Positions 1 to 64,000 of a stretch of 64,000 bases of DNA are shown here, piece by piece (the first letter of the stretch is position 1; the number at the start of each line of letters is the position of its first letter). Both the position numbers and the translations under genes were made by a program. The notes under the pieces are model-generated. The model was not told where the DNA came from. It did no database searches and saw nothing but the letters and a program-made list of their open reading frames with translations. This stretch comes from a virus. Location: positions 1 to 64,000 of IMG/VR virus record IMGVR_UViG_3300022602_000084. One strand, 5' to 3'.

Positions 1-2
1 CA

Positions 3-305
3 ATAAAATCTATATTAAAGTTTGCAAGTTTGCCAATCAAACAGTTCGATTTTAATGAAGTGTATGAAAAATGGGTTATCTTGCAAAAACACAAAGATAA
101 AGATGCACTAATAACAAAAATTGTCAACAGTGTATTGGATGAAGAAGATTATGAGTGGGGTCAATTGACAATAGTTGATGAAGCAATTATCCAGATGAAA
201 CTTAGAGACTTGCATAAACTAGACTTAAAGTGTTATAATCTTAATGTATTTCCCAAAAATACATTGGACTTAAAAAAATTATTATTTAATGACGAATCTA
301 TTTAA
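3..305 (+). CDS. Partial hypothetical protein, 5' end outside the window
   Basis: The reading frame is open to the left edge of the window, so the TTG near position 30 is probably not the true start and the N terminus is missing. The visible part is about 100 residues, acidic and hydrophilic, with no membrane segment or motif I recognise. It overlaps the start of gp47 by 17 bp, so the two are translationally coupled. In T4 the genes near 46/47 include clamp-loader and sigma-factor genes, but I see no sequence support for naming this one. Confidence 0.6.
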   Translation: MKSILKFASLPIKQFDFNEVYEKWVILQKHKDKDALITKIVNSVLDEEDYEWGQLTIVDEAIIQMKLRDLHKLDLKCYNLNVFPKNTLDLKKLLFNDESI

Positions 306-1305
306 AAAAGCCGCACTATTCACCGATATACATTTTGGCCTAAAGTCAAACAGCACTCAACACAACGAGGACTGTTTGAACTTTGTGAAATGGGCAACTA
401 CCAAAGCACGAGAAGAGGGGTGCGAGACTGCACTATTTCTCGGAGATTGGCACAATAATAGGGCCAGTATCAATATACTTACTTTGGGCTATAGCCTACA
501 AGCACTGGAGCATTTGAATGCTAATTTTTCTCGTGTTTATTTTATTCCTGGCAACCATGATCTCTATTATAGGGATAAGCGTGATGTGCAGAGTGTCGAA
601 TGGGCAAAGCATCTCTCAAACGTACAAATTTGTAATGATTGGTTTAGTAGTGGTGATGTGGTTATCGCTCCTTGGCTCTGTGGTGATGACCATCGACGCA
701 TTCCTCGGCTACGAGGAAAGTACATGTTCGGACACTTCGAACTGCCCGGATACCTAATGAATGCCATGGTGGCCATGCCCGAACATGGCGAGCTAAATCG
801 TGATGCTTTTAGGCAGTTTGATCATGTGTTTACCGGACACTTCCACAAGCGACAAACACAACGGAATATAACTTATATTGGAAATTGCTTTCCACACAAT
901 TACGCCGATGCCGGGGATGACGATCGCGGTCTTACCATACTAGAGTGGGGCAAGGAACCCGAGTATCATGCGTGGCCCGACCAACCCCGTTATCGTGTAT
1001 TCAATCTCAGTGATGTGCTTACACATACCGAAGCCATGCTGAGTCCCGGAATGCATGTTAGAGTAAATTTAGATGTAGATATCAGTTACGAGGAATCGAC
1101 CTTTATCAAAGAAACGTTTATTAATACATATAAACTACGTGAAATTACCCTTATACCCGCTAAGGTAACAGACTTAACCGACTACGAAATAGCCGGTAAT
1201 ATTGAATTTGAGTCTGTGGATCAAATAGTATATAGTCAACTTAATACCATAGACAGTAACCAATACAATCCAAATTTGTTGCTGGACATTTATAGGAATC
1301 TGTAA
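289..1305 (+). CDS. 47: gp47-like recombination endonuclease subunit (Mre11/SbcD family)
   Basis: This is the nuclease subunit of the phage Mre11-Rad50 complex, which resects DNA ends for recombination-dependent replication. All metallophosphoesterase metal-binding motifs are present in order: DIH (residues 13-15), GDWHNNR (52-58), GNHD (88-91) and GHFH (183-186). At 338 residues it matches T4 gp47 in size. The ATG at 289 overlaps the preceding gene, and the stop overlaps the start of the next gene as TAATG. In T4-like phages gp47 and gp46 lie close together; here a foreign-looking enzyme gene separates them. Confidence 0.93.
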   Translation: MTNLFKKAALFTDIHFGLKSNSTQHNEDCLNFVKWATTKAREEGCETALFLGDWHNNRASINILTLGYSLQALEHLNANFSRVYFIPGNHDLYYRDKRDVQSVEWAKHLSNVQICNDWFSSGDVVIAPWLCGDDHRRIPRLRGKYMFGHFELPGYLMNAMVAMPEHGELNRDAFRQFDHVFTGHFHKRQTQRNITYIGNCFPHNYADAGDDDRGLTILEWGKEPEYHAWPDQPRYRVFNLSDVLTHTEAMLSPGMHVRVNLDVDISYEESTFIKETFINTYKLREITLIPAKVTDLTDYEIAGNIEFESVDQIVYSQLNTIDSNQYNPNLLLDIYRNL

Positions 1306-2762
1306 TGCAAAATGTTATTACGCGAGATTTTATAAATCCCAATTTTAAATTACAAGGTGATAATAGTTTAATATCAAAAAGTCAATTAGTTGACATGATT
1401 CGGTATTGGAAAATACTGTTGTGGGAAAAGTATCAGCTGCGTAAAGGATCAAAAGTAGGTATTGCATGCCTGGAAGTAGATGCGTATCATATATCATTAA
1501 TTTTTGCTTGCTCCGAATTAGGCTGTCAGTTCGTAAGTTTAGATCATCCTATCTCTCAAGCAACTATAAACAAGACAAAAGCAGCAATGTTTTCTCCAAT
1601 TGATTTAGGTATTGTTGACGATATACTAGTTAAAGATGGGTTGCATCAAAAGATGTTAGAAACTTATTGTAAACAGGTAGCACCGCTAAGTGTATTTGAT
1701 TCGTATAATATTGCCGATCATGGATTATTTTTGACTGTAGCCGATTTTTATTTTTGTCAAGAGGATGATGTGTTGTTTTTGGCATCTACCAGTGGTACCA
1801 CTTCGGAATCGACACGGGTGCCCTATACACACAAATACACGGCACAGTTGTCCGTTAGGAATAGTGTGATTTTTAATCATAAAAATCATAGTCGAGTGAT
1901 ACACACACGAAACATGCATCATGCTAGTAGTCTACTATTGCATTTTTTGCCAACATTATATGCTTGTTCAAATCACTGGCACAAATATTTTAATTCCAAT
2001 GATCACGAATCAATGGATAAATTTATAGACATGTTGATTAATTTCCAGATTAATTTTTGTTTGTTAGATAATCGATTTAATTTAGATTCAATAATTAAAA
2101 AATTAAAATATCGAAAAATATGTTTTGATCATTCAATTGAGTTTAATATCAGCGGCTTTTTATTAGACAGGCAATTGCAAGATAATATTGCCGACCATAA
2201 TATAACAGTAGTATCTACATTTGGTTCGGTAGACACCGGTGTTCCGCTCTTTATTAATCGATTAACTCGTGATACCGATCCGTTTTCATTAACCGACGGA
2301 TTAATTGGATACTTTCCAGATGACGATTTTTATCGTTTAACAATATCAGAAGGATCAGTGCAGGTTGATTGCCCCGGACACTGGCATGCCAGGACCCTGA
2401 ATGATTGTATTAAAGAAAAAAATAACGTATACTATCACTTACATCGAAGTAACACAATTACTTTTGAAAATTTAAGTTTTGATCTAGTTTCATTGACAGG
2501 GTTTGTACAACAACTACTCAATAACACCGATTTATCTGTAGTAGTGGACTTAAAAAATCAATCTTTATATTTGGTTATATGGAACAATTTTGTTACTATC
2601 GAGTTACATGCACTAAAACAAGCACTAATTGATTCTAAATTTAAAAATTGCGCATCATTTTTTAAAAAAATAAAAAATTTAAACAAGAAACAGTTTACCA
2701 TTGACACTAAAGTAAGTGTTGATCAATTAAGGGGATACTTGCAAGCAAATGACACGAATTAA
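1305..2762 (+). CDS. ANL-superfamily adenylate-forming enzyme (AMP-dependent ligase-like)
   Basis: This 485-residue protein looks like an acyl-/aryl-CoA-ligase or adenylation-domain enzyme, which activates a carboxylate as an acyl-AMP. The phosphate-binding motif STSGTTSESTRV is at 161-172, with a HASSLLLHFLP segment after it. STFGSVDTG at 304-312 sits where the A5 motif is expected. HRSNTITFE near 380 resembles the hinge motif, with N replacing the usual D. DTKVSVDQLR near the C terminus places K469 where the A10 catalytic lysine belongs. The fold is therefore complete rather than truncated, but the substrate cannot be read. It lies between gp47 and gp46, starts at the gp47 stop (TAATG), and is more AT-rich than its neighbours, which suggests acquisition. 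No carrier-protein gene is visible nearby. Confidence 0.75.
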   Translation: MQNVITRDFINPNFKLQGDNSLISKSQLVDMIRYWKILLWEKYQLRKGSKVGIACLEVDAYHISLIFACSELGCQFVSLDHPISQATINKTKAAMFSPIDLGIVDDILVKDGLHQKMLETYCKQVAPLSVFDSYNIADHGLFLTVADFYFCQEDDVLFLASTSGTTSESTRVPYTHKYTAQLSVRNSVIFNHKNHSRVIHTRNMHHASSLLLHFLPTLYACSNHWHKYFNSNDHESMDKFIDMLINFQINFCLLDNRFNLDSIIKKLKYRKICFDHSIEFNISGFLLDRQLQDNIADHNITVVSTFGSVDTGVPLFINRLTRDTDPFSLTDGLIGYFPDDDFYRLTISEGSVQVDCPGHWHARTLNDCIKEKNNVYYHLHRSNTITFENLSFDLVSLTGFVQQLLNNTDLSVVVDLKNQSLYLVIWNNFVTIELHALKQALIDSKFKNCASFFKKIKNLNKKQFTIDTKVSVDQLRGYLQANDTN

Positions 2763-2847
2763 AAATTTAACTGTTAAGGAGGCAACAGATTTAAAGAATT
2801 TAAGAATTCTGCCGTGGAAAGATAATTCAATGAGGAACTATAGTTGA
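2749..2847 (+). CDS. Mini-ORF (32 aa) between the ANL enzyme and gp46; possible remnant
   Basis: A 32-residue frame starts with ATG overlapping the last codons of the ANL gene and ends in a TGA that overlaps the gp46 TTG start. Its residues 4-10, IKNLTVK, are identical to residues 4-10 of gp46, and the codons differ only at three third positions. It could be a duplicated and degraded gp46 start left by a rearrangement. Alternatively the phrase LTVKEATDLKNLR looks like the beginning of a GNAT acetyltransferase, so it could be a truncated GNAT gene. It could also simply couple translation into gp46. Confidence 0.35.
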   Translation: MTRIKNLTVKEATDLKNLRILPWKDNSMRNYS

Positions 2848-4613
2848 TTAGTATAAAAAATTTAACCGTGAAGAATTTTATGAGTGTGGGTAATGCTACA
2901 CAAGCCATTGATTTTGATCGACGCGATCTTACACTGGTATTAGGCGAAAACTTAGACCTAGGAGGAGATGATTCGGGTGCACGTAATGGTACGGGCAAGA
3001 CCACTATCATCAATGCTCTTAGCTATGCCTTGTATGGTAATGCTCTTACTAATATTAAAAAAGACAATCTAATCAATAAGACCAATAGTAAAAACATGAT
3101 GGTCACTATTGATTTTGAACAAGAAGGCGAAAGTTATAGGATTGAACGTGGACGTAAACCAAACATAATGCGGTTCTTTGTTGGTAATACCGAACGCGAG
3201 ATAACCGACGAAGCACAAGGCGATAGCAGAGAAACGCAGGCCGAAATAGAACGTATGCTGGGCATGACGCACGAGATGTTCAAACACATTGTGGCACTAA
3301 ACACTTATACTGAACCATTTTTGTCACTCAAGGCAAACGATCAAAGAACTATTATTGAACAGTTGTTGGGCATTACGCTACTCAGCGAAAAGGCAGAATC
3401 ACTCAAAGAACAAATCAAAGCCACTAAGGATGCTATAACACAGGAAGAATTTAGAATCAAGGCAGTCACTGATGCCAATGCACGTATACAAGAACAAATA
3501 GAAAATCTCAAACGCAGACAAACACTGTGGCTTAAAAAACATGACGAAGATTTAGATAAATTGGTTGCGGCTTTTGACGAACTAAATGCACTAGATATTG
3601 AGGCCGAACTAGTCGCCCATCAAAAATTAAACGACTACAACAAGAAAAAAAGTGAAATAGACCGTATTAAAGGCTACATTGCACAGAACGAACGTGACCA
3701 AGCTCGAGAAGACAAAGAACTAAGCAAATTAAAAGCCGAGTTAGAAGCACTACAAAAGCATCAGTGTCATGCCTGCGGACAAGACTTGCATGATGACAAT
3801 CACGAACAGATGGTAACTGACAAGCAACACCAAATCAGTAACACAGCTATCAATGCACTTTCGGCTAACACACAGTGGTTTCAAAATACCGAAACACTAA
3901 AAGCGCTAGGCGAGTTAGGCGACCCTCCTGAAGTATACTATACCAATGAATCAGATGCGTTTGAACATAGAAGTAGTATGGGCAGTATTCTAGCACAATT
4001 AACCGCAAAGCAAGAAGAACTAGATCCTTACAGTGACCAGATTAAGGACATGAGCGAACAAGCATTAGAAGATGTCAATTACGACTTAATGAACGAACTT
4101 GATCGAATTCGTCAACATCAAGAGTTTTTGCATAAATTATTGACTAACAAAGATTCGTTTATACGTAAACGTATCATTGATCAAAACTTAAGTTATCTAA
4201 ATGCACGTTTAGGACAATATCTAGATCGCATAGGATTACCGCATACTGTAAAATTTAACAATGATTTAACTGTAGCAATCAGTGAACTAGGCAGAGAATT
4301 AGACTTTGATAATTTATCAAGAGGCGAGCGTAATAGGCTTATATTGAGTCTAAGTTGGGCATTTAGAGACGTTTGGGAAAGTTTGTATCAACCTATTAAT
4401 TTGTTGTTTATCGACGAGTTGATTGACAGTGGACTAGATGCAAATGGTGTCGAATCTGCGTTGGGTATACTTAAAAAGATGGCAAGAGACAGTAATAAAA
4501 GTATATGGTTAGTATCGCATCGAGAAGAATTAGCAGGACGAGTCCATAATACCCTACATGTGGTCAAAGAAAACGGATTTACTACCTATAACACCGATAT
4601 TGAAATAAATTAA
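2844..4613 (+). CDS. 46: gp46-like recombination endonuclease ATPase (Rad50/SbcC family)
   Basis: This is the SMC-like ATPase partner of gp47. Walker A GARNGTGKTT lies at about 45-54. Two long charged coiled-coil segments flank a CHAC zinc-hook (C-x-x-C) near residue 310. The ABC signature LSRGERNR is near 491, Walker B LLFIDE near 520, a D-loop SGLD just after it, and a switch histidine (LVSHREE) near the C terminus. At 589 residues it is slightly longer than T4 gp46. The start is TTG, supported by GAGG eight bases upstream and by conservation from the first residues. Confidence 0.93.
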   Translation: MISIKNLTVKNFMSVGNATQAIDFDRRDLTLVLGENLDLGGDDSGARNGTGKTTIINALSYALYGNALTNIKKDNLINKTNSKNMMVTIDFEQEGESYRIERGRKPNIMRFFVGNTEREITDEAQGDSRETQAEIERMLGMTHEMFKHIVALNTYTEPFLSLKANDQRTIIEQLLGITLLSEKAESLKEQIKATKDAITQEEFRIKAVTDANARIQEQIENLKRRQTLWLKKHDEDLDKLVAAFDELNALDIEAELVAHQKLNDYNKKKSEIDRIKGYIAQNERDQAREDKELSKLKAELEALQKHQCHACGQDLHDDNHEQMVTDKQHQISNTAINALSANTQWFQNTETLKALGELGDPPEVYYTNESDAFEHRSSMGSILAQLTAKQEELDPYSDQIKDMSEQALEDVNYDLMNELDRIRQHQEFLHKLLTNKDSFIRKRIIDQNLSYLNARLGQYLDRIGLPHTVKFNNDLTVAISELGRELDFDNLSRGERNRLILSLSWAFRDVWESLYQPINLLFIDELIDSGLDANGVESALGILKKMARDSNKSIWLVSHREELAGRVHNTLHVVKENGFTTYNTDIEIN

Positions 4614-4648
4614 TTTAATCATGGCACAATCTATCATAACTATATTAC

Positions 4649-5083
4649 ATGACATGGCTTTATCAAGGCAACCCCGTAGACAATCTCCCAGAGGACTCTG
4701 TGGGATTTGTCTACATTATTACAAATAATCTATCTGGCAAAAAGTACATAGGCAAAAAACTAGCGAAATTCGCGAAAACCACTTATAAAACTGTAAAACT
4801 CAAAAACGGCACGAAGAAGAAAAAGAAGATACGCAGCAAAATCGACAGTGATTGGCGTGATTATTATGGCTCAAACGACGAACTCAACCGAGACGTCAAA
4901 ACTCATGGCACCGAAAACTTTACCAGAGAAATACTCTATTATTGCAAGAGCAAGGCTGAATGTAGTTACATTGAAGCACGTGAACAGTTCACAAACAAAG
5001 TATTAGAAAGTACAGATTATTATAACGGACACATACAGGTCCGTGTGCATGGCTCCCATATACTAAACAAACTCAACGGATAA
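4649..5083 (+). CDS. GIY-YIG endonuclease, probably a free-standing homing nuclease
   Basis: The 144-residue protein has the GIY-YIG core: VGFVYIITN (18-26) followed by KKYIGKK, then a lysine-rich stretch, an Arg in SDWRDYYGS and a Glu in the helix YIEAREQF, which are the expected catalytic residues. T4-like phages carry related Seg-type mobile nucleases that cut DNA of competing phages and spread their own genes. It lies 35 bp after gp46 and directly before a structured non-coding region. No host gene is visibly interrupted, so an intron association is possible but not shown. Confidence 0.75.
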   Translation: MTWLYQGNPVDNLPEDSVGFVYIITNNLSGKKYIGKKLAKFAKTTYKTVKLKNGTKKKKKIRSKIDSDWRDYYGSNDELNRDVKTHGTENFTREILYYCKSKAECSYIEAREQFTNKVLESTDYYNGHIQVRVHGSHILNKLNG

Positions 5084-5534
5084 CGACTCGCACAGGTCTT
5101 AAAACGTGTGCCTAGCGACAACCGGATAATAACGGGGACGGAAGACTCTGCGCCGTACAGAGCACTCAATCACTATCCTTAACCGGACGAAGATCACCAA
5201 TTGCCGTGATTTGATTGTTTGAAGTAAAAGATTAAAGGCTAAAAAGACGCACTAGTGATAGTGCACGTTTATATAGTATGTTAGCGTATACGATATAAAT
5301 CGCCGTTGTTATAAGAACGCTGCTCGAGGTACCGGACAACCGCCTCTGTAATGCAGTAACGCTAGTGATTGCTACACTCGGATGAAGCTTTCTTTTTGCC
5401 CTGTGCGGGCAAAGAGTGACTGCGTTATCTGGATGAAACTAGTACAACTTCGTTGTAAATCATTATATGTGTAATGCTCTAAAGAAAACATGTTCTGAGC
5501 TGCAAAGCGAAAGAACAGATGTACGTAGTACATC
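5084..5534 (+). ncRNA. Structured non-coding region; candidate ornate RNA
   Basis: About 450 bp without a plausible gene lie between the convergent GIY-YIG and gp51 genes. Read on the plus strand it holds many perfect hairpins: 5249-5264 (6 bp stem, GTGA loop), 5326-5346 (GAGG/CCTC outside CGG-ACAA-CCG), 5395-5413 (7 bp), 5443-5457 (6 bp, TTC loop), 5491-5517 (TGTTCT/AGAACA enclosing GCT-GCAA-AGC) and 5517-5535 (8 bp). Two loops are GNRA tetraloops only on the plus strand, which suggests the transcribed strand. CTAGTGAT (5252, 5362) and GGATGAA (5380, 5431) are each present twice. It could be a large phage RNA, a degenerate group I intron, or terminators. Confidence 0.4.
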
Positions 5535-5765
5535 TTAGAAGAAGGGAAGTCCTGACTCCTTGGTGGTTTCCATGTTTTTCTTGATAATACCTCCAATGAT
5601 TTCGCGTTCTTGAAGGCTTAAGTTCAACGAGTCTTCGTAACTTAGCCCACCTCGCATGAACCAAATCATTCTCAACGCTTCTTCTTTTATGGCCCTTGAC
5701 TCTTTATCGTAACGTTCTAATTCTTCAACGATAGCGTCATTGTCTAGAGTTAAGAGCCGATTCCG
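5535..5765 (-). CDS. 51: gp51-like tail assembly protein, expressed as a -1 frameshift extension of gp26
   Basis: This frame encodes 76 residues ending in METTKESGLPFF, with FMRGGLSYEDSLNLS in the middle, which I recognise as the gp51-like protein that follows gp26 in T4-like phages. The frame has no ATG, GTG or TTG before TTG 5675 and ATG 5669, and those would discard the first 30 or so residues, which look coding (DAIVEELERYDKESRAIK). A stop lies 5' of the frame inside gp26. Entry is explained by a -1 shift at TTTTTTC (5771 to 5765) at gp26 codons 281-282, giving a 358-residue fusion. Internal initiation at 5669/5675 is the alternative. Confidence 0.7.
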   Translation of the reverse strand, partial: RNRLLTLDNDAIVEELERYDKESRAIKEEALRMIWFMRGGLSYEDSLNLSLQEREIIGGIIKKNMETTKESGLPFF

Positions 5766-6610
5766 AAAAAATTCGAGTAGTCAAACTCCAATGGTAGCTG
5801 AAATTCCTTGGTACACGATGTACAGGCAATTCTTGGTGCTTTAATTGCACCTTCGCGATTGAGTTCGGCCAGTCGTTCTTGAACCAACTTGGTGATTTTG
5901 CCGTCGGTGTTTTCGTAAAACTCGCGTATGTGTTCGGGTTTGGCGACTCGCGAACCATCGTCGAGTTCGATGTATTCGGTGCTGCTGGTAACAATGTCCA
6001 AGCCAATGTCTACCAGCACACCCATGCTTCGATTAATTTGAGTGGCCTTGACCTCGAGGTCAAGTGATTCGTCGTTTAACGAATTCATGATTCGATTTTC
6101 TTCAAACGTGACCACGTTCTTTTTGTTGATGTTGAAAAACTGTTGCGGGCAGATTTTTATTTTTAAATCACCAACTTCGATCTTTTGCGAATAGTCGGGA
6201 GTGACTATGTTGTTCAATACCTGTTGCAAATCAACGGTGTTGTTGTTTTCAGAGTTACAGTGCGGACACAAACTGTCCACATCCATGTCGTTTTTGTAGC
6301 TGGCAATGCGTATACCGATCAAGACAGCATCAATATCGATACTGGGCATTTTCCAAGGATCCACGATACTGGGGCAACAACTGTGCACGATTTCCACAAT
6401 GCTGCTGCCGTTCATGAGTGCATCGGGTGTGCGTAAGGTAATTTCGTCCCGTGCAGTCATGGGGTAAACTGGTATTTCTCCAGTAACCGGCAAATTGAGA
6501 CTACCGTCGGGCCAATACTGTCCGTTTGACGGCAGTTTCATGTGAATTGCCGGTTGTCTAAAGTACTTGGCTAGTGGGTTTGCTTTTGCAGCCGATTGAG
6601 TATTTTCCAT
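5750..6610 (-). CDS. 26: gp26-like baseplate hub / tail assembly protein
   Basis: The 286-residue product matches the gp26 family layout: an N-terminal region with VYPMTARDEI, a central ID(I/V)D...GIRIAS segment, and two Cys pairs (C115/C118 and C263/C266) that could bind zinc, ending in FDYSNFFG. T4 gp26 is a baseplate hub assembly protein. It is on the minus strand, back to back with the tape measure gene, and has its own TATAAATA late promoter 34 bp upstream. Its last codons contain the frameshift heptamer that joins it to gp51. Together with the position beside the tape measure this suggests a role as tail assembly chaperone. Confidence 0.8.
   Translation of the reverse strand: MENTQSAAKANPLAKYFRQPAIHMKLPSNGQYWPDGSLNLPVTGEIPVYPMTARDEITLRTPDALMNGSSIVEIVHSCCPSIVDPWKMPSIDIDAVLIGIRIASYKNDMDVDSLCPHCNSENNNTVDLQQVLNNIVTPDYSQKIEVGDLKIKICPQQFFNINKKNVVTFEENRIMNSLNDESLDLEVKATQINRSMGVLVDIGLDIVTSSTEYIELDDGSRVAKPEHIREFYENTDGKITKLVQERLAELNREGAIKAPRIACTSCTKEFQLPLEFDYSNFFGIGS
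5765..5771 (-). promoter_or_regulatory. Predicted -1 ribosomal frameshift site T TTT TTC
   Basis: In the gp26 frame the codons read TTT TTC preceded by T, a canonical X-XXY-YYZ heptamer. A -1 slip leads straight into the gp51 frame with CGG as next codon, while zero-frame translation ends at TAA four codons later. GGAG lies 14 bases upstream and could act as a stimulatory internal ribosome-binding sequence. Phage P2 uses the near-identical T TTT TTG for its tail-assembly E/E+E' frameshift. Confidence 0.65.
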
Positions 6611-6622
6611 AGTTGTAGATCC

Positions 6623-6630
6623 AATAAATA
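6623..6630 (+). promoter_or_regulatory. Late promoter AATAAATA for the tape measure gene
   Basis: One mismatch from TATAAATA, 45 bp upstream of the start codon at 6675, whose ribosome-binding site is the AGGA in ACAGGAAAA. Confidence 0.6.
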
Positions 6631-6643
6631 TAATTGATACTCG

Positions 6644-6651
6644 TATTTATA
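6644..6651 (-). promoter_or_regulatory. Late promoter TATAAATA for gp26-gp51
   Basis: Perfect T4-type late box on the minus strand, about 34 bp upstream of the gp26 start codon. It points towards a plus-strand box 13 bp away, so the two transcripts should begin at almost the same base pair and diverge. Confidence 0.75.
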
Positions 6652-6674
6652 GTACAATATAACAGGAAAAATTA

Positions 6675-9323
6675 ATGGCACTAGATCCATCCGACTCAGC
6701 CATACTGGCACAGGCCGTTGCACAGGGCATGAAAGCCTACCACGAAGTGGGCGGGGCATCCGGCACCGGTAAAGGCAAATTTGTTACTGTTGCGGATCTA
6801 TCAGGCAACGCCGAACAGTTCAAAAAGGCTCTGCAAAATCTCACACACAATGTCAAGGATGCAGCAGTAGCTTCAAAATCGGCCTTTAACGATGTGATCT
6901 CGGCCTTCAAGGGTGGTGCAGTGTCCATGATGGACAACTCGCATGAACTAGACAAACTCAACGAGGCACTCAAAGAATCACAAACCAACATGAAGTCGGC
7001 AGCAGCCGCCAACGATGCTGCCAACATAGCATTGGAACAGAGTCGCCAAACCGAAATCAAGAAAACCAAGGCCGCCATAATTGGTATTCAAGTGGCTCAA
7101 AATTTGACCGCAGTCACTGCCGGGGTTATCAATGCTTATGTTGATTATCAGTATGCCTTAAAGAGTCTGCAGTTAGACTACGAAGCTGCACTCATTGGCG
7201 GTAAATCGGCAATAGATACCTACACCGATACTGTCAAAGGTGGCATGGATGCACAGACCGAATTGCGAAGCAGTTTATACCAAGTGGAAGAAGCTGCTGG
7301 TGGTGCGGCATTTGCCTTGGGCTTGATGTTGCCGGGATGGGGCAAAATACTGTCGTTGTTGGGCCTAGCTTTATCGGCTTGGGCAGGAGTCAACGATCGC
7401 GATCAAAAGAAACAAAACGAATTTCAGAAAAAGAATCTAGAAAACCTACGTGCCGAACTAAACAAAACAATTGATTCTTACAAACTGATCACGGAATCGG
7501 GCGGAGCTCTTGCTGGCGGCATGACCGAAATGAACGTTCTTGCCATCAAGTCTGGGTATGGTGTTAAATTATTTGGCGAAGGGTTAAAACTAAGCCGAGA
7601 CAGTATACAAAAATTGGGCATGAGTTACGATGATTCGGTACAGTTGTTGTCTAGATTTGGACAAGCTCTGCATAAAGATTACAAAGCCGGCGGAGATCTT
7701 GCCATGCAATTGGACAAGTTGGGTTGGGCCGGCGAGCACCAAATTGAAATAATGGCCGAAGTATCGGCCAAATTGAAAATGTCCGGAGATGAAAGATACA
7801 ACAACGAACAATTTGTCGCAGCACAAAGCGTTGAGTATGCCAAGACATTAAAAGTGATGACTTTAATAACTGGACAAAATGCCAAAGATGCACTCAAGAA
7901 GGCACAACAAGAATCCTTAGAAGCCGGCTTATTTGCCAAATTTGGCGGTGTTAAAGGTGCAACAGATAAACTAACTCAACAGATTGCTCAAGCCGAAACT
8001 GGGTTGGGAGCTGGCTATAAAGCCATGTATGTGGATTATATGCGTCTAGGACGATTCCGTGGTGCAGCAGCCAATATAATTGCTGACTCGGTTCCGCAAA
8101 TTAGACAAGAATTAGACTATCAAAAAGCACTCTTGAACGACACCACCAAAACTGCCGACGAGCAAAGTAAGTTATTATCTGAATCCAACGAGCGTATTAA
8201 ATTGGGTATACGAGGATATACGGCACAAAATCAATCACAAATTGATGCCTTAGCTCAAGCCGAGCAAAGCAGCGGTACCACTAAAGAAATGCTGGAAATA
8301 CTTAGTGGTGCAATACAACACAGTACCGGTGTGTACAAAGGCCAAGCAATTGACGCAGCAAAAATAGCCGAAACATCGGCGACCAACAAAGCCAAATTGG
8401 ATGATGCAGTTGCTCGAGCACAAGAAAATCAAGTGCAGGCCTTTGCCGATATGGATAAAAAAATGTCGGCATCGGTTGAGGATTTTGCCCAAAACATTGC
8501 CGACACCAAGGGCGGATTTGATGCATTGTTGACATCCATGGGAGCATTTGGCGATACACTAAATCCAAAGAGTATGTGGCAAAAGTTTGTGGACTATGCT
8601 AAAGGTTCTGGTGCAGCTACTGCACAAAGAATGCATGACCTAGGTCATGGGCGTACCAATGTTGGCTTACAAAATGCCACTGTATCTGGTGGAGGTGGAG
8701 CAGCACCGCAGTTTCGCAGAATGACCGAAGGCGGTGCTGCTGGTGCTGCTGGTGCACCTGGAGGGGCCAGCCCAAGATCGCTAGCCGACATTATTTCATT
8801 TGGTGGCAATACTGGAGACGAAGCACATTTCCGCCAAGCCGATCCTGCGTTGCAAGGTGCGTTTGTTGCAATGGCTCAAGAATATTATGAAAAGACAAAG
8901 AAAAAACTTCACATCAACAGTGCTTTTAGAAGTTTGCAAGAACAAACTAATGTAGTATCAACGTCGGGAATGAAGGCCAAACCCGGACATAGTTTACACG
9001 AACGTGGCAAGGCATTAGACATTAACAGTAGCGAAGTTGCCGAATTATCGGCCATGGGCTTGTTGGAACGATACAAATTTAACACCTTAGCCGGAGATCC
9101 AATGCATATCCAAATGGCCGACAATGGTGCCAATTTGGGAGTAGGCGACAGTGCTATTGTTGGTGAGATGGGTCCGGAAATTGTGTCCGGACCGGGATCG
9201 GTTACATCTAGATCGCAAACAAGTCAGGTGTTTGCTGAAATGACTAGAACACTGAAAGAAATCAGTAACACGCTCAAAAATAGCCACAGTGTGGCACGCA
9301 AAACTTTAAATGCAGTAGCCTAA
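6675..9323 (+). CDS. Tape measure protein with C-terminal M15-type peptidase domain
   Basis: An 882-residue protein with the usual tape measure make-up: an Ala/Lys/Asp-rich helical N-terminal half, a strongly hydrophobic segment near 209-238 (GLMLPGWGKILSLLGLALSAW), then long amphipathic helices. From about residue 740 there is a different domain with INSAFRS, SLHERGKALD (about 773-782) and DPMHIQM (about 809), which is the zinc-ligand pattern (SxHxxGxAxD ... H) of M15 D,D-/L,D-carboxypeptidases of the VanY type. It would cut peptidoglycan peptides during DNA entry. T4 gp29, the positional equivalent, is only about 590 residues and lacks this domain. Back-to-back position with gp26/gp51 supports the tape measure call. 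Confidence 0.8.
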   Translation: MALDPSDSAILAQAVAQGMKAYHEVGGASGTGKGKFVTVADLSGNAEQFKKALQNLTHNVKDAAVASKSAFNDVISAFKGGAVSMMDNSHELDKLNEALKESQTNMKSAAAANDAANIALEQSRQTEIKKTKAAIIGIQVAQNLTAVTAGVINAYVDYQYALKSLQLDYEAALIGGKSAIDTYTDTVKGGMDAQTELRSSLYQVEEAAGGAAFALGLMLPGWGKILSLLGLALSAWAGVNDRDQKKQNEFQKKNLENLRAELNKTIDSYKLITESGGALAGGMTEMNVLAIKSGYGVKLFGEGLKLSRDSIQKLGMSYDDSVQLLSRFGQALHKDYKAGGDLAMQLDKLGWAGEHQIEIMAEVSAKLKMSGDERYNNEQFVAAQSVEYAKTLKVMTLITGQNAKDALKKAQQESLEAGLFAKFGGVKGATDKLTQQIAQAETGLGAGYKAMYVDYMRLGRFRGAAANIIADSVPQIRQELDYQKALLNDTTKTADEQSKLLSESNERIKLGIRGYTAQNQSQIDALAQAEQSSGTTKEMLEILSGAIQHSTGVYKGQAIDAAKIAETSATNKAKLDDAVARAQENQVQAFADMDKKMSASVEDFAQNIADTKGGFDALLTSMGAFGDTLNPKSMWQKFVDYAKGSGAATAQRMHDLGHGRTNVGLQNATVSGGGGAAPQFRRMTEGGAAGAAGAPGGASPRSLADIISFGGNTGDEAHFRQADPALQGAFVAMAQEYYEKTKKKLHINSAFRSLQEQTNVVSTSGMKAKPGHSLHERGKALDINSSEVAELSAMGLLERYKFNTLAGDPMHIQMADNGANLGVGDSAIVGEMGPEIVSGPGSVTSRSQTSQVFAEMTRTLKEISNTLKNSHSVARKTLNAVA

Positions 9324-9328
9324 TCTGC

Positions 9329-9336
9329 TATAAATA
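9329..9336 (+). promoter_or_regulatory. Late promoter TATAAATA for the portal gene
   Basis: Perfect T4-type late box just after the tape measure stop, 24 bp before the gp20 ATG; the short leader carries AAGAGA as ribosome-binding site. Confidence 0.8.
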
Positions 9337-9360
9337 TACTACTACAAGAGAAATATCACT

Positions 9361-11073
9361 ATGGCCGGCTGGAAAAAGTATTTTAAAACAAGCAATCTAC
9401 CAAGCAACATCAGTCCCTTGGGCGGCGGACGCCAACCCGATCCCGGTATGCGTAACTACCAAAGTCAATTGCCCGAAGTGTATATTGGACATCCCAACCG
9501 TGTGGAACGTTACAATCAGTACGAACAAATGGACATGGACAGCGAGGTCAATGCTGCCCTGGACATTTTGGCCGAGTTCATGACTCAAAAGAACGAAGAC
9601 AATCACACCAGCTTTAGATTAAAGTTCAAAGAAACTCCCAGCGACAACGAAGTAAAAATACTCAAAGAACAACTGCAACAATGGGTCAGCCTTAACGAAT
9701 TTAACAAGCGTACATTCAAGATTGTGCGTAACGTGATCAAGTACGGAGACCAAGTGTTTATTCGCGATCCTGAAACATTCAAACTGATGTGGACCGAAAT
9801 GAGCAAGGTTACCAAAGTGATTGTGAACGAAGGCGAAGGCAAAAAGCCCGAGCAGTACCTAATCAAAGACTTGAATCCCAATTTTCAAAATTTGACCATG
9901 ACCGCAGTGGCCACAACAGACACCTACATGAATCATCCACAAACTGGTGGACCCAGCGGTGCTTATGTGCAACCACAAACACCGTTTGGTGGTGGTTCGA
10001 GATTTAGTCATGCCAAAAACGAAGCAGCAATTGCTGCCGAACACGTGGTGCATATCAGTTTAACCGAGGGCCTGGATGTGTTTTGGCCGTTTGGCAACAG
10101 TGTGTTGGAAAACATTTTCAAAGTGTTCAAGCAAAAAGAATTGCTCGAAGATTCGATCATTATCTATCGTATACAACGTGCCCCAGAACGTCGAGTATTC
10201 AAAATAGATGTGGGCAACATGCCCAGTCACATGGCCATGGCATTTGTGGATCGTATTAAAAACGAAATACATCAGCGTAGAATCCCAACACAATCGGGTA
10301 CTGGTACCAATGCCAACATGATGGACGCCACCTACAATCCGTTAAGCCAAAACGAAGATTACTTTTTCCCAGTCACAAGTGAGGGAAGAGGAAGCAGTGT
10401 GGAAGTATTCCCGGGCGGTACCAACTTGGGCGAGATCACAGACTTACGCTTCTTTACCAATAAACTGTTCCGTGGTTTGCGTATTCCCTCAAGCTATTTG
10501 CCTACCACTGCCGATGATGGTAGCCAAGCATACACAGATGGTAGAGTAGGCACTGCCTTGATACAAGAATGGCGTTTTAATCAATACTGTCAGCGTTTAC
10601 AACAAATGATTTGCGAGGCACTGGACCGAGAATTCAAATTGTTTATGCGTTGGAGAGGGTTCAACATCGACGGCAGTTTATTTGACTTGGCGTTTAACGA
10701 GCCACAAAACTTTGCACAATATCGTCAAGCCGACATTGATGCTGCACGTATAGCTACATTTACACAACTGGAACAGTATCCGTATCTTTCCAAACGTTTC
10801 TTAATGAAACGCTATTTGGGCATGACCGAACAAGAGATTAGCGAGAACGAACAGGCCTGGGCCGAAGAACGTGGCGATGTAGAAACAGCACCGGCCGAAA
10901 ATCCTGGACTACGAGGAGTTGGCGTGAGCCCGGGCGGTATACAGAGTGATTTAGACAACTTGGGCGGAGAAGCACCCGCAGGCGAAGCCGGAGCTGGTGT
11001 TGCCGAACCAGGTGCAGCCGGCCCTGGAGCCGGAGCCGGCGTCAATGCTGGTGCAGCGGCCGCTGGTCTTTAA
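9361..11073 (+). CDS. 20: gp20 portal vertex protein
   Basis: This 570-residue protein is the dodecameric portal through which DNA enters and leaves the head. Characteristic stretches are YEQMDMDSEVNAALDILAEF near the N terminus, IKYGDQVFIRDPE, RAPERRVFKIDVGNMP and YFFPVTSEGRGSSVE followed by FFTNKLFRGLRIPSSYL, all typical of T4-like gp20. The last 60 residues form an Ala/Gly/Pro-rich tail not needed for the fold. Length is close to T4 gp20 (524). It opens the head gene operon 20-core-21-22-23. Confidence 0.95.
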   Translation: MAGWKKYFKTSNLPSNISPLGGGRQPDPGMRNYQSQLPEVYIGHPNRVERYNQYEQMDMDSEVNAALDILAEFMTQKNEDNHTSFRLKFKETPSDNEVKILKEQLQQWVSLNEFNKRTFKIVRNVIKYGDQVFIRDPETFKLMWTEMSKVTKVIVNEGEGKKPEQYLIKDLNPNFQNLTMTAVATTDTYMNHPQTGGPSGAYVQPQTPFGGGSRFSHAKNEAAIAAEHVVHISLTEGLDVFWPFGNSVLENIFKVFKQKELLEDSIIIYRIQRAPERRVFKIDVGNMPSHMAMAFVDRIKNEIHQRRIPTQSGTGTNANMMDATYNPLSQNEDYFFPVTSEGRGSSVEVFPGGTNLGEITDLRFFTNKLFRGLRIPSSYLPTTADDGSQAYTDGRVGTALIQEWRFNQYCQRLQQMICEALDREFKLFMRWRGFNIDGSLFDLAFNEPQNFAQYRQADIDAARIATFTQLEQYPYLSKRFLMKRYLGMTEQEISENEQAWAEERGDVETAPAENPGLRGVGVSPGGIQSDLDNLGGEAPAGEAGAGVAEPGAAGPGAGAGVNAGAAAAGL

Positions 11074-11081
11074 CCAAAAGG

Positions 11082-11088
11082 TTAAATA
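11082..11088 (+). promoter_or_regulatory. Late promoter TTAAATA directly before a start codon
   Basis: The box ends six bases before the ATG at 11095, so a transcript begun at the usual distance would start at or next to the ATG with no leader. Confidence 0.6.
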
Positions 11089-11094
11089 CTTGAT

Positions 11095-11337
11095 ATGAAC
11101 ATTCTTGACCTATTTGAAGAATTTGAAAAGGCTCCCGAGGGCTATTACTCTGAGAAAGACGACAAGAGCACTCTTGATCTAGACAATAGTCGACAGACTC
11201 GTGTGACCTTTGACCACTTGCACCGCTTGCGAATGAGTCATGATGTCAAAAAACTCGAGCACGAGAAAAAGCTGAAACAAACAGCAAAACAGTATACCCC
11301 GGCACCAGAAGGCGGTGCCGGCGGCATGGGTCTATAG
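11095..11337 (+). CDS. Small conserved head-operon protein of unknown function
   Basis: An 80-residue charged protein between gp20 and the core protein, with a helical, Lys/Glu-rich middle (DVKKLEHEKKLKQTAK) and a Gly-rich end. Similar small genes follow gp20 in other T4-like phages; I know no function. Its ATG lies seven bases after the end of a TTAAATA late box with no Shine-Dalgarno sequence, so it may be translated from a leaderless mRNA as well as by read-through from gp20. Confidence 0.7.
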   Translation: MNILDLFEEFEKAPEGYYSEKDDKSTLDLDNSRQTRVTFDHLHRLRMSHDVKKLEHEKKLKQTAKQYTPAPEGGAGGMGL

Positions 11338-11395
11338 TTATTCCCACCAAATCCTTCAAAAACACCCCATTTAACCCCAAAATCTGCGTAGTTAA

Positions 11396-11402
11396 GTAAA
11401 TA
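11396..11402 (+). promoter_or_regulatory. Late promoter GTAAATA for the prohead core gene
   Basis: Late-type box 34 bp before the ATG at 11437; the leader contains the ribosome-binding site AAAGGAA. Confidence 0.55.
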
Positions 11403-11436
11403 ACTACACAAAGCCACTTTATTAAAGGAATTTATT

Positions 11437-12600
11437 ATGAACAAGTTTGAAAAACTAATTGAATACATCATCAATGATGAAGACGACAAAGCACGTCAAC
11501 TTTTCCACACAATAGTTGTAGAAAAGTCACGTGACATTTACGAAAACATCATGGCTGAAGAAATGGAAGAAGAAGGTCATGTTCATGGCGACCAGAACGG
11601 CGACCTAATGAAAGAATTGAGAAACGTCGACACCGAAGAGTCTACAATGGAGTCTGATGAGGAAGAGGAAGAAGAAGGTGATGAGCAACCAGGCGAAGAC
11701 GACGACACTGATTTTGATCTAGATGGAGAAGATGAAGACGGCAACCTAAGCGGTGAAGTCAATCCCGAAGCTGGCGAGCATAACGAAATTGAACAACAAG
11801 TTATGAGTGCAAACGACAAGTTAGACGAGTTGTTGGCCAAGTTTGACGAGATCGTTGGCGGACACGAAGGCGGAATGGAAGAGCCAGGAATGGAAGAGCC
11901 AGGAATGGAAGAGCCAATGGACGAAATGTACGAAGACACTGAAGAAGAGTCCAAGGAAGAGGAAGAAGAGTCCAAGGAAGAGGAAGAAGAGTCTAAAAAA
12001 GTAGAAGAATCTAAATCTGCCGAAAAGAAAAACGAAAAGAAAATGGCCAAAGCTGAAAAAGAAGAAGCCGGAAAAGCAAACATGAAAAACACCAGCAAAA
12101 AAGACGGTAAGCCATTTGAATCACGTCAACGTTCAGTAAGCGAACTAATGCGTGAGTACGTTGAAAAGATTGAAGACATCAACTTGACACCCAGCACATA
12201 CAGCGAAGGCGACCCTGTTGGAGCTGGTACAAAGACTGGTAAAGTCAAAGTTAACACAACTTATACTGGTTTGGAACAAGGTCCAGACTTTGGCGGCACA
12301 AGCGAAAACATTATTACCAAGAAAGGTCGTGAAAACGCCAATCCTGATAACAAAGCAATTCCAAAGCCCAGCAACGAGTACAACAAAGGCGAAGGCAATT
12401 TGCCCGGAGCCGGTAAGTTTAAAAATGCTCCTGGAAACAAGAAAGTTTGGGACGGAAATGAGCCAGCATACAAAGATGGCGGCGACGGACAAGGCAGAGA
12501 AACTGGTAAAAAAGCCGGTGCAGCTAAAGACGGCAATGTTTCTGTAAACAAGAAATCTGAACTAGGCCAAGCTGGTCAGCCAACTGGCAAAAAGATTTAA
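11437..12600 (+). CDS. Prohead core protein, gp67/gp68-like, with long acidic region
   Basis: The first 40 residues (FEKLIEYIINDEDDKARQLFHTIV) resemble the start of T4 gp67, a small internal core protein destroyed by gp21. Here the protein is 387 residues. The start is followed by a very acidic stretch, a run of GMEEP repeats at about 147-163, SKEEEEE repeats, a Lys-rich segment, and a Gly/Asn/Lys-rich C-terminal half. Location between gp20 and gp21 fits a scaffold core component. Whether the C-terminal half is retained in the head is unknown. The in-frame repeats are likely to vary between relatives. Confidence 0.7.
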   Translation: MNKFEKLIEYIINDEDDKARQLFHTIVVEKSRDIYENIMAEEMEEEGHVHGDQNGDLMKELRNVDTEESTMESDEEEEEEGDEQPGEDDDTDFDLDGEDEDGNLSGEVNPEAGEHNEIEQQVMSANDKLDELLAKFDEIVGGHEGGMEEPGMEEPGMEEPMDEMYEDTEEESKEEEEESKEEEEESKKVEESKSAEKKNEKKMAKAEKEEAGKANMKNTSKKDGKPFESRQRSVSELMREYVEKIEDINLTPSTYSEGDPVGAGTKTGKVKVNTTYTGLEQGPDFGGTSENIITKKGRENANPDNKAIPKPSNEYNKGEGNLPGAGKFKNAPGNKKVWDGNEPAYKDGGDGQGRETGKKAGAAKDGNVSVNKKSELGQAGQPTGKKI

Positions 12601-12617
12601 AGAGATAGGGCAATAAA

Positions 12618-13256
12618 ATGGCTTTGTACCTACGTGAGAATTTGACTTTTGACCGAGCCGGAATCAAGATTATTCTTGAGGAAGGAAAAGACGGAAAAGA
12701 AAAAAATCTCTATATGGAAGGGATATTCGTTGAAGGCGGAGTAAAGAACGCTAATCAACGAGTATATCCCGTCCACGAAATACAAAAAGCTGTGGAAACT
12801 ATCAATGGTCAAATCAAAGAAGGATATAGCGTCCTAGGAGAAGTAGACCATCCAGACGATTTAAAGATCAACCTAGACCGTGTAAGTCACATGATTGAAA
12901 AAATGTGGATGGACGGTCCTGCAGGTTTCGGAAAATTAAAAGTATTACCAACACCAATGGGCGAGCTTGTAAAAGCTATGATTACTAGCGGCGTAAAGCT
13001 AGGAGTAAGTTCCAGAGGTTCGGGTAATGTCAATGAAGGAACGGGACACGTTAGTGATTTTGAAATCATTACTGTGGATATTGTGGCACAACCCAGTGCC
13101 CCACATGCGTATCCAAAGGCGATTTACGAGTCGTTAATGAACATGCGTGGTGGTAGTAAAGTATTTGAACTAGCAAGTGAAGCTAGTCAAGATCGAAAAG
13201 TACAAAAGTACCTGAAAGAATCCTTAACCGGATTTATTAAGGAATTAAAACTGTGA
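12618..13256 (+). CDS. 21: gp21 prohead protease
   Basis: A 212-residue serine protease that sits in the prohead core and cleaves scaffold and capsid proteins after (L/I)-x-E. The family signatures are NANQRVYP (44-51), GEVDHPDD with catalytic His78, GVSSRGSG with the nucleophile at S131 or S132, and VDIVAQPSAPHA near 153-164. Size equals T4 gp21. Its TGA overlaps a GTG that starts the next gene, a mobile endonuclease, which separates it from gp22. Confidence 0.95.
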   Translation: MALYLRENLTFDRAGIKIILEEGKDGKEKNLYMEGIFVEGGVKNANQRVYPVHEIQKAVETINGQIKEGYSVLGEVDHPDDLKINLDRVSHMIEKMWMDGPAGFGKLKVLPTPMGELVKAMITSGVKLGVSSRGSGNVNEGTGHVSDFEIITVDIVAQPSAPHAYPKAIYESLMNMRGGSKVFELASEASQDRKVQKYLKESLTGFIKELKL

Positions 13257-13810
13257 CAATAGCTTACGTTTACAAATGGACACACCTGCCGACTATGATG
13301 TGGTATGTTGGTTCTCGTACAGCAAAAAATTGTCATCCAGATGATGGATATATTTGTACTAGTAAATCTGTAAAGCCAATGATATTAGAATCTAGAAATG
13401 AGTGGAAACGTGAAATAATTGATACAGGGTCAATTAAAGAAATGATTGAACTTGAAACAGAAATTTTACAAATATTTGATGCAAAAAATGATACTAGAAG
13501 TTTTAATAAACATAACGGCGATGGTAAATTTAGTGTCGCAGGTAAAAAGATAGGTCCGCAAAGTGAGCAACATAAAGCAAACTTAGGTGTATCTAAAAAA
13601 GGACGTGTGGCATGGAATAAGGGATTGTCTGGAGATGCAAGATGCAAAAGATCAGACAACGCAAAAAGAGCAATTGGTCTATCTCGTACCGGGACTAAAT
13701 GGGACGAGAACACTAAAGCAAAAATTTCTCTTACTGAAAAGAGAACGAAACAATCGATTAAGTTTGAAATAAACAAAAATCAAAATATAAAAGGAGAATC
13801 CATATGTTAG
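13253..13810 (+). CDS. GIY-YIG homing endonuclease with NUMOD3-like repeats
   Basis: The N terminus has a GIY-YIG variant (YVYKWTH ... WYVGSR) with a Glu in IELETEIL as candidate catalytic residue. The C-terminal half carries NUMOD3-like DNA-binding repeats (SEQHKANLGVSKKGR, SDNAKRAIGLSRTG, ENTKAKISL). It begins with GTG inside the gp21 stop and overlaps gp22 by seven bases, and its codons near the end (AAA GGA GAA) form the gp22 ribosome-binding site. It is more AT-rich than the flanking head genes. This is a free-standing mobile gene inserted between protease and scaffold with no break in either. Confidence 0.8.
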   Translation: MTIAYVYKWTHLPTMMWYVGSRTAKNCHPDDGYICTSKSVKPMILESRNEWKREIIDTGSIKEMIELETEILQIFDAKNDTRSFNKHNGDGKFSVAGKKIGPQSEQHKANLGVSKKGRVAWNKGLSGDARCKRSDNAKRAIGLSRTGTKWDENTKAKISLTEKRTKQSIKFEINKNQNIKGESIC

Positions 13811-14919
13811 ATGCAATTCGACCATTGTTGGATAACGGAATTATTAACGAAGACACACGAGTTGCTATTGCCGAAGCCTGGGAAGCCAGAATCACTGAAG
13901 CAAAAGAGCAAGCACGTGCCGAACTACGTGAGGAATTCGCACAACGTTATGCACATGACAAATCAGTTATGGTTGAAGCTCTTGACAAAATGGTTACAGA
14001 AAGCCTAACTGCTGAACTACAAGAGTTCGCAGAAGAAAAACAAAAACTAGCCGAAGATCGTGTGAAGTTTAAATCTCACATGGTTGAAAGTGCAGGCAAG
14101 TTCAACGATTTTATGGTAGCAAAACTATCAGAAGAAATTAAAGAACTACGCAACGATCGTAAAATGTATGAAGCTGCCATTGGCAAACTTGAGTCATTTA
14201 CAATTCGTGCACTGGCAGAAGAAATCAAAGAATTTGAAGCAGACAAGAGAGCAGTAGTGGAAACTAAAGTTCGTCTAGTTCGCGAAGGTAAAGCCAAATT
14301 GGCTGAACTACAAAGCAAGTTCGTTGCACAATCTGCACAGGCAGTACAAGAGGCTGTAACCAGTTCGTTAGAGTCAGAATTGACTCAGCTAAAAGAAGAC
14401 GTACAAATTGCTCGCGAGAACATGTTTGGACGCCGTCTATTTGAAGCATTTGCTAGCGAGTTTGCTGGTACTCATTTAAATGAGAACAAGGAAATTCGTA
14501 AGTTACAAGGTACTGTAGAAGTACTAAGCAACAAATTGCAAGAAGCAGTAGCTGCAATACAAAGCAAAAATGCCCTAGTTGAATCAAAAGAACGTGAAGT
14601 TCGTATTATCAAGGAATCAGCAGAACGCAAAAACAAAATGAGCGAATTGTTGAAGCCATTGAATAAAGAAAAGTCGGCAATCATGCAAGACCTTCTTGAG
14701 AGTGTACAGACTGACAAATTACAGTCTGCATACGAAAAGTATCTGCCAGCAGTGCTAAACAACAGTTCGGTTAAAACTCCAGCCCCACAGGCCAAAGTGT
14801 TGACTGAATCACGTGTAGTAGCTACTGGAGATAAAACTGCTAAAGCTGCCGTTCAAGTTGAGAGTACAGAGTCTTATGACAATGTATACGAGATGCGACG
14901 TTTAGCAGGGCTTAATTAA
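13804..14919 (+). CDS. 22: gp22 prohead scaffold core protein
   Basis: The major internal scaffold on which gp23 assembles. It is 371 residues and almost entirely Glu/Lys/Ala-rich coiled coil, starting MLDAIRPLLDNGIINEDTR as in aquatic T4-like phages. It contains many L-x-E and I-x-E sites for gp21. The extreme C terminus YEMRRLAGLN carries a short motif that recurs in two other head-region proteins of this phage. Longer than T4 gp22 (269). Ribosome-binding site AAAAGGAG lies in the upstream endonuclease gene. Confidence 0.92.
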   Translation: MLDAIRPLLDNGIINEDTRVAIAEAWEARITEAKEQARAELREEFAQRYAHDKSVMVEALDKMVTESLTAELQEFAEEKQKLAEDRVKFKSHMVESAGKFNDFMVAKLSEEIKELRNDRKMYEAAIGKLESFTIRALAEEIKEFEADKRAVVETKVRLVREGKAKLAELQSKFVAQSAQAVQEAVTSSLESELTQLKEDVQIARENMFGRRLFEAFASEFAGTHLNENKEIRKLQGTVEVLSNKLQEAVAAIQSKNALVESKEREVRIIKESAERKNKMSELLKPLNKEKSAIMQDLLESVQTDKLQSAYEKYLPAVLNNSSVKTPAPQAKVLTESRVVATGDKTAKAAVQVESTESYDNVYEMRRLAGLN

Positions 14920-14945
14920 AACCCTAAAAGGAAAAAGGAAAAATC

Positions 14946-16124
14946 ATGTCACAAGTATTATTAGAAAGCCGTTGGGGCGAAACAAAAGAAGCCCTGTTAG
15001 AAGGCTTACACGGTTCTAAAAGAACAAGCATGAGCGTTATCTTAGAAAATACACGCAAAATGCTAGCTGAAAATGCAACAGCTGGTGCAACACAAGCCGG
15101 TAACGTAGCAACACTTAATCGTGTTATTCTACCAGTTATCCGTCGTGTTATGCCCACAGTTATTGCAAACGAAATCATTGGTGTACAACCAATGACAGGT
15201 CCAGTTGCTCAGATTCATACACTACGTGTACGTTACGCTGACAACATGACAGATAGCTCTCCATATGCAACATCAGCTAACGCTGGTGACGAAGCATTAA
15301 GCCCATTCAAGATTGCAGTTGCTTATTCTGGTAGTAATTCTACTGGTCAAGCTACAAGTACTGCTGCTCTTGAAGGTGTTGCTGGTAACCGTATCAACGT
15401 TCAAATCTTGAAACAAGTTGTTGAAGCGAAGACACGTAAATTGTCAGCACGTTGGACATTTGAAGCTGCACAAGATGCACAATCTATGCACGGTTTGGAT
15501 GTTGAAGCAGAAATTATGGCTGCTCTAGCACAAGAGATCACAGTTGAGATTGATCAAGAAATTCTTGGTTCACTACGTGCTCTAGCTGCTACTGACTACA
15601 CATTTGACCAATCTGCAGTATCTGGTACTGCTACATTCGTTGGTGACGAGCACGCTGCTCTAGCGGTTCTAATCAACAGAACAGCAAACTTGATTGCACA
15701 ACGTACACGTCGTGGTGCTGGTAACTGGTGTGTTGTAAGTCCTGCTTCATTGACAGTACTACAATCTGCTACAACATCAGCATTTGCACGTACTACAGAA
15801 GGTACATTTGAAGCTCCTACAAACACCAAGTTTGTTGGTACATTGAATGGTGCAATGAAGGTTTATGTTGACGGTTATGCAAACGACGGCCAATCAGTAT
15901 TGGTTGGATATAAAGGTTCTAGCGAAGCTGATGCAGCTGCGTTCTATTGCCCATATATTCCTCTAATGAGCTCTGGTGTTGTTTTGGATCCAACAACATT
16001 TGAACCAGTAGTTAGCTTTATGACACGTTATGGATATGTAGAATTGACAAACACTTCTTCATCTCTAGGTAACGCTGGCGACTACTTGGGTGAGATTGCT
16101 GTTGCAAACTTAACATTCCAATAA
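14946..16124 (+). CDS. 23: gp23 major capsid protein
   Basis: The hexamer-forming capsid protein. Start and key stretches (LLESRWG, VILENTRKMLAE, RRVMPTVIANEIIGVQPMTGP, TRKLSARWTFEAAQD, EIDQEILGSL, FYCPYIPLM) are typical of gp23. It is only 392 residues versus 521 in T4, so surface insertions are missing. LAE at 40-42 is a gp21 cleavage consensus, predicting a 42-residue propeptide and a mature protein of about 350 residues. Codon use is smoother than in neighbours, as in highly expressed genes. It is followed by two hairpins including a strong terminator. Confidence 0.96.
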   Translation: MSQVLLESRWGETKEALLEGLHGSKRTSMSVILENTRKMLAENATAGATQAGNVATLNRVILPVIRRVMPTVIANEIIGVQPMTGPVAQIHTLRVRYADNMTDSSPYATSANAGDEALSPFKIAVAYSGSNSTGQATSTAALEGVAGNRINVQILKQVVEAKTRKLSARWTFEAAQDAQSMHGLDVEAEIMAALAQEITVEIDQEILGSLRALAATDYTFDQSAVSGTATFVGDEHAALAVLINRTANLIAQRTRRGAGNWCVVSPASLTVLQSATTSAFARTTEGTFEAPTNTKFVGTLNGAMKVYVDGYANDGQSVLVGYKGSSEADAAAFYCPYIPLMSSGVVLDPTTFEPVVSFMTRYGYVELTNTSSSLGNAGDYLGEIAVANLTFQ

Positions 16125-16140
16125 TCAAGCAACGCTTGAT
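16124..16140 (+). repeat. Perfect hairpin at the gp23 stop codon
   Basis: ATCAAGC and GCTTGAT form a 7 bp stem with an AAC loop directly after the stop. There is no T tract, so it may protect the gp23 mRNA 3' end from exonucleases rather than terminate transcription. Confidence 0.5.
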
Positions 16141-16151
16141 CAAGGAAATTC

Positions 16152-16178
16152 AAAAAAGCACTTTCGGGTGCTTTTTTG
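16152..16178 (+). terminator. Rho-independent terminator after gp23
   Basis: GCAC-TTTCGG-GTGC stem flanked by six A on the left and six T on the right, so the stem can extend through A-U pairs. It ends the head operon. Confidence 0.9.
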
Positions 16179-16197
16179 TTGGCGGTACCGTCGGCGA

Positions 16198-16205
16198 TAT
16201 AAATA
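16198..16205 (+). promoter_or_regulatory. Late promoter TATAAATA
   Basis: Perfect late box 60 bp before the small gene at 16266; that gene has ribosome-binding site AAAGGAG. Confidence 0.75.
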
Positions 16206-16265
16206 TCTATGTGGCAACAGTCACAAGCTCGTGTTTAACACACATACACACAAAGGAGAAAAACT

Positions 16266-16493
16266 ATGAGCAAAACACCTTACGAGATTCGTCTCGAACT
16301 TCTAAAAATGGCTAACGAAATTCTTGTGACGCCAGTATTCCAAAAACGCCAATCATTGACTGATGAGTATCACTCCAAGTTAACTGATGCTAACCGCGGT
16401 ACGCTACCGTTCCCAACACTGCCCGACTTCCCCTCAAGTACGGATATTGTGACCAAGGCCGAAGAACTTAAAAAGTTTGTAGACCAAGCGTAA
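16266..16493 (+). CDS. Small conserved virion-region protein
   Basis: A 75-residue soluble, helical protein (SKTPYEIRLELLKMANEIL...) isolated between two terminators with its own late promoter and strong ribosome-binding site, so probably made in quantity late in infection. Similar short genes follow gp23 in other aquatic T4-like phages; the function is unknown to me. Confidence 0.75.
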   Translation: MSKTPYEIRLELLKMANEILVTPVFQKRQSLTDEYHSKLTDANRGTLPFPTLPDFPSSTDIVTKAEELKKFVDQA

Positions 16494-16497
16494 ACTA

Positions 16498-16519
16498 AAG
16501 CCCCTCAAGGGGCTTTTTG
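16498..16519 (+). terminator. Rho-independent terminator
   Basis: AGCCCC-TCAA-GGGGCT followed by TTTTT, four bases after the upstream stop codon. Confidence 0.9.
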
Positions 16520-16529
16520 CATTTAAGTG

Positions 16530-16536
16530 GTAAATA
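16530..16536 (+). promoter_or_regulatory. Late promoter GTAAATA
   Basis: Late-type box between a terminator and the structural gene at 16608; the 60-base leader ends in ribosome-binding site AAGGAG. Confidence 0.55.
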
Positions 16537-16607
16537 CTTAGTTCACAAGAACTCTCGGAGCACCAACTTCGGGTAGCCTAGAACGCTATTTTTAAGGAGA
16601 AAATAAA

Positions 16608-17312
16608 ATGGCAAAATTAAAAATTACAGTAACAAGCACTGACGGCATCATACATGACCGTTATACAGCACCGTATCAAATCAATGGTGCATACGTTGGC
16701 GGCACAGGCGGTAACACCAGTCAAGTGGGTCATCAAATACAACCCACAGTCAAGATTGGTTCAAATGGTGCAGCTGCAGGATCTATCATGTTCCAAAAAG
16801 GCATACACAAATTTGAAGTAAACGATGGAACCAACGTTGGAAAATGCACTCTAGTTAACTTGGCAACTCCCACTGTCAACAACACAATGAGCATTGCAAT
16901 TACATTGAATACCATTACTTCAGCAAACGTTATTGCTGCAAACGTAGCTGGTGGAGCTACTAGTACCTATGTTACTTACGCAACTGCTAACGTAGTTGGT
17001 CCAGCAACAATTGGCGTCAATAGCACATTGTTGGGATTGGGCGGAAATACTGCTGGTTTGGTTACTGCGGTCAATCCCACAGTGGGTGGATTAGCCAACG
17101 TTACAATCGCATTGAGTGGAAACGTAGCAGCTCAAACTGTGGCTTTTGCAAATAACACTGCTTACGCAAGTCGTATTACAAATCGTTACGTTTACGATTT
17201 TGGTAACGATGGTTATTTGAGCACAAACATTTCTGGTGGATACAATCCAACAAAATGGCGTTATCACTTGGCTACTCCTGATAGCACATACGTAATGGTT
17301 GCTTACGCTTAA
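16608..17312 (+). CDS. Probable abundant virion protein, unknown fold
   Basis: A 234-residue protein with N-terminal KITVTSTDGIIHDRYTAPY, a Gly/Asn/Thr-rich beta-type middle (repeated ANV-A-NV strands) and C-terminal SRITNRYVYDFGNDGYLS. It has no Cys, no signal peptide and no membrane segment. It is insulated by terminators on both sides and has its own promoter and strong ribosome-binding site, which suggests high-level expression. Together with its position just after the capsid genes this fits a head decoration or other abundant structural protein, but that is inference. Confidence 0.65.
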   Translation: MAKLKITVTSTDGIIHDRYTAPYQINGAYVGGTGGNTSQVGHQIQPTVKIGSNGAAAGSIMFQKGIHKFEVNDGTNVGKCTLVNLATPTVNNTMSIAITLNTITSANVIAANVAGGATSTYVTYATANVVGPATIGVNSTLLGLGGNTAGLVTAVNPTVGGLANVTIALSGNVAAQTVAFANNTAYASRITNRYVYDFGNDGYLSTNISGGYNPTKWRYHLATPDSTYVMVAYA

Positions 17313-17346
17313 AACAATCGGCTATAAGTGAGTATAGCACTCTTTT

Positions 17347-17374
17347 AAAACGGCCTCTGGGCCGTTTTATTTTG
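17347..17374 (+). terminator. Rho-independent terminator
   Basis: AAAACGGCC-TCT-GGGCCGTTTT stem followed by ATTTTG; ends the unit of the preceding structural gene. Confidence 0.9.
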
Positions 17375-17397
17375 ACAATTCAATATCTTTGGCTCAG

Positions 17398-17404
17398 CTA
17401 AATA
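17398..17404 (+). promoter_or_regulatory. Late promoter CTAAATA opening the fibre cluster
   Basis: Late-type box 22 bp before the ATG at 17427; five fibre-type genes follow with little or no spacing. Confidence 0.65.
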
Positions 17405-17426
17405 TACAATAAACAAGGTTTTCGCG

Positions 17427-17987
17427 ATGAGTACCACAAAAAGAATTTCGGGAAGTTACACAATACAAACCATCAATCCCGGGGATCAAATCAATATCGA
17501 TTCCACTCAGGTAGTAATCAATGGCAATTTGATTGTGACTGGCAACAGTCAAAGCATAGTCAGTACTGATAGTGCAATCACCGATCATACTATTACATTG
17601 AATAACGGAGTAACAACTCCAAATCCGCTAGGGGCAAATATCATAGTAGCCCGAAGTGCTTCGGGCAGTCCGGCCAATGTATTCATCAGCTGGAACGAAT
17701 CGGTAAAATCTTGGCAACTTTATAATGGTACCGCGGTTTCAAACATAGCAACCGCGGTTAGTTCGGGTATTACCAGTGTAAGCCAAGACACCAATCCAGC
17801 TCTAGGCGGAAACTTAAATATAACCGGACATACTTTATATACCAACGTATCTAGCGGCAACGTACAAATTTCGGCTAACACTGCCGGCAGTGGCGGATCG
17901 GGAGTGTATGTAACAAACACTCAAACTACCAATGCAGAATTAGTAACAAAAAGCAAGGCAGTGGCCTACAGTATAGTATTTGGATAG
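17427..17987 (+). CDS. Fibre-type structural protein
   Basis: A 186-residue Ser/Thr/Asn/Gly-rich protein of predicted beta structure. The segment INGNLIVTGNSQSIVSTDSAITDHTITLNNG resembles shaft modules in the larger fibre proteins downstream (AVT-GNLTVQG type). It is first in a run of five closely spaced genes of the same composition and is probably a tail fibre or spike component. No receptor-binding motif can be read. Confidence 0.6.
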   Translation: MSTTKRISGSYTIQTINPGDQINIDSTQVVINGNLIVTGNSQSIVSTDSAITDHTITLNNGVTTPNPLGANIIVARSASGSPANVFISWNESVKSWQLYNGTAVSNIATAVSSGITSVSQDTNPALGGNLNITGHTLYTNVSSGNVQISANTAGSGGSGVYVTNTQTTNAELVTKSKAVAYSIVFG

Positions 17988-17996
17988 GAATAACAA

Positions 17997-18317
17997 ATGG
18001 CAATTCAGAACACAGCATTAACAACAACAGCGGCAAATATATTTGTCAATCAGAGTACAACTGGCACTAGTGCCATTACCACAATACATTTGGCCAACTA
18101 TACAAACTCGCCACAGACTGTAAATGTCTACGTAGTGCCATTTGGAAGCACTGCTGGCAACAGTACAGTGATTTATCCCAATCAAACCCTAACGGCCTAC
18201 AACACTTTGATTGTGTATGCTGAGAAATTTATTTTAGGCAACATTGGTGATGCGATCATGGCCAATTGCAGTAATGCCAATGCAGTAACTGCAACAGTGA
18301 GTTCGATAGGAATTTAA
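17997..18317 (+). CDS. Small beta-rich virion protein of the fibre operon
   Basis: A 106-residue Thr/Asn/Ala-rich protein (ALTTTAANIFVNQSTTGTSAITTIHLANYTNSPQTVNVYVVP) with the alternating hydrophobic pattern of an immunoglobulin-like or beta-sandwich domain. It sits nine bases after the previous gene and three bases before the next. The function is not recognised; a fibre connector or capping protein is possible. Confidence 0.55.
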   Translation: MAIQNTALTTTAANIFVNQSTTGTSAITTIHLANYTNSPQTVNVYVVPFGSTAGNSTVIYPNQTLTAYNTLIVYAEKFILGNIGDAIMANCSNANAVTATVSSIGI

Positions 18318-18319
18318 CA

Positions 18320-18754
18320 ATGGCACGACTTTTAAAAAATCCATTGCCACACGATAATGCCAATCTTGCCATGCAATTGCCAATTGTTCCCAGCAGCAGT
18401 TATGGCGATGCTCCGGCCAACGGCTTACTGAGATTTAATCAAGCAACCAATAGAATTGAATTTTATTACAACGGTGCCTGGAGCCAAGTGGCCAAAATTG
18501 GTAGCGTGCAATTGGTTACTGACAGCTTTACCGGTGATGGTAACACAACCACATTTACAATGAGTCAAGTGGAAACAGATCCAACTGCAATCGCAGTTTT
18601 CATTGGCGGAGTTTATCAAATTCCCACAAGTCATTATTCGGTAAACGGAACAACCACTATTACATTTAACAGTCCCCCACCGCAGTATACTGGCAGTAGC
18701 CCGACCACAATTATTGTAATACACAACATAAACAGCACTAACGTGGCTGCCTAG
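18320..18754 (+). CDS. Fibre-operon protein with shared 'RFN-IEFYNG-W' and 'TSYTFN' modules
   Basis: A 144-residue protein built from two modules that recur in the larger fibre genes: GLLRFNQATNRIEFYYNGAW (compare RFNTDTSVIEFYNGTSW at 21475-21530 and the 2074-residue protein) and DSFTGDGNTTTFTMSQVETDPTAIAVFIGGVYQIP, matching the DQQFTGTGSQTNFTLS module downstream. This indicates module shuffling among fibre proteins. It probably belongs to the tail fibre complex. Confidence 0.6.
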   Translation: MARLLKNPLPHDNANLAMQLPIVPSSSYGDAPANGLLRFNQATNRIEFYYNGAWSQVAKIGSVQLVTDSFTGDGNTTTFTMSQVETDPTAIAVFIGGVYQIPTSHYSVNGTTTITFNSPPPQYTGSSPTTIIVIHNINSTNVAA

Positions 18755-18762
18755 GAGCAGAC

Positions 18763-20751
18763 ATGGCAATAGGAAAAATCAGTGGAACAATGCTACAGGC
18801 GAACTTGGAACGCCAAGGTACCAACATCTCCATTGATGCCACTGCTTACTTTGATGTAAACAATCACAGACTAGGTGTCAACAATCTCAGTCCACAATAC
18901 ACACTAGATTTAACCGGTAATGCTCACCTGGGCAATATCTATGTTTTGGGCAACACCATTACTGTTGATCCCGGGTACAAATTAAATTTAGGCAATATTT
19001 CCAACATAACCATTGCTGGAGGCACCAACGGCTATGTTGTTGGCACCGATGGTGCTGGCGGGTTGAGTTTTATCAGTGTCAGCAGTTTGAGCAGCAGCAT
19101 CACGGGAAATTTAGTTCCACTAGGATCAAATGTGGCCGGGGCCTTGGTAAGTAACGCAGTGTCCTTGACCACCACAACCGATGTAACCGATGCCATTGCC
19201 GAATTAAATTATGTGCTTGGCAAACTGGTCCCGCCAAGCCCGCCAAATTTTCCAAGTTCGCAAACACTGTCATTGAGCTCGGCCACAACTGCTGCACTTA
19301 TGTGCAACTTTACACAAGTAGACAACAGTGGGTGGGGAAATTTGAGTGTTGCCGGCGGAACATTGGTTAATGCAGTACGCTCGGCATCGTATACCACCAG
19401 CACTGGTATTACCAACGTTGGTCCGGGCAGCAGCGGCACTATTACAGCTTATCTTAACGGTATTCCCAGCGGAAATGTAACGCTAACCGGCAGCAACAGT
19501 AACACCACAAACGGCAACATATATGTGTACAACGTGGAAGATTACCATGCAGTGGTCAGTTCGGTAACTGCGGGATTTTGGACAGTGTTCAGCACCTATG
19601 CCACTGGTTCATCAATACCACCCGGTTGGAATCGTGTAAGCATTTCGGACAGTGGCACTGGTACTAGTACCAATACTGTTACATGGTATTATGATAATGC
19701 TGCTCCGGGAACTCCTGCATTTAGTAACACCAGTATGACTCTTACTTCTAATAGTGTTACTTACTCGAGTACTATTCCGCATTTAAATAGCAGTTCAGTT
19801 TTTACTCTTAAAGGCAACGTAAATGCTCTTAGTGGAAACATGTATCCAAACAGTACAAACTTGTTTAGTACTACTACAGGTGGCGGTGCTGTAAATGCTC
19901 CCAGCAACATAACTTATTCTTCAGCTGGAATATCAACACCGCTGGCTCCAAGTCTATACGTTAGTTCAGGCAGTGCTTATTTCCAAACCACTGCCACAGT
20001 GATCAGTGGATTTGGCAGCAGTGCTGCTGGACCCACAGTCTACGTCAGTAATAGTTATAATCAAGGATCATACAATTTTACACCAGGATCGACAGTTTTG
20101 TACAACAACGGCAGCACACAGATTTTAGAAACTGCAATTACAAACAGTTTTACCGGAGCCAGTGCAGCTTACAGAATAGTAAATCCCGACGCCGGTACGG
20201 CTGCAGACAATCCCGCATACACCGGAAGTGAAGCCACATTTAATAGCACAACTGGAGCATTTTATGCAACCGATGCAACGGTGGTGGCTGCTTTACTAAA
20301 ATACGATACCACAAACTACAGTTCGGGATACTTGCCAGTGGGCCCAAATCTCAGTACCAGAGGCGGTGGTGCACAGTACTTTACCTTTAAGTGGACCAAG
20401 GCTGCAGTAAGTAAATTTAATATTGCCTGGACAGGAACCATTGCTGGCCTATGGGTAGCACTGCCCGGAAGCAGTATTGATACAACTGCCTCGCCCACAA
20501 ACGGCTGGATCAACATGGCCGTGGCCTATGCGGGATCGGGAGTTCCTGGAACCGGCAGTGGCGGTAACGGATCAGCCGGATGCAGTACTGGCGGTACTGC
20601 TACATTAAACTCTAACGGCACATACAGTGTCACTTGTACTTTTGGTACAGTGAGTTCTACATCGGCAACAAACAACGAAATTTATATTCGTATTAAACTA
20701 ACATCTGGTCAAAGCGTATCAGTACTATCTATAGCGAACCCAACTAACTAA
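18763..20751 (+). CDS. Large tail fibre-like protein
   Basis: A 662-residue protein. Its start (IGKISGTMLQANLERQGTNISID) and early section YTLDLTGNAHLGNIYVLGNTI are typical of phage fibre shafts. The rest is extremely Ser/Thr/Asn/Gly-rich with repeated short beta strands. There is no chaperone-type C-terminal domain. It follows the previous gene by eight bases and precedes the next by one. Host binding is likely from context only. Confidence 0.65.
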   Translation: MAIGKISGTMLQANLERQGTNISIDATAYFDVNNHRLGVNNLSPQYTLDLTGNAHLGNIYVLGNTITVDPGYKLNLGNISNITIAGGTNGYVVGTDGAGGLSFISVSSLSSSITGNLVPLGSNVAGALVSNAVSLTTTTDVTDAIAELNYVLGKLVPPSPPNFPSSQTLSLSSATTAALMCNFTQVDNSGWGNLSVAGGTLVNAVRSASYTTSTGITNVGPGSSGTITAYLNGIPSGNVTLTGSNSNTTNGNIYVYNVEDYHAVVSSVTAGFWTVFSTYATGSSIPPGWNRVSISDSGTGTSTNTVTWYYDNAAPGTPAFSNTSMTLTSNSVTYSSTIPHLNSSSVFTLKGNVNALSGNMYPNSTNLFSTTTGGGAVNAPSNITYSSAGISTPLAPSLYVSSGSAYFQTTATVISGFGSSAAGPTVYVSNSYNQGSYNFTPGSTVLYNNGSTQILETAITNSFTGASAAYRIVNPDAGTAADNPAYTGSEATFNSTTGAFYATDATVVAALLKYDTTNYSSGYLPVGPNLSTRGGGAQYFTFKWTKAAVSKFNIAWTGTIAGLWVALPGSSIDTTASPTNGWINMAVAYAGSGVPGTGSGGNGSAGCSTGGTATLNSNGTYSVTCTFGTVSSTSATNNEIYIRIKLTSGQSVSVLSIANPTN

Positions 20752-20752
20752 T

Positions 20753-22078
20753 ATGACTATTTCCCAAACACAATTAGTTGATATACTTTATAAGAAACTT
20801 AGTGGGGTTTCCAAGACTGACACCAGCACTGCCAAATCGCCTGCAAACGAAGCAAACGCCAGTCCTCAATTGACCCCGGGCAGTACCATATGGCAACAAG
20901 ACTACTCGATTCCCAACGTGTCAACATTGCCTACCAGCAACAGTAGCGTGGTAACAGTGTACAGTAGCAGCACAAGTTCGGTTGTGCAAACAGCAGCCTT
21001 GAGCGAAAGTGTAGCTCAAGAAACTTGGACCACTGGCTTGACCAATTGGATCAGTCCGCAATTTGGTGCAGGATATCAGCTGAAATTGTATGCCGGACCC
21101 CCGGGTGCATCAAGTGCCCAAGCAGTTAATTTTACCAACTTACCAGTAGGCGGTAGCGGAAATAGTGACAGTTGGTACTTTGATTACATAGCCGGTATTG
21201 TTAACTTTGCCGACACCAATGTGCCCACTCCGGTGGCCAACGTGGCCAATGTGGTTTATGCAGTGGGTGCTCGTTACACCGGCACTCTAGGCATCGGCAA
21301 CTACGCCAATTTGACTGTGGCCAATCTTGCAATCACAGGAAATGTCACGGGAAATATAAGCACTGACAATATTTTCCCCAATGTTGCTACCAGCACAGTT
21401 TTCCGGGCCAACACCGCAGTTGGATTGCCTTCGGGGAATACTTCGGCACGTCCCGCTGCTGCAGCCGGGTTTATAAGATTCAACACCGACACCAGTGTAA
21501 TTGAATTTTACAACGGAACCAGCTGGGTTTCGGTCACAAACAGCATAACCGATCAGCAAATCACACCCGACGGAGTAAATCAATCTTTTTCACTGAATCA
21601 AACCACTACCGCAGTTGGCATTTTGGTCAGTATCAATGGTACTGTACAAAGTCCGGGAGTGGCATATACTGTTACAGGATCAACAATCACTTTTGCCGAA
21701 GTGCCGTTGTCTAGCGACATAGTGGATATTAGATATATTGCTACAGCCGTTTCTACCAGTCTAGATTTTGAAATTGTAGACACTGCCAACGTACAAATTG
21801 GCACAACAACTGCCATAATAGATAGCTTTTCAACTGCACAGTACCGTAGTGCCAAATACCTAATTTCTAGCACAACTCTGTCAGATTCGCAATTTAGCGA
21901 AATTATACTAGTACAAAATTCGGGCACAACCGCAGTAAATACTATTGGCAATGTTAGAACTGCTGCAAACACCGTCACTTACTCGGCCAACGTGAGCGGA
22001 AATATTGTGAATTTATTGGCAACAAGTTCGACTTCGCCAACTCAGTTACGAATTCAACGCACTTATTTCAACATCTAA
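20753..22078 (+). CDS. Tail fibre-like protein with C-terminal trimer-type module
   Basis: A 441-residue protein. Its N terminus (TISQTQLVDILYKKLSGVSKTDT) is helical and may attach to the virion. The middle holds the modules RFNTDTSVIEFYNGTSW and DQQITPDGVNQSFSLNQTTTAV. The C terminus NVRTAANTVTYSANVSGN ... QLRIQRTYFNI is closely related to that of the 2074-residue protein downstream, so the two are partial paralogues. It is probably a short fibre sharing a distal or assembly domain with the long one. Confidence 0.65.
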   Translation: MTISQTQLVDILYKKLSGVSKTDTSTAKSPANEANASPQLTPGSTIWQQDYSIPNVSTLPTSNSSVVTVYSSSTSSVVQTAALSESVAQETWTTGLTNWISPQFGAGYQLKLYAGPPGASSAQAVNFTNLPVGGSGNSDSWYFDYIAGIVNFADTNVPTPVANVANVVYAVGARYTGTLGIGNYANLTVANLAITGNVTGNISTDNIFPNVATSTVFRANTAVGLPSGNTSARPAAAAGFIRFNTDTSVIEFYNGTSWVSVTNSITDQQITPDGVNQSFSLNQTTTAVGILVSINGTVQSPGVAYTVTGSTITFAEVPLSSDIVDIRYIATAVSTSLDFEIVDTANVQIGTTTAIIDSFSTAQYRSAKYLISSTTLSDSQFSEIILVQNSGTTAVNTIGNVRTAANTVTYSANVSGNIVNLLATSSTSPTQLRIQRTYFNI

Positions 22079-22149
22079 CGATTACGAATTTGTAATTGCT
22101 CAATCTCAAAGATACGCAAACTAGCAAGATTTCTTTTGCCACGGCTGTA

Positions 22150-22156
22150 CTAAATA
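22150..22156 (+). promoter_or_regulatory. Late promoter CTAAATA for the giant fibre gene
   Basis: Late-type box 30 bp before the ATG at 22187; the leader has ribosome-binding site TAAGGAA. Confidence 0.65.
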
Positions 22157-22186
22157 GTATTAGTTATCAACACTAAGGAAACTAAA

Positions 22187-25100
22187 ATGGCCGTAACACG
22201 CATACAAAATAATCAGATCACTGACAGTACAATTAACGCACAGTACAAAGTTCAATCGGGAACAGTGACTGGTAATTTGTTTGCGACAAATTTGACCTTG
22301 AACAGTAATGTTACAATTCTTGGTAATTTTACAGTTGCAAACAGCTATACGCAACTGAACTCAGTCAACACATACGTCAACGATCCGTTAGTGGTTTTTA
22401 ACAACGGATACACCGGTTCACCAACATACGATATTGGTGTTTTAATGAATCGTAACCTGCAACCGGTCACCGGTTACGGCGGTCAGAGCGTGAACGCGGC
22501 CTGGGTCTGGGAAGAATCCAGCAATCAATTTCAGGGTATTTTGACCACAGAAACTGGTACTACCACTGGAGTTATCAACAATTCGGGATATGCCAATTTA
22601 CGTATCGGTAACGTATTCAGTATTAGTCAAACAGTCACAAACGGATTATCGGCCGGATCTTTAACCACTGGCGGTGCACTAACAGTATCGGGAGCAAGTG
22701 CTTTAAATACTGTGACCGGAGCCAGTTTTCAAGGTATCATTGGTAATTCCGCAGCCGCAGCCGGTACATTCACCACACTGACTGCATCTAGTGCAACAGT
22801 AAACGGCACAGTGATTGCCAATACTGTAAACGCAGTCACAATCGGTAACACTGGTGCAAACATAAACGGTACTGGAACTTATTTGACTGCACTAAATGCA
22901 AGCAATTTGAGTTCGGGCACAGTTCCAAGTGCACAAATCTCTGGTGCGTATACCGGTATTACTCAAGTAGGCACACTGACCGGACTTACCACAAGCGGAA
23001 CAATAATTGCTGCCACAGTAAACGCTGCCACAATTGGCAATTCAGGTGCAGTATTTTCGGGTGCAAGTGAAACACTGACCGGCACCTTGATAGCTGCCAC
23101 AGTCAATGCTGCCACAATTGGTAATACTGGTGCTACAGGCACATTCCAAACACTAAATTCTGTATACAGTAACCCAACTAACTTGGCAACCTCTAATGCA
23201 GTAATTACTGGAGGTAGTGTAAATGGCACACCTGTTGGGGCAACTGTTGCTAGTACTGGTAACTTTACAACCTTAAACGCAACAACATCAATTACTACTG
23301 CTACAGTAAATGCTGCCACAATTGGCAATGCAGGTGCAGTATTTTCAGGTGCAAGTGAAACACTAACAGGTACTCTAATAGCTGCCACAGTCAATGCTGC
23401 CACAATTGGTAATACTGGTGCCAACCTTGTTGGTACCGGTACATATATCACAGGATTGAGCTCTAGCAATATATCTGGCACAGTGGCCACTGCCAACGTG
23501 GCAATAAACGTTCAGACCAATTTAAACGTTGATACAACAAACGCTCATTTGCCAATAATGTTGGGTAATACTGCTACAACTGGCAACAGTCAAGTTGGTG
23601 TAAGTAGCAACTTATGGTACGATCCAGCAACACAGTATTTTAACGCTCCAAACCTTTCAACTGGCAGTGCTAGTGGCACTGTTGCCACAAACATACTAAA
23701 CGCAGCAGTTGGTGCATCTAACGTAACAGTATTCAATACTACTACTGCTAATATCAACATGGGTGGTGCTGCAACAATAGTCGCATTGGGTGCAAGCAAC
23801 GTTAACTTTAACGTTGGTGGCGGCACTGGTAACATATCGGCTGGCAATGTTACGGCAACAACACTTTACGGAAATTTTATTGGCACTGCGGCATTAAGTA
23901 CATTAACAACCAGCAGTACAATCATTGCCAATGGCAACATAGTTGCTGCTAGTGGAACTGCTAGCTCAAATACCACAACTGGTGCTTTGGTGGTCGCTGG
24001 CACAGGCGGCCTTGGAGTAGGCGGTGCAGTATATGCCGGAAGTGTTTATGATTCGGGCAATCGAGTACTAAGCACAAGTTCTGGTGCTGGTAATTTAGCC
24101 ATCAGCGGAAACGCAGTTACTTTACCGTTGACCGGACCAGGAGCAGTCTCAGTTGGTAGTGCAACCAATATTCCCACAATACAAACCGATCAATACGGAC
24201 GTATTGTGAGTTTGACCAGTAACGCTGTTTCTACCGGATTTAGTTTAGTTGGCACAAGCGGTTCGGGCACATTAAGTGGTGGAGGAACACTGACATTTGC
24301 AAGTACAAACGGTGTAACCATTGCAGTTGGCAGTTCGTATGCAAACATTAGTACTCCGCAAGATGTAAGGACAACTGCAAGTCCATCTTTTGTGAATACT
24401 ACGCTAAGTGGTACGCTGATAGCTGCCACAGTAAATGCTGCCACAATTGGTAATACAGGGGCCAGCTTCTCGGGTGCCAACCAAACATTGTCGGGTACCT
24501 TGATAGCAAGCACTGTCAATGCTGCCACAATTGGTAATACTGGTGCGGCATTTACTGGTAGTAGTGCAACCATCACTGGAACAACACAATCAACCAATAC
24601 CACGAGCGGTGCCTTGCAAGTTACTGGTGGTGTTGGTATTGGTGCTAATTTGTATGTGGGCGGAAATGCCACTATTGTAGGAAATTTAACTGTACAAGGC
24701 ACAGTGACCAGTGTAAACAGCGAAATCGTTAATCAGACCGAAGTTGTTGCTGGCACACTGACAGCAAATTCAACAGTAGCAGCAACCAATACCACAAGTG
24801 GTGCGTTGCAAGTTGCTGGTGGCGTAGGTATACAAGGTGCAGTATATGCCGGAAGTATTCAAAATACTCCAATTGGTAACACCACTGCCAGCACTGGTGC
24901 ATTTACAACATTGACTTCAAGCGGCACAACAATTGCATCGGGCAATATTGTTGCTGCTAGTGGCACTGCAAGTACAAGTGCAACGACTGGTGCATTGGTT
25001 GTGGCTGGATCAGGCGGAGCTGGCATTGGCGGTAACTTAAACGTTGCCGGTTTAGCTTACTTCACTGACAATATTCCAAATACAGGAGTTAATACTGGTG

Positions 25101-28100
25101 CATTGCAAGTAACACAGGGCGGTGCTTACATTGCTGGTAACTTGTTTGTTGGCGGAAACATTAATTTAACAAATACCAATACTACACAAATTACAGGTAA
25201 CAACGGTAGCTTTTACGGTAACGCAGCAGGATTTGGTGCATTATTTACTGGTATAAGCTCGGGATATGTGGTACAAGCACAAACGGTGATACAAGCAAGT
25301 ACCAACTTTAATGGCTACGCACAAATAAACCATCAGAATATCAACTCAGGAGCCAATGCGTCAACTGACTTTGTGGCCACTGCGGATACAGGAACTGCTG
25401 GCTCTGGCTACATTGACATGGGTATCAACAGTTCGGGCTTTGTTGGTGGTAGCGGCAACGAATTAAACTATCCACTTGATGGTTATGTGTATGTTCAAGG
25501 AACTTCAAACAGTAACGGTAATTTGATATTGAGCACTGAAGGTGCCACCGACGTTGTAATCACAACAAATGGTCAAGGTTTAGTTAATCAACAGGCAAGA
25601 TTTAAAAATAACGTGGGTTTGATTATATATCAAACAACAACAAGTACTAATACCACAAGCGGTGCATTGCAGGTGGCTGGCGGTGCGGGTATTGCAGGAG
25701 CAGTTTATGCCGGAAGCATACAAAATACTCCAATTGGTAGCACTGCTGCCAGTACCGGTAACTTTACTACATTAAATGCTAGTACTGGGTTAACTGCAAG
25801 TACTGTAAGTGCAGCAACGATCGGTAACGTTGGTGCAAGTGGACAATTTGGTACAATTATTGCAAGTACAGTAAATGCTGCCACAATTGGTAACACAGGT
25901 GCTACAATTACTGGTGCTAGTGAAACATTATCGGGCACATTAATTGCTGCTACAGTCAATGCGGCCACAATTGGTAATACCGGTGCAGTATTTTCAGGTG
26001 CCAACCAAACATTATCAGGCACATTGATAGCTGCCACAGTCAATGCTGCCACAATTGGTAACACTGGTGCAACTGTAACAGGAACAAACGTAAATGGTGT
26101 TTATGTGTTGGCTTCTACTGGACTTTCGACTGCTAATGCAGTTATAACAGGTGGAAGTATTAATGGTACAACTATTGGTGCTACTAATGCAAGTACTGGT
26201 AATTTTACTACATTAAATGCAACAACTTCGGTTACAACTGCTACAGTAAATGCTGCCACAATTGGTAATACCGGTGCCAACGTAGTTGGTACAGGTACTT
26301 ACTTGACGTCATTGACCGGCAGCAACGTTAACGGTACAGTAAACACTGCCAACGTAAGCTATTACAAAGCAGTTCAAAATGTAACCAATAATCAAACTTT
26401 CTACTTGGGCTTTGCCAATGCCACAAGTGGTAACAGTACATTCAATACAACCACAACAGTCAACGTTAACCCCAGTACCGGTAACGTTTATGCAACTGCA
26501 TTTGTTGGTTCTGGTGCTTATTTAACCAACATCTCAATTGGTTCCTTGAGCGGAACCTATCCAGCAGCAAACGCTGCAATCTATACTGGAGTTACAAATA
26601 ACACCAGCGGTAGTACTTTCTATCCAATACTGAGCGGACAAAGTACTACTGGTAATGTACAAGCTCAAGTAAACGGTAGCTTGAGTTATGTTCCAAACAC
26701 TGGAACATTGAGTGCAGTAGCATTTAGCGGAAGTGGTACAAGTTATATTCAAACCCTGCAAGTTAACGGAGCCTTTACCGGTTGCGGTACAGTTGCAGCA
26801 ACTAGCGGTGCGTCAAGTACCAGTACCGCAACCGGTGCACTACAAGTAACAGGCGGTGTTGGCGTAACCGGTAACATATATGTTGGTGGTACTGGTGTAT
26901 TTGGATCCAGTTTAAATTACACTCCTGCAAACGCACCGATACAGGTTGGATACAGTATCAACAACTACTCACAGTTTACAATACAAAATGCCAATGCTGG
27001 TAACAATGCAAGTACTGATATTGCTGCAGTGGCCAACAACGGTAGCGACAACGACACTTATGTTGACATGGGTATTGTCAGTTCAGGATACAGTCAAGCT
27101 GCATACAGTTTGTACAAACCCAACGACGGATATTTGATTGTTGCCGGTAACACCACAACTGGTGGTGGTAACTTGATATTAAACACCTATAAAAGTAACG
27201 ATATCATATTTGCCACAGGCGGTACAACAACACAATTTGAAGTTGCACGTATCACAAGCGGCAACGTGGTAGTTATCAAGTCAACAAATAACAACACATT
27301 AGCGGCCAATACTGGGGCATTGCAAGTTTGGGGCGGGGCAAGTGTAAGCGGCAACGTTTATATTGGCGGTTCATCGTACTATATGGGCGGTGCGTTGTTT
27401 AACCACAACCAAGCCAGTGCAGGCACAACAGGTGGCGCAAACCAAAATGCATTTATCATGCAAGGTGTCAACGACTCAACACTGATTTATGCCAAGCCAC
27501 TGACTGCATATGACGCAGTTATCATTGGTGGCAATGCAGCAAGCACAAGTTTTGCACAAGGTGCCAAGTTTGTTGTTAACAGTACAGACTCAATGTTGTT
27601 GCCGGTTGGTACTAACGCACAACGTCCAGGTAGCAGTGGTGGTACAGATACTACTGGTATGTTCCGCTATAGCTCAACTGCCAATGCAATTGAATGGTAT
27701 AACGGCACAAGTTGGCAATCGGCAAGCAGTAGCTTTACAGTTATTGCTGACCAACAGTTTACAGGAACTGGATCGCAAACCAACTTTACCTTGAGCACCA
27801 GCCAAACCACTGCAAGTTGTATTGTAAGCATCAACGGTGTAGTACAAATACCAACACTGGCATACTCGGTATCAGGAACAACACTAACATTTACCGAAGC
27901 TCCGCAAACCACTGACGTAATTGATGTACGTATGCTGACAACCACTGCCACAGTGCTGGGATTAAGTGATGTTTCGGGTTATAACCAAGTTAACGTTGCA
28001 ACCGGAACAGGCATTACTTTTGTAACAGGCACAACACAGGCCACAACACAGTACACAATTGACACCAACGGTGGTTTTGTGACCAACGGCAGTAACGTGA

Positions 28101-28411
28101 CAATAGCCAGTGCTGGTACAAGTGTAATTGATAACTTGTATGCCAATACTTATAGTAGTGCCAAGTATACTATTACAGCAACATTGGCTGGTACAACTAT
28201 TCGCGAAATCACTGAAGTATTAATGGTACATACTGGTAACGGAGCAGGTGCTGGATCGGTATACATGTCAAGTTATGGTCGAGTAAATACTGCTGGTAAT
28301 ACACTGGTAACTTATAGCGGATCAACAAGTGGTAATATTGCTCAATTGCAGGCTACTACGACAAATGCCAATACAATCTTGAGGATCAAACGAGATTATA
28401 TGGCAATTTAA
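22187..28411 (+). CDS. Giant repetitive long tail fibre protein (2074 aa)
   Basis: The largest gene of the window. The N-terminal 130 residues contain a conserved phage fibre head: NVTILGNFTVANSYTQLNSVNTYVNDPLVVFNNG, then GVLMNR and AWVWEES. A long shaft follows, built from repeated beta modules, above all about twelve copies of a TVNAATIGNTGA unit, often in 28-residue tandem spacing, and several TSGALQVxGGxGIxGxxYxG units. Near the C terminus come RPGSSGGTDTTGMFRYSSTANAIEWYNGTSW and DQQFTGTGSQTNFTLS modules, and the end shared with the 441-residue protein. Repeats are in frame and not degenerate at DNA level, which favours recombination-driven length change. Confidence 0.85.
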   Translation: MAVTRIQNNQITDSTINAQYKVQSGTVTGNLFATNLTLNSNVTILGNFTVANSYTQLNSVNTYVNDPLVVFNNGYTGSPTYDIGVLMNRNLQPVTGYGGQSVNAAWVWEESSNQFQGILTTETGTTTGVINNSGYANLRIGNVFSISQTVTNGLSAGSLTTGGALTVSGASALNTVTGASFQGIIGNSAAAAGTFTTLTASSATVNGTVIANTVNAVTIGNTGANINGTGTYLTALNASNLSSGTVPSAQISGAYTGITQVGTLTGLTTSGTIIAATVNAATIGNSGAVFSGASETLTGTLIAATVNAATIGNTGATGTFQTLNSVYSNPTNLATSNAVITGGSVNGTPVGATVASTGNFTTLNATTSITTATVNAATIGNAGAVFSGASETLTGTLIAATVNAATIGNTGANLVGTGTYITGLSSSNISGTVATANVAINVQTNLNVDTTNAHLPIMLGNTATTGNSQVGVSSNLWYDPATQYFNAPNLSTGSASGTVATNILNAAVGASNVTVFNTTTANINMGGAATIVALGASNVNFNVGGGTGNISAGNVTATTLYGNFIGTAALSTLTTSSTIIANGNIVAASGTASSNTTTGALVVAGTGGLGVGGAVYAGSVYDSGNRVLSTSSGAGNLAISGNAVTLPLTGPGAVSVGSATNIPTIQTDQYGRIVSLTSNAVSTGFSLVGTSGSGTLSGGGTLTFASTNGVTIAVGSSYANISTPQDVRTTASPSFVNTTLSGTLIAATVNAATIGNTGASFSGANQTLSGTLIASTVNAATIGNTGAAFTGSSATITGTTQSTNTTSGALQVTGGVGIGANLYVGGNATIVGNLTVQGTVTSVNSEIVNQTEVVAGTLTANSTVAATNTTSGALQVAGGVGIQGAVYAGSIQNTPIGNTTASTGAFTTLTSSGTTIASGNIVAASGTASTSATTGALVVAGSGGAGIGGNLNVAGLAYFTDNIPNTGVNTGALQVTQGGAYIAGNLFVGGNINLTNTNTTQITGNNGSFYGNAAGFGALFTGISSGYVVQAQTVIQASTNFNGYAQINHQNINSGANASTDFVATADTGTAGSGYIDMGINSSGFVGGSGNELNYPLDGYVYVQGTSNSNGNLILSTEGATDVVITTNGQGLVNQQARFKNNVGLIIYQTTTSTNTTSGALQVAGGAGIAGAVYAGSIQNTPIGSTAASTGNFTTLNASTGLTASTVSAATIGNVGASGQFGTIIASTVNAATIGNTGATITGASETLSGTLIAATVNAATIGNTGAVFSGANQTLSGTLIAATVNAATIGNTGATVTGTNVNGVYVLASTGLSTANAVITGGSINGTTIGATNASTGNFTTLNATTSVTTATVNAATIGNTGANVVGTGTYLTSLTGSNVNGTVNTANVSYYKAVQNVTNNQTFYLGFANATSGNSTFNTTTTVNVNPSTGNVYATAFVGSGAYLTNISIGSLSGTYPAANAAIYTGVTNNTSGSTFYPILSGQSTTGNVQAQVNGSLSYVPNTGTLSAVAFSGSGTSYIQTLQVNGAFTGCGTVAATSGASSTSTATGALQVTGGVGVTGNIYVGGTGVFGSSLNYTPANAPIQVGYSINNYSQFTIQNANAGNNASTDIAAVANNGSDNDTYVDMGIVSSGYSQAAYSLYKPNDGYLIVAGNTTTGGGNLILNTYKSNDIIFATGGTTTQFEVARITSGNVVVIKSTNNNTLAANTGALQVWGGASVSGNVYIGGSSYYMGGALFNHNQASAGTTGGANQNAFIMQGVNDSTLIYAKPLTAYDAVIIGGNAASTSFAQGAKFVVNSTDSMLLPVGTNAQRPGSSGGTDTTGMFRYSSTANAIEWYNGTSWQSASSSFTVIADQQFTGTGSQTNFTLSTSQTTASCIVSINGVVQIPTLAYSVSGTTLTFTEAPQTTDVIDVRMLTTTATVLGLSDVSGYNQVNVATGTGITFVTGTTQATTQYTIDTNGGFVTNGSNVTIASAGTSVIDNLYANTYSSAKYTITATLAGTTIREITEVLMVHTGNGAGAGSVYMSSYGRVNTAGNTLVTYSGSTSGNIAQLQATTTNANTILRIKRDYMAI
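22820..26290 (+). repeat. In-frame tandem and dispersed repeats inside the giant fibre gene
   Basis: About twelve copies of a segment encoding TVNAATIGN(T/S/A)GA occur across this interval. Where they are tandem, the unit is 84 bp (28 codons), for example between 25957 and 26041. The core GCTGCCACAATTGG is nearly identical in most copies. This coding repeat creates long minus-strand open frames that are not genes. Confidence 0.85.
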
Positions 28412-28418
28412 TTGGCCG

Positions 28419-28435
28419 GGGTAGATGGTCTACCC
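28419..28435 (+). terminator. Possible terminator or mRNA-end hairpin after the giant fibre gene
   Basis: GGGTAGA-TGG-TCTACCC is a 7 bp perfect stem followed by TGAGCTTTTAATTCTT. The T run starts five bases after the stem, so termination is likely but weaker than at other sites here. Confidence 0.5.
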
Positions 28436-28482
28436 TGAGCTTTTAATTCTTCTGGGGAATATGGAACCAAGGAAAAACAAAA

Positions 28483-29157
28483 ATGGTAGCAAGCGTAAAC
28501 ACAAATTTTATAGTACAAAACGGTCTTACAGTAGGGCCAACAACAATATTTGCCGGCAACGGTGACGTTATTACTGCAGGTAATATCAGTACCACTAGTA
28601 CTACTCCTGCGTCTTTTGTCAATTTGACAGTATCGGGCAATTTAACAGTACAGGGCACAACAACATCGGTTCAAAACGAAACGGCAACTGGTAATATTAC
28701 ACCAGCAGCCAACGTAACATACAACATTGGATCAACTACTGCTTGGTGGAACAACTTTTACGGTACTGCGGTACATGCATTATACGCTGACTTGGCCGAA
28801 AACTATCAAGCCGATAAGTTCTACAATCCCGGAACAGTTCTAATGTTTGGCGGCGATCAAGAAGTTACACTAGCTTCGGCAGATACTACTGCGGTAGCCG
28901 GAATAGTCTCTACCAATCCCGCACATCTAATGAACGGTGCATTAACTGGACAGTACGTGGTGCCATTGGCACTGATAGGACGTGTGCCTTGCCAAGTGAT
29001 TGGACCAGTAGCCAAAGGTGATTTGCTAGTCAGTGCCGGATTTGGATACGCAAAAACCAATAACACTCCGGCAGTGGGAACTGTTTTGGGAAAAGCACTA
29101 GAAGATTTTGGCGTAAGTGCCAAAGGCGTTATTGAAGTGGTTGTGGGCAGAGTTTAA
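28483..29157 (+). CDS. Fibre/spike protein with conserved C-terminal 'YADLAENY' domain
   Basis: A 224-residue protein. The short N-terminal shaft (GNISTTSTTPASFVNLTVSGNLTVQG) leads to NIGSTTAWWNNFYGTAVHALYADLAENY, then GTVLMFGG, AGIVSTNPAHLMN, LIGRVPCQVIGPVAKGDLL and VLGKALEDF. The same C-terminal domain ends the 577-residue protein just downstream. Domains of this type end many aquatic phage fibres, where they may act in trimerisation or as a distal tip. Ribosome-binding site AAGGAA is present; no late box is seen directly upstream. Confidence 0.7.
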   Translation: MVASVNTNFIVQNGLTVGPTTIFAGNGDVITAGNISTTSTTPASFVNLTVSGNLTVQGTTTSVQNETATGNITPAANVTYNIGSTTAWWNNFYGTAVHALYADLAENYQADKFYNPGTVLMFGGDQEVTLASADTTAVAGIVSTNPAHLMNGALTGQYVVPLALIGRVPCQVIGPVAKGDLLVSAGFGYAKTNNTPAVGTVLGKALEDFGVSAKGVIEVVVGRV

Positions 29158-29173
29158 TACCAGCAAAAACTGT

Positions 29174-29205
29174 AAAAAAAGGGCCTTAATGGCCCTTTTG
29201 TTTTT
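29174..29205 (+). terminator. Rho-independent terminator
   Basis: GGGCC-TTAAT-GGCCC stem with seven A before it and TTTTGTTTTT after it. Confidence 0.9.
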
Positions 29206-29206
29206 A

Positions 29207-29213
29207 ATAAATA
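29207..29213 (+). promoter_or_regulatory. Late promoter ATAAATA
   Basis: Late-type box immediately after a terminator and 22 bp before the ATG at 29236. Confidence 0.6.
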
Positions 29214-29235
29214 TACAATAACACGGATGTAATAA

Positions 29236-30969
29236 ATGGCGTTAACGAGACCGACAATATATAACCTTCAAACCAATATTGAAGTTTTCAATGAATCAAT
29301 GACAGTATTGAATGCTGGTGCAAGTTCGGCTAACGTGGATGTGGGGTTTATCCTTAATCGAGCACACGGCCTAGTGCCAAATGCTGCGTTTTATTGGAGT
29401 GAAAGTACACAAAGTTTTGTAGTTGCTTTGACTTCAAATGCAGGAATTACCGCATCAAATATTTCAGTATCAAATTACGGAAACATTACCACCGGTAATA
29501 TCTATAACGCCAATACCATTACCACAAATGCCATAAGCACAGGAACCGCCACCATAAGCAGCAATGCCACTGTTTCTGGCAATCTTTTGGTCAGTAATTA
29601 CGGTATCCTTTGGAGCAGTAACGGCCAACCGTTCAGCAGCGGCGGCAACAGTTTCAATCCCGCAAGTCCGGGCACAATTGGCGGTACCACTCCCGGTGCC
29701 GCAACATTCAGCAGTTTAAAAACTACTCAATCAACTGTTACGTTGGGCACCAGTGCTGGCGCAATTAGCCAAGGTACTTATGCTGTTGGTATTGGTACTT
29801 ATGCTGGTTACAATACCCAAGGTGCTTACAGTGTTGTTATTGGCGGTCAAGCGGGTCAAAACACCGCTGGTGCACAGAGTGTGTTGATTGGATACAATGC
29901 CGGCTTTAACAGCAATAATGCCAACGTGGTATCTATTGGATCGTATGCTGGAACATCGTATGCTGGAGCAGGAGCAGTAGCAATTGGACCAGGGGCTGGA
30001 TCTACAAACCAAGCAACAAATGCAGTGGCCATTGGTAATCAAGCCGGAGTAGTGCAATCGGCGTCTAGTATAATATTGAATTCAACTGGTAGCACATTGA
30101 ACGACAATGGTATTACCGGCTTCTTTGTCAAGCCCACACGCAACGACACAGGTAATATCGGCAACGTGGTCATGTACAACACCACAACCGGCGAACACAC
30201 CTATTCCAACACTATCAGTATAGCCGGCAACCTAACAGTTGGTGGTAACATATATCAAAATAATACGATTTCAACTAGCATTACTCACGTACTAACACAC
30301 GGTAGTGACAATAATTTTCAATTATCAGCGCAAAACGGTGTATCAGTTAATACTACAGGTAGTGAAGTTGCAAGATTTGGTATTAATTATGCCACTGTGG
30401 GTTGGGACAGTTTTACACAATATATTCGAGGTAGTTCTTCACAAAACGGTTATCAAACTCTATGGGCCGGTAATACTGCTATCATGACTGTACAAACTGG
30501 TAGTGTGGTACCGGTGGCCAACGTTACTACCACGTTGGGATCAAGCACGGCATGGTGGAGTACTATTTATGGAACTGCAATACACGCACAATATGCTGAC
30601 TTGGCTGAAAACTATACAAGCGACAATCAATACCCACCAGGCACTGTGGTAGTATTTGGTGGCGAAGCCGAAATTACAACAACCGACACAAGCCACGACA
30701 CTAGAGTAGCAGGCGTAATATCTACGAACCCTGCTTATCTAATGAACGATAATAATCAAGGATTACCAGTGGCATTGACTGGTCGAGTTCCATGTCGTGT
30801 ACAAGGACCAGTGGTAAAAGGACAAGTACTAGTGACCAGCAACACTCCCGGTGTTGCTCAAGCCATTGACAATAGCAAATTTTTGCCAGGGTGTGTATTG
30901 GGAAAAGCCTTGGAAGCGATAAATACAAGTACAATAGCAACCATTGAAGTAGTGGTGGGAAGATTCTAA
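29236..30969 (+). CDS. Tail fibre protein with adhesin-head-like repeats
   Basis: A 577-residue protein. The N terminus (RPTIYNLQTNIEVFNESMTVLNAG, GFILNRAHG, FYWSEST) resembles the head of the giant fibre. Residues of about 170-280 are YadA/Hep_Hag-like repeats of about 14-18 residues (AVGIGTYAGYNTQGAYSV, SVLIGYNAGFNSNNANVV, AVAIGPGAGSTNQATNAV), a left-handed beta-roll typical of trimeric adhesins. The C-terminal domain (YADLAENY, GTVVVFGG, LTGRVPCRVQGPVVKG, VLGKALEA) matches the preceding gene. It is a likely receptor-binding fibre. Confidence 0.75.
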   Translation: MALTRPTIYNLQTNIEVFNESMTVLNAGASSANVDVGFILNRAHGLVPNAAFYWSESTQSFVVALTSNAGITASNISVSNYGNITTGNIYNANTITTNAISTGTATISSNATVSGNLLVSNYGILWSSNGQPFSSGGNSFNPASPGTIGGTTPGAATFSSLKTTQSTVTLGTSAGAISQGTYAVGIGTYAGYNTQGAYSVVIGGQAGQNTAGAQSVLIGYNAGFNSNNANVVSIGSYAGTSYAGAGAVAIGPGAGSTNQATNAVAIGNQAGVVQSASSIILNSTGSTLNDNGITGFFVKPTRNDTGNIGNVVMYNTTTGEHTYSNTISIAGNLTVGGNIYQNNTISTSITHVLTHGSDNNFQLSAQNGVSVNTTGSEVARFGINYATVGWDSFTQYIRGSSSQNGYQTLWAGNTAIMTVQTGSVVPVANVTTTLGSSTAWWSTIYGTAIHAQYADLAENYTSDNQYPPGTVVVFGGEAEITTTDTSHDTRVAGVISTNPAYLMNDNNQGLPVALTGRVPCRVQGPVVKGQVLVTSNTPGVAQAIDNSKFLPGCVLGKALEAINTSTIATIEVVVGRF

Positions 30970-30981
30970 ACAGGATATCAA

Positions 30982-31734
30982 ATGCAACAAATAAAACGAC
31001 TTTACAGAAGTACCTACAGTGGCGAAAGCGTGGTCAAGAACTTGACCTATGCAAATAATACTTGGACCCCTGAATTGGAATTGGTGCCAAACAATGTGTT
31101 CAACACACATACCACAACACAGGCCGCAGTAATTGGCAATGGCGAAAGCCGAGCCAATTTTGATTTGAATTTGGTAGTAAAACACGTGGCCGGACTAGGC
31201 GGAATAGACAGCTTGCAAACTTATGGATGCAATGCCCTATACCGGGACTATACGCCAGATTTTTTGGTTGCAGTTGGCGAAGATATTGTTCGAGAAATTG
31301 CCGAGTCCAACTATTGCACCGACAATATTGTTTACGCCAATGCCGATTATTTGTTGACTTACTCAAATCGATTTTATTTAATACCGCAAAATTTATATCT
31401 AGATTCTGGAGCAGTTGCTGCATACATGGCCTGCTTTGATGGACACAAGAAAGTATTTTTATTGGGATTTGACAGTTATGACGAAACAGGTCCGTATAAC
31501 AACATTTACAAAGGTACCAATGGATACCAATTGACTGATAAATTGCATTCAAATGTGTTCTTTACACAATCACTGCATTCAGTAATGACTACATACAGTG
31601 ATGTAGAGTTCGTTAGAGTAATGCCGGAAGCCACTTGGTGGGCACACGATCAACACAACGTGTTACCAAATTTTAGACAAATCAATTACAAGGATTTTGT
31701 GCTCGAAGCCGATCTTGGCTTATTGGCTGCTTAA
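30982..31734 (+). CDS. Rossmann-type protein related to DUF115 / GT42 sialyltransferases
   Basis: A 250-residue protein with AVIGNGESRANFDL near residue 50, TYGCNALYRDYTPDFLVAVGEDI next, and SGAVAAYMACFDGHKKVFLLGFDSYDE later. This succession (GNGxS, C/YGCNxxYRD, SGxxAAxxAxxxGxKxVxLxGFD) is the layout of DUF115 and CstI-like GT42 enzymes, which bind a nucleotide or nucleotide-sugar. It directly follows the fibre genes, so it might modify fibre or host glycans. It is not a close match to any enzyme of known specificity, and the family call is by eye. Confidence 0.5.
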   Translation: MQQIKRLYRSTYSGESVVKNLTYANNTWTPELELVPNNVFNTHTTTQAAVIGNGESRANFDLNLVVKHVAGLGGIDSLQTYGCNALYRDYTPDFLVAVGEDIVREIAESNYCTDNIVYANADYLLTYSNRFYLIPQNLYLDSGAVAAYMACFDGHKKVFLLGFDSYDETGPYNNIYKGTNGYQLTDKLHSNVFFTQSLHSVMTTYSDVEFVRVMPEATWWAHDQHNVLPNFRQINYKDFVLEADLGLLAA

Positions 31735-32159
31735 TTGAGAATATTTTCCAAAGTCTTAATTTTTTTACGCACAATATCAAAACTAAAACTACGCCACAAG
31801 CCGGGATGTAACGGCTTGGGGTAATCATCTAGTTCAACCCAACAATAGCCTCGATGCTCGTCGTTTAGTGCAGGCACAAATTCGGCGTCAACACCAACAA
31901 GAAAAGTATAGTACACAAATTTACGATTGTCGGCGGTAAATGTTTCGAGTGGAATAAATTTTTGCGTAGAATAATCCGCTCCAATTTCTTCGCGGATCTC
32001 TCGAATCAAGCCCTGCATCACAGTTTCGCCAAGATCCACTTTGCCGCCTACTATGCCCCACGAGCCTGAATGTCGGCTTTTGTTACGTAGCAAAAACAAA
32101 TATCGGTTGGTACTTCGAGCATAAATCAATGCCCCGCATCCTTCTAAATGCTCGCTCAT
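31731..32159 (-). CDS. Nudix hydrolase
   Basis: A 142-residue protein with a complete Nudix box at 38-61 (GGKVDLGETVMQGLIREIREEIGA), so it should cleave a nucleoside diphosphate linked to another group with Mg2+. Substrates could be damaged dNTPs, NAD-type or capped RNA 5' ends; the sequence does not say. The start at 32159 is chosen because its ATG overlaps the gp15 stop as TAATG; six more codons are open upstream. It is transcribed with gp15 and gp14, unusual company for a Nudix gene. Confidence 0.85.
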   Translation of the reverse strand: MSEHLEGCGALIYARSTNRYLFLLRNKSRHSGSWGIVGGKVDLGETVMQGLIREIREEIGADYSTQKFIPLETFTADNRKFVYYTFLVGVDAEFVPALNDEHRGYCWVELDDYPKPLHPGLWRSFSFDIVRKKIKTLENILN

Positions 32160-33520
32160 TACAACACCAAACTCCAATTACCGGCCTTGTACACTCCTTG
32201 GTAGCTCTTGGTCCATGCACCGTTGTTCCAAACATACTGTATCTGTGTGGTCAAATTGGTAACATACTGTATGGATGTATTACTGCTATCAAATGCCACA
32301 GTCCAATAACTACCGTTCCATTCGATAATGTCATTGGCACGAGCAATCAAATTGGTTCCCGGAGCTCCGGCCCAAGCAGCAGCACTGGTACTATTGGCAT
32401 CGCCAATGGGATTTAGAATCAAATATCTAGTGCCGGTTGTGGGATGTAAAATATTGTTGTCAACAGTTACAGTATAGGGATCAATTACGGCATTGACTGG
32501 TGGTAATGTATTGGCCGGAAATGTTTGCGTATCAGGAGTAAACAACAATTGTGTGGGGTTGCTGGGATTGTATGCCACAACTCCAACAATTTCGTGATTG
32601 CCGTCGGTGTAGTCAAATGACAGTCGCACTTGGCTTATGCCGTTGGTTAGTTTGCCGTAGTTGGTAATCAAGTTTTGCCACGATGCTGCAGTGCCTTCTC
32701 CTGATTCGGGCAAAGGCTGATACAGGGTAAGTGTATTGCCCATATAGATTAAATCGTAACTGAGTGGAGTAAATCGCATTTGAGTGTTGGCCACTGTGTT
32801 TACAATGTCAATGTTAAGGTCGCCGCCAACATCGTATATGTTGGCAATAATTTGTGCTACAACGCCGGCTTTTTTGACCTTGGCTGGGAGACTTATCCAA
32901 ATTGGCAAATCAAAAGTCAAACTTGCAATATCTATATTGTCGTCGGTGCCCAACGGCACAGTTCTATTAGTGTAACTTATATCGGTCAATAATGCAACAC
33001 TTAAACTGGTCCAGTCTAGGTAATTGTCAGTGCTCTGTATTTCAAAGCCGGGATTGAACAAGGGCAACAACTGTTCAAGCAATTGTTGCTTTTGATCAGT
33101 GTTGCTGGTCCATATGTCCAACTTCATTTGTAATCGATACGGTGCCGGCATCATTCGCTCCACACTGTACGCACCGCCTTGCGTTCCAGTTGGCAATTGT
33201 GTAACAGGATCTATGTTTTGTTCAATGATTCTTTGATAGCTTTCAAAATAGGGATTTTGCATCCGCTCTCGATCATAAGTCAACGCATTGATGTAGGTGG
33301 CCATTGCCGGCACTGCATTTAAAGGATTTTCACTGTTGAGCCTAATAATTGTATCGGCTTGATGACTTGGAGATCCATAATAAACCGGAACAGTTTGTAG
33401 AGTGCGATTTCCAGTAGCATCCATTCCAAATTCTACTTGGAAATTTGATACCATTCGCATGAACTGTGCTACAAATCTACGGATTTGCCCATCGTATGTA
33501 AATTGAACTAGACTGGCCAT
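32159..33520 (-). CDS. 15: gp15-like tail sheath stabilising (tail terminator) protein
   Basis: A 453-residue protein with N-terminal IRRFVAQFMRMVSNFQVEFG, TVPVYYGSPSHQA, then MPAPYRLQMKLDIWTSNTDQ and LLEQLLPLFNPGFEIQ, DWTSLSVALL and LTFDLPIWISLPAKV, the pattern of T4 gp15, which caps the tail and joins it to the neck. T4 gp15 is 272 residues; here about 180 extra C-terminal residues form an Asn/Thr-rich beta region. It is on the minus strand, two bases after gp14. Confidence 0.88.
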   Translation of the reverse strand: MASLVQFTYDGQIRRFVAQFMRMVSNFQVEFGMDATGNRTLQTVPVYYGSPSHQADTIIRLNSENPLNAVPAMATYINALTYDRERMQNPYFESYQRIIEQNIDPVTQLPTGTQGGAYSVERMMPAPYRLQMKLDIWTSNTDQKQQLLEQLLPLFNPGFEIQSTDNYLDWTSLSVALLTDISYTNRTVPLGTDDNIDIASLTFDLPIWISLPAKVKKAGVVAQIIANIYDVGGDLNIDIVNTVANTQMRFTPLSYDLIYMGNTLTLYQPLPESGEGTAASWQNLITNYGKLTNGISQVRLSFDYTDGNHEIVGVVAYNPSNPTQLLFTPDTQTFPANTLPPVNAVIDPYTVTVDNNILHPTTGTRYLILNPIGDANSTSAAAWAGAPGTNLIARANDIIEWNGSYWTVAFDSSNTSIQYVTNLTTQIQYVWNNGAWTKSYQGVYKAGNWSLVL

Positions 33521-33522
33521 GA

Positions 33523-34902
33523 TTAACTTTCGTTGTTGTCGGCTCTAATAGACAGAACACGACTTAGTGGTTGTAAACTGTTTTGTGTAGTTCCATCTGG
33601 TCCTACAAAAGTGTTTGTGTTATTTACGTAACTTGTACGTTGTGTTTGATTATTTGTAGCACCCGGAGTCAAGTTGGTGCGTACTGCATCCTCAATCTTG
33701 GCCCAAAATTTACCATTGAATCTAAACAATCTGTTAGGCAGATAATCCAACCGCAAAAAGTAGTCGCCATTTTTGGGACTGCTTGGGAAGGCAACGCCGG
33801 CTCCGGTCACTATGTTGTTGGGAGCACGTCCGTCAGCAGTCAAGTAGCCCTCAATTTTGTAATCGGGACTGGGTATTCCGCTGTCGGCAGTGATATTGAC
33901 ATTGTCGGCAGTGATGGTGCCGGAATCGCTAGTGATTGCATTTCCGCCAACTGCTATGCCGTTTGCAAACGACTGAGTATAAAACGGGCTGGTATCGTAA
34001 CCGGACAAGGGAACATCAAATTCGGCTTGTGCTGTAACAGCTTGATTTATATTCAAGTAGGTGTTGTAGGTACTCAATATTGATCCCACCGGAGTAGTAG
34101 TACCGGGACCTGCAGCAAGATTATTGAGAATATCTTTGTATTCTTGACTGTCTACCAAGGGATTGAGTTTGACACGCCACAGATGTGGCCACCAAGTGGG
34201 ACTGAATCCTTCCGAGGCAAAACTTGCGTCGCCAACAACATAGAAACGTTTTAATGCTGCTGGTACATCTTGATTTAAACTGTCGTAATCTTTCAAATGC
34301 TCGAGTTCGAGTACATCCCCACTCAACAACTTGCGTCCAATGGTGTCTACCATGTCGCGTAAATGAAATACCATAAAAATAGTGCCAGTTTGCAAAAACA
34401 ATCCAAATTGGCTCAAATCAAAGTCTTGGTCGGCACGTTGATAAATGCCACGCATCTTGTAAACCGAAGTATCGTATTTTCTATCGCGAGTTTCGGTCCA
34501 CAACAGGTCCTGTATGTTCAATTCGCTTTGATTGGTAAAACTGGGTTGAGTGGCGTCGCTACTGAATCCAATGGTAACTCCGGTGCCGACCAGGCTGGTT
34601 GTGCTGGCACTAAGAGTTATTGATGTTGTGGTAATTGATAGAACTTGAGTTTTGGGAGGAATGCCTGTGCCGTAGACAAAATCGTTTAATTTTACGCCAT
34701 TGGTGTTGCTAAATATCAGCGGATCGGTATTTGCAGCTTGCCCGGCACTGGTAGACAACTGCACACCTTGAGCAGTGGGGCCTAGATATTTGTTCAACAA
34801 TATGCCAGTCCCGCCAATGGTAAACATTTCGCTGATTCTGCGATCAAAGAACTTGTAGTCGTTGCTGTGTCGGCCATCTTGCCAAAGTGAGAGTCTTGCC
34901 AC
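33523..34902 (-). CDS. 14: gp14 neck protein
   Basis: The neck protein that closes the filled head with gp13. A 459-residue protein starting at GTG with ribosome-binding site AGGA. Hallmarks are TETRDRKYDTSVYKMRGIYQ, FDLSQFGLFLQTGTIFMVFHLRDMVDTIGRKLLSGDVLELEHL and SFASEGFSPTWWPHLWRVK, as in other aquatic T4-like gp14. T4 gp14 has 256 residues; extra residues here are a Ser/Thr-rich insertion near 45-115 and a long C-terminal extension. It is transcribed away from gp13, unlike in T4 where 13 and 14 are adjacent. Confidence 0.88.
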   Translation of the reverse strand: MARLSLWQDGRHSNDYKFFDRRISEMFTIGGTGILLNKYLGPTAQGVQLSTSAGQAANTDPLIFSNTNGVKLNDFVYGTGIPPKTQVLSITTTSITLSASTTSLVGTGVTIGFSSDATQPSFTNQSELNIQDLLWTETRDRKYDTSVYKMRGIYQRADQDFDLSQFGLFLQTGTIFMVFHLRDMVDTIGRKLLSGDVLELEHLKDYDSLNQDVPAALKRFYVVGDASFASEGFSPTWWPHLWRVKLNPLVDSQEYKDILNNLAAGPGTTTPVGSILSTYNTYLNINQAVTAQAEFDVPLSGYDTSPFYTQSFANGIAVGGNAITSDSGTITADNVNITADSGIPSPDYKIEGYLTADGRAPNNIVTGAGVAFPSSPKNGDYFLRLDYLPNRLFRFNGKFWAKIEDAVRTNLTPGATNNQTQRTSYVNNTNTFVGPDGTTQNSLQPLSRVLSIRADNNES

Positions 34903-34924
34903 TGTCGTTTCCTAGATTATTGTG

Positions 34925-34931
34925 TATTTAC
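34925..34931 (-). promoter_or_regulatory. Late promoter GTAAATA for gp14-gp15-Nudix
   Basis: Late-type box on the minus strand 23 bp before the gp14 GTG; it backs onto a plus-strand sigma70-type promoter. Confidence 0.5.
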
Positions 34932-34936
34932 CCAAA

Positions 34937-34965
34937 TTGACAACTAATGATTTATCTAGTATAAT
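34937..34965 (+). promoter_or_regulatory. Consensus sigma70 promoter (TTGACA-17-TATAAT)
   Basis: Both hexamers are perfect and the spacer is exactly 17 bp. The ATG at 34973 lies eight bases after the -10 box, so transcription should start at or just before it. Confidence 0.9.
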
Positions 34966-34972
34966 TACAGTT

Positions 34973-35227
34973 ATGCAGTCACATAGCCCTGAACTTTACA
35001 ATAGAATCGCAGATGCCCGTCCCATTGTAGTACGATTGGGCGATGCTAAATTGCATTTGATGTTACAAAATTGTGTGGGATATTGGGCAAAACTGGACGG
35101 GGAATTTGTAGAATGTCGCCGCCGAAATCGATTAACACCAAAGTACACAGAAATAGCCCAACGATTAGACGAAGCTCTTGTTGTATTAGAACAACACCTA
35201 ACATTTGGCACTTTACTCAAAATGTAG
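34973..35227 (+). CDS. Small early protein of unknown function
   Basis: An 84-residue soluble protein (MQSHSPELYNRIADARPIVVRLGD...RRRNRLTPKYTEIAQRLDEAL). A GTG at 34922 would extend it, but the strong sigma70 promoter lies inside that extension, so the ATG at 34973 is preferred. There is no Shine-Dalgarno sequence and the expected mRNA 5' end is at the ATG, implying a leaderless early mRNA. It sits between late structural genes gp14 and gp13 yet has a host-type promoter, so it is probably made early. Confidence 0.7.
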   Translation: MQSHSPELYNRIADARPIVVRLGDAKLHLMLQNCVGYWAKLDGEFVECRRRNRLTPKYTEIAQRLDEALVVLEQHLTFGTLLKM

Positions 35228-35233
35228 TATAAT
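35205..35233 (+). promoter_or_regulatory. Sigma70-type promoter (TTGGCA-17-TATAAT)
   Basis: One mismatch in the -35 box, perfect -10 and 17 bp spacing; the leader to 35255 contains AGGAG. Confidence 0.8.
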
Positions 35234-35254
35234 ATAGTTTTACAGGAGAAGTAT

Positions 35255-36052
35255 ATGGCCCGAGGCCAAAAGATGCCAATGCCGTTCGCGGTGTTCAAAC
35301 AACAATGTGCCGACCGCGGATACACGAATGCTATAGATCAAACTCAGTATTCAGATCCGCAGTTTATCTACGCCATGCGTACCAACAACGGTATCAAGTG
35401 CGAGATCAAGCCCGACATGTATACTTTAGGACTGCAAAGCAAGTATCTAGAGGATATACGAATTGCCTGTGAAGCTGAAGGTTACGAATTTACTAAAAAG
35501 ACCGGCAAGTATTATTGCATCAAACACGAAGACGATGACGATTGGTTTGAAGTGTTTTTTGACATTGTGGACATAATTGAAAATATTGAAACAATACCAC
35601 AAAATCGCAGAACCAGTGCAGTTAAGGTCTTCACTAAAGAGGTCGCAGAACGCAACATCTTTGAAAAGATTGCCCGGCGTTATCGTAATGCTTTTGATAA
35701 CAAAGATCAGTACATGTTAGATGCCGCAAGGCAATTGCTCAGTGGTGATGACATTGATCATTTGCTAACCGTTGGCGAAAGTCGTGCTAGAACCGATACC
35801 AATACTTACAGAGAACACGTCGTGCCCTGTATCTTGATTCACAATCATGCAGTTGAAATGACAGTTAATGGTGCAACCATTGCCGCAGTGGCACAAATGA
35901 TCAAAAGCAATTTGGCAATCGTGCTAATTACCACTGAAGAAGCCGATAGGTTAGATACCGAATTGGGATTACAAACCGTAATGCCCGAGGGCTGGCAGTG
36001 GGGGCAAGATCCGTTTGCAAGGTTAGTGGCCGCTAACATTGCACTAAAATGA
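35255..36052 (+). CDS. Early protein of unknown function
   Basis: A 265-residue soluble protein with no family I can name. It starts MARGQKMPMPFAVFKQQCADRGY. It has a very acidic loop (EDDDDWFEVFFDIVDIIENIE) and a conserved-looking C-terminal third with TNTYREHVVPCILIHNHAVEM and MPEGWQWGQDPFARLVAANIAL. The clustered His/Glu/Arg of the EHVVP segment could be a metal or catalytic site but no nuclease motif is complete. It has its own sigma70 promoter and AGGAG ribosome-binding site, so early expression is expected. Confidence 0.7.
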   Translation: MARGQKMPMPFAVFKQQCADRGYTNAIDQTQYSDPQFIYAMRTNNGIKCEIKPDMYTLGLQSKYLEDIRIACEAEGYEFTKKTGKYYCIKHEDDDDWFEVFFDIVDIIENIETIPQNRRTSAVKVFTKEVAERNIFEKIARRYRNAFDNKDQYMLDAARQLLSGDDIDHLLTVGESRARTDTNTYREHVVPCILIHNHAVEMTVNGATIAAVAQMIKSNLAIVLITTEEADRLDTELGLQTVMPEGWQWGQDPFARLVAANIALK

Positions 36053-36067
36053 ACTAGATGTTATAAT
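36039..36067 (+). promoter_or_regulatory. Sigma70-type promoter (TTGCAC-17-TATAAT)
   Basis: Perfect -10, four of six -35 bases and 17 bp spacing; it overlaps the end of the upstream gene. The leader has GGGAG before the ATG at 36087. Confidence 0.65.
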
Positions 36068-36086
36068 ACTATTTTGGGAGTAGAAC

Positions 36087-37259
36087 ATGGCAACAGTTGC
36101 AGGCATTAAGATTAAAACAAAACAAACCAAAGTTCGTAATCCGGCTTTTCACGATGAAAAGTATACCGGAGGCGAACCTGATTGGGATGCTAGTGATATT
36201 GAACTAAGCGATGCAGACTTTGATCATAAACTTCGCAAAAGTTTTTACTACTACAATTATTATTACAGTCAAAAAGATGCACGTAAAAATGTCATAGAAT
36301 GGTTACGACTACAGACTAAGCGGTTCACAAAAGAGCAAATACGAACATTCGAACGCACCGGAGATCGCAGTATTCCGATGACCGCTTGTTGTATCGTTAT
36401 GGCACACATTCGTGCCAACATGCCGCTTAAGACTAGACACATTGAGTTTTTGGACAAGTGTATACTAGAAGCCATTGCAGGTGCCGAGCCCGAAGTGCAA
36501 GAAGTTGTAGCCGAAGTCAAAGAAACGTACCGAGCACCCACAATTCAAGATCGCTTGAATGAAAAAACAAGTGAAATAATTGGCGAGCTAGAAGGACACT
36601 ACGATGATGCAACTTTGAGTGCGAAAAGTACATTCAAACCCTATGACTATCTAGTGGCCAATAATGTGATACAAAGTCAGTTGGGCAAGTACGAAGCAGT
36701 TTACAATGCTCGTAAACAGGAACTTGAAGCGGCCCTGGCCAAGAAAGATGCAGACTTAAAAGAAGGTTATCGACACTACAAAGCCGCAGACTTCAAACGC
36801 ATGATCACCTGGATTGACAACTTGATAGCAGCGATTGAACAATATCGCGGGGTCAAGAAAGCAACCAAAAAAGCCAGGGTTAAAAAGGCACCTAGCAAAG
36901 AAAAGGTAATTGCCCGACTCAAGTATGCTAAAACACACACCGAGCTAAAAATTGTCAGTATCAATCCTGCAGAAATTGTAGGGGCACAAGAGTTGTGGAT
37001 TTATAACACAAAATACAGAAAGCTCGGAAAATACGTAGCTGAATCGTATAAGACCTTGAGTGTAAAAGGTACAACAATTATCAACTTTGATGAAAGTAAA
37101 AGTGTGTGCAAGACTTTACGTAAGCCAGAAGAACAACTTAAAGAGTTTGCAAAGGCAGGCAAAGTTCAGCTGAGAAAATTCTTAGATGATATTAAAGCTA
37201 CAGAAAGCCGGTTAAACGGCAGAATGAACAGTGAGATAGTGTTACTCAAAGCAGTTTAA
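36087..37259 (+). CDS. Conserved T4-like phage protein of unknown function
   Basis: A 390-residue basic protein. A Tyr-rich segment (KLRKSFYYYNYYYSQKDARKNVIEWL) lies near residue 50, a long helical Lys/Glu/Ala region follows, then a Lys-rich stretch (KKATKKARVKKAPSKEK) near 260 that could bind nucleic acid. Similar Tyr-rich proteins occur in aquatic T4-like phages, unassigned. It is the third gene in a row with a host-type promoter inside the late region. Confidence 0.7.
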   Translation: MATVAGIKIKTKQTKVRNPAFHDEKYTGGEPDWDASDIELSDADFDHKLRKSFYYYNYYYSQKDARKNVIEWLRLQTKRFTKEQIRTFERTGDRSIPMTACCIVMAHIRANMPLKTRHIEFLDKCILEAIAGAEPEVQEVVAEVKETYRAPTIQDRLNEKTSEIIGELEGHYDDATLSAKSTFKPYDYLVANNVIQSQLGKYEAVYNARKQELEAALAKKDADLKEGYRHYKAADFKRMITWIDNLIAAIEQYRGVKKATKKARVKKAPSKEKVIARLKYAKTHTELKIVSINPAEIVGAQELWIYNTKYRKLGKYVAESYKTLSVKGTTIINFDESKSVCKTLRKPEEQLKEFAKAGKVQLRKFLDDIKATESRLNGRMNSEIVLLKAV

Positions 37260-37267
37260 TCCCCGAC

Positions 37268-37308
37268 AATCCCGTAAGAGTGTAATAAATACGCTATACG
37301 GGATTTTT
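37268..37308 (+). terminator. Terminator hairpin with a late promoter in its loop
   Basis: AATCCCGTA (37268-37276) and TACGGGATT (37297-37305) form a perfect 9 bp stem followed by a T run to 37308. The 20-base loop contains ATAAATA (37285-37291), the likely late promoter of gp13, whose ATG is at 37310. Early read-through from upstream would form the hairpin, whereas late transcripts start near its 3' arm and cannot. Confidence 0.65.
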
Positions 37309-37309
37309 C

Positions 37310-38266
37310 ATGAGTACACCATTCACAAGTAATGTCACAGTAGAAGCGAATTTTGATGCACAGAACAATGTAATCGCTCCCAGTCTGTTTGACGCAAACA
37401 CCGGATCGCAAAGCGGGGCACACATTGCCTTTGATGGTAGCAATACTGTTACCTTCCCCGGAATCCAAGATCCAAATTGGGCATATGGTAATACCAACGA
37501 CAGTTTACGTGCTGCTATCACTGACTATATTCGTATGCGATTGGGCGACGGCATTGTAGATGTCGAACTTGAAAAAGAACACTACGAAATGGCCATAAAT
37601 CAGGCCATGATCAAGTACCGACAAAAAGCTCAAAATGCATACGAAGAAAGCTATGCGTTCTTGCAACTATTGCCCGAGACACAAGAATACATCATGCCCA
37701 AAGAGATACAAAACATTCGGGCTATTTACAGACGTGGTATTGGAAGTGTGACTGGAACAACGGCCAGTCAATTTGAACCGTTTGCATCGGGTTATTTGAA
37801 TACATATATGTTGGTAGCAGGACGTGTTGGCGGACTGACCAACTACGAATTGTTTGTGGACTATCAAAAGTTGGCCATGATGATGTTTGGTGGATTTATG
37901 AATTTTACATTCAACAGAACCACTAAACGACTCACGCTGGTTCGTAAAATGCCATACCAAGGGGCCAACCCCGATCCCACACAAAACGAAAGTGTACTGT
38001 TACAAATTGACAATGTAAAGCCCGACTCGATGTTGTTGAACGATCCGCAGACTTTTCCCTGGATTCAAGAATATGCTTACAGTTTTTGTAAACGCATCTT
38101 GGGCGAGGCTCGTAGTAAATTTAGTCAGATAGCTGGACCACAGGGCGGAGCTACACTAAACGGAGCGGATCTTAAAAATGAAGCACAAGCCGAAATGGAA
38201 AAGCTGGAAGAAGATTTAAAAATGTATGTTGATGGAAGTCAGCCACTAACTTGGATAATGGGATAA
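37310..38266 (+). CDS. 13: gp13 neck protein
   Basis: The head-completion neck protein that binds the portal after packaging. A 318-residue protein with YIRMRLGDGIVDVELEKEHYEMAINQAMIKYRQ, EESYAFLQLLPETQEYIMPKEIQNIRAIYRRGIG, a central membrane-like FVDYQKLAMMMFGGFM stretch, and WIQEYAYSFCKRILGEARSKFSQI, as in other T4-like gp13. Size matches T4 gp13 (309). It starts right after a T run, with weak ribosome-binding sequence GGGA in a short leader. Confidence 0.92.
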   Translation: MSTPFTSNVTVEANFDAQNNVIAPSLFDANTGSQSGAHIAFDGSNTVTFPGIQDPNWAYGNTNDSLRAAITDYIRMRLGDGIVDVELEKEHYEMAINQAMIKYRQKAQNAYEESYAFLQLLPETQEYIMPKEIQNIRAIYRRGIGSVTGTTASQFEPFASGYLNTYMLVAGRVGGLTNYELFVDYQKLAMMMFGGFMNFTFNRTTKRLTLVRKMPYQGANPDPTQNESVLLQIDNVKPDSMLLNDPQTFPWIQEYAYSFCKRILGEARSKFSQIAGPQGGATLNGADLKNEAQAEMEKLEEDLKMYVDGSQPLTWIMG

Positions 38267-38273
38267 GTACAAT

Positions 38274-38693
38274 ATGAAGATAACAGAAATTATAACAGAA
38301 GAAAGCAAAATGCCCGACAGTCACGTCAGTGCTACTCCGGGCATGAAAAATCATCCAAGTTTGGATAACTCGAGTCCGTATGCACCGTGGCGTTTTGCTG
38401 CACACTTTTTGGGCGGTGCCGGTGCACCCGATGGCAAATACGAACACGAACCTGAAAAAGAAGGTCCAACCGGGCAGGCTCTAGTCACAGTGGCTTATAC
38501 CGATGGCGAACATAAAATTTTAGATCAAGCTGAAAAAGCATTTGGAGTCAAGTCACATAGACTCACGCCCAATGAATCCAGTGAAAATCCCGATGTACAC
38601 AAAGCCAGTCCGGTCAAGGCCCGTGGACCGGTGACATTAAAAGTTGCTGTTAAAGATGGTAAAACAGATATTGCCACAAAGCCTAAAAAGTAA
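38274..38693 (+). CDS. Conserved head-region protein, possible packaged internal protein
   Basis: A 139-residue protein. It starts MKITEIITEESKMPDSH, which resembles the capsid-targeting sequence of T4 internal proteins (MKTYQEFIAE) followed by an I-T-E gp21 cleavage site. The rest is Lys/Pro/Glu-rich and includes SSPYAPWRFAAHFLGGAGAPDGKYEHEPEKEGPTG, seen in aquatic T4-like phages. It follows gp13 by seven bases. Packaging in the head is inference. Confidence 0.65.
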   Translation: MKITEIITEESKMPDSHVSATPGMKNHPSLDNSSPYAPWRFAAHFLGGAGAPDGKYEHEPEKEGPTGQALVTVAYTDGEHKILDQAEKAFGVKSHRLTPNESSENPDVHKASPVKARGPVTLKVAVKDGKTDIATKPKK

Positions 38694-38694
38694 T

Positions 38695-38737
38695 TGACAT
38701 AATCTGTATCTTATCCTACTCTAATTAGACTAAATAA
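38695..38737 (+). promoter_or_regulatory. Promoter region: TTGACA and late box CTAAATA
   Basis: A perfect -35 hexamer (38695-38700) has only a weak -10 at 17 bp (TACTCT). A late box CTAAATA follows at 38731-38737, then the ribosome-binding site AAAGGAG for 38754. Confidence 0.5.
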
Positions 38738-38753
38738 GTCAAAGGAGTAGTAA

Positions 38754-39488
38754 ATGTTTTTAGATAACAAATACACAAGTTGGTATAACAATATAATTGC
38801 CAACGCACAAAATCGATCCATATTAGGATATACCGAAAAACATCATATTATACCCAAGAGTATTGGAGGGGAAGACATTGCCTCCAATATTGTAGCATTG
38901 ACTGCTAGGGAGCATTTTATTTGTCATTTATTGCTTACTAAAATGACAACAGAAAAATTTAAAAGAAAATTAATTCATGCCGCTTGGGGAATGTGTAATT
39001 TAAAAGGTCCTGGACAACAACGGTATAAAGTATCTTCAAAAACCTATGAAGAATTAAAAATAAAACATGCAGATGCATTATCTAAATTATATACCGGAGT
39101 TAAAAATAGTAAGAAATCTAATCCTGGTGTAAAAAATGGATTTTATGGAAAATCACATTCTGAAGAAACGAAAGAAAAAATAAGAAAAGCTAGGTTAGGC
39201 ACAAAAGATTCTAACGAAGTTAAGATCAAAAAATCCATATCTGCAAAACAAAAACCCCCAGTGTCCGACACTACAAAACAAAAATTAAGCATAGCAAATA
39301 AAGGACGTGCAGGTTTTTCTGGAAAAGAAAATCCTTTCTATGGAAAAACGCATTCAACGGAGTCTCGAAAAAGAATGAGTGAATCGCATCTTGCAGAACC
39401 TAAGAAAACATGTTATCATTGCAACAAGACTGTAGATGCACGTAATTTTGGGAGGTGGCATGGGGACAAATGTAAACACAAACAATAA
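38754..39488 (+). CDS. HNH homing endonuclease with NUMOD3 repeats
   Basis: A 244-residue protein. The HNH core is EKHHIIPKSIGGEDIASNIVALTAREHFICHLLL near 28-61. NUMOD3-type DNA-binding repeats follow (NGFYGKSHSEETKEKIRKARLG, ENPFYGKTHSTESRKRMSESHL), and a C-terminal zinc-finger-like CYHCNKTVDARNFGRWHGDKC ends the protein. Base composition is AT-richer than the neighbours. It overlaps the gp1 start by 29 bp, and its codons supply the gp1 ribosome-binding site. Free-standing mobile gene. Confidence 0.85.
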   Translation: MFLDNKYTSWYNNIIANAQNRSILGYTEKHHIIPKSIGGEDIASNIVALTAREHFICHLLLTKMTTEKFKRKLIHAAWGMCNLKGPGQQRYKVSSKTYEELKIKHADALSKLYTGVKNSKKSNPGVKNGFYGKSHSEETKEKIRKARLGTKDSNEVKIKKSISAKQKPPVSDTTKQKLSIANKGRAGFSGKENPFYGKTHSTESRKRMSESHLAEPKKTCYHCNKTVDARNFGRWHGDKCKHKQ

Positions 39489-40161
39489 ACAGATACTTGG
39501 GTTGGTTGGCTTAATAGGTAGTGGCAAAGATACTGCTGCCGACTATTTGGTTAACTTTCACGGATATCGTAGAGAAAGTTTTGCCAGCAGTTTAAAAGAT
39601 GCAGTGGCTCATGTGTTTGGTTGGGATCGCCAAATGCTTGAAGGTAGAACTGCTCAGAGTCGCACCTGGCGGGAACAACGCGACGAATGGTGGAGTCAAC
39701 GTCTGGGACGCGACATCACGCCAAGACATGTGTTACAGTATTGGGGCACCGAAGTTATCAGAAACGGATTCCACGACGACATGTGGATAGCCAGCCTAGA
39801 GAATAAAATCCGTACCAGCCAAGACAATATTGTGATCACTGATTGTAGATTTCCCAACGAGATAGCAGCTATACGAGCACAGGGCGGCAGGATAATTTGG
39901 ATTCAACGTGGTCCACTTCCTGCTTGGTTTCCGGTAGCAGTACGAGCCAATCAGGGCGATGCAGTATTTGTAGAAAACTTAAAAACCTTGGGTATACATC
40001 CCAGTGAAACTGCCTGGGCCGGTACCGAGTTCGATGCCGAAATAGACAACAACGACACCATCGACGAATTGTTTACCCAACTCAAAAGTCTGGTACAATC
40101 TCCGCAGGTTTCCAAGGTAGTCGGCTCTTATACACCTCTTGCACGCAGTTCAAGCAAATAG
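39460..40161 (+). CDS. 1: gp1 deoxynucleoside monophosphate kinase
   Basis: Phosphorylates dNMPs for phage DNA synthesis. Walker A is GLIGSGKDTAADYL near residue 14, with SFASSLKDAVAHVFGWDRQMLEG, PRHVLQYWGTEVIRNGFHDDMW and VITDCRFPNE following, all typical of T4 gp1. The ATG at 39460 is chosen because GGAGG lies five bases before it; an upstream ATG at 39436 is inside the mobile endonuclease gene. The last 80 bp overlap the convergent minus-strand zinc protein. Confidence 0.9.
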   Translation: MGTNVNTNNKQILGLVGLIGSGKDTAADYLVNFHGYRRESFASSLKDAVAHVFGWDRQMLEGRTAQSRTWREQRDEWWSQRLGRDITPRHVLQYWGTEVIRNGFHDDMWIASLENKIRTSQDNIVITDCRFPNEIAAIRAQGGRIIWIQRGPLPAWFPVAVRANQGDAVFVENLKTLGIHPSETAWAGTEFDAEIDNNDTIDELFTQLKSLVQSPQVSKVVGSYTPLARSSSK

Positions 40162-40432
40162 TCTTGAGATTGAAATGATTGTTGTTTTTTAAGTTACCGT
40201 CGACGTAAAATACAGCACTCTGTTCCTTGGCGAACTTGAATTTAAACCCGCACTTTTCGCACTGCGGTTTTTTTGTGTACCCGGTTTTGGCCCATGCAGG
40301 AACTGCTTTGCTCTTTCGGCTTTTTCGAATACAGGCAGAACATCGGCTGCGATAATGATACACACCTTCTTTGATGTAGTTGATGGCACAGGCATTGACG
40401 TTGCATGCCAAACATAAATCACGTTTTTGCAT
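40082..40432 (-). CDS. Cysteine-rich zinc-ribbon protein
   Basis: A 116-residue basic protein with CLACN, CSACIRK, CEKCGFK and CLNCVQE, four C-x-x-C pairs able to bind two zinc ions, and HFNLKTICLNC near the end as in HNH-type zinc folds. Small proteins like this occur in aquatic T4-like phages without known function; DNA binding is plausible. The ATG at 40432 lies six bases after a TATAAATA late box with no Shine-Dalgarno sequence. A TTG at 40459 would add nine residues but lies upstream of the promoter. Confidence 0.7.
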   Translation of the reverse strand: MQKRDLCLACNVNACAINYIKEGVYHYRSRCSACIRKSRKSKAVPAWAKTGYTKKPQCEKCGFKFKFAKEQSAVFYVDGNLKNNNHFNLKTICLNCVQEVYKSRLPWKPAEIVPDF

Positions 40433-40437
40433 ACTGA

Positions 40438-40445
40438 TATTTATA
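40438..40445 (-). promoter_or_regulatory. Late promoter TATAAATA abutting a start codon
   Basis: Perfect late box on the minus strand; the ATG is six bases beyond its end, at the expected transcription start. Confidence 0.75.
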
Positions 40446-40495
40446 CCAAACCTTTGCAAAGGCTCCTGCTACGCCATGGAAATTTGGCATTACTG

Positions 40496-40502
40496 CTAAA
40501 TA
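40496..40502 (+). promoter_or_regulatory. Late promoter CTAAATA for tail sheath
   Basis: Late-type box 31 bp before the gp18 ATG; the leader carries AAGGA. Confidence 0.65.
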
Positions 40503-40533
40503 TTCATAACATGTATTATAAAGGATAATGACC

Positions 40534-43500
40534 ATGGCACTAGTTTCTCCAGGAGTTCAAATCTCCATAAATGACCAAAGTCAATATGTAAACAGCAATG
40601 TAGGATCAGTACCGTTAGTGGTATTGGCAACTGCTCAAAACAAAACCTATAACGGAGCAACAGCAGTTGGCACAACCGCTGCTTATGCAGGAAAACTACA
40701 GTCTTTTACCAGTCAACGTGACTTGGTAACAGCATTAGGTACACCAACATTTCAATTGAGTTCAACTGGTACTCCAGTTAACGGAAGCGAACTAAATGAA
40801 TATGGTTTGTTGACTGCTTATAGTGCACTTGGTCTAGGCAATCAGTTGTACGCAATTCGTGCAAATATTGACCTAAATCAATTGACTGGAACAAGTATTC
40901 GTCCAACCGGAACCGAAGCTGATGGTACCTATTGGTTGGACATCAACAACACCGAATTTGGCATTTATTCTTTGAATTCTAGCACCAGCTCATTCACCAG
41001 CATTGACAGTAATTTACTTAAAATCACCTCAGCTAGCCAAATCACACAAGATACAAATACCGGAAGCTATTCGTTTACAGTACCTGCTCCAGTTAGTAGC
41101 GTGGGGAATCCTGGACAATATGCCTTGGTATTTGACAGTAACGTTGGTGCGAGTGCCAGTGCTATAAGATTATTTTACAAAGGTACTACTACCAGTATTT
41201 CAGCAAACGTAGCCGGTGCACTCAACAACACTTGGGTACAAGTGGGATCGCCTGCTTGGCAAAACTGTGTTCCCACTGTGCAAGGAACTGTGTCGGCACC
41301 ATCGATTACGGCTAGTAGTACTTTGCAAATCAACGGTTCTAATGTAACTGTATCGGGCAGCGGACTAAGCAATTTGGTAACGGCTATTAACAATGCTGCA
41401 ATTACCGGCGTAAGTGCTGCGTCAATTGGTAACCAATTGACCTTCTTTGTAACCAGTCTTGCAGCCAGTGGTGCTGGCACACTGTCTTTAGTAGACGGTA
41501 CTTACACTCCTTTAGCTGCTGCTGGAATAAAAACCCTAAGCGGGTCTGCAATTTCAACAGTGTATGGCAGTCCTTCGGTGTTGTATTGTCCAGTACTGAG
41601 TTACGGTACTTTTGCACAAACCCCAAGTGGTGGCTGGTATACTACCGATACTCAACCTAAACCAACAGGAAGTATTTGGTGGAAAACAACTGCTACTGGT
41701 GGCGGATTTGCCCCAGTGTTTAATCAATACAGTGCAACTGCAGGAACTTGGAATCAGCTGACAGTTCCGTTTTACAGTTCTTACACAAATGCAATATACG
41801 GAATAGATCCGACTGGCGGAGGAATCAATATTCCGCACGGTCAGGTAATTGCTACCTATGGAGTCAACGATTCCACCTACAACTCGTTGCGATTTGCAGT
41901 AGAACTTGTGGCAACCGAATCAATTGGTACTGGCGGAACTCCTGGCACATTTACAGTTAGTAATCAATTTTCAATAAGTGCTACTCAACCGGGAACTACC
42001 AACACAACAAGTGCACTTGTCACACTAACAACAACAACGGCAGCAGGATTTGTAGCAGCTGTATTGGCCGCTAACATTCCTTATGTTACTGCAACACTCA
42101 ATGCCAATGGAACTATATCGATTATACACAACTTGGGCGGACAACTGACGTTGACCAACATAACCGGTACTCCACTGACTACTGCGGGATTTGTTAGTGG
42201 ACAAGGTTCAGGATTTAATGTAAATTCAGTACTGAATACCATCATTATTACTAACTGGAGTGGTATCACTTCACAGACACAATACAGTGCAACAACACCG
42301 TATGCAAGCCCAGCATCGGGAACATATTGGTATTACAGTAATCCAGCCGATATTGACATCATGATCAACAACAACGGTTGGAAAGCATACCGCACAGTTT
42401 CTAGCGATGTTAGAGGTTATGCGTTGACTGCAACTGACGTAACCGGTGTTATTGTTAGCCCAACAGTTCCAACAAGTCAAGTCAGTGGTGCAAGTCTTGT
42501 GGCTGGGGATTTATGGTTAAACAGTGGCAACTTGGTTAACTATCCCAATATCAGTCGTTACAATGGCACATCTTGGGTGCAGATCAACAACCAAGATCAC
42601 GTAAGCAATAACGGTATCATTTTTGCCGATGCACGTTGGGACTCGTCGGGCACCACTGATCCAATCAGCGGATCGTTGCCAGTGATCAGTAACGGCACCG
42701 GAACCGGCGATTTGTTAAACACCACTTACATTGATCAAGACGCTCCAAACTATCAATTGTATCCACGCGGCACACTGTTGTTTAATACACGTCGTTCGGG
42801 ATACAACGTCAAGAAATTTGTACAAAATTATTTTAATAGTACAAGTTTCCCAACACTGCCAAATGTACCTGGAGCAGCCAGTAACTTACCTACAGCAACT
42901 GGTACTTGGGTAAGTGCAAGTGGTTTAGACCAAAACGGAGTTATGTATGCTGGATCAGCTGCACAACGTGCACTGGTTGTTCAAGCCATGCAGAGTGCTG
43001 TAAACAGCAACACCGACGTAATCGAATCAAATTACCAATTCAACTTGTTATGTGCTCCAAACTATCCAGAATTGATTCCTAGCTTGGTTGCACTTAACAA
43101 CAATCGCGGCGACACTGGTTTTGTTATTGGCGACACTCCAATGACTCTAACACCAACTGCAACTGCGTTGAGTGCTTGGAGCAATAATACAACCGGAAAC
43201 GGTCTTGCAACAGCAAGTCCGTACTTGGCAGTATACTATCCAGCTGGTCTAACAACCGACTTGGCAGGAAACAACGTGGTAGTGCCAGCAAGTCATGCTG
43301 CATTACGCACATATTTGTTCAATGATAATGTAAGTTATCCTTGGTTTGCTCCTGCAGGAACACATCGTGGCCTAGTAGACAATTTGTCTGATATTGGTTA
43401 CATTGATGCTGCCAGCGGATCGTTTATCCATAACGGTATTAATCAAGGATTGCGTGATGCATTGGCTCAAATCAATATCAATCCAATAACACAGTTGCCG

Positions 43501-43890
43501 GGTGTGGGACTTGTAATTTGGGGACAAGAAACACGCAGTGGTGATGAAACATCACGTAATCGTGTCAACGTTGTTCGCTTAGAAAACTATCTAAGAACAA
43601 TATTGAACACAATCAGCAATGGTTATTTGTTTGAACCAAACGACACAATCACACGTAAATCAATCGCAACTCAAATTGAAAGTGCATTGAACAACATTGT
43701 AAGCCACCGTGGTATATACGATTATTTGGTAATTTGTGATACTAGTAACAATACACCTAGCACGATTGCTAACAACCAACTTTATGTTGATGTAGCAATT
43801 GAACCAATGAAAGATGTTGAGTTTATTTACATACCGATTGCCTTGTATAATCCTGGAACAATCGCAGCACTAGGAGCGACTTCTACCTAA
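40534..43890 (+). CDS. 18: gp18 tail sheath protein, enlarged
   Basis: The contractile sheath subunit. Its N terminus MALVSPGVQISINDQSQYV and C-terminal third (TYLFNDNVSYPWFAPAGTHRGLV, VIWGQETRS, NRVNVVRLENYLRTIL, YLFEPND) are classic gp18. At about 1118 residues it is far longer than T4 gp18 (659). The extra residues are Ser/Thr/Gly-rich beta domains between about 110 and 800, with two modules of the 'GSIWWKTT...WNQL' and 'GTYWYYSNPADIDIMINNNGW' kind. The ATG at 40534 is preferred over 40528 because AAGGA is then eight bases away. Confidence 0.92.
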   Translation: MALVSPGVQISINDQSQYVNSNVGSVPLVVLATAQNKTYNGATAVGTTAAYAGKLQSFTSQRDLVTALGTPTFQLSSTGTPVNGSELNEYGLLTAYSALGLGNQLYAIRANIDLNQLTGTSIRPTGTEADGTYWLDINNTEFGIYSLNSSTSSFTSIDSNLLKITSASQITQDTNTGSYSFTVPAPVSSVGNPGQYALVFDSNVGASASAIRLFYKGTTTSISANVAGALNNTWVQVGSPAWQNCVPTVQGTVSAPSITASSTLQINGSNVTVSGSGLSNLVTAINNAAITGVSAASIGNQLTFFVTSLAASGAGTLSLVDGTYTPLAAAGIKTLSGSAISTVYGSPSVLYCPVLSYGTFAQTPSGGWYTTDTQPKPTGSIWWKTTATGGGFAPVFNQYSATAGTWNQLTVPFYSSYTNAIYGIDPTGGGINIPHGQVIATYGVNDSTYNSLRFAVELVATESIGTGGTPGTFTVSNQFSISATQPGTTNTTSALVTLTTTTAAGFVAAVLAANIPYVTATLNANGTISIIHNLGGQLTLTNITGTPLTTAGFVSGQGSGFNVNSVLNTIIITNWSGITSQTQYSATTPYASPASGTYWYYSNPADIDIMINNNGWKAYRTVSSDVRGYALTATDVTGVIVSPTVPTSQVSGASLVAGDLWLNSGNLVNYPNISRYNGTSWVQINNQDHVSNNGIIFADARWDSSGTTDPISGSLPVISNGTGTGDLLNTTYIDQDAPNYQLYPRGTLLFNTRRSGYNVKKFVQNYFNSTSFPTLPNVPGAASNLPTATGTWVSASGLDQNGVMYAGSAAQRALVVQAMQSAVNSNTDVIESNYQFNLLCAPNYPELIPSLVALNNNRGDTGFVIGDTPMTLTPTATALSAWSNNTTGNGLATASPYLAVYYPAGLTTDLAGNNVVVPASHAALRTYLFNDNVSYPWFAPAGTHRGLVDNLSDIGYIDAASGSFIHNGINQGLRDALAQININPITQLPGVGLVIWGQETRSGDETSRNRVNVVRLENYLRTILNTISNGYLFEPNDTITRKSIATQIESALNNIVSHRGIYDYLVICDTSNNTPSTIANNQLYVDVAIEPMKDVEFIYIPIALYNPGTIAALGATST

Positions 43891-43899
43891 TAGAATCGC

Positions 43900-43906
43900 A
43901 TAAATA
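43900..43906 (+). promoter_or_regulatory. Late promoter ATAAATA for tail tube
   Basis: Late-type box 19 bp before the gp19 ATG; AGGAG lies in the leader. Confidence 0.6.
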
Positions 43907-43925
43907 AGAGTAATAGGAGAATAAT

Positions 43926-44540
43926 ATGGCAGTAGCATCGTTAAGCAAATTTACAGTACCGTTGGCAAACAATCAGAGTAGTTCAACGCAGGGTCTGTTA
44001 ATGCCCAAGTTAAAGTATCGCTTTCGTGCGACCTTTGTAAATTTTGGCGTCAGCAGTCCCACAACAGAACTAACAAAACAAGTGGTTGATATCAAGCGTC
44101 CAAACGTCAATTTCAACCCGATCACTATTGATGTTTATAACAGCAAAGTATATTTGCAAGGTAAACCCGAATGGCAAGAAACTACAGTTAACTTGCGTGA
44201 TGATTCAACCGGATCAGTAAGCCAATTGGTTGGCGAGCAGATTCAGAAACAGTTTGACTTCTTGGAACAAGCAAGTGCACCAAGCGGTATCAATTACAAA
44301 TTCCAATTGGTTTATGATATACTAGATGGTGGTAATGGCACAGTGGGACCAACAGTGCTTGAAAGCTGGGAACTGGATGGTTGCTTCTTGAGTCAAGTCG
44401 ACTACGGTGAAATGGACTACAAGAGCAGTGATCCAGTTCAAATCGCTTGTACCATCAAGTTTGACAATGCTATTCAAACTGTTGGTGGCGGAGTTGGCAC
44501 AAGTGTAGTAACACAAACACCGGGTAGCAGTATTAACTAA
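43926..44540 (+). CDS. 19: gp19 tail tube protein
   Basis: The inner tube subunit. A 204-residue protein with LKYRFRATFVNFG, TKQVVDIKRPNVNFNPITIDVYNSKVYLQGKPEWQETTVNLRDD, and SWELDGCFLSQVDYGEMDYKSSDPVQIACTIKFDNA, all typical of T4-like gp19 (163 residues in T4). It follows gp18 with its own promoter and is closed by a strong terminator. Confidence 0.94.
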   Translation: MAVASLSKFTVPLANNQSSSTQGLLMPKLKYRFRATFVNFGVSSPTTELTKQVVDIKRPNVNFNPITIDVYNSKVYLQGKPEWQETTVNLRDDSTGSVSQLVGEQIQKQFDFLEQASAPSGINYKFQLVYDILDGGNGTVGPTVLESWELDGCFLSQVDYGEMDYKSSDPVQIACTIKFDNAIQTVGGGVGTSVVTQTPGSSIN

Positions 44541-44557
44541 TATTATTCTCTCTAATC

Positions 44558-44584
44558 AACCCGGATTAATCTCCGGGTTTTTTA
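44558..44584 (+). terminator. Rho-independent terminator after gp19
   Basis: AACCCGG and CCGGGTT form a 7 bp stem followed by TTTTTT. Confidence 0.9.
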
Positions 44585-44588
44585 TTGG

Positions 44589-44595
44589 CTAAATA
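44589..44595 (+). promoter_or_regulatory. Late promoter CTAAATA abutting a start codon
   Basis: Five bases (TTAAT) separate the box from the ATG at 44601, placing the expected transcription start on the ATG. The terminator ends five bases upstream, so no read-through leader is likely. Confidence 0.7.
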
Positions 44596-44600
44596 TTAAT

Positions 44601-46280
44601 ATGAGTATAAACGCCTTACTAACGCCTTCTAACACAACGTACCAAAACGGTAGCCAAAAACCAGGTACTGTTATACTTCGTGACTATCGGCATGCTGCAC
44701 GTATATTTGTCGACAGCGACTTTAGACTCAGTCCCAAATACAATTTCTTATTTTATGTGGAATTTGATTTAAATCCTCTTATAACCAATATATCAAATAC
44801 CACTGCCCAAGAAATGGGCATGATTGTAAAAAGTGTAAACTTACCAAAATACACAATTGGGGTCAAAGAACACAACTCGTACAATCGTAAAAATTATGTA
44901 CAGAACAATATCAAATACGATCCTGTTACAATTTCGTTTCACGATGATCAAAGCGATACTGTGAGAAACTTTTGGTACGACTATTACAGTTATTATTATC
45001 GCGATCCCGATTATGCCGATGCCACTTACGGGGCGCCAACAAAATATCAAAGCCGTCCAACTTTTAATTGGGGATACACTCCTCGCCCGGCAGTAGGCTA
45101 CAACAGCAGTGCCGGAGTACAACCGTATCAGTACATACAGGCAATTCGTATATACAGTCTATATCAAAAGAACTTTAGCGAATACGAATTGATCAACCCC
45201 ATCATTACCAGTTTCAAGCACGGTGACCATGTCAATGGCGAACAAGGACTAATGAGTCATGACATGACAGTGCAATTTGAAACTGTCAAATATCAAACTG
45301 GTTATACCACAACTGGAACAGTTGGTGGCTATATAGATTTACACTATGACAATACTCCCAGTCCAATAGCACCCATTGGCGGCACCAACTTGGTCGACAA
45401 CGGACAAGGCGGTGCTTCCAACGCACCCAGTACCATTACCGATCTAGCAAATAATGCAACCGATATCAACCCCAGTTTAATGAGCCAAGCATCATTAAAA
45501 GCAGCCACAGTGCTTCCCAGTGTTGCCTATGCCGACGCATTTGGCGGAGTTGTGACTGCTATAGCCGGAACTGGCGGAACCAACAACGGTGGGTTAAGCA
45601 TACCTAGTCTTGGCAGTTTGACACAGGGCCTGACCAGTAGTGCAGTATTGGGACAACAATTGGCAGCAGCCGGCATTGGCATTGCCGGTAGTGCAGCAAC
45701 CACATTAGCCAACGGAGTCACTGGCGGACTAGCCGCAGGACTGGGACCAAACGGTAACAGTATATTGTCCCTTGCCGCGGCCGCAATCGCCAATCCGCAA
45801 GCAGTAATTAAGACTGCTGAAAACATGGTGGTTGGTGCTGCGACTAGTGCAGTATCAGCGGCAGTAAATACCGCAGTGAGTCAATTTGTTTCTAAAAATA
45901 TTACGCCGGTATTTAATCAGCTGGGACAACAAATATCACAAACAGCATCAAGTGCCTGGGCTGACCTAACACGCCCGGCATTGCCGGCCCCGACTATTGC
46001 TGCTGACGGCACAGTGTCGCAGGCCTTGCCCAATGGCAACCAAATTTCTACCATTCCCAACGCTGACGGAACCTTTACACAGATTACAGAAGATAGCAAC
46101 GGTAATATTTTATCGTCAACAACGTTACCGGCAGATGCAGTCAATCCCGGTATACCGGCTGTGGACACTGGCTATGTTGATTTAACCGACGCACAAGTCA
46201 ATGCTGACCTTGGTTCTTGGGCCGCTGACGTTCCTGCAGTGGATATTGTGCCTATAGACATTACCGGTGCATTGTCTTAA
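44601..46280 (+). CDS. Tail tube-like baseplate/tube protein (gp19/gp48/gp54 family)
   Basis: A 559-residue protein. The first 260 residues look like a second tube-type domain: SPKYNFLFYVEFDLNP, MIVKSVNLPKYTIGVKEHNSYNRKNYVQ, IKYDPVTISFHDDQSDTVRNFWYDYYSYYYRD, and ISFKHGDHVNGEQGLMSHDMTVQFETVKY. The rest is Ala/Gly/Thr-rich and of low complexity. T4 has tube-like proteins gp48 and gp54 that start the tube on the baseplate; this could fill such a role. It has a promoter directly at its ATG and no Shine-Dalgarno sequence. Confidence 0.7.
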   Translation: MSINALLTPSNTTYQNGSQKPGTVILRDYRHAARIFVDSDFRLSPKYNFLFYVEFDLNPLITNISNTTAQEMGMIVKSVNLPKYTIGVKEHNSYNRKNYVQNNIKYDPVTISFHDDQSDTVRNFWYDYYSYYYRDPDYADATYGAPTKYQSRPTFNWGYTPRPAVGYNSSAGVQPYQYIQAIRIYSLYQKNFSEYELINPIITSFKHGDHVNGEQGLMSHDMTVQFETVKYQTGYTTTGTVGGYIDLHYDNTPSPIAPIGGTNLVDNGQGGASNAPSTITDLANNATDINPSLMSQASLKAATVLPSVAYADAFGGVVTAIAGTGGTNNGGLSIPSLGSLTQGLTSSAVLGQQLAAAGIGIAGSAATTLANGVTGGLAAGLGPNGNSILSLAAAAIANPQAVIKTAENMVVGAATSAVSAAVNTAVSQFVSKNITPVFNQLGQQISQTASSAWADLTRPALPAPTIAADGTVSQALPNGNQISTIPNADGTFTQITEDSNGNILSSTTLPADAVNPGIPAVDTGYVDLTDAQVNADLGSWAADVPAVDIVPIDITGALS

Positions 46281-46286
46281 TACTAT

Positions 46287-46682
46287 ATGTCAACTTATCA
46301 AGTATCAACAGCAACCAACGTAACCGGACCGGTAGCAAATCAAAATGCACAAACCAATCCGGCACCCAAATACTTCAATAACTTTTACAGTATTCCGTTC
46401 AACGTCAGTGCCAACACCAATGATGCAATAGTATCTTTCTTTGAAGAATATGCCAACAATGCAACAACCGCACAGAACTTGGCTGCTTCGGTGTTGTATA
46501 CTGCTCAAGCACAAAATATTGATCCGTTGACGGTATTGGCCCAATTTCAATCATTGCCCAAAGGCGAATTGAGCAGTTATCTGATTGCATTTTTAAACAG
46601 TAATCGAGTTCCTACCAGTGTGTTAGGTGTAAAGAAATCGTTGCAAACCAGTCCCTACGTAACTAGAACTATACTGCTATGA
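46287..46682 (+). CDS. Small conserved virion-region protein
   Basis: A 131-residue protein: an Asn/Thr-rich start, then a helical segment (NDAIVSFFEEYANNATTAQNLAASVLYTAQAQNIDPLTVLAQF) and C-terminal PYVTRTILL. It ends overlapping gp4 (ATGA). CTTAATA, one mismatch from a late box, ends five bases before the ATG. No function is recognised; location between tube-like protein and gp4 suggests a structural or assembly role. Confidence 0.65.
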   Translation: MSTYQVSTATNVTGPVANQNAQTNPAPKYFNNFYSIPFNVSANTNDAIVSFFEEYANNATTAQNLAASVLYTAQAQNIDPLTVLAQFQSLPKGELSSYLIAFLNSNRVPTSVLGVKKSLQTSPYVTRTILL

Positions 46683-47113
46683 GCAAATACGCCAACGGCA
46701 TGTTTCAATTAACAAACCCAAGCAAATATGTGGGCAAAAAAGATCCACATTACCGCAGCAGTTGGGAACATGCAGTGATGCGTATGTTGGACAACAATCC
46801 GGCCATTCTGCAATGGGCCAATGAATCAATACATATAAATTATCGCAATCCCTTTACTGGCAAGCAAACAATTTATGTGCCTGACTTCTTTGTGATGTAC
46901 ACTGATGCAAATCAAGCAAAACACGCAGAACTTTGGGAAGTCAAACCCAAAAAAGAAACCACACTGGAAAATGCTCGCAGTACCAGAGACAAAGCAGCCG
47001 CAGTATTAAACATGGCCAAATGGCAAGCAGCACGAGCCTGGTGCAGTGCACACAATTTGCAATTCAGAATCTTGACTGAAGAACAAATTTTTCATCAAGG
47101 TGTTGGCAAATAA
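46679..47113 (+). CDS. 4: gp4 head completion protein
   Basis: Needed to finish filled heads before tail joining (T4 gp4, also called gp50). The 144 residues MFQLTNPSKYVGKKDPHYRSSWEHAVMRMLDNNP, WANESIHINYRNPFTGKQTIYVPDFFV and LWEVKPKKE form a TnsA/PD-(D/E)XK-like nuclease core, with E29, D69 and ExK near 95-97. Size matches T4 gp4 (150). It overlaps the preceding gene by four bases. Confidence 0.9.
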   Translation: MSKYANGMFQLTNPSKYVGKKDPHYRSSWEHAVMRMLDNNPAILQWANESIHINYRNPFTGKQTIYVPDFFVMYTDANQAKHAELWEVKPKKETTLENARSTRDKAAAVLNMAKWQAARAWCSAHNLQFRILTEEQIFHQGVGK

Positions 47114-47116
47114 ATA
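47110..47116 (+). promoter_or_regulatory. Late promoter ATAAATA abutting a start codon
   Basis: The box overlaps the gp4 stop codon and ends four bases before the ATG at 47121. Confidence 0.5.
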
Positions 47117-47120
47117 AGGT

Positions 47121-47624
47121 ATGACCAAACAACTAGAAGCCTTATTAAATCTTCCGGCCAGCGCACAAGACGACACTACGGCACAAGAAGCACTCGAGTT
47201 CATTCGAGAAAATGAAACAATCATCCACGAAGTAGACACGGCAATTAGCAAAATAGATGCTGCTCTGCCCTTGGTGCGTGACCTAGAACGTGGTGATGCC
47301 GAGCTGGATGAACTGGCTGACCTAGCAAAAAGCAAAGCCGAAGACCTCATGGACCTGGGCATGAATATTGATCCCAGATTTGCTGGTGTTATCATGCAGA
47401 CTGCGGGCACAATGTTGGGCCATGCGATCACTGCAAAAACTGCTAAAATGGATAAAAAGTTGCGTATGATCAATCTACAGTTGGCCAAGGCCAGACTGGA
47501 TCATCAGATTCGTAAAGATACCAAAAGCGGTGAAGCCGATGTGGACGAACCCGTTGAGGGGAAAGGTATTGTGCTGGATCGTAACGAGTTACTGAAACAA
47601 ATACTGAACAAGCAGACCAAATAA
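47121..47624 (+). CDS. 16: Probable gp16 terminase small subunit
   Basis: A 167-residue, mostly helical acidic protein. The central part (MNIDPRFAGVIMQTAGTMLGHAITAKTAKMDKKLRMINLQLAKARL) fits the oligomerising helices of T4-like gp16 (compare SPRHMEVFATLMGQM), and the end VLDRNELLKQILNKQ is typical in aquatic relatives. T4 gp16 has 164 residues. It would recognise DNA and regulate gp17. It is separated from gp17 by 4 kb, whereas in T4 they overlap. Translation may be leaderless or coupled to gp4, since AAGG is only two bases from the ATG. Confidence 0.65.
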   Translation: MTKQLEALLNLPASAQDDTTAQEALEFIRENETIIHEVDTAISKIDAALPLVRDLERGDAELDELADLAKSKAEDLMDLGMNIDPRFAGVIMQTAGTMLGHAITAKTAKMDKKLRMINLQLAKARLDHQIRKDTKSGEADVDEPVEGKGIVLDRNELLKQILNKQTK

Positions 47625-47635
47625 TCGGAACTCAA

Positions 47636-47642
47636 CTAAATA
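47636..47642 (+). promoter_or_regulatory. Late promoter CTAAATA
   Basis: Late-type box before the gene at 47663; the short leader contains AGGA. Confidence 0.65.
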
Positions 47643-47662
47643 TACAATATAGGATCATGACA

Positions 47663-48292
47663 ATGAAACCATTCCAATCTTACGTCTTTGAGCTACAAAG
47701 ACCACACGAATTCCGTATTAAGTTAGCCGGTGTTAATCCCAAAGGCGAAACTATGGACCGAATCAAAATGGCATTAGAAACTTACCAATTGGAAAGTATC
47801 AGTGCAGTTAAAAGTTTACCAATTCAAGAGCACAGAGAATTTCCGCAGTGGGGCGGTGCTTGCGAGTGCTGGCAATTTGATATCAAAGTTGCCTATCCTG
47901 CAACCACTATCGGCATCATGCAAACCTTGAAAGAACGTGCACAACTAAATCCAAGTTGGATGCATGTACGTAACTTACACGAAGCCGAATTCACTGACGA
48001 AGCCGAAGCAGTGGGACACGATCAAAAGGGTGCATTACTTGACGATCCCGAATTGAAAGACGTTAAAGGTGCACAAGATTTGGTTGGACCCGGACGTGTT
48101 GCAAGTCTGATTGCCGAACTAGAAAAGCACACACGCAAATATGAAACTGCCGGCAAAGACACGAATGCAGATCAAGTTCGTGAGAAAAGTTCTACTAAAG
48201 GCACAACAACAAACGATAAAAAAGTCCCACAAGGTAATACGAGCACCATGGGCACAACAAAAAATAAACTGCAAGGTAAAAGAGGACAATAA
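47663..48292 (+). CDS. Conserved virion-associated protein
   Basis: A 209-residue protein. The first 110 residues (MKPFQSYVFELQRPHEFRIKLAGVNPKGE, CECWQFDIKVAYPATTIGIMQTL) look like a compact alpha/beta domain seen in aquatic T4-like phages; the tail is Lys/Thr/Gly-rich and disordered. The ATG at 47663 is preferred to 47657 because AGGA is then eight bases upstream. It lies in a run of head-associated genes; the function is unknown. Confidence 0.65.
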   Translation: MKPFQSYVFELQRPHEFRIKLAGVNPKGETMDRIKMALETYQLESISAVKSLPIQEHREFPQWGGACECWQFDIKVAYPATTIGIMQTLKERAQLNPSWMHVRNLHEAEFTDEAEAVGHDQKGALLDDPELKDVKGAQDLVGPGRVASLIAELEKHTRKYETAGKDTNADQVREKSSTKGTTTNDKKVPQGNTSTMGTTKNKLQGKRGQ

Positions 48293-48294
48293 CG

Positions 48295-50922
48295 ATGAGC
48301 CAAAATCACCCACACGATAACATTTATAATATTTTAGGTAAGTTGAAAGCTCTTGAGCCAACCCCTGCAGAAACTGTAAAAGCCAAAGCACAACAAATAC
48401 GTGAAAGCGTAGATGCACAAGGCAGTATCCTTAAAGGTTTACGTGAAGTAAGCGACGTTGAGCAACGTTTATCACAAATGTTTGCTGAAACTAAAAAAGT
48501 TTCTGAATCGCCGGGTGTAGCAGAATGTGCCATGTGCGAAGAAGGTACATGTACTGAACACGGTGTGGCGGAAGGCACAATCCACAAAGGCACATACGGT
48601 ACCAGTTATGATCCTAGCGACGAAGAGAAAAAAGACAAGCCCAAGCATGTACCTCGCAAGGGCGAGACAGGGGCACGTACCAAAGCAGAAAGACAAGCTG
48701 CAGGAGATGCTGCCCCAGATCTAAGTACCAGTCATTTGGGATCAAATCCTTTCTCACAAAAAGTTGTTAAACAACCAAAAGTCTGGAAAGGACCATCAAC
48801 AAAGATCTCGGGCGCACGCAGCGATGACACAACCAATGCCGACGACACTGGCGATACTGCCGAACAACGTGCCAAGAAATTAAAAGCCAAATTTAAAAAG
48901 ACCGGAAAAATTGGCGAAGTAATCACAAAGAAAACTTCAGCTGGTGATATTATACATGACTTCCAAAAATCTAAAAACCCTAAGTTCTCTGGTAAAAGCA
49001 AAGAACAACGCAAGAACCAAGCATTAGGTGCTTACTATGGTATGCATCCTGAAAAGAGCAACAAAAACGAAGGCATCATTGGTAATGTAATTAACCGTGG
49101 CAAAGAAGCATGGAACACACATCAAGCTAATCGACAATTTGATAGACTGAGTGCCGAGCAAAATAAAATAGCTGCAGGCAAAACAGATCCAGCGATTGGT
49201 CAAGAAAGAATGAACGCCATGCAATCTCAAATTAGAAAGTACGGCAACAAAGCACAGGCTGCACGTCTAGCACGTACTGGTAGCACGTTATCTAAAAATT
49301 CAACGTATGGAAGAGATCAAGATGCCGCAAACATTGCAAGATTAAAACAACAAGGCATGGCAGAAATGAGTTTGAAAGAAAGCCTACAACAAGTAGAGCG
49401 TAAAGTAATACTTGAAGCCAACTTAAAAGAACTAACAAAACAACATCACATGACTATGGATGAGATGTTAGAGTGTTTACGTAACGATGCACAAGCCTAC
49501 AAGACTCATGGACACATGAGCAACTTGTTACGTGATTGCATGGACATGCATACACACAACAAGAACTATATGCCAGCATTGGCCGACGAAGGCACAGAAA
49601 AACCCAGTATGATGAACCGACTAGGTAGTGCAATTAAAACTGGTGCAAAACATGTGGCACATGGTGTTAATAAAGTAGTAGGACATCCATCAGATGACGA
49701 ATTATTAGATCGACTACATCGAGACAGTGTAGATGGTCCTGACGCAATTGATCAACACTTTCCACAAGCTCCTGACCAGTTCAATGAAGAACTACAAAAA
49801 CTAGCCGAACTAGCTGGATTGACTTTAGAAAACAATTATATTGACATGGAAGAAGAAACACGTGGACAATATATCAAGGACAAAGAAGCCGAATCTAGAG
49901 CGCATGGCCAACATACTGCACATGCATTTGGTCAAGACTTTGAAGTAGACGAAGGCGAAGCAGAAGTTTCTGAAAGATGGGATCCAGTAGAAGAAGTCAA
50001 ACGGTCGGCTATGGAATATATGAACACTAGTGGAATACGTAGTGTACATGATTTAGATGCAGAAGCCATTCAATATATCGGCGATGAAAATCAAATCAAT
50101 TACTCGGAAGTTTGTAAGATTCTTGGATGCGAATTACCAGAGGAATTGGGTCCAATTGATGCTGATGAAGTAGATGAAGGCGGCGGTGCTGGAATATTCC
50201 ATCATGATGCTGAAATAGCCAAAGCCAAGGGCGAAAAAACTTTTGTTGGTCCCGATGGGGAAACACATCCAGTCACAATTGAAGAAGACCCAATGGCAGA
50301 TAGCAATGATGTAGTTTCTGTAAACGAACTACGTCGCTTGGCCGGAATGCCAGTTGATGAAACCGAAGGTGAGGACGACTGGAATGATTCTTTAGACGGC
50401 GAGCGTGAAGATCCCAATGGTTGGGACGATGATTTGCAAGCCATAACAGATCAATATTGTGATTTGTATTATCAATCACACGAGGGGTACGGCAATGACA
50501 ATGAAGATCCAGAACAATTTTTTGGCAAAATAGAATCACAACTACAAGCAATTGAGAATGATGTTGCTGAAAAATTTGGACCCGAAGCAGTGGCCAAAAT
50601 GAAAAAAGCCGCAATGCATGAGTATTGGGGCAATGATCAAGATTTAGATGAAGCCGATGCTCCGGTAGTTGAGCCAAAAACACAACCAGTAAACAATGCC
50701 GAGCATAACGAGTATCGTTCAATGCGTGGTAGCACAATGGGTCCGGGCGAAGGTGATCCGGGCGAGAAACGTATGTATCCTCCATCAGGCGGTGCTGCTC
50801 CTGGTGCCGACAACGGCATGACTGAACCTGCACGTAAAATGCCAATTAAAGATGGCGTTAAAGAAAGTGCACTTGAATCACGTTTGGCTGCCGAATACGA
50901 AAGTATTAAAAAGTCCAAGTAA
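48295..50922 (+). CDS. Large, mostly disordered head-associated protein
   Basis: An 875-residue charged protein. It has a Cys cluster CAMCEEGTCTEHG at about 79-91, a long Lys-rich basic middle (KAKFKKTGKIGEVITKK), then a Glu/Asp-rich C-terminal half. It contains LAELAGLTLEN near 502-512 and VNELRRLAGMPVDE near 675-688, matching motifs in gp22 and the next gene. Many L-x-E sites suggest gp21 processing. It is probably an internal head or core protein, by composition, motif and position. Confidence 0.65.
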   Translation: MSQNHPHDNIYNILGKLKALEPTPAETVKAKAQQIRESVDAQGSILKGLREVSDVEQRLSQMFAETKKVSESPGVAECAMCEEGTCTEHGVAEGTIHKGTYGTSYDPSDEEKKDKPKHVPRKGETGARTKAERQAAGDAAPDLSTSHLGSNPFSQKVVKQPKVWKGPSTKISGARSDDTTNADDTGDTAEQRAKKLKAKFKKTGKIGEVITKKTSAGDIIHDFQKSKNPKFSGKSKEQRKNQALGAYYGMHPEKSNKNEGIIGNVINRGKEAWNTHQANRQFDRLSAEQNKIAAGKTDPAIGQERMNAMQSQIRKYGNKAQAARLARTGSTLSKNSTYGRDQDAANIARLKQQGMAEMSLKESLQQVERKVILEANLKELTKQHHMTMDEMLECLRNDAQAYKTHGHMSNLLRDCMDMHTHNKNYMPALADEGTEKPSMMNRLGSAIKTGAKHVAHGVNKVVGHPSDDELLDRLHRDSVDGPDAIDQHFPQAPDQFNEELQKLAELAGLTLENNYIDMEEETRGQYIKDKEAESRAHGQHTAHAFGQDFEVDEGEAEVSERWDPVEEVKRSAMEYMNTSGIRSVHDLDAEAIQYIGDENQINYSEVCKILGCELPEELGPIDADEVDEGGGAGIFHHDAEIAKAKGEKTFVGPDGETHPVTIEEDPMADSNDVVSVNELRRLAGMPVDETEGEDDWNDSLDGEREDPNGWDDDLQAITDQYCDLYYQSHEGYGNDNEDPEQFFGKIESQLQAIENDVAEKFGPEAVAKMKKAAMHEYWGNDQDLDEADAPVVEPKTQPVNNAEHNEYRSMRGSTMGPGEGDPGEKRMYPPSGGAAPGADNGMTEPARKMPIKDGVKESALESRLAAEYESIKKSK

Positions 50923-51347
50923 TGAAACAGTATCGCATCACCAGTGCCAACTTTGTACCTCAAGGAGAAACTGGTGACGCCGATGCGTTCATTGATCCCA
51001 ATGAACTACGTGATTTAAAACGCCTTGCTGGTATGCCGGTATTTGAAGATTCTGGCGGCATGACCGATAACGGTGCCGGACCGGTTGGTGGCAATTTAGA
51101 CAATGTGCCCTGGGAAAAAGAAACTGGCATACGCAGTCCAGTAGGCAGCCTACAACACCGATTGGCCCTAGAGCGTCGTCAATTACTCGACGAGTATGCA
51201 GTCACTACCGGCAGCGATCTTTGGTTCATAATCATGTTTACCAATCCTCGCGAAGGCGGCAAAAATCTCAAACAGTACGTTGAAGAGTATCTAGAAAAAA
51301 ATCCCAAGTACAAACCCAAATTGGCACCGGGCACTAGCCCCAATTAA
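50922..51347 (+). CDS. Small head-associated protein with RLAGMP motif
   Basis: A 141-residue protein whose ATG overlaps the stop of the previous gene (TAATG). It has LRDLKRLAGMPVFEDSGG near 27-45, matching the upstream 875-residue protein and the gp22 C terminus, then a helical stretch and DLWFIIMFTNPREGGKNLKQYVEEYLEKNPKYKPKL. The shared motif suggests docking to the same head component. The function is unknown. Confidence 0.65.
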   Translation: MKQYRITSANFVPQGETGDADAFIDPNELRDLKRLAGMPVFEDSGGMTDNGAGPVGGNLDNVPWEKETGIRSPVGSLQHRLALERRQLLDEYAVTTGSDLWFIIMFTNPREGGKNLKQYVEEYLEKNPKYKPKLAPGTSPN

Positions 51348-51880
51348 CGACTAGCAACCTTTTTGTCAGTGCCCAAGTATTGGTTCCATGACTCTTGCCT
51401 AACCGTAAACGGCATTTCCTTCCACTTTTTAACTAGTGCATAGTAATCGGGCTTGTAGGGTTTGATCCGGGGCAAGATGTTGGTCTTACTACCTTTATGA
51501 AAGTTACAAGTCTTGCAAGCAGTTACACAGTTAGTCCAATTGGTCTTACCACCACTAACACGTGGCACAACGTGGTCTATGGTCAAGTCTTCAAAATCAA
51601 ACACATCCGAGCAGTATTGACATTGAAATAAGTCACGTAGATACATGTTGTACCTACTGAAACGTACACCCTTTTTGTAGTGAAAGTAGTCCTTGGTTAC
51701 GCATACACTAGGCACATTAATAGTCAAATGTTCGGAACGGATTAACCAATCAGGATAAGTTTCGAGTACATTAACTCGGCCCAGGAACATGAGTTTGATG
51801 GCATGTTGCCAATTGATCACGCTAAGTGGTAGTATACTAATTGGTTCGTAGTTGCTGTTGAGCAACAAAGTATCACTCAT
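51344..51880 (-). CDS. HNH endonuclease
   Basis: A 178-residue protein with a textbook HNH/His-Me finger: CQYC, DHVVPRVSGGKTNWTNCVTACKTCN, so two zinc CxxC pairs and catalytic DH. The N terminus (LLLNSNYEPISILPLSVINWQHAIKLMFLGR) is the conserved start of a family common in T4-like and bacterial genomes. It is transcribed opposite to the terminase gene beside it. HNH genes next to terminase assist packaging in some other phages; a mobile-nuclease role is equally possible. GAGG precedes the ATG. Confidence 0.88.
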   Translation of the reverse strand: MSDTLLLNSNYEPISILPLSVINWQHAIKLMFLGRVNVLETYPDWLIRSEHLTINVPSVCVTKDYFHYKKGVRFSRYNMYLRDLFQCQYCSDVFDFEDLTIDHVVPRVSGGKTNWTNCVTACKTCNFHKGSKTNILPRIKPYKPDYYALVKKWKEMPFTVRQESWNQYLGTDKKVASR

Positions 51881-51906
51881 TTTGATTACCTCTTTTTGAA
51901 ATGGTG

Positions 51907-51913
51907 TTAAATA
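51907..51913 (+). promoter_or_regulatory. Late promoter TTAAATA for terminase N half
   Basis: Late-type box 28 bp before the ATG at 51942, downstream of the divergent HNH gene. Confidence 0.55.
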
Positions 51914-51941
51914 TACTTATATTATATAGCGATTATCATTT

Positions 51942-52859
51942 ATGAGCAAAGATTTAGAAACGGCGATTATACGTAATCCCTATCAAAAAATGAGTATGAC
52001 CGAGGAGCAGATTCTCGAGTTTGCTCGATGTGCTGACCCAGTCACTGGTCCCGAATACTTCATGACCAATTACTTTTATATTCAGCACCCTACTAGAGGT
52101 AGCATACAATATAAACCTTACGAATACCAAATTCGCCTAATCGATGCTTACCATAACAATAGATTCTCAATAAGTCTAATGCCTAGACAAACAGGTAAGA
52201 CCATCAGTGCCGCAGGATACTTGTTGTGGTTTGCGATGTTTGTTCCGGATAGTACCATTCTTGTTGCGGCACACAAGTATTTGGGTGCACAGGAGATCAT
52301 GCAACGTATACGCTACAGTTATGAAAACTGTCCAGACTTTATACGTGCCGGTGTTACCAGTTATAACAAAGGGTCACTGGACTTTGAAAATGGTAGTCGC
52401 ATTGTAAGTCAAACAACAACAGAAAACACCGGTCGTGGTATGTCCATATCGCTCTTGTACTGTGACGAGTTTGCGTTTGTGAGGCCCACTATTGCAAGTG
52501 AGTTTTGGACTTCAATTACTCCTACATTGTCAACTGGTGGTAAATGTATTATTACAAGTACCCCCAACTCGGATGAAGATCAGTTTGCACAGATATGGCG
52601 TGCCGCTAACGAATGTTTTGACGAGTATGGTAACACTACCGTACTAGGTAAAAACGGATTTCGGGCCTTCTCTAGCAAGTGGCAAGAAACTCCCGGCCGT
52701 GACGAAGCATGGGCCAATCAAATGCGTAGCCAACTTGGTGAAGAACGCTTCCGTCGTGAAATGGAATGCATTACGCAAGATTCAATTTTAACTCTACGCG
52801 ATAACTCGGGTAAAATTTTTACTGCAACCATTGGTGATCTTGAACAATTATTACGTTAA
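51942..52859 (+). CDS. 17: gp17 terminase large subunit N-terminal half fused to a split intein N fragment
   Basis: Residues 1-275 are the packaging ATPase: Walker A MPRQTGKT (80-87), Walker B LLYCDEF with D175/E176, coupling motif TSTPN (206-210), and the typical end EERFRREME. Residue 276 begins a 30-residue tail, CITQDSILTLRDNSGKIFTA plus TIGDLEQLLR, that is not terminase. It begins with Cys and has the block A pattern of an intein N terminus, and then a stop. The nuclease half is encoded 546 bp downstream with the matching C-intein. This resembles AceL-TerL, an atypical TerL split intein with a very short N fragment. Splicing should yield a 519-residue gp17. Confidence 0.9.
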   Translation: MSKDLETAIIRNPYQKMSMTEEQILEFARCADPVTGPEYFMTNYFYIQHPTRGSIQYKPYEYQIRLIDAYHNNRFSISLMPRQTGKTISAAGYLLWFAMFVPDSTILVAAHKYLGAQEIMQRIRYSYENCPDFIRAGVTSYNKGSLDFENGSRIVSQTTTENTGRGMSISLLYCDEFAFVRPTIASEFWTSITPTLSTGGKCIITSTPNSDEDQFAQIWRAANECFDEYGNTTVLGKNGFRAFSSKWQETPGRDEAWANQMRSQLGEERFRREMECITQDSILTLRDNSGKIFTATIGDLEQLLR

Positions 52860-52876
52860 GTTCATCATTTACGATA

Positions 52877-52883
52877 CTAAATA
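52877..52883 (+). promoter_or_regulatory. Late promoter CTAAATA abutting the homing endonuclease start
   Basis: Five bases (ATAAT) separate the box from the ATG at 52889. The mobile gene therefore has the same promoter-ATG arrangement as the phage's own genes and should also lead transcription of the terminase C half. Confidence 0.7.
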
Positions 52884-52888
52884 ATAAT

Positions 52889-53428
52889 ATGAAAACACAT
52901 AAACATCATATTATTCCTAGGCATGCAGGCGGCACAGATGATCCTTCTAATGTTATAGAATTAACTGTAGCGGAACATGCAGAAGCACATAAAAAATTGT
53001 ATGAACAATATGGAAGAGTACAAGATAAAGTTGCTTGGATGGGGCTAGCAAATTTAGCACCACACTCAGACTTAATGTATGAATTAAATTCTAATAGGAT
53101 GAAGGGCGAACTAAATCCAATGTACGGAAAGCCGGCCCCTAATCGTGGAATAAAACGTCCTGGGGTTGGTGGCAGAAAGAAAGGGACAACGTGGTCTGAG
53201 GAAGAACGCAAATCAAAAATGGAAATGCATAAATCTAAAGAGCATAAAGAAAAAATGAGTAAAGTTTACACTGATACGACTCGCAATGAAAAAATAGCAA
53301 AAGGACGAAAAGGGAAACTTGGTGCCGCAAATGGTAAAGTTTGGTTTAATAACGGCATAGAAGAAAAATATTATATATTAGGCCAACAACCTGAAGGATA
53401 CGTTCGTGGAAGAATTAATAAAAAATAA
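52889..53428 (+). CDS. HNH homing endonuclease between the split terminase halves
   Basis: A 179-residue protein. The HNH core is HKHHIIPRHAGGTDDPSNVIELTVAEHAEAHKKLYE at the very N terminus. NUMOD3-like elements (LNPMYGKPAPNRGIKR, KSKEHKEKMSKVY) follow, then a C-terminal NUMOD-type domain with VWFNNGIEEKYYILGQQPEGYVRGRI. It is AT-rich. It overlaps the C-half start by 23 bp and its GAA GGA codons provide that gene's ribosome-binding site. Its expected target is a terminase gene without the split intein. Confidence 0.88.
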   Translation: MKTHKHHIIPRHAGGTDDPSNVIELTVAEHAEAHKKLYEQYGRVQDKVAWMGLANLAPHSDLMYELNSNRMKGELNPMYGKPAPNRGIKRPGVGGRKKGTTWSEEERKSKMEMHKSKEHKEKMSKVYTDTTRNEKIAKGRKGKLGAANGKVWFNNGIEEKYYILGQQPEGYVRGRINKK

Positions 53429-54473
53429 ATTAGGCTTACAAGTATTAACAGATACCGGATGGAGCGACTTTGATGGAGTACTCAACAAAGGCCAACGACA
53501 AGTAGCATTGGTGCAATTAGAGAAGGCATCTATTAGAGCAACACTTGATCATAAAATATTTACAGATAAATTTGTTGCCCTAATGGTTAAACAATTGAAA
53601 CCTGGAGTTAAAATACACACTACATTAGGTATACAAAAAGTTGTCTCGGTTACTAGTTTTGAAGTAGAAACAGTATATGATTTATTAAACGTAAAAAATA
53701 ATCATAGATTTTATGCAAATGGCATTTTATGTTCAAACTGTGAATTCATTATTTTCGATGAGACATTGATTAATTCATTGCATTTGGTCAACATGGCCGG
53801 TGTAGAACCCATAGAACGTCAGGGACAGATACGTTGGTATAAAAAGCCCGAAAAAGGATGTACATACATTGTGGGCCTAGATCCCAGTCTGGGCACTGGT
53901 GGTGACCCGGCTGCTATACAGGTATTCGAAGTTCCCGGACTCAAACAAGTGGCCGAATGGAGTCATAACAAAACTATTGTACAACGACAAGTTGTTATCA
54001 TGCAGGAAGTCTGCAAATATCTGGCCGAAGTTGCCGGAGCCGAAAGTGTATTTTGGAGCGTGGAAAATAACACCTTGGGCGAAGCGGCCTTGGTGGTTAT
54101 TGCACAAATGGGCGAAGAAAACATTCCGGGTATATTTTTAAGTGAACCCAAACGAGTTGCGGGCACACGTTGGCGTAAAGGATTTACCACTTCAAACAAG
54201 AGCAAACTTGCGGCTTGTGCCAAGTTGAAAAGTCTAATTGAAACCAATCGAATGCGAATTGCCAGTAAAATGCTGGTATCAGAACTAAAAAACTTTGTGG
54301 CCAAAGGGCACAGTTACGAAGCCAAATTGGGACAACACGACGACTTGGTAATGGCAACACTATTGATAATAAGAATGTTGCAATACATACAAGACTTTGA
54401 CGCATCCACCGATGCCGAACTACGAGATACTGTGGACAATTTTATCGAGCCAATGCCGTTTATAATGTCCTAG
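53406..54473 (+). CDS. 17: Split intein C fragment fused to gp17 nuclease half
   Basis: Starts at GTG with AAGGA seven bases upstream. Residues 1-111 are an intein C fragment: LQVLTDTGWSDFDGV, block B with TLDH (46-49), block F VYDLLNVKNNHRFYANG (90-106) and block G ILCSN ending in Asn111. The penultimate residue is Ser, not the usual His. Cys112 is the +1 residue and starts the terminase C-extein (CEFIIFDETLINS). The RNase H-like nuclease follows with YIVGLDPSLGTGGD, WSVENNTLGEAA and GQHDDLVMATLL. The split lies between intein blocks A and B, as in AceL-TerL, not in the usual endonuclease position. Confidence 0.92.
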   Translation: MEELIKNKLGLQVLTDTGWSDFDGVLNKGQRQVALVQLEKASIRATLDHKIFTDKFVALMVKQLKPGVKIHTTLGIQKVVSVTSFEVETVYDLLNVKNNHRFYANGILCSNCEFIIFDETLINSLHLVNMAGVEPIERQGQIRWYKKPEKGCTYIVGLDPSLGTGGDPAAIQVFEVPGLKQVAEWSHNKTIVQRQVVIMQEVCKYLAEVAGAESVFWSVENNTLGEAALVVIAQMGEENIPGIFLSEPKRVAGTRWRKGFTTSNKSKLAACAKLKSLIETNRMRIASKMLVSELKNFVAKGHSYEAKLGQHDDLVMATLLIIRMLQYIQDFDASTDAELRDTVDNFIEPMPFIMS

Positions 54474-54474
54474 T

Positions 54475-55038
54475 ATGCAAATAACCAATATCACTGATAG
54501 ACTTTTTCGACTCGAAAATATAGTTCCTGAGTCAGTAGTGACACAACTACTTGAACTAGATTGGTTATCGATGCCGTGGCGTCGCGGCCATGCACAACAA
54601 CACTGGTTGAGACGCAGTTTGGATTTTGGCAATTGTGCCGTACTAGAGCAAGTACACAATTGTATCTGGCAAGCGATTCCGCAGATTGAATCGCAGTGTG
54701 CCATTGAATTTGAGTCACGATTTCCGGCGACCCAGTGGTGGTTAGACGAGCCGGGATTCAAGGTCGATTTACACACCGACGGGCATTTGAACGGCAGCAT
54801 ACAGTTATTTTGGCTAGCCCCCGGGCCCGAATTTGGCACAACTTTCTACAACAGCAAACGTGAACATGACTTATTATATCAATTCCCTTTTGTGGCCAAT
54901 ACCGGATACATGATGTTAAACGGGCCCGACCCCGATGGAAGTCAGCCGTTGCAGTGGCATGCCATGTTGCGTACTGTGCCAGACAACACATACCGTGTCA
55001 CAAGTTATACACATTTTACCAATTATTTGACTAAATAA
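54475..55038 (+). CDS. 2OG-Fe(II) oxygenase-like protein
   Basis: A 187-residue protein with the double-stranded beta-helix metal site: H100-x-D102 in DLHTDGH, distal H162 in QWHAML, and R174 in YRVTSY for 2-oxoglutarate binding. Such small oxygenases are frequent in aquatic T4-like phages, where substrates (protein, nucleotide or DNA) are mostly unknown. It follows the terminase gene by one base and overlaps the late promoter of the next gene. Confidence 0.75.
   Translation: MQITNITDRLFRLENIVPESVVTQLLELDWLSMPWRRGHAQQHWLRRSLDFGNCAVLEQVHNCIWQAIPQIESQCAIEFESRFPATQWWLDEPGFKVDLHTDGHLNGSIQLFWLAPGPEFGTTFYNSKREHDLLYQFPFVANTGYMMLNGPDPDGSQPLQWHAMLRTVPDNTYRVTSYTHFTNYLTK
55031..55037 (+). promoter_or_regulatory. 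Late promoter CTAAATA abutting a start codon
   Basis: The box overlaps the end of the oxygenase gene; five bases (ACTTT) separate it from the ATG at 55043, without Shine-Dalgarno sequence. Confidence 0.7.
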
Positions 55039-55042
55039 CTTT

Positions 55043-56554
55043 ATGAGTACAGAAATTGAACCCGTTGCCGAAGAACTATACGATAAACTTCGTTCCCGTT
55101 TTGAAGTTAGAATGCTGGATAAATCTAACAAGCCCATGAACGGCAATGAAGAAATCAAGCCCGAAGATGCAAAATACTTCAACTTTGTCTACACCGACAG
55201 TCAAGGACATAAATTTGGTGCAGTCACCATCAGCTTGGCCAACGAAGCAGAATTTGTGTTGATGATTCCCAAGGATATAACTAGTCGTATGAACGATGCT
55301 CAACGACGAGAATGGGCCGAATTTTTGCGTAGCATGAGCAAGTTTGCCAAACGCCGACCAAATTTAAAATACACAATTACTAATCTAGCCAAATCGGGAC
55401 ACGTAAAAAATCAAGGCACCGAAGATGAAATTGCACACAGTGGCGATGTTACAGTTAACGAAAGTAAATTTTACGGTGTACCTGGTCGTCCAAGACACAG
55501 TGTAGGCGAGCATGCCGGTATCAAAATTCGAGTAACACATACCGATCCTGTTCTAGATGAAGTGCGTGGAGCGAGATCTAGACGCATAGAGTCAATTTAT
55601 TTAGAAACGCCCGAAGGCGAGCGTTTCAAAGTGCCAAACAACATACATGCTGCTAAAGCACACGCAACACATTTGGCCAACTACGGCAATCCCTATGACG
55701 AAATAGGCGAATGTATCAACAACATGGTTGAGGAAATGAACGCCATGCGTCGTTTTGTACGTTCGGCAAAACGTAGACCGTTTGAGGATGTAGAAGCCGG
55801 CGAAATGGCACAACATGCCACAGACAGATACTACAAGATACAACACGATCTCAAACGCATGACCAATCACGAGTTTTATGATGACTTTGTAAAAAATTAC
55901 ACTCCCGAAGAGCAGTTGGATGACGATGTTGATCTCGAGGAGTTACGCAATAGATTTAGTCGACGAGTCTACGACGAACGACTAGATGACAGTTTAAAGT
56001 ATGTGTACCGTGAACACTTAAGACAAAAAGCACGCAAGTCAAATGTACTAGCCGACGAGTTTGGCGAGTGGGCCGAAAGTGTTGTATTTGAAGACGATGG
56101 CGAGAATGATGTACTTGATGACCAATTACGGGCATTACAAGAGTATTGCAAATCGGCTCAAACTGCCGGAGTTGACGGCATAGATGCCAAAACCGAACTC
56201 GAGCCCATGTTACAAGACTTACCGGGAGTGGATTGGTTATTGGCTGACCTAACCGAAAAAGCCAACAACACTCGCGGACAGGGCAGTGACTATGATGCTA
56301 GACGTTCGGTTAAAGAATGGGCAGTCAAATACATGCCCGAATGGGCCAAAGAATTGGATTTTGGCGATCACGACATTGACGACGGAACTACCAATTGGCG
56401 ACAACAAACCAGTCCCGATAGATCACACCCCAATGACGAATACGGTGCTGCCAATGCCAGCATCGATGAACCAATAGAATTCCCAACAACTGCACGAGAA
56501 GATGCCGACCCCTTGGACTTTATTCGTTATCTATCTGGGATTAAATCTAAATAA
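55043..56554 (+). CDS. Conserved T4-like phage protein, unknown function
   Basis: A 503-residue acidic, mainly helical protein. Recognisable stretches are KYFNFVYTDSQGHKFGAVTISLANEAEFVLMIPKDITSRM, then WAEFLRSMSKFAKRRPNLKYTITNLAKSGH, and later KEWAVKYMPEWAKELDFGD; the C terminus is DPLDFIRYLSGIKSK. Similar large proteins occur in aquatic T4-like phages without assigned role. A leaderless late start is predicted. A bidirectional terminator follows directly. Confidence 0.7.
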   Translation: MSTEIEPVAEELYDKLRSRFEVRMLDKSNKPMNGNEEIKPEDAKYFNFVYTDSQGHKFGAVTISLANEAEFVLMIPKDITSRMNDAQRREWAEFLRSMSKFAKRRPNLKYTITNLAKSGHVKNQGTEDEIAHSGDVTVNESKFYGVPGRPRHSVGEHAGIKIRVTHTDPVLDEVRGARSRRIESIYLETPEGERFKVPNNIHAAKAHATHLANYGNPYDEIGECINNMVEEMNAMRRFVRSAKRRPFEDVEAGEMAQHATDRYYKIQHDLKRMTNHEFYDDFVKNYTPEEQLDDDVDLEELRNRFSRRVYDERLDDSLKYVYREHLRQKARKSNVLADEFGEWAESVVFEDDGENDVLDDQLRALQEYCKSAQTAGVDGIDAKTELEPMLQDLPGVDWLLADLTEKANNTRGQGSDYDARRSVKEWAVKYMPEWAKELDFGDHDIDDGTTNWRQQTSPDRSHPNDEYGAANASIDEPIEFPTTAREDADPLDFIRYLSGIKSK

Positions 56555-56557
56555 AAC

Positions 56558-56582
56558 AAAAGGAGAACTAGTTCTCCTTTTT
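56558..56582. terminator. Bidirectional terminator between convergent genes
   Basis: A 24-base perfect palindrome, AAAAGGAGAA-CTAG-TTCTCCTTTT, with T runs on both strands. It ends the plus-strand 503-residue gene and the minus-strand oxygenase. Confidence 0.88.
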
Positions 56583-56588
56583 CTTTGG

Positions 56589-57362
56589 CTACTTTAGCCT
56601 AGCCCGAAATGCAATTTTGACACTGGGGATTTCTATAGGACCATTGGCCGGAAGTGTACTGTGCAAGCATCTTCCGTCGTATATTATCAGTCGTCCGGGA
56701 ACGGGGCTGACCACTTTTCCTTGATCTAGCCATCCTATATTGTATCCACGTGTTTGCCCAATACCGGTATTGAACTGTTGTTTGTCTCCAGTAACGCCTT
56801 CGTCGTCGTTGGGATAAAATTTGATTTCGGCTCCCCAAGATGGATACCATGTGGGATTGACCACGTACAACATAGTGACTGTATTGTCTTCGTTGTTTTC
56901 CAACGGAGTATCTCTATGAGCATACCCCAATCCTCCAGTGGCCTGTAGGTTATACACAAGATTGATATAAGCTCGCCAACCGGCACTGAGATTGGGATCC
57001 TCGGGCACGGGAGGATTATGCGGACAATAAATTCCTTCGGGATTTCCGGTCAACTCGTATTTGTTGCCCAGTTGTTTGTTCAACTGCATCCATAACAGAT
57101 ATATAGGCATGGATGCAATTTTTAATCCGGGTTCGTCACTGGACAACGGGGATCGATGCATTTTCATTTTGCGAGGAATTGATTTGTACAACATCCAATC
57201 GGCGGGGTTTTTGACACTGGAAAGACTGTAGTTGATTTGAACAGGATCTTCCTTGTCCCATCCGCCGTGAAATTGCAATTCTTGTATGTGTTTCCAAATA
57301 TTGTCTCTAACAGTTTTAGAAATCAAATTGTCGTGCGTTTCGATGTTGTAGGGTATATTCAT
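56589..57362 (-). CDS. 2OG-Fe(II) oxygenase
   Basis: A 257-residue protein with H149-x-D151 in GYAHRDTPLE, a GAEIKFYP turn, distal H234 in YDGRCLHSTLP and the 2-oxoglutarate-binding Arg near 253 (VKIAFRAR). The spacing fits prolyl-hydroxylase-like enzymes that act on protein side chains, but the substrate is not shown. It is a different branch from the small oxygenase at 54475. Minus strand, with TTAAATA late box upstream (57384-57390). Confidence 0.85.
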   Translation of the reverse strand: MNIPYNIETHDNLISKTVRDNIWKHIQELQFHGGWDKEDPVQINYSLSSVKNPADWMLYKSIPRKMKMHRSPLSSDEPGLKIASMPIYLLWMQLNKQLGNKYELTGNPEGIYCPHNPPVPEDPNLSAGWRAYINLVYNLQATGGLGYAHRDTPLENNEDNTVTMLYVVNPTWYPSWGAEIKFYPNDDEGVTGDKQQFNTGIGQTRGYNIGWLDQGKVVSPVPGRLIIYDGRCLHSTLPANGPIEIPSVKIAFRARLK

Positions 57363-57383
57363 GGTGTTTTATATAAGTCAATG

Positions 57384-57390
57384 TATTTAA
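57384..57390 (-). promoter_or_regulatory. Late promoter TTAAATA for the oxygenase gene
   Basis: Late-type box on the minus strand 21 bp before the ATG at 57362. Confidence 0.5.
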
Positions 57391-57439
57391 GAGTTGGATC
57401 AATTGGCTAAATTAAATTAACCTTTTGCCTTGACTAGGC

Positions 57440-57509
57440 ATAAATAATATTATACAATGCGGGAGTGCATTGTATATTAAGGCACAACATTAAGGCATAC
57501 ATTAAGGAG
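57440..57509 (+). promoter_or_regulatory. gp32 promoter and probable translational operator
   Basis: ATAAATA at 57440-57446 should start transcription near 57453. The mRNA would then begin with a 9 bp hairpin (ATACAATGC/GCATTGTAT, 57452-57475, loop GGGAGT). Three ATTAAGG repeats follow in an otherwise unstructured leader, and the last of them is the ribosome-binding site. T4 gp32 represses its own mRNA by binding a 5' folded element plus an unstructured repeat-rich leader; this layout is analogous. Confidence 0.6.
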
Positions 57510-57515
57510 ACTATT

Positions 57516-58523
57516 ATGGCCATGACACTAGCAGAAATTAGAGCAAAGCTACAAGCAAACGAAAACCGCGGACAAGGCGGTAAACAACAAGGCGACAACG
57601 CCATTTACGCACACTGGAACATTCCAGAAAACACAACGGCTCGCGTAAGATTCCTCCCCGACGCAAATACAAAAAATTCCTTCTTTTGGGTAGAACGTGC
57701 AATGATTCGTTTACCATTTGCTGGCATTAAAGGCCAAGCAGATAGTAAAATGGTTAATGTACAAGTACCTTGCATGGAAATGTGGGGCGAGGCATGTCCA
57801 ATCTTGGCCGAAGTACGTCCCTGGTTTAAAGATCCCAATTTAGAAGAAATGGGACGTAAATATTGGAAGAAGCGTAGTTACTTGTTCCAAGGCTTTGTAA
57901 GAGAAAACCCAATTGGAGATGACAAGACTCCAGAAAATCCAATCCGTAGATTTATCATCAGCCCACAGATCTTTAACTTGATCAAGAACGCCCTGATGGA
58001 TCCCGACATGGAGAACTTGCCCACAGACTATAGTGCTGGACTTGACTTTAACATCAAGAAGACAAGTAAGGGTGGCTATGCAGACTACAACACATCAACA
58101 TGGGCACGTAAAGAAACTGCTCTTAATGCTGATGAAGCTGAAGCGATTGAAAAGTTTGGTTTGTATGACTTACAAGACTTTTTACCCAAGAAGCCAACAG
58201 ACGTTGAATTGAAAGTGATCAAGGAAATGTTTGAAGCAAGTGTAGATGGACAACCTTACGATCCAGATCGTTGGGCCAACTACTACAAGCCAAGTGGCTT
58301 TAAAGGTGGTAGCGGTGTAGATGCAGATGCATTACCCGAAGCCAAACCAGTCGCACAGGCCAAGCCAGCTCTTAGCGTAGTAGCACCCGCAGTCGAATCT
58401 GACGAGGAAGATGACGCACCAGTAGCAACTGCTCCGGTAGTAACACCTACAGAAGCTAAACCTAGTAGCCAAAAAGCCGAAGACATTTTGGCAATGATTA
58501 GAAGTCGTAAAACAACTTCGTAA
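57516..58523 (+). CDS. 32: gp32 single-stranded DNA-binding protein
   Basis: Coats ssDNA in replication, recombination and repair. The 335-residue protein starts MAMTLAEIRAKLQ (LAST-type basic N domain). The OB-fold core follows (NAIYAHWNIPENTTARVRFLPD, FFWVERAMIRLPFAG, VPCMEMWGEACPI, YLFQGFVRENP). A long acidic Ala/Pro/Glu-rich C tail ends in KAEDILAMIRSRK. Only two Cys occur in the region of the T4 zinc site, so zinc may be absent. The ATG at 57516 with AAGGAGA is chosen; an in-frame ATG at 57465 lies within the leader hairpin. Confidence 0.92.
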   Translation: MAMTLAEIRAKLQANENRGQGGKQQGDNAIYAHWNIPENTTARVRFLPDANTKNSFFWVERAMIRLPFAGIKGQADSKMVNVQVPCMEMWGEACPILAEVRPWFKDPNLEEMGRKYWKKRSYLFQGFVRENPIGDDKTPENPIRRFIISPQIFNLIKNALMDPDMENLPTDYSAGLDFNIKKTSKGGYADYNTSTWARKETALNADEAEAIEKFGLYDLQDFLPKKPTDVELKVIKEMFEASVDGQPYDPDRWANYYKPSGFKGGSGVDADALPEAKPVAQAKPALSVVAPAVESDEEDDAPVATAPVVTPTEAKPSSQKAEDILAMIRSRKTTS

Positions 58524-58524
58524 A

Positions 58525-59484
58525 ATGCCAATAGTCACACCGGCCGGATACGATTCAATTCGTATCCCTGTGAAATCTACCCCGATTGTCATCCTTGACA
58601 ATTTGGGGCAGTTTACTCTTGACAATCGAAATCCACTATTTGATAGATTGAGTCAACATCTATTGGATAAACCAATTCCGGTGTATACCGAATACATATT
58701 TGATGATAGTGTAAAAAATCTTTATCCCAATTTGGATTTACGATTCAGTTTTGACGAGCATGTGAAATGTGCATATTTTGAATCGTTTCAAGAGTACGTC
58801 ACCCCGGACCAATTGGCTTTTAAAAATTTTTTGTGTAGCTTCAATGGCGAATCGTCGCATGTGGGGCGTCGATTATTGGTTGCAATAATTAAAAAATTCA
58901 ATTATTATCATCGGGACTACGTCAGTAAAAATTTAACTTTCACTGTGGACGAACTAGACGGACATATCGTTGACATTTGCGGCGAACACGAACGGTTTTA
59001 TAGAAAGTTTTTTATATCCAGCGACAGTGAAACTTTTTTTCAAGAGACAAACAATTTTGATTATCAAAGACTGGATCATTTGCACAACGTCAGGGCACTG
59101 GGAACAAAAATAAATGAAAGTTTTATACATGTTGTAAGCGATGCAATCAGCACCAGTAACTATCCATTTTATGGCGAAAAATTTTTATACAGTGTTGTCA
59201 ACAAGGGATTGTTTGTATCCAATGCACAAGTTAATTGGCATAGAAATTTAGAAAAATATTACGGGTTCAAACCTTACACAAAGTTGTTTGATTATCGATT
59301 TGATTCTATAGTGAATCCTATACGACGGCTGGTAGAATTAATGACAATGCTATCAAAATTTGGTCATTTGTCCATTGACGAATGGCACGATCTATATAGG
59401 ATAGAACTTGATACAATAGAATTTAATTATGACCATTACCGTAGTCGAAGATATTTAGAATGTTTAAAGCAATGGGCTAACTAA
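58525..59484 (+). CDS. Protein of unknown function, possible glycosyltransferase-like
   Basis: A 319-residue protein. Its C-terminal half contains INESFIHVVSDAISTSNYPFYGEKFLYSVVNKGLF, then NLEKYYGFKPYTKLFDYRFDSIVNPIRRL, a layout I associate with a poorly characterised family in large aquatic phages whose members have PF-x-(T/G)EK and GF-K-F...D-YD motifs and may be related to glycosyltransferases. The evidence for enzymatic function is weak. It starts one base after gp32 and is more AT-rich than the neighbours. Confidence 0.5.
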   Translation: MPIVTPAGYDSIRIPVKSTPIVILDNLGQFTLDNRNPLFDRLSQHLLDKPIPVYTEYIFDDSVKNLYPNLDLRFSFDEHVKCAYFESFQEYVTPDQLAFKNFLCSFNGESSHVGRRLLVAIIKKFNYYHRDYVSKNLTFTVDELDGHIVDICGEHERFYRKFFISSDSETFFQETNNFDYQRLDHLHNVRALGTKINESFIHVVSDAISTSNYPFYGEKFLYSVVNKGLFVSNAQVNWHRNLEKYYGFKPYTKLFDYRFDSIVNPIRRLVELMTMLSKFGHLSIDEWHDLYRIELDTIEFNYDHYRSRRYLECLKQWAN

Positions 59485-59524
59485 CTGTATATTCAAATTA
59501 AACACATTTTTAAAATTGTATAAT

Positions 59525-59599
59525 ATGTTAAATTTTGATGATTTTGATCGAGACCTAATCAAAAATTTTTACCAAGCATACATTGAGTTACACCTTTAA
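59525..59599 (+). CDS. Possible micro-ORF before uvsX
   Basis: A 24-residue frame (MLNFDDFDRDLIKNFYQAYI...) in the 170 bp gap between the 319-residue gene and uvsX. TATAAT lies directly before its ATG but no good -35 box is at 17 bp, and there is no ribosome-binding site. Composition is like a real acidic/aromatic peptide, yet length and lack of signals leave it doubtful. Confidence 0.2.
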   Translation: MLNFDDFDRDLIKNFYQAYIELHL

Positions 59600-59655
59600 G
59601 GTAGACGAAACTCAAAAAAGACAGTACACTACATAAAATTTATAGGAAAAACATT

Positions 59656-60735
59656 ATGGCAACAAAACCATTTGACGTAAGCAAATTTAGAAAATCAATT
59701 ACAAAAAGCATCGACGGAATCAGTGTAGGATTTAACGATCCCACAGACTGGATTAGTACCAATAACTATGCACTAAACTATCTAATTAGTGGACAGTTTA
59801 ACAACGGAGTGCCCATGGGCAAGGTCACTGTATTTGCCGGAGAATCAGGTGCAGGCAAGAGTTTTATCTGTTCAGGTAACTTGGTAGCAAATGCACAAAA
59901 ACAAGGCATTTATGTTATCCTAATAGATACCGAAAATGCACTAGATGAAAAATGGCTACACGCATTAAATGTAGACACCAGCGAAGACAAACTGTTGAAG
60001 CTAAACATGGCCATGATTGATGACGTGGCCAAAATGATTTCAGAGTTTGTAAAAGAATACAAAACATTACCCGAACTAGAGCGTCCAAAAGTATTGTTCA
60101 TTGTGGACAGTTTGGGTATGTTATTGACTCCTACAGATGTTAACCAGTTTGAAGCTGGCGATATGAAAGGCGATATGGGCCGTAAACCCAAAGCATTGGC
60201 GGCATTGGTACGTAATTGTGTCAACATGTTTGGTAACTTGAACTTGGGGTTGGTGTGTACTGCACATACTTACGCCAGTCAGGACATGTTCGACCCCGAT
60301 GACAAGATCTCGGGCGGACAGGGTTTTATCTATGCAAGCTCAATTGTAGTTGCAATGCGTAAACTGAAATTAAAAGAAGACGAAGACGGCAACAAAGTTT
60401 CAGAAGTTAACGGCATCAGAGCTGCTTGTAAGATCATGAAAACACGTTATGCTAAACCGTTTGAAAGTGTACAGGTAAAAATCCCATACGAAACTGGTAT
60501 GAATCCCTACTCGGGACTAACCGACTTAATTGAAGGTAAAGATCTTTTAAAGAAAGAAGGCAACAGTTTAGTATATACTACTAGTGATGGAGAAATTATC
60601 AAGAAGTTCCGTAAAGCATGGGAAAGAAATGATGATGGATGTTTGGATCGAGTAATGGCCGATGTTACAGCTAATCCACACAAACTTGATAAAACTACCA
60701 TAATTGAACAACCAGAAGAGGAAGTTGCAGAATGA
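59656..60735 (+). CDS. uvsX: UvsX RecA-like recombinase
   Basis: Strand-exchange protein for recombination-dependent replication. The 359 residues include NYLISGQFNNGVPMGKVTVFAGESGAGKS (Walker A 62-69), YVILIDTENALDEKWL, VLFIVDSLGMLLTPTD (Walker B), the loop L1/L2 region KGDMGRKPKALAALVRNCVN and VCTAHTY, and KISGGQGFIYASS. This is the normal size for T4-like UvsX. An acidic C tail resembles that of gp32. It overlaps the next gene by four bases. Confidence 0.95.
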   Translation: MATKPFDVSKFRKSITKSIDGISVGFNDPTDWISTNNYALNYLISGQFNNGVPMGKVTVFAGESGAGKSFICSGNLVANAQKQGIYVILIDTENALDEKWLHALNVDTSEDKLLKLNMAMIDDVAKMISEFVKEYKTLPELERPKVLFIVDSLGMLLTPTDVNQFEAGDMKGDMGRKPKALAALVRNCVNMFGNLNLGLVCTAHTYASQDMFDPDDKISGGQGFIYASSIVVAMRKLKLKEDEDGNKVSEVNGIRAACKIMKTRYAKPFESVQVKIPYETGMNPYSGLTDLIEGKDLLKKEGNSLVYTTSDGEIIKKFRKAWERNDDGCLDRVMADVTANPHKLDKTTIIEQPEEEVAE

Positions 60736-60956
60736 GTATTGAAGTAGATGTACTAGGCGAGACATATACTATTTTAAAACAGTATATTCCAGTCAAGGAT
60801 CGCCAAGAGGCCGCAGACAATTTAATGAGTGTACTGGTAGATATGTTAAACGACATTGACTTGCAAGAGTTTGGTGGCACTGACAGTAATCTAAAGAAGG
60901 CACTCAAAGAATATGTAATGGAAGAAGACGACAACTACAACGACGAAGACGAATAA
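60732..60956 (+). CDS. Small acidic conserved protein downstream of uvsX
   Basis: A 74-residue protein, ATGA-overlapping with uvsX and the next gene, ending in a run of acidic residues (EEDDNYNDEDE). It starts SIEVDVLGETYTILKQYIPVKDRQEAADNLMSVL. Similar short genes are next to recombination genes in aquatic T4-like phages. Tight coupling suggests it works with UvsX, but no function is known to me. Confidence 0.7.
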   Translation: MSIEVDVLGETYTILKQYIPVKDRQEAADNLMSVLVDMLNDIDLQEFGGTDSNLKKALKEYVMEEDDNYNDEDE

Positions 60957-61408
60957 TGTGGTACAATCGGGTAGTTGCTGATCTTGGCCAAATCCCTGCC
61001 TTCATTGATTACTACGATCACGAGCTGATCGAGGCCAAAGGAGAGATCAAGATACAAGGCAATGTTGAACGAGCATTAAGTAATTTGCCAGGCGTAACCG
61101 AACACAGGTTCAATCAGCTACAAGAAATCGAAGCAGTGCTTGAATACTTGAACATACAGTTAAGAAAAATTCGACGCCGACATTTTCAAAAGTATTTGGA
61201 AGCATACGCTCGGGCATTGACCAGCAGAGATGCCGAAAAGTATGTGGATGGCGAAGACGAAGTGATTGACTTTGAAACCATTATCAACGAAGTGGCCTTG
61301 CTGAGAAACAAATGGCTGGGAGTCATGAAGGGCATAGAAAGTAAAAACTTTATGCTGGGTCACGTGGTTCGTTTGCGAACTGCCGGAATGGAGGATGTGG
61401 TAGTATGA
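60956..61408 (+). CDS. Conserved recombination-operon protein, UvsY candidate
   Basis: A 150-residue helical protein starting MWYNRVVADLGQIPAFIDYYDHEL. The second half (YLEAYARALTSRDAEKYVDGEDEVIDFETIINEVALLRNKWLGVMKGIESKNFMLGHVVRLR) has a pattern reminiscent of the UvsY C-terminal half, which loads UvsX onto gp32-coated DNA: a long helical core followed by a segment like LDAIKSRGFAIKHIQDMR. Position in the uvsX operon supports this. The similarity is distant and by eye, so no symbol is given. Confidence 0.5.
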   Translation: MWYNRVVADLGQIPAFIDYYDHELIEAKGEIKIQGNVERALSNLPGVTEHRFNQLQEIEAVLEYLNIQLRKIRRRHFQKYLEAYARALTSRDAEKYVDGEDEVIDFETIINEVALLRNKWLGVMKGIESKNFMLGHVVRLRTAGMEDVVV

Positions 61409-61659
61409 TGGATTGGCGGCAACGTGCAGAAGAATTGCTGGCCGAATACGATGCCTGTTGTCGTGCACGGCCCTATCACAATGCACTAGATGTTGAGATA
61501 GCCAAAGAAAGTTGTGCAACTTGGGCACAACATTTGGCCACACAACGTGCCTGGGGCGAGCCAAACGACATAGCCGAAGCCTGCCATCAATTAGAGCCTA
61601 GACTTAAAAAATTTAAAGAAACAGTAGTATTGGATATATTGACAGATGGCACTATTTAA
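61405..61659 (+). CDS. Small operon protein, unknown function
   Basis: An 84-residue helical protein (MDWRQRAEELLAEYDACCRARPYHNALDVEIAKESCATWAQHLATQRAWG) with three Cys and several Trp. It overlaps both neighbours (ATGA with the upstream gene, 14 bp with the methyltransferase). No family is recognised. Confidence 0.6.
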   Translation: MMDWRQRAEELLAEYDACCRARPYHNALDVEIAKESCATWAQHLATQRAWGEPNDIAEACHQLEPRLKKFKETVVLDILTDGTI

Positions 61660-62395
61660 AAATGCATACGACAGTCACCAGCATAGTTTAGAAGTATTGA
61701 ACACAATCTATGGCTATGATAGTTTTTTAGATAGCTTGAGCGTTATTGCCGACATGGGATGCGGCGGGGCAATGGATAGCAGTTGGTGGGCCACGCTGAC
61801 AACAAGAGATGATCCGCCCGAGCCACGTAACTATTTGGTGTATGCAGTGGATCAAGATGTCGGCAAAATTGAGCCCGACATATTGGCACTTGAAAACATA
61901 AAAGTACTACAGGGCAATTTTGAGGAAAGAATCATTCCCAGAGACGTGGATTTGATTTGGGCACATGATGTTTTTCAATATGCCCGAGATCCATTCAAGT
62001 GTTTGCGTACTTGGCGAGAAAGTATGAGTCTAAACGGCATGTTGATAATGAGCGTACCGCAAACAACCTATATGTATAACAATAGATTGATAGTATCCAA
62101 TCACAGTCATCAATACTACAGTTACAATGTATTAAACTTGATGTATATGTTGGCAGTATCGGGCTTTGATGCAAGAGATGCGTATTTTTATAGAAAACCC
62201 AACACACCGTGGTTATATGCCGGCGTGTATGCAGCCGCAGATCCACTGGAAAGTCATGTCAGCTGGTACGAACTGGCCGAGCGAAGACTTATTAACGATA
62301 GTGTAATAAATAGTGTAAACAAGTATGGATATGCTCGCCTAGAGGATGTGATTGTCACGTGGTTTGACAAGAACTTGTATCAAATTAAAGACTAA
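61646..62395 (+). CDS. SAM-dependent methyltransferase-like protein
   Basis: A 249-residue class I methyltransferase fold. Motif I is VIADMGCGGAMDS (33-45), an acidic end of beta-2 is in LVYAVDQD (64-71), and VDLIWAHDVFQYARDPFKCLRTWRESMSLNGMLIMSVP matches motifs IV-VI of SAM methyltransferases. The target is not evident; it lacks a DNA methylase DPPY/NPPY motif, so small molecule, lipid or protein methylation is more likely. Related genes occur in aquatic T4-like phages. Last gene of the uvsX operon. Confidence 0.75.
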   Translation: MALFKNAYDSHQHSLEVLNTIYGYDSFLDSLSVIADMGCGGAMDSSWWATLTTRDDPPEPRNYLVYAVDQDVGKIEPDILALENIKVLQGNFEERIIPRDVDLIWAHDVFQYARDPFKCLRTWRESMSLNGMLIMSVPQTTYMYNNRLIVSNHSHQYYSYNVLNLMYMLAVSGFDARDAYFYRKPNTPWLYAGVYAAADPLESHVSWYELAERRLINDSVINSVNKYGYARLEDVIVTWFDKNLYQIKD

Positions 62396-62398
62396 ATA
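62392..62398 (+). promoter_or_regulatory. Late promoter CTAAATA abutting a start codon
   Basis: The box overlaps the methyltransferase stop and ends seven bases before the ATG at 62406, so the mRNA leader is at most one or two bases. Confidence 0.65.
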
Positions 62399-62405
62399 TA
62401 ATATT

Positions 62406-63941
62406 ATGCGATTTTCAGAAATACTAGAACACATACAATTGGACGAAGCACAGGGCGGCATGGCCAAACGCTACCTCGAAACACAAAAAGGTCAAGCCAT
62501 CAACTTTGTCGATAACCAAAAGAATCGTTATACCATTGCCAATGTAACAGTATTTCCCGACGCAAGCAAGCCCAATATTCCAGTTAGCGATCTGGGTCAA
62601 CTGTTAAAAGACACTGCCAAAAAATTACGAATAGATACCAAGACCATACAGTTTACCAACCCTATACCGCAAGATCCCAACAAGTTGGGTGCAGGTATTT
62701 TGGTGGTAATGCAAGACGAACACAAACAGTTGCACAGTTTTTTTAGATACGAAGCAAAACGCAAACCGGATGCGATTGGCATACACTGGAGTCCCACCGA
62801 CTTTGCCACTGCCACCGGCATCAAGTGGGAAGAGACTCGCATGAGCGGCAAGGGTGCAGACAAGACCGAACAAGTGATCGAACGTGTGGAGTTGAAGCCG
62901 CGTTTTTCAGTACCAACAAATACTCGTATTCCCTTGGCACAAGTGCCCGAACAATCGGCCGGTATGTTGAGCAAGGAAGTTGCATTTAAAAAGATCAAAC
63001 GTGATGCATTTGAATCAAACAAAGTAGATTTATTCAAACAATTGTTAACCAATGCACTGCTAGGCAGCAATGCCATGGTTCCGGGTCTGGCCCCGTACGA
63101 ACGCGATATTCGTGTTGATTTTGGCGAAGTGGCCAGTCCATTGGCACTGGCATCAGGCAAAAATGTCGGCGGCGATTATAACAAAGTGCAATCGGACTTA
63201 TTAAAAGACATGGGAGTTACTTGGAAAGGCATCGCATCAGTAAACTATCCCGAAGCACAAAACGAAGCATTGTTTGACAGCATTTTGGTCTGGGGCAATG
63301 GCGAAACCTTACGTGTAAGCAACAAAGCCGAAGGCAAAGGCGGTGCTGCTAGTTTAGCAAGCATTATTGAAGTTATAGACAAGTATCCCGAGCGTTTTAA
63401 CAGTGCTAAAGATCAAGCACTGCTAAATGGCAAATATGCCAAATTCGTCAATATTATTAGAGATTTGGTAGCAGTGAGTCCGGCTTGGAAAGGCGTTGTA
63501 GCTGCAGCCAAGAATCTAAAATTCATTGATGCCAAAGAAGAACAAATAATTATCGGTTACGCAGAAAACCGCGTTACTCGTGGTACAAAGGGATTGACGC
63601 CTAGATTGATAAAATACCTTAACGATCCAAAAGTAATGGCTGCAAAGACCGATGCTCCCGACTATGGTGTTTGCTTTCACTTGCTAGGATCAATGGCACG
63701 TTTGGTAGTGGGCTATTTGAACCAAGATGTTGAACTAAGCACAGAGTTTTTTAAGTTTGTGTTGAGCCGTGCTAATCTGATTCAGGTAAACCAATTCACA
63801 CACAATGACGGTCAAGGTGGTGTGGGTTGGAGCCGATTTGATGTCAAATGGCCCCCAGTGTTTAATACCAAAATCAAATTCAGTGCCAGTGACTATCAAA
63901 GTAACAAAATGCCAACTTCGAGATTGGCTTTCAAAACCTAA
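62406..63941 (+). CDS. Large protein with capsid-targeting-like N terminus; possible packaged protein
   Basis: A 511-residue protein. The first residues MRFSEILEHIQLDEAQGG resemble the capsid-targeting peptide of T4 internal proteins and contain L-D-E, a gp21 cleavage consensus, after which the mature protein would start. The body is globular with no motif I can assign; notable stretches are FRYEAKRKPDAIGIHWSPTDF, NALLGSNAMVPGLAPYERDIRVDFGEV, SILVWGNGETLRVSNKAEGKGGA and QFTHNDGQGGVGWSRFDVKWPP. The ATG at 62406 after a late box is preferred; GTG at 62352 is inside the methyltransferase gene. Delivery into the host with DNA is inference. Confidence 0.65.
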   Translation: MRFSEILEHIQLDEAQGGMAKRYLETQKGQAINFVDNQKNRYTIANVTVFPDASKPNIPVSDLGQLLKDTAKKLRIDTKTIQFTNPIPQDPNKLGAGILVVMQDEHKQLHSFFRYEAKRKPDAIGIHWSPTDFATATGIKWEETRMSGKGADKTEQVIERVELKPRFSVPTNTRIPLAQVPEQSAGMLSKEVAFKKIKRDAFESNKVDLFKQLLTNALLGSNAMVPGLAPYERDIRVDFGEVASPLALASGKNVGGDYNKVQSDLLKDMGVTWKGIASVNYPEAQNEALFDSILVWGNGETLRVSNKAEGKGGAASLASIIEVIDKYPERFNSAKDQALLNGKYAKFVNIIRDLVAVSPAWKGVVAAAKNLKFIDAKEEQIIIGYAENRVTRGTKGLTPRLIKYLNDPKVMAAKTDAPDYGVCFHLLGSMARLVVGYLNQDVELSTEFFKFVLSRANLIQVNQFTHNDGQGGVGWSRFDVKWPPVFNTKIKFSASDYQSNKMPTSRLAFKT

Positions 63942-63945
63942 AAAC

Positions 63946-63974
63946 TTGACCTAGTTATACGTTGAGTGTATACT
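63946..63974 (+). promoter_or_regulatory. Sigma70-type promoter (TTGACC-17-TATACT) at the right edge
   Basis: Five of six bases match in each hexamer, with 17 bp spacing. It faces right, so an early gene probably starts just outside the window; AAGGA lies at 63993-63997. Confidence 0.8.
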
Positions 63975-64000
63975 TGACTGTAACAACTTTTCAAGGACAA

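Follow-up and report, generated by a model that had tools for sequence, protein, structure and literature searches.

A predicted frameshifted tail assembly chaperone locus in a T4-related myophage

The locus and its neighbours

The window analysed here is a 64,000-nt stretch of viral DNA (positions 1 to 64,000 of IMG/VR record IMGVR_UViG_3300022602_000084). It encodes a gp26-like gene that is overlapped at its 3' end by a -1 frame; we predict that the two supply the short form (TAC-N) and the C-terminal module (TAC-C) of a pair of tail assembly chaperones (TACs). The features of the locus, with the grounds for each, are as follows.

5750..6610, minus strand: gp26-like gene, predicted short chaperone TAC-N; ORF of 286 aa with two CxxC pairs
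5765..5771, minus strand: slippery heptamer T_TTT_TTC; codons AAT TTT TTC (280-282), four codons ahead of the gp26 TAA
5535..5765, minus strand: -1 frame with TAC-C, the C-terminal module; 76 aa and a stop codon; dN/dS, alignment and AlphaFold2
5535..6610, minus strand: 358-aa TAC-NC predicted from the frameshift; relatives align without a break over the junction
5746..5758, minus strand: 5' side of the RNA stem, GGCUCUU at 5758-5752 plus an inner extension; 6 nt past the heptamer
5691..5703, minus strand: 3' side of the stem, AAGGGCC at 5697-5691 plus an inner extension; pairs with GGCUCUU
6675..9323, plus strand: probable tape measure gene with an 882-aa product, arranged back to back with the TAC-N gene; position, size, PHROG 13118 and synteny
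9361..11073, plus strand: T4-type portal protein gp20, directly after the tape measure gene; PF07230, E 9e-103

The gp26-like protein matches PF12322 (T4_baseplate) with 45.3 bits, above the curated Pfam cut-off of 24.5, and PHROG 150 with an E value of 1.2e-16. No other PF12322 match occurs in the record, a 67-kb fragment. The AlphaFold2 model of TAC-N (pLDDT 88) resembles predicted T4-like baseplate hub assembly proteins in a structure search, and a search of the PDB with it gave no match. The gene ends in the codons AAT TTT TTC GGA ATC GGC TCT TAA.

The divergent ORF at 6675-9323 is probably the tape measure gene, judging from its position, its size and the annotation of its counterparts. 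In the PA5oct record the counterpart is annotated as a structural protein detected by mass spectrometry, and in the RaK2 record it is noted as tape-measure-like; a search of the PA5oct literature for an annotated tape measure gave nothing useful. The back-to-back arrangement with gp26, as originally proposed, is common in relatives: a divergent ORF of at least 600 aa starts within 150 nt of the chaperone gene in 101 of 105 testable distinct loci, and where complete it measures 645-1193 aa (median 777). Atu_ph07, XacN1, CM1 and Vibrio 2.275.O do not have the presumed tape measure gene next to the chaperone gene. Towards its C-terminus (residues about 709-814) the tape-measure-like protein of the window has a VanY/M15-like peptidase stretch, with PHROG 13118 matching at residues 709-814 and VanY falling just under the Pfam cut-off, which suggests that the tape measure incorporates a cell-wall enzyme.

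Two other nearby genes were noted. Just past the 3' end of the chaperone gene, and convergent with it, lies a SegE-type GIY-YIG homing endonuclease gene (4649-5083, plus strand; PF19835, E 9e-34). A homologue of AMP-binding (adenylate-forming) enzymes (485 aa; 1305-2762, plus strand; PF00501, E 2.8e-6, slightly under the Pfam cut-off) is flanked by a metallophosphatase gene in a gp47-like position (289-1305) and a gp46-like SMC/AAA gene (2844-4613), an unusual cargo among recombination-nuclease genes.

Relatives are widespread among large phages. A tblastn search of phage records identified 62 records, nearly all of them jumbo myophages, including Atu_ph07, Phosso, PA5oct, GAP32, RaK2, 121Q, XacN1 and their relatives; many of the alignments end at query residue 282, which is the slip site. 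Scans of IMG/VR provided 128 loci, a few of which duplicate one and the same contig, from a set of at least 592 with a relative. The bacterial genome contigs searched contained none.

The slip site and the -1 frame

The TTTTTTC at 5771-5765 stands in the phase needed for tandem -1 slippage. The original prediction had placed this heptamer just before the gp26 stop, and it is indeed in phase there and leads into a 76-codon -1 frame. Its conservation in relatives, proposed as a check on the prediction, goes far beyond chance. T_TTT_TT[C/T] is kept in the same phase in 139 of 139 loci that retain the 3' end of the gene; in the 114 that are both distinct and complete, it lies 1-11 codons from the stop and the -1 frame is open for 70-80 codons past the slip. 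Three loci fall outside the 139: L112 and L143 are truncated before the slip site, and L045 has an early stop. Across the 139, the codon before the FF dipeptide encodes eight different amino acids yet always has T as its last base, and among 128 FF dipeptides at other places in these loci just 12 have the heptamer. Selection therefore acts on the nucleotides, and not on the FF alone.

The same motif occurs at the same FF, with a -1 frame, in the cyanophages S-PM2 and S-SSM2 and in phiM7, AS-zj, QD01, OLIVR5 and Xanthomonas X1. No in-phase T_TTT_TT[C/T] was found in PG7 (Tevenvirinae), pertopsoe (Ackermannviridae), Vibrio D504 or SP-15. Vibrio D504 and pertopsoe (L152 2170-2230, L154 2190-2250) lack the heptamer, yet have a module-like -1 frame after the gp26 stop; these two may use another slip signal.

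The window has 82 ORFs that reach 100 aa or more. An X_XXY_YYZ heptamer of any kind falls within the last 15 codons of 8 of them, and just two of these eight open 60 or more codons in the -1 frame: the gp26-like gene and the tape-measure ORF. The latter has TTTAAAT near its 3' end (window about 9303-9320, plus strand), opening a 90-codon -1 frame. We rejected it as a slip site: it is present in the close relative L017 and absent from the more distant L019, L021, L051 and L053, so it is probably there by chance.

The -1 frame of the chaperone locus is limited upstream by a stop just ahead of LLEFF, after which the heptamer follows. Past the slip it reads RNRLLTLD...SGLPFF, 76 aa, to a stop ending at 5535, and its first possible starts, a TTG and an ATG, lie about 32-34 codons past the slip, inside the conserved part. 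The window thus has both the upstream stop inside gp26 and the lack of a start before the conserved middle of the frame that were first noted. The name gp51 originally given to this frame holds in part: the C-terminal module is present, but a whole gp51 is not, since T4 gp51 is a full-length protein with N- and C-terminal parts.

The frame evolves as a protein under purifying selection, and both frames are constrained. For the part after the gp26 stop, 26 sequence pairs sharing no member gave a dN/dS of 0.12 in the -1 frame, as against 1.3 and 2.2 in the other two frames, which contain hundreds of stops. The alignment of relatives is unbroken across the junction and begins at the first residue after the slip. 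These are the properties of a frameshifted chaperone: a slippery heptamer that stands in phase close to the 3' end of TAC-N and is shared by relatives, and an overlapping -1 frame under protein-level selection with no start of its own.

The AlphaFold2 model of TAC-C is helical (pLDDT 89). Searched by itself against Pfam and PHROG the module had no convincing family match, and a BFVD structure search gave none; among queries containing TAC-C, only the CBB fusion matches PHROG 18291, a family of split-off small ORFs. In the public records of GAP32, XbC2, 121Q, CBB and Phosso the module is annotated as a separate hypothetical gene (split-gene annotations at L006 4373-4549, L010 4349-4546, L011 4328-4537, L012 4373-4549 and L002 4855-5085), and those of PA5oct and RaK2 have nothing annotated there. 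Our reading corrects the annotation of a gene pair that public jumbo phage records split or miss.

Such records, with small genes such as GAP32_242, 121Q 595 and XbC2_245, agree with a reading of TAC-C as a separate small protein that starts internally at ATG 5669, TTG 5675 or the Met of the motif WxMRGG, which is invariant in the window's clade. Against this, the PA5oct -1 frame has no ATG, GTG or TTG anywhere, the absence of start codons for which the original check looked in relatives. A Shine-Dalgarno sequence precedes the WxMRGG Met in 9% of cases, a rate near that of random sites (11%) and far below that of the TAC-N start (59%), and the residues ahead of this Met are also constrained (dN/dS 0.20) in an alignment that begins at the slip. 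An internal start would also leave the conserved heptamer unexplained. The startless PA5oct frame, the lack of a Shine-Dalgarno signal and the constrained upstream residues together make separate initiation very unlikely. Breaks in frame from sequencing or assembly errors, or from gene decay, are common in metagenomic contigs, but this arrangement recurs in the genomes of cultured phages and in more than 100 distinct loci, and purifying selection acts on both frames; we regard such an origin as practically negligible.

A conserved RNA stem downstream of the heptamer

Six bases past the heptamer, GGCUCUU can pair with AAGGGCC to form a stem that in the window measures 68 nt between its outer ends. 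In most members of the clade this stem has an unbroken run of 7-16 pairs, with arms about 50 nt apart that often enclose a second helix. We analysed covariation in 81 distinct ungapped sequences by mutual information with average-product correction. The two strongest covarying column pairs overall (21-74, z 13.1; 18-77, z 8.3) both fall on the stem, by a statistic that is not phylogeny-corrected and in arms that are also protein-coding, and several more of the leading pairs fall on it as well. Pairing at the stem is 83%, compared with at most 65% at any other register tested, and double compensatory changes are frequent, such as CG for TA at pair 18-77 in 26 sequences.

Since the two strongest covariation signals fall on its pairs, we consider the stem a putative and probable frameshift stimulator. 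In a free-energy scan with 85-nt windows the slip region was the most stable position of its gene in just 7 of the 31 distinct loci, and it was unremarkable in the window, so it is conservation and covariation that speak for the stem. This downstream element, also a mark of frameshifted chaperone genes, is present as a covarying stem in the clade and is weak or absent in some relatives, namely L022, L023, L047 and the RaK2 group. The close relatives L022, L023 and L047 keep the heptamer and have lost the stem, so slipping there must manage without it or use another signal. Different stems occur in a similar place in XacN1, PA5oct and S-PM2.

A broader proposal is that the stem is an undescribed, widely conserved stimulatory RNA for chaperone frameshifting in T4-like phages, that XacN1, PA5oct and cyanophages use unrelated stems in its place at a similar distance, and that the stem sets the ratio of TAC-N to TAC-NC. 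We put this forward tentatively, as a close call on which we lean slightly to the doubtful side.

Predicted products and comparison with known systems

We infer that translation of the gp26-like gene would mostly end at its stop, giving the short chaperone TAC-N, and that a minority of ribosomes would slip back one base on T_TTT_TTC, probably aided by the long-range RNA stem. These would make TAC-NC, whose C-terminal module is helical and 76 residues long. If lambda gpG/gpGT are a guide, TAC-N may coat the tape measure protein encoded at 6675-9323 and TAC-NC may recruit the tail tube protein. The original prediction of a -1 frameshift that yields a chaperone pair, gp26 and gp26-51, is strongly supported by the heptamer, kept in relatives together with its phase, and by selection on the -1 frame, the startless frame of PA5oct, the covarying stem and synteny. 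Judged from its sequence, the locus very probably encodes the tail assembly chaperones of a T4-related myophage, with gp26 as TAC-N and the -1 fusion as a predicted TAC-NC.

Two alternatives concern what the fusion does and how it arises. The frameshift could be real and its products serve as structural components of the baseplate hub instead of as chaperones of the tape measure: members of the family carry baseplate hub annotation, CBB gp26 is annotated as a structural protein, and genetic work puts gp26 in the T4 hub (PMC3004832). However, T4 gp26 and gp51 appear in a list of chaperones for hub assembly, with gp51 required yet missing from the final particle (PMC3004832); the T4-like genes are treated as TACs (PMC10885494, PMC12846349). 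The tail assembly chaperone reading fits because of the design of a short and a long form and the tape measure neighbourhood, and we judge hub parts unlikely. Slippage of RNA polymerase on the T run, in place of ribosomes, could also produce the fusion, and a homopolymer run is present in every case. The run is just six or seven T, though; its codon phase never changes, which is what tandem tRNA slippage demands; and a covarying RNA stem stands at a fixed short distance past it. Polymerase slippage is accordingly a highly improbable source of the fusion, and we retain ribosomal frameshifting.

Lambda gpG/gpGT and P2 E/E+E' are compared here by mechanism only. Relative to both, the short form in the window carries CxxC pairs and has roughly double the length, and the tape measure gene stands in divergent orientation. 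Lambda also slips on a sequence other than the T_TTT_TTC of the window. The TAC loci of Pakpunavirus and Andersonviridae, compared by slip site and frame, likewise have a T-rich conserved slip site near the end of TAC-N, with the motif GTTTTT where the window has TTTTTTC, and their -1 frame is annotated as a separate gene or left intergenic, as in the relatives of the window (PMC12846349).

The comparison with T4 is direct, as the same two proteins are encoded there by two genes and would come in the window phage from one gene with a slip site. T4 gp26 is the short form; it ends in KEFFELL, with FF coded TTC TTT and no heptamer. T4 gp51 is the long form in one frame, the same PF12322 domain followed by a C-terminal tail, the end of which resembles the TAC-C module (GLSYEDSLNLSLQEREIIGGIIKKNM) in a single, short alignment. 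A separate gp51 without a slip site in T4 and the Tevenvirinae is therefore compatible with frameshifting in the window, since T4 gp51 is that long form. The T4 arrangement pairs a second full-length gene with the absence of a slip site, and the window has a slip site. On the simplest reading, the frameshifted gene is ancestral and was replaced by two genes in the T4 group.

A study of T4-like phages by Vladimirov and colleagues reportedly described frameshifting in several groups and named genes 26 and 51 in T4. The original prediction did not know such a pair to be described for T4 itself. For T4-like phages the idea is not new: Vladimirov, Gautam and Davidson 2022 (Virology 566:9-15) is already cited for T4-like tail assembly chaperone genes (PMC10885494, PMC12846349). 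Some T4-like phages have separate short and long TAC genes in place of frameshifting (PMC10885494), and poly-T is a known slippery signal in T4-like TAC-N genes (PMC12846349). A frameshifted TAC pair is thus already known in kind from T4-like and other phages. As far as these citing papers convey that work, the window's locus is like its T4-like TACs in the PF12322 family, the poly-T slip site at the 3' end of TAC-N and the short and long pair. It differs in belonging to a separate, mostly metagenomic clade near Atu_ph07 and Phosso, and perhaps in the conserved long-range stem that is a feature of this clade. This stem and the extent of the clade may be new. The locus extends frameshifted tail chaperones to a large, mainly metagenomic phage clade and offers, in the covarying stem, a testable candidate for control of the ratio of short to long form.

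What the first reader, a model, noticed from the sequence alone, without database searches (positions are those of the whole stretch)
51942..54473. Fractured terminase gene: atypical TerL split intein with an HNH homing endonuclease between the halves
The ATPase half of gp17 ends with 30 residues beginning at Cys276 that read as an intein N fragment. The nuclease half begins with 111 residues holding block B (TLDH), block F and block G (SN before Cys112). The split is between blocks A and B, giving an unusually short N fragment. The HNH gene lies between the halves and overlaps the C half. AceL-TerL is a known metagenome-derived TerL split intein with a similarly short N fragment, and fractured genes with intervening homing nucleases were described from metagenomes by Dassa et al. 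This locus places both in an annotatable phage genome, with an HNH/NUMOD3 nuclease. Without trans-splicing the phage would lack a working packaging motor.
Basis: partly seen in the sequence, partly recalled or inferred. Interest (0 to 1): 0.93.

Follow-up and report, generated by a model that had tools for sequence, protein, structure and literature searches.

The report
Phage motor gene split by intein
This phage makes its DNA-packaging motor protein as two separate pieces that a tiny self-removing protein element most likely welds together, while a DNA-cutting gene sitting between the pieces has probably helped carry the whole insert from one phage to another.

Summary
The gp17-type terminase gene is cut at EME|CEF by a 972-bp insert: a 30-residue intein N fragment, a separate HNH/NUMOD3 nuclease gene, and a 111-residue intein C fragment whose GTG start overlaps the nuclease gene by 23 bases. 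A profile of the C fragment family finds CatC, the consensus atypical TerL split intein, at 3.6e-18 and VidaL at 2.7e-12. The predicted C half is an intein (HINT) fold joined to the T4 gp17 nuclease domain. Over 100 related contigs carry the same site without an insert. A second contig (L005) has the insert at 97.0% DNA identity while its exteins are only 86% and 77% identical, and the window's closest extein relative is empty: the signature of recent homing. The HNH gene is one of several interchangeable nucleases (HNH, GIY-YIG, DUF7487) in the same slot; some relatives have lost it but keep its tail. It is a new member of the AceL/GOS-TerL family in the known "fractured gene" arrangement, not a first: cultured Serratia phage 92A1 has the same layout. 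Splicing and DNA cleavage are inferred. Most novel lead: relatives with gp17 in three or four pieces.

The parts
51942..52766 (+). TerL (gp17) N-extein, ATPase half, 275 aa, ending EME
   Evidence: Pfam Terminase_6N 4.7e-16; PHROG terminase large subunit 1.9e-63; the family aligns to T4 gp17
52767..52856 (+). Intein N fragment (IntN), 30 aa, Cys1; stop TAA 52857-52859
   Evidence: Begins exactly where empty relatives continue CEF; Cys1 invariant in the 11 aligned sequences
52889..53428 (+). HNH/NUMOD3 homing endonuclease gene, 179 aa, between the halves
   Evidence: Pfam HNH 2.5e-4, just above its cut-off; NUMOD3 below cut-off in the window copy but above it in relatives L021, L089 and L096; PHROG 655 homing endonuclease 2.1e-17; dN/dS about 0.15 against L005
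53393..53398 (+). GAAGGA Shine-Dalgarno-like site for TerL-C, lying inside the 3' end of the HNH gene
   Evidence: Seen directly; present in many relatives and kept where the nuclease is lost (L009, L010, L091)
53406..53738 (+). Intein C fragment (IntC), 111 aa, blocks B, F, G, ending SN; GTG start overlaps the HNH gene by 23 bases
   Evidence: Family profile against PDB: CatC 3.6e-18, VidaL 2.7e-12, gp41-1 2.7e-10; predicted HINT fold, VidaL 1.6 A over 103 columns
53739..54473 (+). TerL (gp17) C-extein, nuclease half, 244 aa, starting CEF (Cys+1)
   Evidence: Pfam Terminase_6C 7e-6; fold match T4 gp17 6.8e-13 and RB49 gp17 nuclease domain
52767..53738 (+). Whole 972-bp mobile insert (IntN + HNH gene + IntC)
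   Evidence: 97.0% identical to L005 between exteins of 86.2% and 77.3%; precisely absent in L007, L008, L016; third-position GC about 0.2 against about 0.4 in the exteins

Best explanation
The terL (gp17) gene of a T4-type tailed phage is interrupted at the ATPase/nuclease boundary by a mobile fractured-gene element. Two polypeptides are made: ATPase half + 30-aa IntN, and 111-aa IntC + nuclease half. IntN docks into the incomplete HINT fold of IntC. Cys1 and Cys+1 carry out class 1 trans-splicing, releasing the intein and yielding a seamless 519-residue motor (EME-CEF). The HNH/NUMOD3 gene in between encodes a homing endonuclease that cuts intein-less terL alleles at or near this junction in co-infected cells, so that repair copies the insert. 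The tail of the nuclease gene also carries the ribosome-binding site of the C half, which ties the parts together. Shown here: anatomy, intein homology and fold, precise empty alleles, recent transfer, purifying selection. Inferred: the splicing chemistry, DNA cleavage, and cutting at this site.
For: Anatomy. IntC family profile: CatC 3.6e-18, VidaL 2.7e-12. C-half model (pLDDT 84.5) matches T4 gp17 and VidaL. Empty sites with gap 0. Insert 97.0% identical to L005 against exteins 86.2%/77.3% and outer flanks 56-62%; dS 0.08-0.14 in HNH and IntC against 0.85 and over 2 in the exteins; dN/dS about 0.15. The C-extein tree puts the empty L007 beside the window, with L005 outside (97/79). Split inteins that lost the nuclease keep an IntN/IntC pair (L009, L010, L042, L091). 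No Rfam match in 51000-55000.
Against: No biochemical or proteomic data. The 30-aa IntN is too short for its own significance test; it is assigned by position and conservation. The homing site and cleavage are not demonstrated, and there is no clear co-conversion tract next to the junction. The HNH match is only just above the Pfam cut-off, and its fold search was inconclusive. The L007/window sister grouping has moderate support (97/79). Block G has Ser before the last Asn instead of the usual His, though relatives share this.
Confidence: 0.93

Rival explanations
1. The gene is simply split by a free-standing homing endonuclease, and the two terminase halves work as a non-covalent complex, as proposed for split nrdA of Aeh1 and split gene 43 of Aeromonas phage 25.
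For: Such functional split enzymes are described in T4-like phages (PMC2988022); the break lies at a domain boundary.
Against: Both ends carry intein fragments with conserved catalytic residues. IntC is under purifying selection. In HEG-less relatives both fragments remain, which a non-covalent complex would not need.
Confidence: 0.04
2. The interruption is an RNA intron (group I or II) whose ends happen to be translated.
For: Introns do interrupt phage terL, for example in Jug phages (PMC12363816).
Against: No Rfam family matches in 51000-55000 at E up to 1; the tails have intein homology and a HINT fold.
Confidence: 0.01
3. The element is decaying: this terL copy is non-functional and another terminase is used.
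For: The record is a fragment (67 kb), so a second terL elsewhere cannot be excluded.
Against: Both exteins are under strong purifying selection (N-extein dN/dS about 0.05) and neither IntN, IntC nor HNH shows a lesion.
Confidence: 0.02

Closest known systems
AceL-TerL, GOS-TerL and the consensus Cat-TerL atypical split inteins
   Same: Terminase large subunit host, very short IntN (25, 37 and 30 aa; IntC 104-115 aa; PMC11766414), class 1 layout with Cys+1, split between blocks A and B; profile best hit is CatC.
   Different: Here the surrounding phage genome, the nuclease gene, empty alleles and a near-identical second copy are available. Single-sequence identity to CatC is low (24% in the Foldseek alignment).
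VidaL (atypical split intein, PDB 6vgv)
   Same: Closest intein fold to the window's IntC (1.6 A over 103 columns); short IntN (own knowledge).
   Different: About 25% identity.
Fractured genes of Dassa et al. 2009 (split inteins with a homing endonuclease gene between the halves)
   Same: Same gene order: N half, endonuclease gene, C half.
   Different: Paper not held, so known here only by title, citation and memory. In the window the nuclease is HNH/NUMOD3, and relatives use GIY-YIG or DUF7487 in the same slot.
Split PolB intein with HNH gene in Pseudomonas phage MIJ3 (PMC6892783)
   Different: Host gene is DNA polymerase B; MIJ3's own terL is uninterrupted at this site (N match ends and C match begins at the same codon).
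Serratia phage 92A1 gp17 (OR088902)
   Same: gp17 fractured at the same position with an atypical split intein and a nuclease gene between.
   Different: SegE-like GIY-YIG gene (weak match, 0.0024), 37-aa IntN; nuclease and C half annotated only as hypothetical proteins.

Membership tests
Intein (HINT domain), class 1 | Splicing blocks A, B, F, G with Cys/Ser at 1, TxxH in block B, C-terminal Asn and Cys/Ser/Thr at +1 | tested here: met
   Cys1, TLDH, VYDLLNVKNNHRFYANGILCSN, Cys+1; penultimate residue is Ser, not His
Intein (HINT domain), class 1 | HINT fold | tested here: met
   C-half model matches VidaL 5.7e-9, Cat, gp41-1, DnaX inteins; IntN is not in the model
Intein (HINT domain), class 1 | Precise absence from homologous host genes | tested here: met
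   Gap 0 at EME|CEF in over 100 contigs
Atypically split TerL inteins (AceL/GOS/Cat) | Two genes, split between blocks A and B, IntN of about 25-37 aa | tested here: met
   30 + 111 aa; reference lengths from PMC11766414
Atypically split TerL inteins (AceL/GOS/Cat) | Sequence relationship to the family | tested here: met
   Best profile hit CatC 3.6e-18
Atypically split TerL inteins (AceL/GOS/Cat) | Trans-splicing activity | not testable with these tools
   Needs co-expression or mass spectrometry
Fractured-gene homing element | Homing endonuclease gene between the halves | tested here: met
   HNH + PHROG 655 homing endonuclease
Fractured-gene homing element | Horizontal mobility into the same site | tested here: met
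   Insert 97% identical between phages with exteins of 86%/77%; extein tree conflicts with insert presence
Fractured-gene homing element | Site-specific cleavage of the empty allele | not testable with these tools
   No cleavage data

The most novel reading that the evidence does not exclude
terL is a hotspot where a split intein acts as a stable docking frame for interchangeable nucleases (HNH, GIY-YIG, DUF7487), held together because the nuclease tail also carries the start signal of the C half. Several such elements accumulate in one gene, so some phages build the packaging motor from four separately made pieces by three trans-splicing reactions (L096, L160, L224, L231).
Probability: 0.55. 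Interest if true: 0.78.

Novelty: new member of a known kind. Interest (0 to 1): 0.6.

Why it matters
AceL-TerL-type split inteins are used as protein-engineering tools and are known mostly from metagenome fragments. This locus gives the whole element with its nuclease, empty target alleles and a near-identical copy in a diverged phage, so homing of a split intein can be tested directly. The relatives show nuclease exchange, nuclease loss and motor genes in up to four pieces. They bear on the open question of how split inteins arise and persist, and offer natural sets of inteins that must work side by side in one protein.

Tried and rejected
Assembly or frameshift artefact: rejected (same split in independent and diverged contigs). 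RNA intron: no Rfam hit. IscB-type nuclease: the NCBIfam match (1.2e-4, 21 bits against a cut-off of 175) covers only the HNH motif. Co-conversion tract: looked for, no raised identity next to the junction between window and L005. Fold search of the HNH protein: model weak (pLDDT 68.5) and no significant match. Dassa et al. 2009 is not held. L084 was not placed in trees with confidence because of its long branch.

Full report
Observation. The window is bases 1-64000 of a 67,132-base IMG/VR virus record. The terminase large subunit gene is in two parts on the + strand. TerL-N (51942-52859) is 275 residues of ATPase half followed by 30 residues from Cys276 to a TAA stop. TerL-C (GTG 53406-54473) is 111 residues followed by 244 residues of nuclease half. 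The 179-aa HNH/NUMOD3 gene (52889-53428) lies between them and overlaps TerL-C by 23 bases. Third-position GC is about 0.2 in the IntN, HNH and IntC parts against about 0.4 in the exteins. Pfam recognises Terminase_6N, HNH and Terminase_6C; the intein families score below cut-off for the single sequence.

Is it an intein? Yes. A profile built from 14 related C fragments finds CatC, the consensus atypical TerL intein, at 3.6e-18, VidaL at 2.7e-12 and gp41-1 at 2.7e-10 among solved structures. The AlphaFold2 model of the C half (mean pLDDT 84.5) matches T4 gp17 (6.8e-13) and RB49 gp17 nuclease for the extein, and VidaL (1.6 A over 103 columns), DnaX, Cat and gp41-1 inteins. The catalytic positions are in place: Cys1, TLDH, the block F His, the final Asn and Cys+1. 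The penultimate residue is Ser. That is unusual for inteins in general but shared with relatives. IntN is assigned by its position and by conservation of Cys1 and surroundings.

Empty alleles and insertion point. In more than 100 related viral contigs the two exteins are joined with a gap of exactly 0 nt at EME|CEF. L007, L008 and L016 are such empty alleles with N-exteins 97.8% identical in amino acids to the window. The site aligns to chain residue 352/353 of T4 gp17 structure 3ezk, just before the nuclease domain (counted from the printed alignment).

Mobility. L005 carries the same insert in a different phage. The insert is 97.0% identical in DNA, the N-extein 86.2%, the C-extein 77.3% and the outer flanks 56-62%. 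Synonymous divergence is 0.08 (HNH), 0.14 (IntC) and 0 (IntN) against 0.85 and over 2 in the exteins, while dN/dS is about 0.15 in HNH and IntC. In the C-extein tree the window's sister is the empty L007, with L005 outside (97/79). So the insert moved between these lineages long after the host genes diverged, and its parts have been under purifying selection since. The change in identity is sharp at the splice junctions, with no visible co-conversion tract. L104 (empty) and L004 (identical to the window over the C half) bear the same JGI sample number in their contig names, so both alleles appear to co-occur.

Interchangeable nucleases. At the same site the slot holds an HNH gene (window, L005, L011, L021, L092, L093; L089 a longer form), a GIY-YIG gene (L014, L090, L095, L096; broken in L027), or a gene of about 340 aa (L015, L049, L088, L099; broken in L046) matching DUF7487 where tested (L015, L099), which I read as the Vsr-like endonuclease type from memory. 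GIY-YIG assignment rests on weak LEM-3 and SegE-type Pfam matches for two genes and on motif reading for the others. The HNH and GIY-YIG versions share a NUMOD3-type region and a C-terminal tail with W(F/Y)NNG and GR motifs. Close intein relatives carry different nucleases, for example L014/L027/L095 (GIY-YIG) beside L098/L099 (DUF7487 type).

Why the tail stays. The last codons of the HNH and GIY-YIG genes contain a GAAGGA-like ribosome-binding site and overlap the start codon of the C half. In L009, L010 and L091 the nuclease is gone but its last codons remain in front of IntC. L042 keeps a short stretch resembling the tail seen in L049. I infer that the tail is kept because TerL-C needs it for translation.

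Relatives in many pieces. The same gene is fractured at two further sites: in the Walker A loop (GK|T, model position 87) and near Walker B (168-175). Among 184 distinct fetched loci, which were selected by intein and terL searches and so are not a prevalence estimate, four have split inteins at all three sites, leaving gp17 in four pieces (L096, L160, L224, L231); others have two. The pieces are open, in order and together cover the gene. In L160 pieces 3 and 4 are separated by one TAA only.

How it compares. The intein is a member of the atypically split TerL inteins (AceL 25+104, GOS 37+115, Cat 30+104; PMC11766414) in a fractured-gene arrangement. It is not the first in a phage genome: Serratia phage 92A1 has it at the same site, and the MIJ3 paper describes the arrangement in PolB. 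In the papers I could search I found no description of gp17 in four intein-split pieces, but key papers are not held.

Shown and not shown. Shown: anatomy, homology, fold, precise empty sites, recent transfer, selection. Not shown: protein splicing, DNA cleavage, the exact cut site, and that the spliced protein packages DNA.

Noticed in passing
L096, L160, L224, L231: terL with split inteins at three sites (Walker A, Walker B, EH|C), so gp17 is encoded in four pieces; found in four distinct contigs.
   Followed up: partly
L042/L043, L163, L182 and others: terL in three pieces through two split inteins.
   Followed up: partly
L103:2241-4451: An open frame runs from the N-extein through the Walker A intein while an endonuclease-like ORF (2566-3480, DUF559 match) lies inside it in another frame.
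   Followed up: no
L160:7264-7266: Terminase pieces 3 and 4 lie in one frame and are separated by a single TAA stop.
   Followed up: partly
L091:1281-2843: A contiguous mini-intein without nuclease at the Walker B site, and IntN at the third site read through into a remnant of the nuclease tail.
   Followed up: partly
window 38754-39488: A second homing endonuclease gene of the same family (PHROG 655, 6.4e-59), 34% identical to the intein-associated one over its matched part; a third partial match lies at record bases 65090-65233, outside the window.
   Followed up: no
window 51344-51880, minus strand: A separate HNH endonuclease gene directly upstream of terL on the opposite strand (Pfam HNH 9.9e-15).
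   Followed up: no
window 56589-57362, minus strand: Probable 2OG-Fe(II) oxygenase near terL (1.1e-5, just below the Pfam cut-off).
   Followed up: no
L084 (Serratia phage 92A1, OR088902): Cultured phage with gp17 fractured by a split intein and a nuclease gene; annotated as terminase plus two hypothetical proteins.
   Followed up: partly
L085 (Klebsiella phage fENko-Kae01, OR228459): terL with a contiguous insert at the Walker A site that reads as an intein with its own endonuclease domain; annotated as hypothetical.
   Followed up: no
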